Positions 1 through 7,219 of a DNA stretch of 7,219 bases are shown here, piece by piece (within the stretch, counting starts at the first letter, position 1; each line of letters opens with the position of its first letter). The stretch is from Acidobacteriota bacterium (GTDB lineage: Bacteria > Acidobacteriota > Terriglobia > Terriglobales > Acidobacteriaceae), in NCBI GenBank assembly GCA_021778875.1, contig JAJYBT010000116.1, positions 1-7,219 on the forward strand. Direction: 5' to 3'. The position numbers and the translations under genes are program-made. Under the pieces are notes generated by a model, which did no database searches, was not told where the DNA came from, and saw only the letters and a list, made by a program, of their open reading frames with translations.

Positions 1-502
1 GCTGCGCGGGTTCGGCGCTGATGGAGAGGCCTGCGGGGAGCGCGGCGGCGAGGTCGGTGAGCGGCTGGCCGGGGCGCGAGGCGACGATGAGCGGAGCGAC
101 GAAGGGGATTTCCGCACCGCGATGCCATTGGCGGAGGCCGTGGAAGGAGTCGGCGCCCATGAGGCAGAAGAGCGTGCCGCCGCCGGGGAGTTCGGCGCGC
201 AGACGCTCGAGGGTGTCGATGGTGAAGTTGGGCCTGCCGGTGGGGGTGGGTGCGTCCACGAGCGAGACGGCAAAGGCGGGCTCGTTGGCGATGGCGAGGC
301 GGGTCATGGCGACGCGGTCGGCAAAACTGGCGGTGGAGCCGTGAGGCTTGAGCGGCTGTGCGCCGACGGGCGCGAAGAGCACGGAGTCAAGCTGGAGCGC
401 GTCGCGCGCGGCGCGGGCCACGGCGAGATGGCCGCGATGGGGCGGGTCAAAACTGCCTCCGAAAAAGGCTACGCGACTGCCCTGGATTGCCGGATCGGCC
501 AT
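1..502 (-). CDS. nadD: Nicotinate-nucleotide adenylyltransferase (NadD), C-terminus cut off by window edge
   Basis: This enzyme transfers AMP from ATP to nicotinate mononucleotide to make deamido-NAD, the penultimate step of cytoplasmic NAD synthesis. Reading the minus strand gives 167 codons that begin MADPAIQGSR. The nucleotidyltransferase signature GGSFDPPHRGH is at residues 15-25 (family consensus GGTFDPxHxGH, with the ATP-phosphate-binding histidines). The family motif GADSFHGLRQWHR is at 116-128 and ASRPG at 141-145. The C-terminal ISSTxIR-type motif is missing only because the gene runs off base 1; the family is usually about 190-220 aa. I chose the ATG at 502 because it is in frame just before the first beta strand. 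No start codon lies further upstream in frame before the VKOR gene, and no clear Shine-Dalgarno is visible. It diverges from the VKOR gene with a 48-bp gap. Two long plus-strand frames over it are shadows. Identity is secure from the motifs. Confidence 0.95.
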   Translation of the reverse strand, partial: MADPAIQGSRVAFFGGSFDPPHRGHLAVARAARDALQLDSVLFAPVGAQPLKPHGSTASFADRVAMTRLAIANEPAFAVSLVDAPTPTGRPNFTIDTLERLRAELPGGGTLFCLMGADSFHGLRQWHRGAEIPFVAPLIVASRPGQPLTDLAAALPAGLSISAEPAQ

Positions 503-527
503 GGAGTCATGGTAATGCCCGCGGGGT

Positions 528-541
528 GATGCATTAGCATC
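528..541. promoter_or_regulatory. Short inverted repeat in the nadD/VKOR divergent gap
   Basis: GATGC-atta-GCATC is a perfect 5-bp inverted repeat around a 4-nt spacer. It sits in the 48-bp gap between two divergent start codons, where both promoters must lie or overlap the genes. Its position fits an operator, but a 5-bp arm can easily arise by chance. I could not assign convincing -35/-10 pairs for either gene. Confidence 0.2.
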
Positions 542-550
542 GTAGACAAT

Positions 551-976
551 ATGATGCGTTATTTGATTGCCGTTCTTGCGCTGGCGGGCGTGGTGGTTTC
601 CGGGCTGGCGTTGCAGGTTCACTACTCGACCAAGACGGAGCCGTGCTCGATTAACGAGCACTGGGACTGCGGAGTGGTGAATCACAGTCCATTTGCCATG
701 ATTGGGCCGGCGCCGGTGGCGGCGATTGGGATTGCGGGCTACCTGCTGCTGGCGGGGCTGGCGCTGCTGGGATGGCGCTTCATGCTGACGGTGATGGCGT
801 TTGCGGCGTTCTGCTTTGCGCTGCGGCTGACGTTTATCGAAGAGTTCGACCTGGGCGTGTGGTGCCTGTACTGCGTGATTTCGCAGGGGATTATTGCGCT
901 GATCATGCTGCTGAGCGTGGGCTGGCTGGGGGCGGAGCATTGGACGCTGAAGCGGGGGGCGAAGCGGCGGGCGTGA
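551..976 (+). CDS. Vitamin K epoxide reductase (VKOR) family disulfide-generating membrane protein
   Basis: Bacterial VKOR homologues are inner-membrane enzymes that oxidise a DsbA/thioredoxin-like partner and pass the electrons to quinone, replacing DsbB. The 141-aa product has four hydrophobic stretches (about 3-22, 54-76, 78-95 and 106-127). The four redox cysteines sit as in the family: a loop pair C32-x7-C40 and the quinone-side CLYC (C105, C108). Ser46, six residues after C40, matches the conserved serine spacing of human VKORC1 (C43, C51, S57). The IGPAPVAAIGIAGY stretch that starts TM2 is also typical. There is no fused thioredoxin domain, so this is the minimal form. The adjacent ATG codons at 551 and 554 are equally possible starts. 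No DsbA-like partner is next to it; the following gene (DUF3883) is probably unrelated. The exported CxxC protein at 6531 is a distant, speculative client. Family assignment is firm; the physiological partner is unknown. Confidence 0.92.
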   Translation: MMRYLIAVLALAGVVVSGLALQVHYSTKTEPCSINEHWDCGVVNHSPFAMIGPAPVAAIGIAGYLLLAGLALLGWRFMLTVMAFAAFCFALRLTFIEEFDLGVWCLYCVISQGIIALIMLLSVGWLGAEHWTLKRGAKRRA

Positions 977-1004
977 GGCGCGAAATCCTCGGGCGCGAAA
1001 ATCC
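977..1004 (+). repeat. Imperfect tandem direct repeat downstream of VKOR
   Basis: GGCGCGAAATCC (977-988) is followed 3 nt later by GGCGCGAAAATCC (992-1004), the same sequence with one extra A. It starts directly after the VKOR stop codon and about 55 nt before the DUF3883 start. It could be a binding-site pair, a slippage product, or the scar of an insertion. The sequence alone does not decide. Confidence 0.35.
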
Positions 1005-1059
1005 GGAGCTTATGCACACGGCAGGGCCGCTGAAAGCTGCCTAAGTCAGGACCGGGCAA

Positions 1060-1896
1060 ATGGCTGATGATGAAAAAGTCGGTAAGCCTTGGCGCGCTGA
1101 TGAACTTGATGCCATCATCGCTGACTATTTCGCCATGCTCGCCGATGACCTTGCTGCCAAGCGCTATGTCAAGTCGAGGCATAGTGCGGCTCTGATGGCG
1201 GAAATTGGCCGCACGCACAAGTCCATCGAATTCAAACACCAGAACATTTCGGCTGTGCTTGACGAGTTAGGCCTTCCATGGATTCCTGGATATATTCCCA
1301 AGCGCAACTATCAGGTCGCGATATTCGGCGCGATTGAAAGATATCTCGCGCGTCACCCGGAAGTTCTGACCTTCACTCCGGCTTCGCCACAGCGAGTCGA
1401 TACAGCAACGGCGATTTTTGTTGACCCACCAGCGCGCGAGACATCCGATAAGAGAGAGATACCTGAGCCGCTGCAAAGGCTGGTGCGCAAGTTCGACCCC
1501 GTTGAGCGGGATCATCGCAATCGCGCACTGGGAAAAGCTGGTGAGGCTTTCGTCGTGGATGTTGAGCGCCAAAAACTCGCTCTAGCAAACCGTGAGGACC
1601 TGTCGCGAAAAGTCAAATGGGTGGCTGCAGAAGATGGGGACGGAGCTGGCTACGATGTGTTTTCGTTCGATCCGCGCGGTCGCGAGCGTCTTATCGAGGT
1701 CAAGACTACGAATGGCGCCGCGCGGACTCCGTTCTTCCTGAGCCGAAACGAGAGCGAACTAGCAATGGAGCGCCCGGAAGACTGGTGTATTTACCGAGTA
1801 CACATGTTCGCGAGGCAGCCGCGCATCTTTACCATAGTTCCGCCGCTCGAAGGCGTAGTTCATCTCAGGCCGGAGACATGGCGGGCATCATTTTGA
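1060..1896 (+). CDS. DUF3883 (NO VEIN C-terminal) domain protein, PD-(D/E)xK-like, probable accessory or defence gene
   Basis: This 278-aa protein appears to have two parts. Residues about 10-100 (W-x3-EL, IEFKHQNISAVL at 56-67, GYIPKRNYQ at 77-85) resemble an N-terminal module I recall in front of HNH or DUF3883 domains in restriction-like proteins. Residues about 155-278 fit DUF3883: GKAGEAFV (E162), GYDV (D199), LIEVKTT (E213, K215), PFFLSRNE (224-231) and YRV (245-247). The E...D...ExK spacing is that of PD-(D/E)xK nucleases, so a DNA- or RNA-cleaving or nucleic-acid-binding role is plausible. No activity can be shown from sequence. The start is an ATG with AGGA (1048-1051) 8 nt upstream. 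Base composition differs from its neighbours: GC is 53% at 1081-1140 and 48% at 1201-1260, against 70% at 2641-2700 in the next gene. That suggests horizontal gain. No methyltransferase, helicase or integrase accompanies it here. A minus-strand frame over its first part is a shadow. Confidence 0.8.
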   Translation: MADDEKVGKPWRADELDAIIADYFAMLADDLAAKRYVKSRHSAALMAEIGRTHKSIEFKHQNISAVLDELGLPWIPGYIPKRNYQVAIFGAIERYLARHPEVLTFTPASPQRVDTATAIFVDPPARETSDKREIPEPLQRLVRKFDPVERDHRNRALGKAGEAFVVDVERQKLALANREDLSRKVKWVAAEDGDGAGYDVFSFDPRGRERLIEVKTTNGAARTPFFLSRNESELAMERPEDWCIYRVHMFARQPRIFTIVPPLEGVVHLRPETWRASF

Positions 1897-1950
1897 GCTC
1901 ATTCTCCCGCACCTAGCCAATCTGAGTTAGCGGGTCTTCGGCGTATCGGC

Positions 1951-1959
1951 TGATAAACT
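1951..1959 (+). promoter_or_regulatory. Possible extended -10 promoter for the hydrolase gene
   Basis: TGA-TAAACT has the TGn extension plus a hexamer matching TATAAT at four positions. It would start transcription about 6 nt before the ATG at 1972, giving an almost leaderless mRNA, which agrees with the absence of a Shine-Dalgarno. No good -35 is visible at the usual spacing. Weak, position-based call. Confidence 0.25.
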
Positions 1960-1971
1960 TGGACTGATTGC

Positions 1972-3237
1972 ATGTTCAGGGACCGATACGCGCGGTGGAT
2001 GTATGAGTGGGAGACGCGGCTGACGACACGCGATGAGAATCGCGTGGTGCGGCCGCTGGAGTGGGGCTTTGAGTGGATTGCGCCTTTTCTTGAGGCGCAT
2101 GGCTTTGGCTCTGCTGTTCCCTGCCCTGAGAACGTGCGCGACGATGCGGCGGCCGAACTGGCCATGGTGCGCATCAACCAATTGCTGATTCGCAACAGCG
2201 ACAGGTTTTTCGGTTACGAGCGGCCTGCGGACTTCCGGCTGGAGGAGCGGCATCCGGAGCTTTTCCCGACGAACGTGCGGGCGGAGACGCTGGCCCGGGA
2301 CGCTGCGCTCAAGCAGCAGGCGGCGGAGGGAAAGATTCCGCGGGCGCAGTTTTTGCGTTTCACGTCGCCGGAGCGGACGCAGTATCCGGAGAACGATCTG
2401 GTGAATGCGCGGTGGTATCCCGCGCCAGCGCATAAGGACGGCTTGCGGCCGAAGCAGGCGATTGTGGTGCTGCCGCAGTGGAACGCGGACGCCTTCAGCC
2501 ATAACGCGCTGTGCGCGATTTTCAACCGCATGGGGATTTCGGCGCTGCGGCTTTCGAAGCCGTATCACGACATTCGCAGGCCGAGCGAGCTGGAGCGCTC
2601 AGACTATGCGGTGAGCGCGAACGTGGGGCGGACGCTTTCAGCGTGCAGGCAGGCGGTGGTGGATATCCGCTGCTGCGTGGACTGGCTGGAGGAGCAGGGC
2701 TACGAGCACTTTGGCGTGCTGGGGACGAGCCTTGGCTCCTGCTACGCGTACCTGGCGAGCGCGCACGACAAGCGGCTGCGGGTGAATGCGTTCAACCATG
2801 CTTCGACGTCGTTTGGCGATGTGGTGTGGGCGGGGCAGAGCACGCGGCATATCCAGAAGGCGCTGAAGGACGCGGGACTGACGCAGGAGCGGATACGCGC
2901 GCTGTGGGCGGCGATCAGCCCGGTGAGCTACTTTGAGAAGATCATGAGCGCGGAGGCGGGCGGCTCGCAGAAGCAGGCGCTGCTGGTGTATTCCGACTAT
3001 GACCTGACGTTTCCGCGGGAGTACTCGCTGCAGGTGATTCAGGCGTTTGAGCGCGTGGGGCTGAAGTTTGAGAAGCGCGTGCTGCCGTGCGGCCACTACA
3101 CCACGGGCGAGACGCCGTTCCAATACATGGACGGGTGGTTCATGGGCTCGTTTGTGTACCGGGCGTTCAAGGCGCTGCGGGCGGAGAAGGCGGCTGTGTG
3201 CGAGGTGGCGCGGCCGGAGGAAGCTGTTTCCGATTAG
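1972..3237 (+). CDS. Alpha/beta hydrolase of the ABHD18 (DUF2048) type
   Basis: This 421-aa protein is an alpha/beta-hydrolase-fold enzyme, probably an esterase or lipase acting on an unknown acyl ester. The nucleophile elbow is GTSLGS with Ser253, preceded by a hydrophobic strand (HFGVL). The likely acid is Asp342 or Asp344 in YSDYDLTFP, and the base is His375 in PCGHYTTGETPF. IVVLPQWNAD (164-173) is the core strand and oxyanion region. The long N-terminal extension (about 1-140), the PYHDIRRPSE stretch (198-206) and the C-terminal GHYTTGETPF together resemble the ABHD18/DUF2048 family, whose human member has, as I recall, recently been tied to cardiolipin deacylation. No signal peptide is seen, so it is probably cytoplasmic. 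The start lacks a Shine-Dalgarno; an alternative Met at residue 10 is possible. It stands alone, ends in a terminator, and faces a convergent gene. The fold and triad are confident. The subfamily is less sure and the substrate unknown. Confidence 0.82.
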   Translation: MFRDRYARWMYEWETRLTTRDENRVVRPLEWGFEWIAPFLEAHGFGSAVPCPENVRDDAAAELAMVRINQLLIRNSDRFFGYERPADFRLEERHPELFPTNVRAETLARDAALKQQAAEGKIPRAQFLRFTSPERTQYPENDLVNARWYPAPAHKDGLRPKQAIVVLPQWNADAFSHNALCAIFNRMGISALRLSKPYHDIRRPSELERSDYAVSANVGRTLSACRQAVVDIRCCVDWLEEQGYEHFGVLGTSLGSCYAYLASAHDKRLRVNAFNHASTSFGDVVWAGQSTRHIQKALKDAGLTQERIRALWAAISPVSYFEKIMSAEAGGSQKQALLVYSDYDLTFPREYSLQVIQAFERVGLKFEKRVLPCGHYTTGETPFQYMDGWFMGSFVYRAFKALRAEKAAVCEVARPEEAVSD

Positions 3238-3256
3238 AACCGGACCCGCCGATGCG

Positions 3257-3283
3257 GCGGCGCACTGCGCCGCTTTGGTTTTT
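3257..3283 (+). terminator. Intrinsic terminator of the hydrolase gene
   Basis: A perfect 7-bp GC stem, GCGGCGC / GCGCCGC, closes a 3-nt ACT loop and is followed by TTTGGTTTTT. It lies 20 nt after the hydrolase stop codon. A second, outer 7-bp stem (CCCGCCG 3245-3251 with CGGCGGG 3285-3291) wraps the whole structure. The T-run sits on the plus-strand side only, so it serves the hydrolase and not the convergent kinase gene. Confidence 0.65.
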
Positions 3284-3327
3284 CCGGCGGGCGTTCCCAA
3301 TGTTGCTGCCACTCGTCACTCCTCGAA

Positions 3328-3349
3328 CCGGGAAAAAACGGGTTCCCGG
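3328..3349. other. Hairpin in the convergent gap, possible minus-strand 3' end signal
   Basis: CCGGGAA (3328-3334) pairs perfectly with TTCCCGG (3343-3349) around an 8-nt loop. It sits 30 nt beyond the stop codon of the minus-strand kinase-TonB gene. Read on the minus strand there is no T-run after the stem, so it is not a classic intrinsic terminator. It might protect the 3' end or be incidental. Confidence 0.3.
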
Positions 3350-3378
3350 CGCCCCCGCCCGGGTGGTGCGAACCGGCC

Positions 3379-4698
3379 CTAATGCGAAACATCGACGGGG
3401 GTGACATCGGTTCCTGTTTGTCTGAACTCGAATCGCAGGACCCAGACGCTCGCGATGGCCTGGCCGCCCACTTGCGCAGGCTTGAACCTCCATTGGCGAG
3501 CCGCTTCGAGGGCTACTCTGCCGAAATACCTGCTTGGCCCAGCCGATTCGAACGTGGCGTCTGAAACATTGCCCTTGGGATCGACGCTGACTCGTATCTC
3601 CACGGCGACCGTGCCTCGAATGGACTCCCTTGCACTGGGCAGTACGTCGGGCAGAACGCGCTGCGCAACCGCACCCTCCATCCTGACTCCCCTGGGGGGT
3701 TCCGTGACGGGACCGGACGCCTGCGGCGGGCTTGCCGCAGGCAAGGATGCCTGACTTTTGTGCGAGCGCATTTGCAGTGCGACGATGAAACCAAGCAGCG
3801 CGAGTACGGCAACGATCATTACCGTCCCGCGCAGTTTGGCTGGCACCGCTTTGCGCGGCTCGCGGGCCGTGTCGGGAAGAGGCTGCGTCGTGCCGGGAGC
3901 GGCAGGAAGAGGCTGCGCCGGCGCGAGACGAGCCTTGACATCGGCGACGGTGCATCGGCGCGCGGGGTCATGCTGGAGACACCGCCGCGCAATGCCTGCA
4001 AAGGGCTCTGGAATGGACTCCGGCACAACCAGTTCCCTGTGTGTGGGGCTTCGCCATAGCGGCGGATGCTGGGTGAGCGCTTCGACGATAGTGACGCCCA
4101 GCGACCAGATATCCGCAGCCGGGGAGATCGTTCCGGCGGCGACTTCCGGCGCGTCATAGACACTTGGCGCGGTAGCTTCACTGCCTCGCTCGCCCGCAGC
4201 ACACAGGCCGTCCCCGGAGAGCTTCAACTGATTATCGACGACCAGGATGTTCGACGGCTTCAGGTGACCATGCACCAGACCCTTTCCATGAAGATAGCCG
4301 AGCGCATTGAGGACTGGATCGAGCATCTCTTTGGTTTCGTCGGGAGTGAGGGCCCGCTCCGGAAGAATCCCGGCGAGAACTTCGTCGGCCAATTCTGTCA
4401 CCGCGTAGAGGAGCGTGGCACCGTCGATCCGGCAATGTCCGGTGTCCAACAGGCGCATCAGGTGGGGATGCGGAAGGTTCCTTGCCAGCGCCCAGCCTGC
4501 CATGCGTGCCTCCGCGTCCGCGCCATCCGCAGGAATCAACTTGATGGCGGCCTTCTGCGGTGGGTGGCCCGGCAGTTCCGTCAGGAAGACATCACTCCGC
4601 GCAGAGCCGCCCAGCCATTGCAGGAGGGTCAATCTTCCATCAATGACGAGCCCGACCCAATCACCGCGATTTGCCGCTGTGTTCATGGTCGAAGACAT
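3379..4698 (-). CDS. Pseudokinase - transmembrane - TonB C-terminal domain fusion protein
   Basis: This 439-aa protein (from the Met at 4698) joins a serine/threonine-kinase fold to a TonB C-terminal domain. The kinase part spans about 17-260: LGGSARSDVFL (29-39) is the glycine-loop region, AAIK holds Lys53, HGKGLVHGHLKPSN (137-150) is the catalytic loop, DAPE (182-185) is the APE motif, and DIWSLG starts at 196. The catalytic Asp of HRD is His145 (HGH), and DFG reads GDG (162-164), so phosphotransfer is probably lost; Lys53 and Asn150 remain. A Pro/Ala-rich linker leads to one membrane segment (about 291-310). A second Pro-rich stretch follows, then a TonB_C domain (about 347-425) with VAVEIRVSVDPKGNV and AARQWRFKPA. 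Expected topology is kinase fold inside and TonB domain in the periplasm. The frame opens at 4788, but those 30 residues are Arg-rich, unlike a kinase, and start inside an intergenic repeat. I therefore start at Met 4698; Met 4686 is also possible. No clear Shine-Dalgarno and no ExbB/ExbD genes are seen. Confidence 0.85.
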   Translation of the reverse strand: MSSTMNTAANRGDWVGLVIDGRLTLLQWLGGSARSDVFLTELPGHPPQKAAIKLIPADGADAEARMAGWALARNLPHPHLMRLLDTGHCRIDGATLLYAVTELADEVLAGILPERALTPDETKEMLDPVLNALGYLHGKGLVHGHLKPSNILVVDNQLKLSGDGLCAAGERGSEATAPSVYDAPEVAAGTISPAADIWSLGVTIVEALTQHPPLWRSPTHRELVVPESIPEPFAGIARRCLQHDPARRCTVADVKARLAPAQPLPAAPGTTQPLPDTAREPRKAVPAKLRGTVMIVAVLALLGFIVALQMRSHKSQASLPAASPPQASGPVTEPPRGVRMEGAVAQRVLPDVLPSARESIRGTVAVEIRVSVDPKGNVSDATFESAGPSRYFGRVALEAARQWRFKPAQVGGQAIASVWVLRFEFRQTGTDVTPVDVSH

Positions 4699-4770
4699 TT
4701 TACGCGAGCACCGGAAGAAGCCAAGCGCGAGGTGGCGCTGCCGTAGGAAGCGGCGGAAGAAAGGTGAACC

Positions 4771-4831
4771 GCAGGGCCTGAAGGCCACGATGATTTCAGG
4801 GCACTTACGTCACGAGTAAACTCGTGCCCTG
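4771..4831. repeat. REP-like intergenic element with two hairpins
   Basis: The element holds GGCCT-ga-AGGCC (4775-4786), then a compound inverted repeat. CAGGGCAC (4797-4804) pairs with GTGCCCTG (4824-4831), and CACGAGT (4811-4817) pairs with ACTCGTG (4820-4826). The second form gives a 12-bp stem with a 9-nt bulge. I associate intergenic blocks of this style (GC hairpin, GGCCTGAAGGCC, GGGCACGA..TCGTGCCC) with dispersed repeats in acidobacterial genomes, but only one copy is in this window, so dispersal is inferred. It lies between the stop of the M23 gene and the start of the kinase-TonB gene. The minus strand has no T-run, so a terminator role is unproven. Confidence 0.5.
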
Positions 4832-4840
4832 ACACGGGCG

Positions 4841-5737
4841 TCAACGCAGCGCATTCAAATTCAGGCGCAGGAGTTTTGCGGGGTCGAGGTAGGCGCCCTG
4901 CCAGCGGACGGCCCAGTGCAGGTGGGGCCCGGTGACGCGGCCGGTGGCTCCGCTGAGGCCGAGGAGCTGGCCTTTGGCGACATGCTGGCCTTCGTGGACG
5001 CTGAAGCGGCTCATGTGCATGGAGAGCGTGTAGAGGCCGAGGCCGTGGTCGAGGATGACGCAGTTGCCCTCATAGTAGAGCGGGCGGGCGAGGACGACGA
5101 CTCCGGCATTGGCGGCGCGGACGGGCGTGCCGGGGCGGGCGCGGAAATCCATTCCTTTATGAATGCTGGCCAGTTCGCCGTTGAAGAGGCGGCGCGTGCC
5201 GAAGCTGTCAGTGGGCGCGGCGCGAACGGGCGCGCGAAAGCTGCCGAGCCAGAGGGGCGTAGCGGCGCTGGCGGCGAATACCCTCGCCTTGAGCTGCTGC
5301 TCGGCCTGGATTTGCTTGAGCGCATCGGGGCCGGGCTCGACGAAGCGGGGCGGGACGGTGAGCGTGGTGGTGCGGTAGCGGGCGGGATGGATTTCGATGG
5401 TGCGGACGATGTCGGACGTGCTGCCTGAGGCGAGGGTGAGGTGGATTGTGAGGTGCGAGGGTCCGGCGGGGGCTTCGACATCGACGCCGGCGAGCGCGAG
5501 CCATGAGTGGCCGTCGCGGCTGGGGAAGAATTCGAGCTTGCGGCCGAGCCACTCGCCGGTGACGCGAGCGGAATCATCCGCGAGGTTGAGGCGGATCAGC
5601 TCAGGAGAACCGGCCTGGACGGTTGCGGGTGTGAGGATGACCCGCTCAATCCTGCTGGGCGCAAGTGCGGATGCGGGAATGGCGCAAGCCACCAGAGAGA
5701 GCAACGCCAGGAGCCGCGAAGAACGAGAGCCGGTCAT
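4841..5737 (-). CDS. Exported M23 (LytM-type) zinc metallopeptidase
   Basis: M23 enzymes cut peptide cross-links in peptidoglycan, or act as inactive LytM activators of amidases. From the Met at 5737 the protein has 298 aa. A signal peptide (MTGSRSSRLLALLSLVACAIPASALA) comes first, then a beta-rich N-terminal domain (about 28-130). The M23 domain is at about 175-290. Zinc ligands are H193 and D197 (HKGMD) and H274; the catalytic-type histidines are H241 (MHMS) and H272 (PHLHW). SGATGRVTGPHLHW is intact, so the enzyme is probably active. The frame extends up to 5890, but that stretch overlaps the upstream repeat-protein gene and hides the signal peptide, so I reject it. The gene follows the repeat-protein gene on the same strand by 46 nt, probably in one operon. 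Its start ATG overlaps the stop of a tiny leader frame (5734-5748). Family assignment is firm; the exact bond cleaved is unknown. Confidence 0.92.
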   Translation of the reverse strand: MTGSRSSRLLALLSLVACAIPASALAPSRIERVILTPATVQAGSPELIRLNLADDSARVTGEWLGRKLEFFPSRDGHSWLALAGVDVEAPAGPSHLTIHLTLASGSTSDIVRTIEIHPARYRTTTLTVPPRFVEPGPDALKQIQAEQQLKARVFAASAATPLWLGSFRAPVRAAPTDSFGTRRLFNGELASIHKGMDFRARPGTPVRAANAGVVVLARPLYYEGNCVILDHGLGLYTLSMHMSRFSVHEGQHVAKGQLLGLSGATGRVTGPHLHWAVRWQGAYLDPAKLLRLNLNALR

Positions 5738-5748
5738 GCGTTCAGCAT
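5734..5748 (-). promoter_or_regulatory. Four-codon leader frame (MLNA-stop) overlapping the M23 start
   Basis: On the minus strand, GGAG (5755-5758) is followed after 6 nt by ATG CTG AAC GCA TGA. The TGA shares three bases with the start of the M23 gene in an ATGA overlap. The M23 ATG has no well-spaced Shine-Dalgarno of its own, so ribosomes could enter at the leader and reinitiate. The GGAG also falls within the palindrome AACCGG-ct-CCGGTT (5749-5762), which could mask it. It may be chance: the frame is only four codons. Confidence 0.3.
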
Positions 5749-5783
5749 AACCGGCTCCGGTTGCGGGGAGGGCTGCGTGCGGC

Positions 5784-6389
5784 TTAATGGGGTCCGTGTG
5801 CTGCGTTGTGTTTTTCGCGGTAGATCTGGCGGCTGGCGCCATTCTGCTCGCGGTTAATCTGGCGGCGCTGCTGTCCGGTGAGGGATCCACCGTTGGCGGC
5901 GCGGTCGGCGGCGACCTGGCGATTGATGTTCTGCTGGTGATTTTCGGCGTGGGCCGCTTCGCCGGCGGTCATGGAGCCGCTGCGGATGCCATTGGCAATG
6001 CGCTGCTGCTGGTTGGCGCGGCGCTGGCCGACCTGATTGTCGCCGTAGTGCGCCTGGGCGGCGTTGTGCTTGTCAGCATAGATGGAGTGGCTGATGTTGT
6101 TTTGCTGGCGGTTGACGCGCTGGCGCTCCTGCGGGGTGAGCGCGCCACCGTTTGCGGTGCGGTCGGTGCGGATTTCGCGGTTGACGTTGGTTTCGCGCGA
6201 TTCGATGCGCTTGGTTTCTCCGGCGGTAAGCTGGCCGGACTGGACGCCGTTGGCGATGCGGTCCTGCTGGTTATCGCGGCGGTTGTGGATGGTGGCGGGG
6301 TTGGCCGCGGGCTGCGCGGGGGCGGGCTGCTGTGCGAAGGCCGGGGCAACCAGGGCTGCTGCGGCGAACAAGATGAGCGTCCTGTGCAT
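5784..6389 (-). CDS. Exported Q/N/R-rich protein with two 75-residue tandem repeats, function unknown
   Basis: This 201-aa protein begins with a signal peptide (MHRTLILFAAAALVAPAFA) and a Gln/Pro/Ala linker. The rest is two ungapped 75-residue repeats, residues 37-111 and 123-197, which I count as identical at 42 of 75 positions. Each repeat itself looks like two related helical units: RIANG-x2-SG-x2-TAGE, then DR-x-ANGG-x-LT-x-Q-x-R with NR-x-QN-x2-S-x2-IY and KHNAA. There are no cysteines and no further membrane segment, so a soluble, helical periplasmic or secreted protein is likely. I do not recognise a named family, although similar Q/N/R repeats with a RIANG..SG.LTAGE pattern occur, as I recall, in other soil bacteria. 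The start at 6389 is fixed by a strong GGAGGAG ribosome site and the signal peptide; the frame extends to 6449 without support. The M23 gene follows 46 nt downstream, suggesting an envelope role. Confidence 0.78.
   Translation of the reverse strand: MHRTLILFAAAALVAPAFAQQPAPAQPAANPATIHNRRDNQQDRIANGVQSGQLTAGETKRIESRETNVNREIRTDRTANGGALTPQERQRVNRQQNNISHSIYADKHNAAQAHYGDNQVGQRRANQQQRIANGIRSGSMTAGEAAHAENHQQNINRQVAADRAANGGSLTGQQRRQINREQNGASRQIYREKHNAAHGPH
5799..6281 (-). repeat. Two-copy internal repeat encoding the 75-residue units
   Basis: Copy 1 is 6057-6281 and copy 2 is 5799-6023, each 225 bp and in the same frame, with a 33-bp spacer encoding QAHYGDNQVGQ. The protein copies align without gaps. 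The substitutions are spread evenly, so the duplication is not recent. Confidence 0.8.
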
Positions 6390-6393
6390 GAAA

Positions 6394-6400
6394 CTCCTCC
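6394..6400 (-). promoter_or_regulatory. Strong ribosome binding site of the repeat-protein gene
   Basis: GGAGGAG on the minus strand, with the GGAGG core 6 nt before the ATG at 6389. It is the best Shine-Dalgarno in the window and sets the start of the repeat protein at the Met that opens its signal peptide. Confidence 0.8.
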
Positions 6401-6476
6401 AGAAATTTCGTTGTTGTGATGATTGGCCTCTCGGCCCACGTTGAGTCATAACCCCCGAGGCGGGCGGAAAGTTGCG

Positions 6477-6489
6477 AAATTCCGAATTT
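6477..6489. promoter_or_regulatory. A/T-rich palindrome between divergent genes, possible operator
   Basis: AAATTC-c-GAATTT is a perfect 6-bp inverted repeat with a single central base. It lies in the 141-bp divergent region between the repeat-protein gene and the DUF1223 gene, just before a -35-like TTGTCA. It could be a regulator site for one or both genes, but A/T-rich palindromes are easily formed by chance. Confidence 0.25.
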
Positions 6490-6494
6490 TTTAG

Positions 6495-6525
6495 TTGTCA
6501 TGGGTTTACGCGCGCCATCTTAATA
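6495..6525 (+). promoter_or_regulatory. Possible sigma-70-type promoter of the DUF1223 gene
   Basis: TTGTCA (6495-6500) matches TTGACA at four of six positions, and TTAATA (6520-6525) is a weak -10 match, with a 19-nt spacer (18 if CTTAAT is used). Transcription would start at or very near the ATG at 6531, so the message would be leaderless or nearly so. This agrees with the lack of a properly spaced Shine-Dalgarno (AGG at 6525-6527 is too close). Confidence 0.3.
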
Positions 6526-6530
6526 GGTGC

Positions 6531-7219
6531 ATGGCTTCCCCGTTTTTGCGTCGAGATCTTGTTGTTCGGCTTGCGTTCCTGCTGGCTTTTGCTGCCGGGT
6601 TGGTTGCGGTGCCGGTATTCGGGCAGGCCTTGCAGGCGGCTTCGGCGGAGCATCGGAAGCCGGTGCTGGTGGAGCTGTTCACGTCAGAGGGCTGCTCGGA
6701 TTGCCCGCCGGCGGATGAGCTGCTGGCGCGGCTGGATGCGACGCAGTTTGTGCCAGAGGCTCAGGCGATTGTGCTGAGCGAGCATGTGACGTACTGGAAC
6801 CACGGGGGGTGGAATGATCCGTTCTCGATGCAGAGTTTCGATGAGCGGCAGCAGGCGTATGTGTACCGGTTCCGGCTCCAGGGGAGTTATACGCCGCAGG
6901 TGGTGGTGGATGGCGCGGCGCAGCTTGTGGGCAACGATCCCGGGGCGCTGACGCAGGCTGTGACGAGCGCCGCGAGCGCGCCGAAGCAGCCGCTTGCGAT
7001 TGCCGATGCGAGCTGGGAAGGCACGAGCGTGCGCTTTGCCGTGCATGGGACGGCGGATCCGGGCGCAAGGCTGGAGGCGGCGCTGGCCGAGGATGCCACG
7101 CGGAGCGAGGTATCGCGCGGGGAGAACGCCGGGCGGACGCTGCATCATGTAGCCGTTGTGCGGGTTCTAAAGGAGTTTGGCACAAACGCGATGGACGGGC
7201 GGCCGCTGGAGGTGGGCGG
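6531..7219 (+). CDS. Exported DUF1223 thioredoxin-fold protein with CSDC motif, C-terminus cut off by window edge
   Basis: The visible 229 residues match the DUF1223 family, secreted proteins of thioredoxin-like fold and unknown function. An N-terminal signal peptide (about 1-31, basic RR then a hydrophobic run ending VFGQA) is followed by LVELFTSEGCSDCPPADELL (46-65) with C55-x2-C58. Next come SEHVTYWNHGGWNDPF (83-98), the RQQAY stretch (106-110) and SYTPQVVVDG (119-128), which are the conserved family blocks. The cis-Pro-like YTPQ after the CxxC supports the thioredoxin fold. The start is the ATG at 6531; TAG at 6492-6494 closes the frame upstream. The stop codon lies beyond base 7219. The family is usually about 230-260 aa, so little is missing. 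It diverges from the repeat-protein/M23 pair. A redox role is plausible from CSDC but not shown. Minus-strand frames over this gene are shadows. Confidence 0.88.
   Translation, partial: MASPFLRRDLVVRLAFLLAFAAGLVAVPVFGQALQAASAEHRKPVLVELFTSEGCSDCPPADELLARLDATQFVPEAQAIVLSEHVTYWNHGGWNDPFSMQSFDERQQAYVYRFRLQGSYTPQVVVDGAAQLVGNDPGALTQAVTSAASAPKQPLAIADASWEGTSVRFAVHGTADPGARLEAALAEDATRSEVSRGENAGRTLHHVAVVRVLKEFGTNAMDGRPLEVG

Follow-up and report, generated by a model that had tools for sequence, protein, structure and literature searches.

The window, by which we mean the whole stretch of 7,219 nucleotides that was analysed, carries on its minus strand a gene whose product joins a kinase fold, a single membrane helix and a TonB C-terminal domain (TonB_C). 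The gene and its parts are the following:

3379..4698, minus strand: kinase-TonB_C gene of 439 residues; the ATG at 4686 is another possible start
3916..4653, minus strand: pseudokinase domain, residues 16-261
4540..4542, minus strand: K53, the VAIK lysine, kept
4483..4524, minus strand: alphaC helix, residues 59-72
4264..4272, minus strand: HGH, residues 143-145, in place of HRD
4249..4251, minus strand: N150, the catalytic-loop asparagine, kept
4207..4218, minus strand: S161-G162-D163-G164, in place of xDFG
4144..4152, minus strand: APE, residues 183-185
4096..4113, minus strand: D196-x-W198-x-x-G201, the DxWxxG motif
3763..3840, minus strand: single membrane helix, residues 287-312, a helix in the AF2 model with hydropathy 2.55, without an S...H motif
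3673..3762, minus strand: periplasmic linker of low pLDDT
3385..3672, minus strand: TonB C-terminal domain, residues 343-438, by Pfam/NCBIfam, AF2 and fold match to TonB C-terminal domains (CTDs)

The initial annotation had proposed, from the letters alone, that kinase fold, membrane segment and TonB_C occur in one protein, and the Pfam scan, the AF2 model and fold matching all bear this out. In the computed order, the kinase fold is followed by one hydrophobic helix and then by the TonB-CTD fold, each of which holds in the structure prediction. The kinase part is a bilobal Hanks-type fold with APE and DxWxxG (AF2, profile scan), and the TonB_C domain scores 35.7 bits against a Pfam cut-off of 24.6, with a fold that also matches TonB CTDs. 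No PASTA repeats were found in the protein by a Pfam scan up to E 0.1. Among homologues, the N-terminal side of the helix is the more positive one (3.02 versus 1.60 in a close set and 2.36 versus 0.82 in a wide set, both defined below), as an average from which some members deviate. The PADLOC models mad6 and PD-T4-6 also match this protein, mostly in its kinase domain.

Elsewhere in the window, the kinase gene is immediately preceded, on its own strand, by an M23 peptidoglycan peptidase (4841-5734, minus strand). Another minus-strand gene (5787-6392) has no Pfam or PADLOC match; in its product a signal peptide and repeats are discernible by eye. On the plus strand lie a small membrane protein of the VKOR family (551-976), a protein (1060-1896) whose C-terminal domain is NO VEIN (PF13020) and which matches PDC-S36, a candidate defence protein of PADLOC, at 1.4e-107, and an alpha/beta hydrolase (1972-3237) resembling the putative lactone hydrolases of the RcgR family, under the cut-off (154.3 of 182 bits). 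RNA families were not found in the window. The neighbourhoods of the kinase gene were compared over 23 loci of 7 to 18 kb, with ORFs of at least 90 residues matched all against all and clusters counted when present in at least three loci. None of the seven other genes of the window, the M23 peptidase included, had a match at 1e-5 beside the family in the 22 other loci, so that no operon partner is indicated by genome context. No neighbour cluster extends over more than three loci; apart from the kinase gene itself and opposite-strand frames over it, which we regard as shadow frames, there are three recurring clusters, found among L059, L062, L063 and L065.

The kinase domain of the window protein lacks both the HRD aspartate and, at its own column, the DFG aspartate. 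Since proteins without one or more of the VAIK lysine, the HRD aspartate and the DFG aspartate are pseudokinases by sequence (PMC12599244), it falls under this definition. HRD has become HGH and DFG has become GDG, while the VAIK lysine, the catalytic-loop asparagine, APE and DxWxxG are intact, just as the initial annotation had read them. It had overlooked, however, that the aligned alphaC glutamate position, 68, is a glycine. Part of the Gly-rich loop is lost as well.

Two sets of homologues were used to tabulate the active-site positions. The close set comprises the best 120 of 3444 homologues, all annotated as kinase plus TonB_C; the protein of the window is itself among them (P0002), so that counts out of 119 leave it out, and with the query counted three kinase domains are present twice. 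Named organisms in this set are Terracidiphilus and Silvibacterium MAGs, and Terracidiphilus resolves to Occallatibacter (Acidobacteriaceae, class Terriglobia). The wide set comprises 48 more distant members drawn from genomes of the class; TonB_C is missing in nine of these, and one (L132) has a SPOR domain. In the best 120 of 3444 homologues, the position of the HRD aspartate is occupied by H in 100, R in 17, and N, S and D in one each, and that of the HRD arginine by G in 118. The former position is basic in 116 of 119 close homologues and 45 of 48 wide ones, with aspartate in a single member of either set and alanine in L001 and one further wide-set member. At position 162, that of the DFG aspartate, no aspartate occurs in either the 120 or the 48; the letters found in the best 120 of 3444 are S, G, C, A, V, W, T or R. 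Thus the whole family shares the alteration of the active site.

What surrounds the altered positions is well preserved. K53 is a lysine in 111/119 of the close homologues (best of 3444) and 45/48 of the wide set, N150 is kept in 118/119 and 43/48, and D163 is an aspartate in 112/119 and 46/48; position 163 reads D in 113, E in 5 and G in 2 of the best 120. K53, N150 and D163 are jointly present in 103/119 and 42/48, and W69 is a tryptophan in 115 of the best 120 of 3444 and in 38/48. Together with K159 and S161, the three residues belong to the better-conserved third of the 245 kinase-domain columns in both sets, and positions 162 and 164 are variable in both. The basic position 145 is conserved only near the median (rank 126 of 245 in the close set and 88 of 245 in the wide set), since it is mostly H or R, and rarely another letter.

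These numbers bear on the suggestion that the gene is simply a kinase in decay, released from selection. The loss of the catalytic aspartates would fit, as would two family members: L029 has lost K53 and D163 too, and the L028 gene is broken up by stops. However, the same substitutions occur throughout the clade beside conserved columns (167 sequences), and the frame in the window is open. Homologues with intact HRD and DFG were sought, and not one sequence with both aspartates was found among the 119 (best of 3444) and 48 homologues, nor among all 82 matches of a search with the SPOR-bearing member L132. The HRD aspartate alone is retained in the single exceptions P0077, L032 and P0166, of which P0077 and L032 read HGD. 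Decay is therefore barely credible, and the data side with the initial annotation, which had suggested selection for a non-catalytic role.

As a control, kinase families were searched in three related genomes, G001-G003, yielding 22 loci. Three of these belong to the pseudokinase-TonB_C family and one (L119) is a match under the cut-off without motif; the other 18, all above the cut-off, keep HRD and DFG without exception, though L115 and L118, equal-length frames on one contig, are probably one gene. The window protein has a single strong homologue in each of these genomes, and the four weaker matches are canonical kinases. A tree was built from 49 family rows and 17 active kinases, and in it a branch supported at 100/100 separates the family from the active kinases. 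When members of the SPOR branch were included (20 of the 83 sequences formed by L132 and its 82 matches; L133, L122 and L028 omitted), 65 pseudokinases again lay on one side with 100/100 support, against 20 active rows (19 distinct). The pseudokinases thus form one clade versus the active kinases sampled, a small sample mostly from three genomes and separated from the pseudokinases by a long branch. A clade of TonB-bearing rows alone was rejected, as the tree needs 3 changes, and TonB and non-TonB rows together were one branch versus SPOR in 12% of bootstrap trees.

The position of D163 speaks to a different alternative, namely that the protein is an atypical but active enzyme in which D163 replaces the DFG aspartate and phosphate, AMP or glutamate is transferred without the HRD base. 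Position 163 is D or E in 117/119 of the close homologues (best of 3444) and 47/48 of the wide set, and it always follows N150 by 13 residues, in all 120, 48 and 82 sequences. This spacing equals that of Asn171 and Asp184 in PKA (residue numbers: PMC4718504), so that D163 could be a migrated metal-binding aspartate. K53 and N150 are kept, HGD occurs in P0077 and L032, and there are precedents: CASK is active without its DFG aspartate (PMC4718504), SelO AMPylates and SidJ glutamylates (PMC12599244). The alphaC glutamate could likewise have been relocated. By sequence alignment, position 68, which was located by counting backwards from HP, is a glutamate in only 3 of the best 120 of 3444 homologues and in 0/48 of the wide set, and in the family profile the alphaC region is four residues shorter than in PknB; residue 63, which is E in 107/120 and D or E in 37/48, may have taken its place. 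The register given by the canonical spacing is, however, at odds with that given by alignment. Strand beta8 comprises 157-160 in the AF2 model and thus ends at 160, and the hydrophobic register and the profile alignments place D163 on the column of the DFG phenylalanine. Moreover, a basic residue occupies the position of the catalytic base. On balance, we consider enzymatic activity of this kind rather unlikely, but deserving of some weight.

The part behind the membrane helix is more variable than the kinase domain. TonB_C is present in 60/61 aligned members. Alignment A2 leaves out L028, L040 (its frame is cut at the stretch end) and the paralogues L120-L134. The nine members without TonB_C form a nested clade with 100/100 support, in which the first copy in L128, L129 and L122 ends after the kinase; the other six have a CxxC-containing segment, to which four add another hydrophobic stretch (by eye). 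Altered-site paralogues with such a segment and a hydrophobic stretch were seen by eye in L124, L125, L127 and L128, and scans of two of them, L124 and L127, found no extra Pfam domains. In L132 (1056-2483, minus strand), kinase domain and hydrophobic helix are followed by SPOR right at the Pfam cut-off (21.0 bits). The search with L132 returned 82 proteins (P0122-P0203), 26 of them annotated as kinase plus SPOR and one (P0199) as kinase plus TonB_C; a rescan of ten gave SPOR in four (all under the cut-off), no such domain in five and TonB_C in one.

The L132-search proteins have lost most of the residues discussed above. The VAIK lysine is present in 15/82 (the alignment of this divergent branch is uncertain near K53), the catalytic-loop lysine in 4/82, the asparagine in 5/82, the HRD aspartate in 1/82 and the DFG aspartate in 0/82. 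Still present are W69 in 81, the APE glutamate in 80, and D, W and G of DxWxxG in 77, 81 and 81 of the 82. From its residues, the SPOR branch would be a more fully dead sister of the TonB-side pseudokinases. As K53, the catalytic-loop lysine and the asparagine have mostly been lost there, their presence on the TonB side is apparently more than inertia; the nucleotide-binding residues on the TonB side look as if kept by selection.

A further alternative is a static structural anchor, in which the kinase fold would be a ligand-free dimerisation or docking plate like that of EssB/YukC. The pseudokinase domain of EssB/YukC indeed serves scaffolding and dimerisation (PMC12599244), and the SPOR-branch proteins persist despite the loss of most nucleotide-binding residues. 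The joint presence of K53, N150 and D163 in most homologues, counted above for the best of 3444 and for the wide set, would nevertheless be unexpected for pure structure, and we regard a purely static role as quite unlikely.

In TonB proteins, the S...H motif of the membrane helix is needed for coupling to ExbBD. The initial annotation had considered that the protein might couple a cytoplasmic signal to an outer-membrane transporter, or else use its TonB domain as a periplasmic sensor. The former would make it an energised TonB with a cytoplasmic regulatory domain, driven by ExbBD and opening outer-membrane receptors. The TonB-CTD fold is present, as this would demand, and S...H does occur at the periplasmic edge in 2/46 wide-set helices (L025, L134) when the helix core is extended by five residues on each side (a recount in which three members without the C-terminal part were left out). 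However, the window protein has no S...H, nor does the 19-residue most hydrophobic core contain it in any of 121 close and 33 wide helices, and the margins add none in the 121 close ones; a histidine of any kind lies within the core in 3 of the 121 and in none of the 33. In G001-G003, one of 29 TonB_C loci tested has S...H (L086).

The linker may point in the same direction. That of the window protein has 33 residues and would span about 12 nm when fully extended, whereas the distance between ExbBD and the receptors exceeds ~20 nm (PMC9389320). This test is not decisive alone, because relatives with longer linkers could reach: the median length is 44 residues in the close set (range 27 to 95) and 77 in the wide set (range 23 to 123). 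Each of G001-G003 has 10 to 17 TonB_C matches, which could be taken in favour of energised TonBs; several of these proteins look secreted or otherwise anchored (by eye), so that TonB_C appears to be used broadly here. As none of the window's other genes recurs in the 22 other loci either, and as SPOR occupies the place of TonB_C in relatives, the window protein is unlikely to be an energised TonB, and opening of receptors under cytoplasmic control is highly improbable for the family. The presence of SPOR in relatives favours the other half of the earlier suggestion, TonB_C as a periplasmic sensor, or else a role as an anchor. What SPOR domains recognise is denuded glycan (PMC6895207), which by analogy suggests an envelope-reading role for TonB_C as well.

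The gene is not confined to a few strains. At E 1e-40 it was found in at least 29/80 genomes sampled from the family of G003, with one match per genome in all 29 positives, in at least 29/150 genomes from its order and in at least 3/199 from its phylum; the three phylum-sample positives all occur in the family sample too. At E 1e-25, at least 36/200 genomes from the class of G003 were positive. The lineage-wide family that the initial annotation had suspected thus exists. It is widespread yet patchy, and seems rare beyond the class.

In PASTA kinases (PknB/Stk1/StkP), an N-terminal Hanks-type kinase is joined by one membrane helix to an extracytoplasmic PASTA envelope module. The window protein resembles them in its Hanks-type fold, single membrane helix and extracytoplasmic envelope module, and among PDB sequences the family profile matches PknB best. 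PASTA kinases, however, are catalytically intact and carry PASTA, whereas the window protein has an altered site and TonB_C. From a TonB energy transducer it differs by the absence of the mid-helix S...H, the N-terminal kinase fold and the short linker. Bacterial pseudokinases are largely unexplored experimentally (PMC12599244). Of those described in that review, ActPs1-3, GLW, CP1, DYD and DLHK are likewise conserved and several are membrane-bound; the signature of HG-basic plus S-x-D is absent from them as described there, and the main text of the review contains neither 'TonB' nor 'Acidobacteri' nor 'HGH'. A pseudokinase-TonB family was not found described in the open-licence literature searched. 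We conclude that the family is real, class-level and apparently undescribed.

A basic residue at the HRD aspartate is known from the coccidian rhoptry pseudokinases ROP5 and ROP36, which read HG[R/K/H] and HGH (PMC3682881), and ROP5 binds ATP in a noncanonical manner (PMC4718504). These are, however, secreted eukaryotic proteins, and their likeness to the window family would be convergent. Replacement of the HRD arginine by glycine is found in 19 of ~50 human pseudokinases versus 8 of ~500 active kinases (PMC4718504). The style of inactivation thus resembles that of known pseudokinases, presumably by convergence.

We consider it probable that the window protein is a bitopic pseudokinase receptor of the inner membrane, one that reads the envelope and does its signalling without phosphotransfer. 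Its TonB_C domain would bind something periplasmic, for example peptidoglycan, a lipoprotein or a peptide resembling a TonB box, and the helix would relay this binding, or a clustering, to the cytoplasmic pseudokinase. With the VAIK lysine and the catalytic-loop asparagine in place, the latter probably binds a nucleotide or another anionic ligand without transferring phosphate; nucleotide binding is plausible from these two residues. The pseudokinase may then act by conformation-dependent binding of a partner, perhaps an active Ser/Thr kinase of the same cell. Some observations speak against this model: the gene is patchy, the basic position is conserved only near the median, the alphaC glutamate is missing from its aligned position, and the Gly-rich loop is partly lost. 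The canonical spacing of D163 would also leave room for metal binding and unusual catalysis.

A more far-reaching proposal, which we put forward tentatively and regard as possible but doubtful, is that receptor-like pseudokinases, forming one clade in Terriglobia, read the envelope through interchangeable TonB_C and SPOR domains. On the TonB side, an active site of inverted charge (basic at the HRD aspartate, acidic one past the DFG aspartate) would bind a nucleotide or anionic messenger and switch partners without phosphotransfer, as an independent counterpart of the coccidian HG-basic pseudokinases. The clade offers a built-in comparison, since the nucleotide-binding residues are kept on the TonB side and mostly lost in the SPOR-branch proteins. 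If the proposal is true, TonB_C and SPOR would serve a kinase-fold receptor as interchangeable readers of the envelope, in contrast to the role of TonB in transport.
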